A stretch of DNA of 7,236 nt from Gemmatimonadota bacterium (GTDB lineage: Bacteria > JBHIER01 > G020348925): positions 4,748,672 through 4,755,907 of the forward strand of contig CP070758.1 in assembly GCA_020348925.1 (NCBI GenBank), given 5' to 3'. Made by a program: the position numbers and the translations under genes. The notes beneath the pieces were generated by a model. That model saw nothing but the letters and a program-made list of their open reading frames with translations. It was not told where the DNA came from and ran no database searches. This document shows, piece by piece, positions 1-7,236 of the stretch; the stretch's first letter is position 1; each line of letters begins with the position of its first letter.

Positions 1-3
1 AAA

Positions 4-10
4 AAGGAGG
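4..10 (+). promoter_or_regulatory. Shine-Dalgarno site of the propeller gene
   Basis: The bases AAGGAGG match the anti-SD core very well. They lie 5 bases before a GTG (16-18) and 8 bases before an adjacent in-frame TTG (19-21). Spacing slightly favours TTG, codon rank favours GTG. The two choices differ by one residue at the start of the signal peptide, so the mature protein would be the same. The promoter lies outside the window. Confidence 0.85.
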
Positions 11-15
11 GAGCC

Positions 16-2241
16 GTGTTGAAAAAGATATCTTTCGTGATGGGATGCCTGCTCATCTCATTGGCAGGCCAGGCCATGGGGAGTTGGGAATGGCAGAATT
101 TAGGGAATGATCTGAGCAGCGTTTTCTTTGTCGATGACAATTCGGGCTGGACTGTGGGGGAATTGGGCATCGTTCTTCATACACATGACGGTGGGAAAAG
201 CTGGGTGGCACAGAGCTGCGAAACGAAGAAGTGCCTTTCGGATGTACATTTTGTTGATGATAAAACAGGCTGGGCAGTGGGAGGAGGCGGTACAATCATG
301 CACACGAAAGATGGTGGGGATAGCTGGACATCTCAATATTTCGGGATTTTCAATCGGTTCTCGGATGTGCATTTTGTCGATGACAGGAACGGTTGGGTCG
401 TGGGCAAGACGGTGTTGGGTGATAGAGGTGTGGTCGTCCATACAACCGACGGTGGGAATACGTGGGTAAAGCAGCGTGTCAGCACTGACCACTACCTCAC
501 AGGCGTCTTTTTTGTAAGCGAGAAGGTCGGCTGGATGGTCGGCAGGACCCGATTGAGTGATCAGGGAGTCCTTTTTACTACAGAGGATGGTGGGGATACC
601 TGGCTCGCATTGCACCTTAAGGATTCCATCGGATTTGAAAACGTCTATTTTGTCGATGCAAATTGTGGCTGGATTGTGGGTGGAAATCATGAAAACGGTA
701 CGAGTATTATCGAGTATACCAATAACGGAGGTCGGACCTGGACTGTTCAGAACTCAGTTGTCGATGAATGCCTCGTGGATGTCCATTTTATTAATGCCAA
801 CACCGGTTGGGTCGCTGGCCACGAAGGCGCCCTGTTAAACACCACCGACGGTGGGAGCAATTGGATCGCAAAAAATCCGGCGGGCGACTGCTACCTGGCC
901 GGGGTCCATTTTATCGATGCTGGCACAGGCTGGATCGTCGGTGGACGCAAAGAATGGTCAGGGGGTATCATTATGCAGACATCTGATGGCGGGGGCAATT
1001 GGAATATCAACATCTCTCCGGTGACCACAGTCGATCTGCTCAATGGGTGCTTTGCTGACGTGACTACCGGGTGGCTGGTGGGATCGGGCGGTACCATCCT
1101 TCACACCATTGATAGTGGAAATGAGTGGAACCCTCAAAACTCCGGGACTGACGAATCCCTTTCAGATGTTTCTTTTGTCGACGACCAGACGGGTTGGGTG
1201 GTGGGATTCTACGGTACCGTTCGTCACACAACAGATGGCGGGATTAACTGGGTCACTCAAAACGCGGGAACAGAGAATCATCTCACGGGTCTTTTCTTTT
1301 TCGACGCCAGTACCGGCTGGATTGTGGGAAAGCCTGCGTGGAAGGGACCGGGCGTCCTACTGCGTACGACCGATGGTGGGAGTACCTGGGTCGCTCAGGA
1401 CATAGGAGAGTATGAGTTTTCATATGGACTCGAAAGTGTCTGTTTCGTTGATGAAAACACTGGCTGGATCGTTGGGGGGTCTTGCTGGGGGGATTCAACC
1501 ATTATTCTCCACACGGCCGATGCTGGGAATACCTGGACCGCTCAAGTTTGTGAAACCCACCACTACCTCACAAGTGTCTCCTTTGTCGATGCCAGCACCG
1601 GCTGGGCAGTTGGTGAAAAAGGAACCATCCTTCATACGGATGATGGTGGGGTCAACTGGAGGATTCAAGACTCCGGAATTGATAACAATTTCACGGAGGT
1701 CCATTTTGTCGATGCCAATATGGGCTGGATAGTCGGTAAAGGAGGCATCGTCCTCCAGACATACGATGGTGGGGTCACCTGGAGGGTTCAGAGATCCGGG
1801 ATCAATAATGATCTGAATGGAATCAGTTTCACTGATGACGGCACCGGCTGGATAGTGGGAAATAAGGGAATCATTTTACGTTCGGAGAGTGAGGGTATTG
1901 TAATGACTGAGATTTCAATTGAGGAAGATTACAACCAGGCTGAAGAATCGCCGACCAGTTTCTGTTTGGCTCAAAACTATCCCAATCCCTTCAATTGTGA
2001 AACAGATATCAGATATCAGATACCGGAGGGTGGATCACCTGAACGGACGACACTGAAAATCTACAATATCCTGGGGCAGGAAATAAGAACGCTGGTTGAT
2101 GGGGTTAAAGAATCCGGATATCACAGGGTAAAATGGGATGGCCGGGATCGGTATGGTAGGGAGGTCGCCAGCGGAACATATTTCTACCGCCTCACGATTG
2201 GATCCTTCACCGTTGCCCGAAGCATGACGGTGATGAAATAA
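16..2241 (+). CDS. Secreted YCF48/BNR-like beta-propeller protein with type IX sorting domain
   Basis: Predicted exported protein of 741 residues. Residues 1-22 form a signal peptide: KK at 3-4, a hydrophobic core around MGCLLISLAG, and small residues before a likely cleavage site at about 20-22. Residues 33 to about 623 hold fourteen repeats of 41-49 residues with the pattern V-x-F-V-D-x-x-x-G-W-x-V-G, then HT-x-DGG-x-x-W. This matches the YCF48-like (PSII_BNR) propeller family, whose founding members assist photosystem II assembly; in heterotrophic FCB bacteria such proteins are usually uncharacterised surface or secreted proteins. No photosynthetic role is suggested here. After a linker, residues 648-741 form a Por-type/FlgD-Ig-like C-terminal domain: NYPNPFN at 654-660, then LKIYNILGQEI, then W-D-G-R-D and SGTYFYRL. 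In the family this domain directs type IX export and cell-surface attachment. No catalytic motif is visible and the ligand is unknown. The stop is TAA. It is transcribed toward the kinase operon, so the two units are independent. Confidence 0.93.
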   Translation: MLKKISFVMGCLLISLAGQAMGSWEWQNLGNDLSSVFFVDDNSGWTVGELGIVLHTHDGGKSWVAQSCETKKCLSDVHFVDDKTGWAVGGGGTIMHTKDGGDSWTSQYFGIFNRFSDVHFVDDRNGWVVGKTVLGDRGVVVHTTDGGNTWVKQRVSTDHYLTGVFFVSEKVGWMVGRTRLSDQGVLFTTEDGGDTWLALHLKDSIGFENVYFVDANCGWIVGGNHENGTSIIEYTNNGGRTWTVQNSVVDECLVDVHFINANTGWVAGHEGALLNTTDGGSNWIAKNPAGDCYLAGVHFIDAGTGWIVGGRKEWSGGIIMQTSDGGGNWNINISPVTTVDLLNGCFADVTTGWLVGSGGTILHTIDSGNEWNPQNSGTDESLSDVSFVDDQTGWVVGFYGTVRHTTDGGINWVTQNAGTENHLTGLFFFDASTGWIVGKPAWKGPGVLLRTTDGGSTWVAQDIGEYEFSYGLESVCFVDENTGWIVGGSCWGDSTIILHTADAGNTWTAQVCETHHYLTSVSFVDASTGWAVGEKGTILHTDDGGVNWRIQDSGIDNNFTEVHFVDANMGWIVGKGGIVLQTYDGGVTWRVQRSGINNDLNGISFTDDGTGWIVGNKGIILRSESEGIVMTEISIEEDYNQAEESPTSFCLAQNYPNPFNCETDIRYQIPEGGSPERTTLKIYNILGQEIRTLVDGVKESGYHRVKWDGRDRYGREVASGTYFYRLTIGSFTVARSMTVMK
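112..1884 (+). repeat. Fourteen tandem propeller-blade repeats inside the secreted protein
   Basis: The repeats start at residues 33, 74, 115, 161, 207, 253, 294, 341, 382, 423, 472, 518, 559 and 600. Units 1, 2, 6, 8, 9, 12 and 13 are 41 residues; units 3, 4, 5, 7, 10 and 11 are 46-49 residues, mostly because of a 5-6 residue insertion after the W-x-V-G strand. Unit 14 lacks the closing DGG-x-x-W strand. The N-terminal residues 23-31, beginning SWEWQ, resemble exactly that missing strand. Units 12 and 13 (1567-1689 and 1690-1812) share 24 of 41 residues and long stretches of similar DNA. Confidence 0.9.
1957..2238 (+). other. C-terminal type IX (Por) sorting / FlgD-Ig-like domain
   Basis: This covers residues 648-741 of the propeller protein. 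The opening NYPNPFN motif, the KIYNILGQE strand, the WDGRD turn and the SGTYFYRL strand near the end are typical of the type A sorting domain family. One departure is cysteine instead of the usual proline straight after NPFN (residue 661). By family knowledge the domain is recognised by the outer-membrane type IX translocon; the translocon genes are not in this window. Confidence 0.85.
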
Positions 2242-2248
2242 GATTGTG

Positions 2249-2277
2249 GGGTAGGTTTTCAAAGCTACCCTTTTGTT
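2249..2277 (+). terminator. Rho-independent terminator of the propeller gene
   Basis: GGGTAG (2249-2254) pairs perfectly with CTACCC (2265-2270) around a 10-base loop, followed by TTTTGTT. It begins 7 bases after the TAA stop, the expected place for the end of this transcript. Confidence 0.75.
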
Positions 2278-2291
2278 CATAAAATGAGTAG

Positions 2292-2319
2292 GGGCGAACC
2301 AGCGTGTTCGCCCTTTTTT
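2292..2319 (+). terminator. Second, stronger rho-independent terminator
   Basis: GGGCGAAC (2292-2299) pairs with GTTCGCCC (2306-2313) around a 6-base loop and is followed directly by six T. The 8-bp GC-rich stem plus T-run makes it stronger than the hairpin before it. On the opposite strand the same stem is followed only by a short T-containing stretch, so it may also weakly stop the convergent kinase transcript. The palindrome looks like a dispersed, REP-like element (inference). Confidence 0.8.
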
Positions 2320-2511
2320 GTATGCGATATGAATAGTTCTCCGGTAGGTCTACACATTGGTCTGCCCCATAAAAGATGTTCTATCTGTTTTTGAGGTATA
2401 TATTTCACGGAAAATTCTTAATACGGTCAGTCTACTGACTAATTTTTTATAAATTCGGTCAATTTGTAACACATTTTTTCTCTCTATCAGCTCTATGGGC
2501 GAAGTTTCAAG
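2320..2511. other. AT-rich intergenic spacer without recognisable gene
   Basis: The spacer separates the convergent transcripts. I see no credible coding sequence with a start and ribosome site, no tRNA-like fold and no tandem repeat. The one structured element is a small hairpin: GTCAG (2426-2430) pairs with CTGAC (2435-2439) around a 4-base loop, followed by a T-run at 2443-2448. It could be a weak third terminator on the plus strand. A direct repeat CTCTAT-CAG-CTCTAT lies near 2483-2497. Confidence 0.5.
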
Positions 2512-2745
2512 TTATTCTATCAATCCCGCCAACCTCGCCTTCGCGTCAATAAATTCCGGCAAATCCTCATCCGCATCCTTCCAAATGTCGAGGAATTTCT
2601 CGTATTCGCTGATTGCTTTCAAATTTTGATCTGTCTCTTCGTACAATTTGGCAAGGCGATAGTGGTAAATTGGATGAATGAGGCGACAGTCTTTCCTGTC
2701 TGGATTAAAATTGATCAACCTCACATATTCATCAATAGACTTGTT
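2512..2745 (-). pseudogene. Severed TPR tail of the kinase, in frame beyond a TAG
   Basis: These 77 codons plus a TAA stop (2512-2514) continue the kinase reading frame directly after its TAG. The translation begins NKSIDEYVRL, which completes the second helix of the TPR that the stop interrupts. It goes on with a full TPR (roughly YHYRLAKLYEE, then KAISEYEKFLDIW) and ends with an acidic segment and a short helix, DLPEFIDAKARLAGLIE. A GTG at 2724-2722 could be called as a start for a 70-residue product, but it lies inside the TPR helix and has no Shine-Dalgarno at a usable distance. I read this as the original C-terminus of the kinase, not a separate gene. It is untranslated unless the TAG is read through or is a sequence error. 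Confidence 0.85.
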
Positions 2746-2748
2746 CTA
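2746..2748 (-). other. In-frame TAG interrupting the kinase TPR domain
   Basis: On the minus strand the codons read GAA-TAG-AAC. By TPR register the stop falls at about position 17 of the motif, just after the turn between helices (AYFEKGE, stop, NKSIDEY), where tyrosine or leucine is common. TAG is one substitution from TAT, TAC, TTG, CAG, AAG and GAG, among others. The other three gene ends visible here use TAA (2239-2241), TAA (2512-2514) and TGA (5501-5503). Confidence 0.85.
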
Positions 2749-5496
2749 TTCACCCTTTTCAAAATAAGCGCGAGCTAAAATATCAACACAGAAAGGAATA
2801 TTTTGGTAAATCAAGTATTTACTTAAAATGGCAGTAGGGGGAACTAAGGGGGATGCTTCTTCGAGTACAGCAATCGACTCATCGACTAAGTTTTGTGCAA
2901 GCAATAGTTCACTCTTGAAAATGTTATGTTGATATATTGCCCTGTCTTTAGCTTGTGGAGTAACTTCAGACATATATAATTCCAACTTAGACAATTTTGT
3001 CATCGCAGAATCAACCTGTCCCTGTTTGACATATATTTGCCCAAGAGACAAACACTTAGCAACCTCACGGTTTACAGACTCTGGATATTCTAAACGATGT
3101 TCTTCAAATGCGTTATTAAAATAACTGTATGCAAGGTCAGTCTGATCTCGGTCGAAATACATCCATCCTGTCAGTAACCCAATCTGGTAAATCAAGATCG
3201 TATTTTCTTCTTTTTTTGCAAGCTTCATTGCCGTTTCAAGACTTTGGAGCGATGACGAGAAACGACCATATAAATATTCATAAACACCTTTCCATGCATA
3301 CCCATCATCTTTAAGTACAGGTTGCTGCACAATATCTATGTAATCGCCAATCCAATTCGTCGCCTCCTGATAATTTTCCTTTAAGGCATAGATGTATCCA
3401 ATACTACGATACGGTGGATAGAAATCAGACTTGATTTCAATTGCTTCCTTATATTTCTCTATCGCTTCATCAAACCTGCCCATTTTCCAATACATCTCAC
3501 CTATGCAATCATAAGGATTTGCGTCCCCAGGCGATATAGATGCATACCTTTCGAAATACTTGATAGCTTCTTCAAAATATTCCATACCCGCATATGCATA
3601 AGCAACGAAGCAAATGGCAATTCCATAGTCGGGATCAAGTTCTAAGGCCTTATTTCCCTCTTCTATTGCTTTATTTAATGGACCATTGTTCAAATACACA
3701 TTACTCAAATAATAATAAACCCTTTTTTCTTTTGGATATTTCTTCTCTATTTGTCTGAGAATGCGAATCTGCTTTTCAGTGTCTCCCTCTATGTAACCAG
3801 AATACAATGCTTCTATAAATAGTTTCTCTTTGTCGGTTGTTCTTTCAGAAAGAGCATTCGCTTTCTCATAAGCCTCAACACTTGCTTTAGTATTGCCCTG
3901 CAAACTATGTGTCCATGCAAGATAAAGATATGCCATTGCAAAAGTTGAATCGATCTCTACTGCTTTTTCAAGAAAGTGTCTGGCATCATTATAATAGGTC
4001 ATTTCAACGTTGTCTCTTCCTCTTAAGAAATTGTAATACGCTTCCAATGAGTTGGTCGTGAGATCGACAATTGGTCTTTGAATCTCTCCTGTCTTACTGT
4101 CAGACAAACCCATTCCTCGGGAGATTTCCAAGCCCAATTCATCAATATGCTCCCCTAAGATACTTTCCTCTCCTCTACCTTTCAAGCTGGCGCTTTTCAA
4201 GAGTTTCTTCGAATTTACATCCAACACCTTCACGTCGGTGATGAACATTTCCCCGGCTTTGGCAAAACTTCCCAGAACAATGGTATTCACATCATCCATT
4301 CGGCACAGCTCAAAGCCGAGTTCGCTGTCTATGACTTCAACATCACCCTTATTCAATTGTTTTGCGAGATCACGCATCCGTTCCCATGTGTTGACCATGA
4401 ACTGTGGAGATTGCTCCAGCTTGGTGATGAGGAGGTTAGGGATGACCTTCTGCAGGTAATCGTATGTAGGGTCTCCGGTTTGGTTTTCGAAGCTGATTAC
4501 GGCGATGGGTATCCGTTCAGCTTCTTGAGATTGATCGAAAAGAAGAGGGCGAAATATGAAAAATGCCATTGCTATCAGAACAATAAGGCCGGTGGGAACC
4601 ATAGTCTTCATCAATCTCTGTTTCTTCCGTTTTCTTTGAAGTGACTCTGGTGGTTGAATTGCACCAGTTGTTATGGACGCTTGCTTTACTTTTTTCAGAT
4701 CATCCAATAATTCACTCACATTCTGATACCGATCCTCTTTCTCCTTCTCCATTGCCCTGAGAATGATCCATTCAAGTTCCTGAGGAACACCTGTATTGAG
4801 GTCAGTGATGGTTTCAGGCGTTTCATTGATGATCGAATATATCACGGCCTGATCACTGTCGGCTTTGAAGGGTACTTTTCCGGTTAAAAGCTCATACAGG
4901 ACCACACCCAGAGACCAGATGTCGGACTGCTGGTCGACTTCCTTCCCGCGGGCCTGTTCAGGGGACATATAGGTCACAGTGCCCATGACGGTGCCCTCGG
5001 TGGTCAGTTTTGTTCGTCCTGTCAACCTGGCCAGCCCAAAATCGGTGATCTTGACCTGTCCCTTTTCCGTGACCATAATGTTGGCCGGTTTGATATCCCG
5101 GTGGATGATGCCTTTCTCGTGGGCGGCTTGCAACCCCTGGGCGATCTGGGTGGTATAGTCGATAGCCTCGTCTACAGATAGAGGCATGGCGCGCCGTGCC
5201 CCTACAATATCATGTAATGATTGGCCCTCGATATACTCCATGACAATGAAAGTTTGACCGTCGGTCTCTTCTATCTCATGAATGGTGCAAATATTGGGAT
5301 GGTTGAGAGCCGCAGCAGCCCGGGCTTCGTTGAGGAAACGTTCCTTGGCTGCGGAATCTTTGTTCAACTCGGGTGGAAGGAATTTGAGAGCGACGGTGCG
5401 TTTGAGTTTCGTATCCTCGGCCTTGTACACTACCCCCATACCACCCTCGCCAATTTTTTCGAGGATTTTATAATGTGAAATGGTTTTACCGATCAT
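2746..5496 (-). CDS. Membrane Ser/Thr protein kinase with TolB-N-like and TPR sensor region
   Basis: Encodes 916 residues to the TAG. The PknB-type (Hanks) kinase domain spans about 9-270 and has all key residues: glycine loop GEGGMG (16-21), ATP lysine K38, helix-C glutamate E57, catalytic HRDIKPAN (132-139, base D134), DFG (152-154), and SPE (178-180). The activation loop is rich in threonine (T165, T166, T169, T173), typical of autophosphorylation. A basic stretch (288-297) leads into one membrane helix (about 299-319). Residues about 328-460 start with IPIAVISFENQTGD and resemble the TolB N-terminal/FlgO-like fold. From about 484 onward come many TPR motifs, e.g. KAIEEGNKALELDP and DEAIEKYKEAIEI. 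Expected topology is kinase in the cytoplasm and TolB-like/TPR part outside, for binding a protein partner; substrates are unknown. The start ATG lies 4 bases after the preceding gene's TGA, implying translational coupling. The frame continues past the TAG, so this product is probably truncated relative to an ancestral 994-codon form. Confidence 0.92.
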   Translation of the reverse strand: MIGKTISHYKILEKIGEGGMGVVYKAEDTKLKRTVALKFLPPELNKDSAAKERFLNEARAAAALNHPNICTIHEIEETDGQTFIVMEYIEGQSLHDIVGARRAMPLSVDEAIDYTTQIAQGLQAAHEKGIIHRDIKPANIMVTEKGQVKITDFGLARLTGRTKLTTEGTVMGTVTYMSPEQARGKEVDQQSDIWSLGVVLYELLTGKVPFKADSDQAVIYSIINETPETITDLNTGVPQELEWIILRAMEKEKEDRYQNVSELLDDLKKVKQASITTGAIQPPESLQRKRKKQRLMKTMVPTGLIVLIAMAFFIFRPLLFDQSQEAERIPIAVISFENQTGDPTYDYLQKVIPNLLITKLEQSPQFMVNTWERMRDLAKQLNKGDVEVIDSELGFELCRMDDVNTIVLGSFAKAGEMFITDVKVLDVNSKKLLKSASLKGRGEESILGEHIDELGLEISRGMGLSDSKTGEIQRPIVDLTTNSLEAYYNFLRGRDNVEMTYYNDARHFLEKAVEIDSTFAMAYLYLAWTHSLQGNTKASVEAYEKANALSERTTDKEKLFIEALYSGYIEGDTEKQIRILRQIEKKYPKEKRVYYYLSNVYLNNGPLNKAIEEGNKALELDPDYGIAICFVAYAYAGMEYFEEAIKYFERYASISPGDANPYDCIGEMYWKMGRFDEAIEKYKEAIEIKSDFYPPYRSIGYIYALKENYQEATNWIGDYIDIVQQPVLKDDGYAWKGVYEYLYGRFSSSLQSLETAMKLAKKEENTILIYQIGLLTGWMYFDRDQTDLAYSYFNNAFEEHRLEYPESVNREVAKCLSLGQIYVKQGQVDSAMTKLSKLELYMSEVTPQAKDRAIYQHNIFKSELLLAQNLVDESIAVLEEASPLVPPTAILSKYLIYQNIPFCVDILARAYFEKGE

Positions 5497-5513
5497 ACCG
5501 TCACTTCACTTCC
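5497..5513 (-). promoter_or_regulatory. Translation start context of the kinase gene, coupled to upstream stop
   Basis: On the minus strand the end of the upstream gene reads through TGA, then CGGT, then ATG. The best Shine-Dalgarno-like bases, GGAAG (5513-5509), are 12 bases from the ATG, which is weak and distant. The kinase is therefore likely translated by ribosomes finishing the upstream gene. No promoter is evident in this overlap. Confidence 0.55.
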
Positions 5514-7236
5514 GGATCGAAATTCTCTATAAGCCAGACATCAGATTGGGTTTCAATAACGGAACAGACCATTTTCTTCTTCCCCGGGTGCATGCTGATA
5601 TAAGTAATATTTTTAAAAGGAAGAGTCATAAACGTCTTCACTTCACCTCCGCTTGAAGATATCATCAATATATCAGAGGAACAATCGGGCCAATTGAAGC
5701 TTTTGCAGAAGTAAATCCATTTTCCGTCCGTTGACCAGGCCAAAGGAACAGAAGGAGCTTCTGAGTGCAATAAATTTTGGGAAGTATCTTCCAGTGAAAT
5801 AATCCATAGACCCCGTCGTGACGTCTTCATTTCCCACCTGTTCCAATAGACAACTGCCTTTTTCGTGTCTGGAGAGAACTTTGGAAAGAACATCCAGCCG
5901 ACAGAGTCATTTGGAACCAGGGGGCTTTCTTCCTCGGTATCCGGATCGAGGAAATGGAAATTGCGATTTCCAGGTCTCTGATAGAGAATTTTTTCGCAAG
6001 GTGACCAATCAAAATAAAAATCCACAAAACTCAACTCACTTTTTAAAAAAGGACGAGGCGTTCCTCCCTCCAAAGAAATCCTCCACACCCTCGAAGTACC
6101 ACCCTGATTTGAGCCAAAGGCGATCTCCCCCCCATCCGGAGACCAAACCGGTCCATTGCAATATGAATCGAAAAAAGTGAGCTGCTGAGTCTGACTCCCT
6201 TCAATGGACATAATAGATATATTTGATTGAGAATAGTCTCCCTTACTGAACGCAACTTTTTCTCCGTCAGGGGAAATACTACTATTGAGGGCTAAGGAGG
6301 TACCCGTGGTAAGTTGCTTGGTTTCTATCATCTCATTTTCATAGCTTACCAGCCAGAGATTGGAATACCTTTGCCTTCTCGTATATACCAGGTGTTTATT
6401 ATCTCTGGAGATGGAAAAGCTCCTACCCGCCTGTAATCCTGTTTGAACGGTTTTTGGTAATCCTTTCGGTTTCCCTGAAGCTGGATCAACATCGATTTTC
6501 ATCAAGTCTCTTGTCTGATCTTGTGAGTGGAAGTAATAAATAGCATCACCTCCATAAGACCAGCGGGGGGAGCTAATGGAAGTGCTGTCTTCAATAACCT
6601 TCTTTTGGTTATTCCCGTCAGTTCCTATGGTCCAAAGTGTATATACAGATCCTTCAGTGACAAATAAAAGGAGATGTCCTTTTGGAGACCAGTCAATATC
6701 CCGAAGCCAGGTAAAAGAGCCACTCAGAGGGATCGAGTTTGTATCACCTGTGGATGTATGTACGAACAAGATCCGTTTCCAAGGCAAATCGCTACAGGCA
6801 AACCGAGAAGCATCATGAGACCAACTCAAAATACGAAAAAAACGTGACGGAGGAAAATGTTGAGGTGTTCCCCCAAGGCGAGGAAACATTAAACAACTGA
6901 GAGAAGTATCATTATTAGCTGATATGAGTAAGTCTGAACCATCAGGAGACCATTTTACATTATTGATTACCAAATCCTTATGAATTTCAATGGGCCGACC
7001 ACCTGTAAGATCCTGGACAAAAACTTTTTCTTCTCCAGGATTCTCTGCTGAGATATATGCAATAAATTTTCCATCCGGAGAAATAGAGGGATGACGAATC
7101 TTGCCGCTAAAAGTGATCTGCTTATGTCTGGTTAATATTTGTTCTTTTGGTTGCTTTTTTATTATGAAATAAGTAAGGATAATAAGACTTAGTGTCAGAA
7201 TCGCTGCGGCTCCGAATATAAGACTTCTACTCGCTG
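5501..7236 (-). CDS. 5'-truncated membrane protein with PD40/TolB-like propeller, probable Ser/Thr kinase
   Basis: The frame is open from the window edge to a TGA at 5501-5503, giving 577 visible residues with no stop. A TTG at 6973 could be mistaken for the start, but the 87 codons before it clearly belong to the protein: a membrane helix at visible residues 5-25 (core LTLSLIILTYFII, followed by KK), a short linker, and a first PD40 blade with ISPDGKFIAY (51-60). Further blades carry WSPDG, WSHDA, WSPKG, WSYGG, ISPDGEKVAF, WSPDGGEIAF, WSPCE, FSPDT and WSTDG, so roughly ten to twelve PD40/WD40-like units. This resembles the TolB C-terminal propeller and the sensor half of FCB-type membrane kinases. 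The missing N-terminus is probably a cytoplasmic PknB-type kinase domain; a CadC/OmpR-like winged-helix domain is the main alternative. The gene precedes the TPR kinase by 4 bases in the same operon. Confidence 0.88.
   Translation of the reverse strand, partial: ASRSLIFGAAAILTLSLIILTYFIIKKQPKEQILTRHKQITFSGKIRHPSISPDGKFIAYISAENPGEEKVFVQDLTGGRPIEIHKDLVINNVKWSPDGSDLLISANNDTSLSCLMFPRLGGTPQHFPPSRFFRILSWSHDASRFACSDLPWKRILFVHTSTGDTNSIPLSGSFTWLRDIDWSPKGHLLLFVTEGSVYTLWTIGTDGNNQKKVIEDSTSISSPRWSYGGDAIYYFHSQDQTRDLMKIDVDPASGKPKGLPKTVQTGLQAGRSFSISRDNKHLVYTRRQRYSNLWLVSYENEMIETKQLTTGTSLALNSSISPDGEKVAFSKGDYSQSNISIMSIEGSQTQQLTFFDSYCNGPVWSPDGGEIAFGSNQGGTSRVWRISLEGGTPRPFLKSELSFVDFYFDWSPCEKILYQRPGNRNFHFLDPDTEEESPLVPNDSVGWMFFPKFSPDTKKAVVYWNRWEMKTSRRGLWIISLEDTSQNLLHSEAPSVPLAWSTDGKWIYFCKSFNWPDCSSDILMISSSGGEVKTFMTLPFKNITYISMHPGKKKMVCSVIETQSDVWLIENFDPEVK

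Follow-up and report, generated by a model that had tools for sequence, protein, structure and literature searches.

Is the UAG codon that interrupts an otherwise intact kinase frame at this locus decoded as an amino acid, or does it mark a single base change, in the organism or in its assembly, within an ordinary gene? The frame in question lies on the minus strand of the window (the whole 7,236-bp stretch of DNA analysed), where it runs from 5496 to 2512 over 994 codons with a TAG at 2746-2748 as its sole interruption. A lone in-frame TAG followed by a constrained tail looks striking, and a draft metagenome-assembled genome (MAG) can in this way mimic stop-codon recoding; checks at the level of the genome, covering the release factor, the stop codons of gene ends, the tRNA set, stray stops that are not TAG and a housekeeping gene, indicate a cause that is ordinary.

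The interrupted frame and its continuation

Features of the window are:

1..2241, plus strand: YCF48-like repeat protein with a C-terminal sorting-type domain (a neighbour, outside the finding)
2512..2745, minus strand: 77-codon continuation up to TAA, DIWKDADEDLPEFIDAKARLA (codon score; alignment with 12 relatives)
2746..2748, minus strand: TAG in frame; most relatives have Leu or Ile in this column (sequence and alignment)
2746..5496, minus strand: Ser/Thr kinase-TPR gene, 916 codons before the TAG (Pfam Pkinase and TPR families)
5501..7234, minus strand: PD40 beta-propeller protein, truncated by the contig end

The product matches Pfam Pkinase at residues 9-257 (E 9.3e-62) as well as TPR families, and kinase domain, TPR array and full-length homologues are all present. 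It thereby resembles membrane Ser/Thr kinases with C-terminal TPRs (PF00069 plus TPR families) in its kinase domain, hydrophobic segment, TPR array and conserved C-terminal helix, but differs from them by one in-frame TAG near its end. Upstream of the kinase gene, on the same strand, the PD40 gene ends 4 bases short of the kinase start. A first-pass annotation, made from the window alone, had traced the kinase frame without a shift past the TAG to a TAA at 2512-2514, and had observed that the other genes end in codons other than TAG; both readings are correct, the two kinase stops lying in one minus-strand frame with 77 codons between them, and the remaining stops being TAA (2239-2241) and TGA (5501-5503).

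The 77 codons beyond the TAG are coding, and each full-length relative in the alignment has a C-terminus homologous to them. From base composition, the chance of 77 open codons is about 0.013. The codon score per codon is 0.134 in the tail, compared with 0.109 in the body of the gene and a mean of 0.126 in sampled coding windows, and none of the off-frame windows of the sample attained the tail's score. In content the tail supplies the remainder of one TPR, a second TPR and a C-terminal helix, as the first-pass annotation had proposed and as codon score and alignment now bear out. At sites where two close paralogues agree, the window protein differs at 10/52 positions in the tail and at 87/218 in the TPR body; the tail is therefore undecayed, a state that would be compatible with a recent stop, with an error or with a translated tail.

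Within this genome, residues 1-992 are matched by two paralogues (54% and 52% identity), neither of which has a stop, and all 12 of the relatives aligned read on through the TAG site, none of them terminating there. The column holds Leu in seven (one being p178), Ile in three, Trp in one and His in one; the Leu codons are TTG, CTG, CTA or CTC. In the closest paralogue the codon is TTG, a single base away from TAG. The genome contains 28 Pkinase matches, and no further genome of the same phylum was present in the comparison set.

UAG as a stop codon in this genome

Were UAG reassigned across the genome, it should be rare at gene ends and RF1 should be lost; neither is the case. Gene ends were counted in 60 stretches (1.2 Mb, a sample of the 5.04-Mb genome) using a codon score trained on those same stretches, and the 553 genes called end in TGA (221), TAA (217) or TAG (115, or 21%). 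TAG is thus an ordinary gene end, and the hint that the first-pass annotation had drawn from its absence at the other gene ends of the window was a small-sample one, as that annotation had itself allowed. Among 20 TAG-ended genes scanned against NCBIfam (9 without a match at threshold), those encoding NuoN, an FAD oxidoreductase, PorA, HutI and YebC stop no more than a few residues from where the profile does, a comparison limited to TAG-ended genes having full-length NCBIfam models.

The machinery of recoding, which the first-pass annotation had named alongside gene ends as the place to look, likewise did not appear. The best PylS match (TIGR02367) reached 27.9 bits against a cut-off of 178, in a genome 96% complete, and no tRNA with a CUA anticodon was found among 38 RF00005 matches, all in ARAGORN-scanned loci, although this tRNA set may be incomplete, several expected tRNAs being missing from it. 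In the sampled stretches ARAGORN also reported one tRNA-SeC (tca) and a single tRNA-Asn, whose anticodon, att, is unusual. The locus shares with pyrrolysine-type recoding an in-frame UAG within a coding frame, but differs from it in that PylS is below cut-off, the CUA tRNA was not found and UAG is an ordinary stop.

RF1 falls below cut-off as a single piece; two halves occur at 1187481-1188035 and 1199489-1200043, corresponding to model positions 5-188 and 174-358, with 39 identical bases common to both and each half beside or near a 100-N gap. They probably represent one gene split by a contig break. The alternative that RF1 is invertible or lost was considered and rejected, since the break coincides with a 100-N gap between contigs and the two pieces share 39 nt at their ends.

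The assembly and its other stray stops

The sequence sampled (66 stretches of 20 kb, or 1.32 Mb, plus one 2-kb stretch around a match) contains, in its 1.32 Mb, 76 runs of N, every one with a length of exactly 100. The window coincides exactly with a single 7,236-bp contig bounded by two such runs. The assembly is a draft MAG of contigs joined via 100-N gaps, about 290 of them by extrapolation, and since the joints are uniform the order and orientation of contigs are meaningless.

Nine stray in-frame stops were counted, six TAG (that of the window included) and three TAA. The other eight are:

178752-181658 (C1; L070 10467): TAG, kinase-TPR paralogue, 64 residues into the kinase domain
near 267437: TAG, TolB-like and TPR protein
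L171 9551: TAG, TPR protein
L096 7827: TAG, HEAT-repeat protein
4599278: TAG, ABC ATPase
L121 5884: TAA, BNR-type protein
4729967: TAA, kinase fragment
C1:4859428-4860345 (L193; L073 16653): TAA, prs, with 246 codons before and 74 after

The interrupted prs is the only match to that gene over cut-off in the genome, with no second copy; a stray stop was also looked for in rpoB, and none was found. The nine were collected in several ways and by visual inspection, some of them while TAG was being sought, and their number is therefore subject to bias. Six TAG of nine exceeds the share of TAG at gene ends (0.208; p = 0.004), but not significantly the share expected of single-base nonsense changes given codon usage (0.457; p = 0.18); for mutations or errors, this second share is the appropriate null. 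Interior stops were also surveyed by coding score, and these surveys were set aside as noisy, many of the hits being adjacent genes sharing a frame; TAG was not in excess in them.

Weighing the explanations

The reading that we prefer, at a probability of about 85%, is a single-base nonsense change in an ordinary gene, whether an error of the consensus or a genuine, recent mutation. That other frames of the assembly also contain stray stops, among them a housekeeping gene present in single copy, makes mutation or base error the most likely cause, rather than a new code; the excess of TAG among the nine over its gene-end share, and the clean rpoB, weigh in the other direction. Of the three causes entertained by the first-pass annotation, nonsense mutation and consensus error are accordingly those favoured, and recoding or an altered code is disfavoured. 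That the consensus or the assembly is at fault, the organism having a sense codon at this site, we rate at a little under an even chance: the normally essential prs, found once and carrying an interior TAA, and the roughly 290-contig draft argue for it, and rpoB, free of stray stops, against. A real, recent truncation of a single paralogue belonging to a large family is a serious contender, held somewhat below even. The 28 Pkinase matches imply that one copy is likely dispensable, and the paralogue at 178752-181658 too has a TAG, within its kinase domain; mutation alone, however, leaves the TAA in prs unexplained.

Readthrough or recoding of UAG, by a suppressor tRNA, pyrrolysine or an ambiguous code, would accommodate the constrained tail and the several TAGs within coding frames, and is nonetheless improbable, given the ordinary TAG gene ends, the RF1 pieces, the results for PylS and the CUA tRNA, and the occurrence of TAA inside frames as well; moreover, by our reading of the alignments, the residues replaced vary by site (Leu, Gln-like, Glu-like, Lys-like). 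Still more improbable is a lineage in which UAG is decoded ambiguously, partly as a stop and partly by readthrough, in non-essential repeat proteins and kinases. Hardly credible is the view that the tail is a small gene of its own, with a restart past the TAG: a GTG does occur 8 codons beyond it, but the tail starts within a TPR, forms one protein with the rest in every full-length relative, and was not seen as a separate gene in any relative aligned.

Under a nonsense change, a single substitution would have turned one codon of an otherwise ordinary kinase-TPR gene, probably TTG (Leu), into TAG. It would have arisen either as a consensus error of the draft MAG or as a recent mutation, one perhaps carried by some of the population. 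If the mutation is real, UAG would terminate translation, and the product would be shortened by some one and a half TPRs together with the conserved C-terminal helix, while the kinase domain, the membrane segment and the majority of the TPRs would presumably be retained.

A literature search on the finding returned nothing. As in the nonsense-interrupted genes (pseudogenes or sequence errors) of draft genomes, one stop stands in an intact frame, several such cases share one assembly and more than one stop type is involved, and we found no differences from them. The case of prs suggests caution when gene loss is called in this genome.
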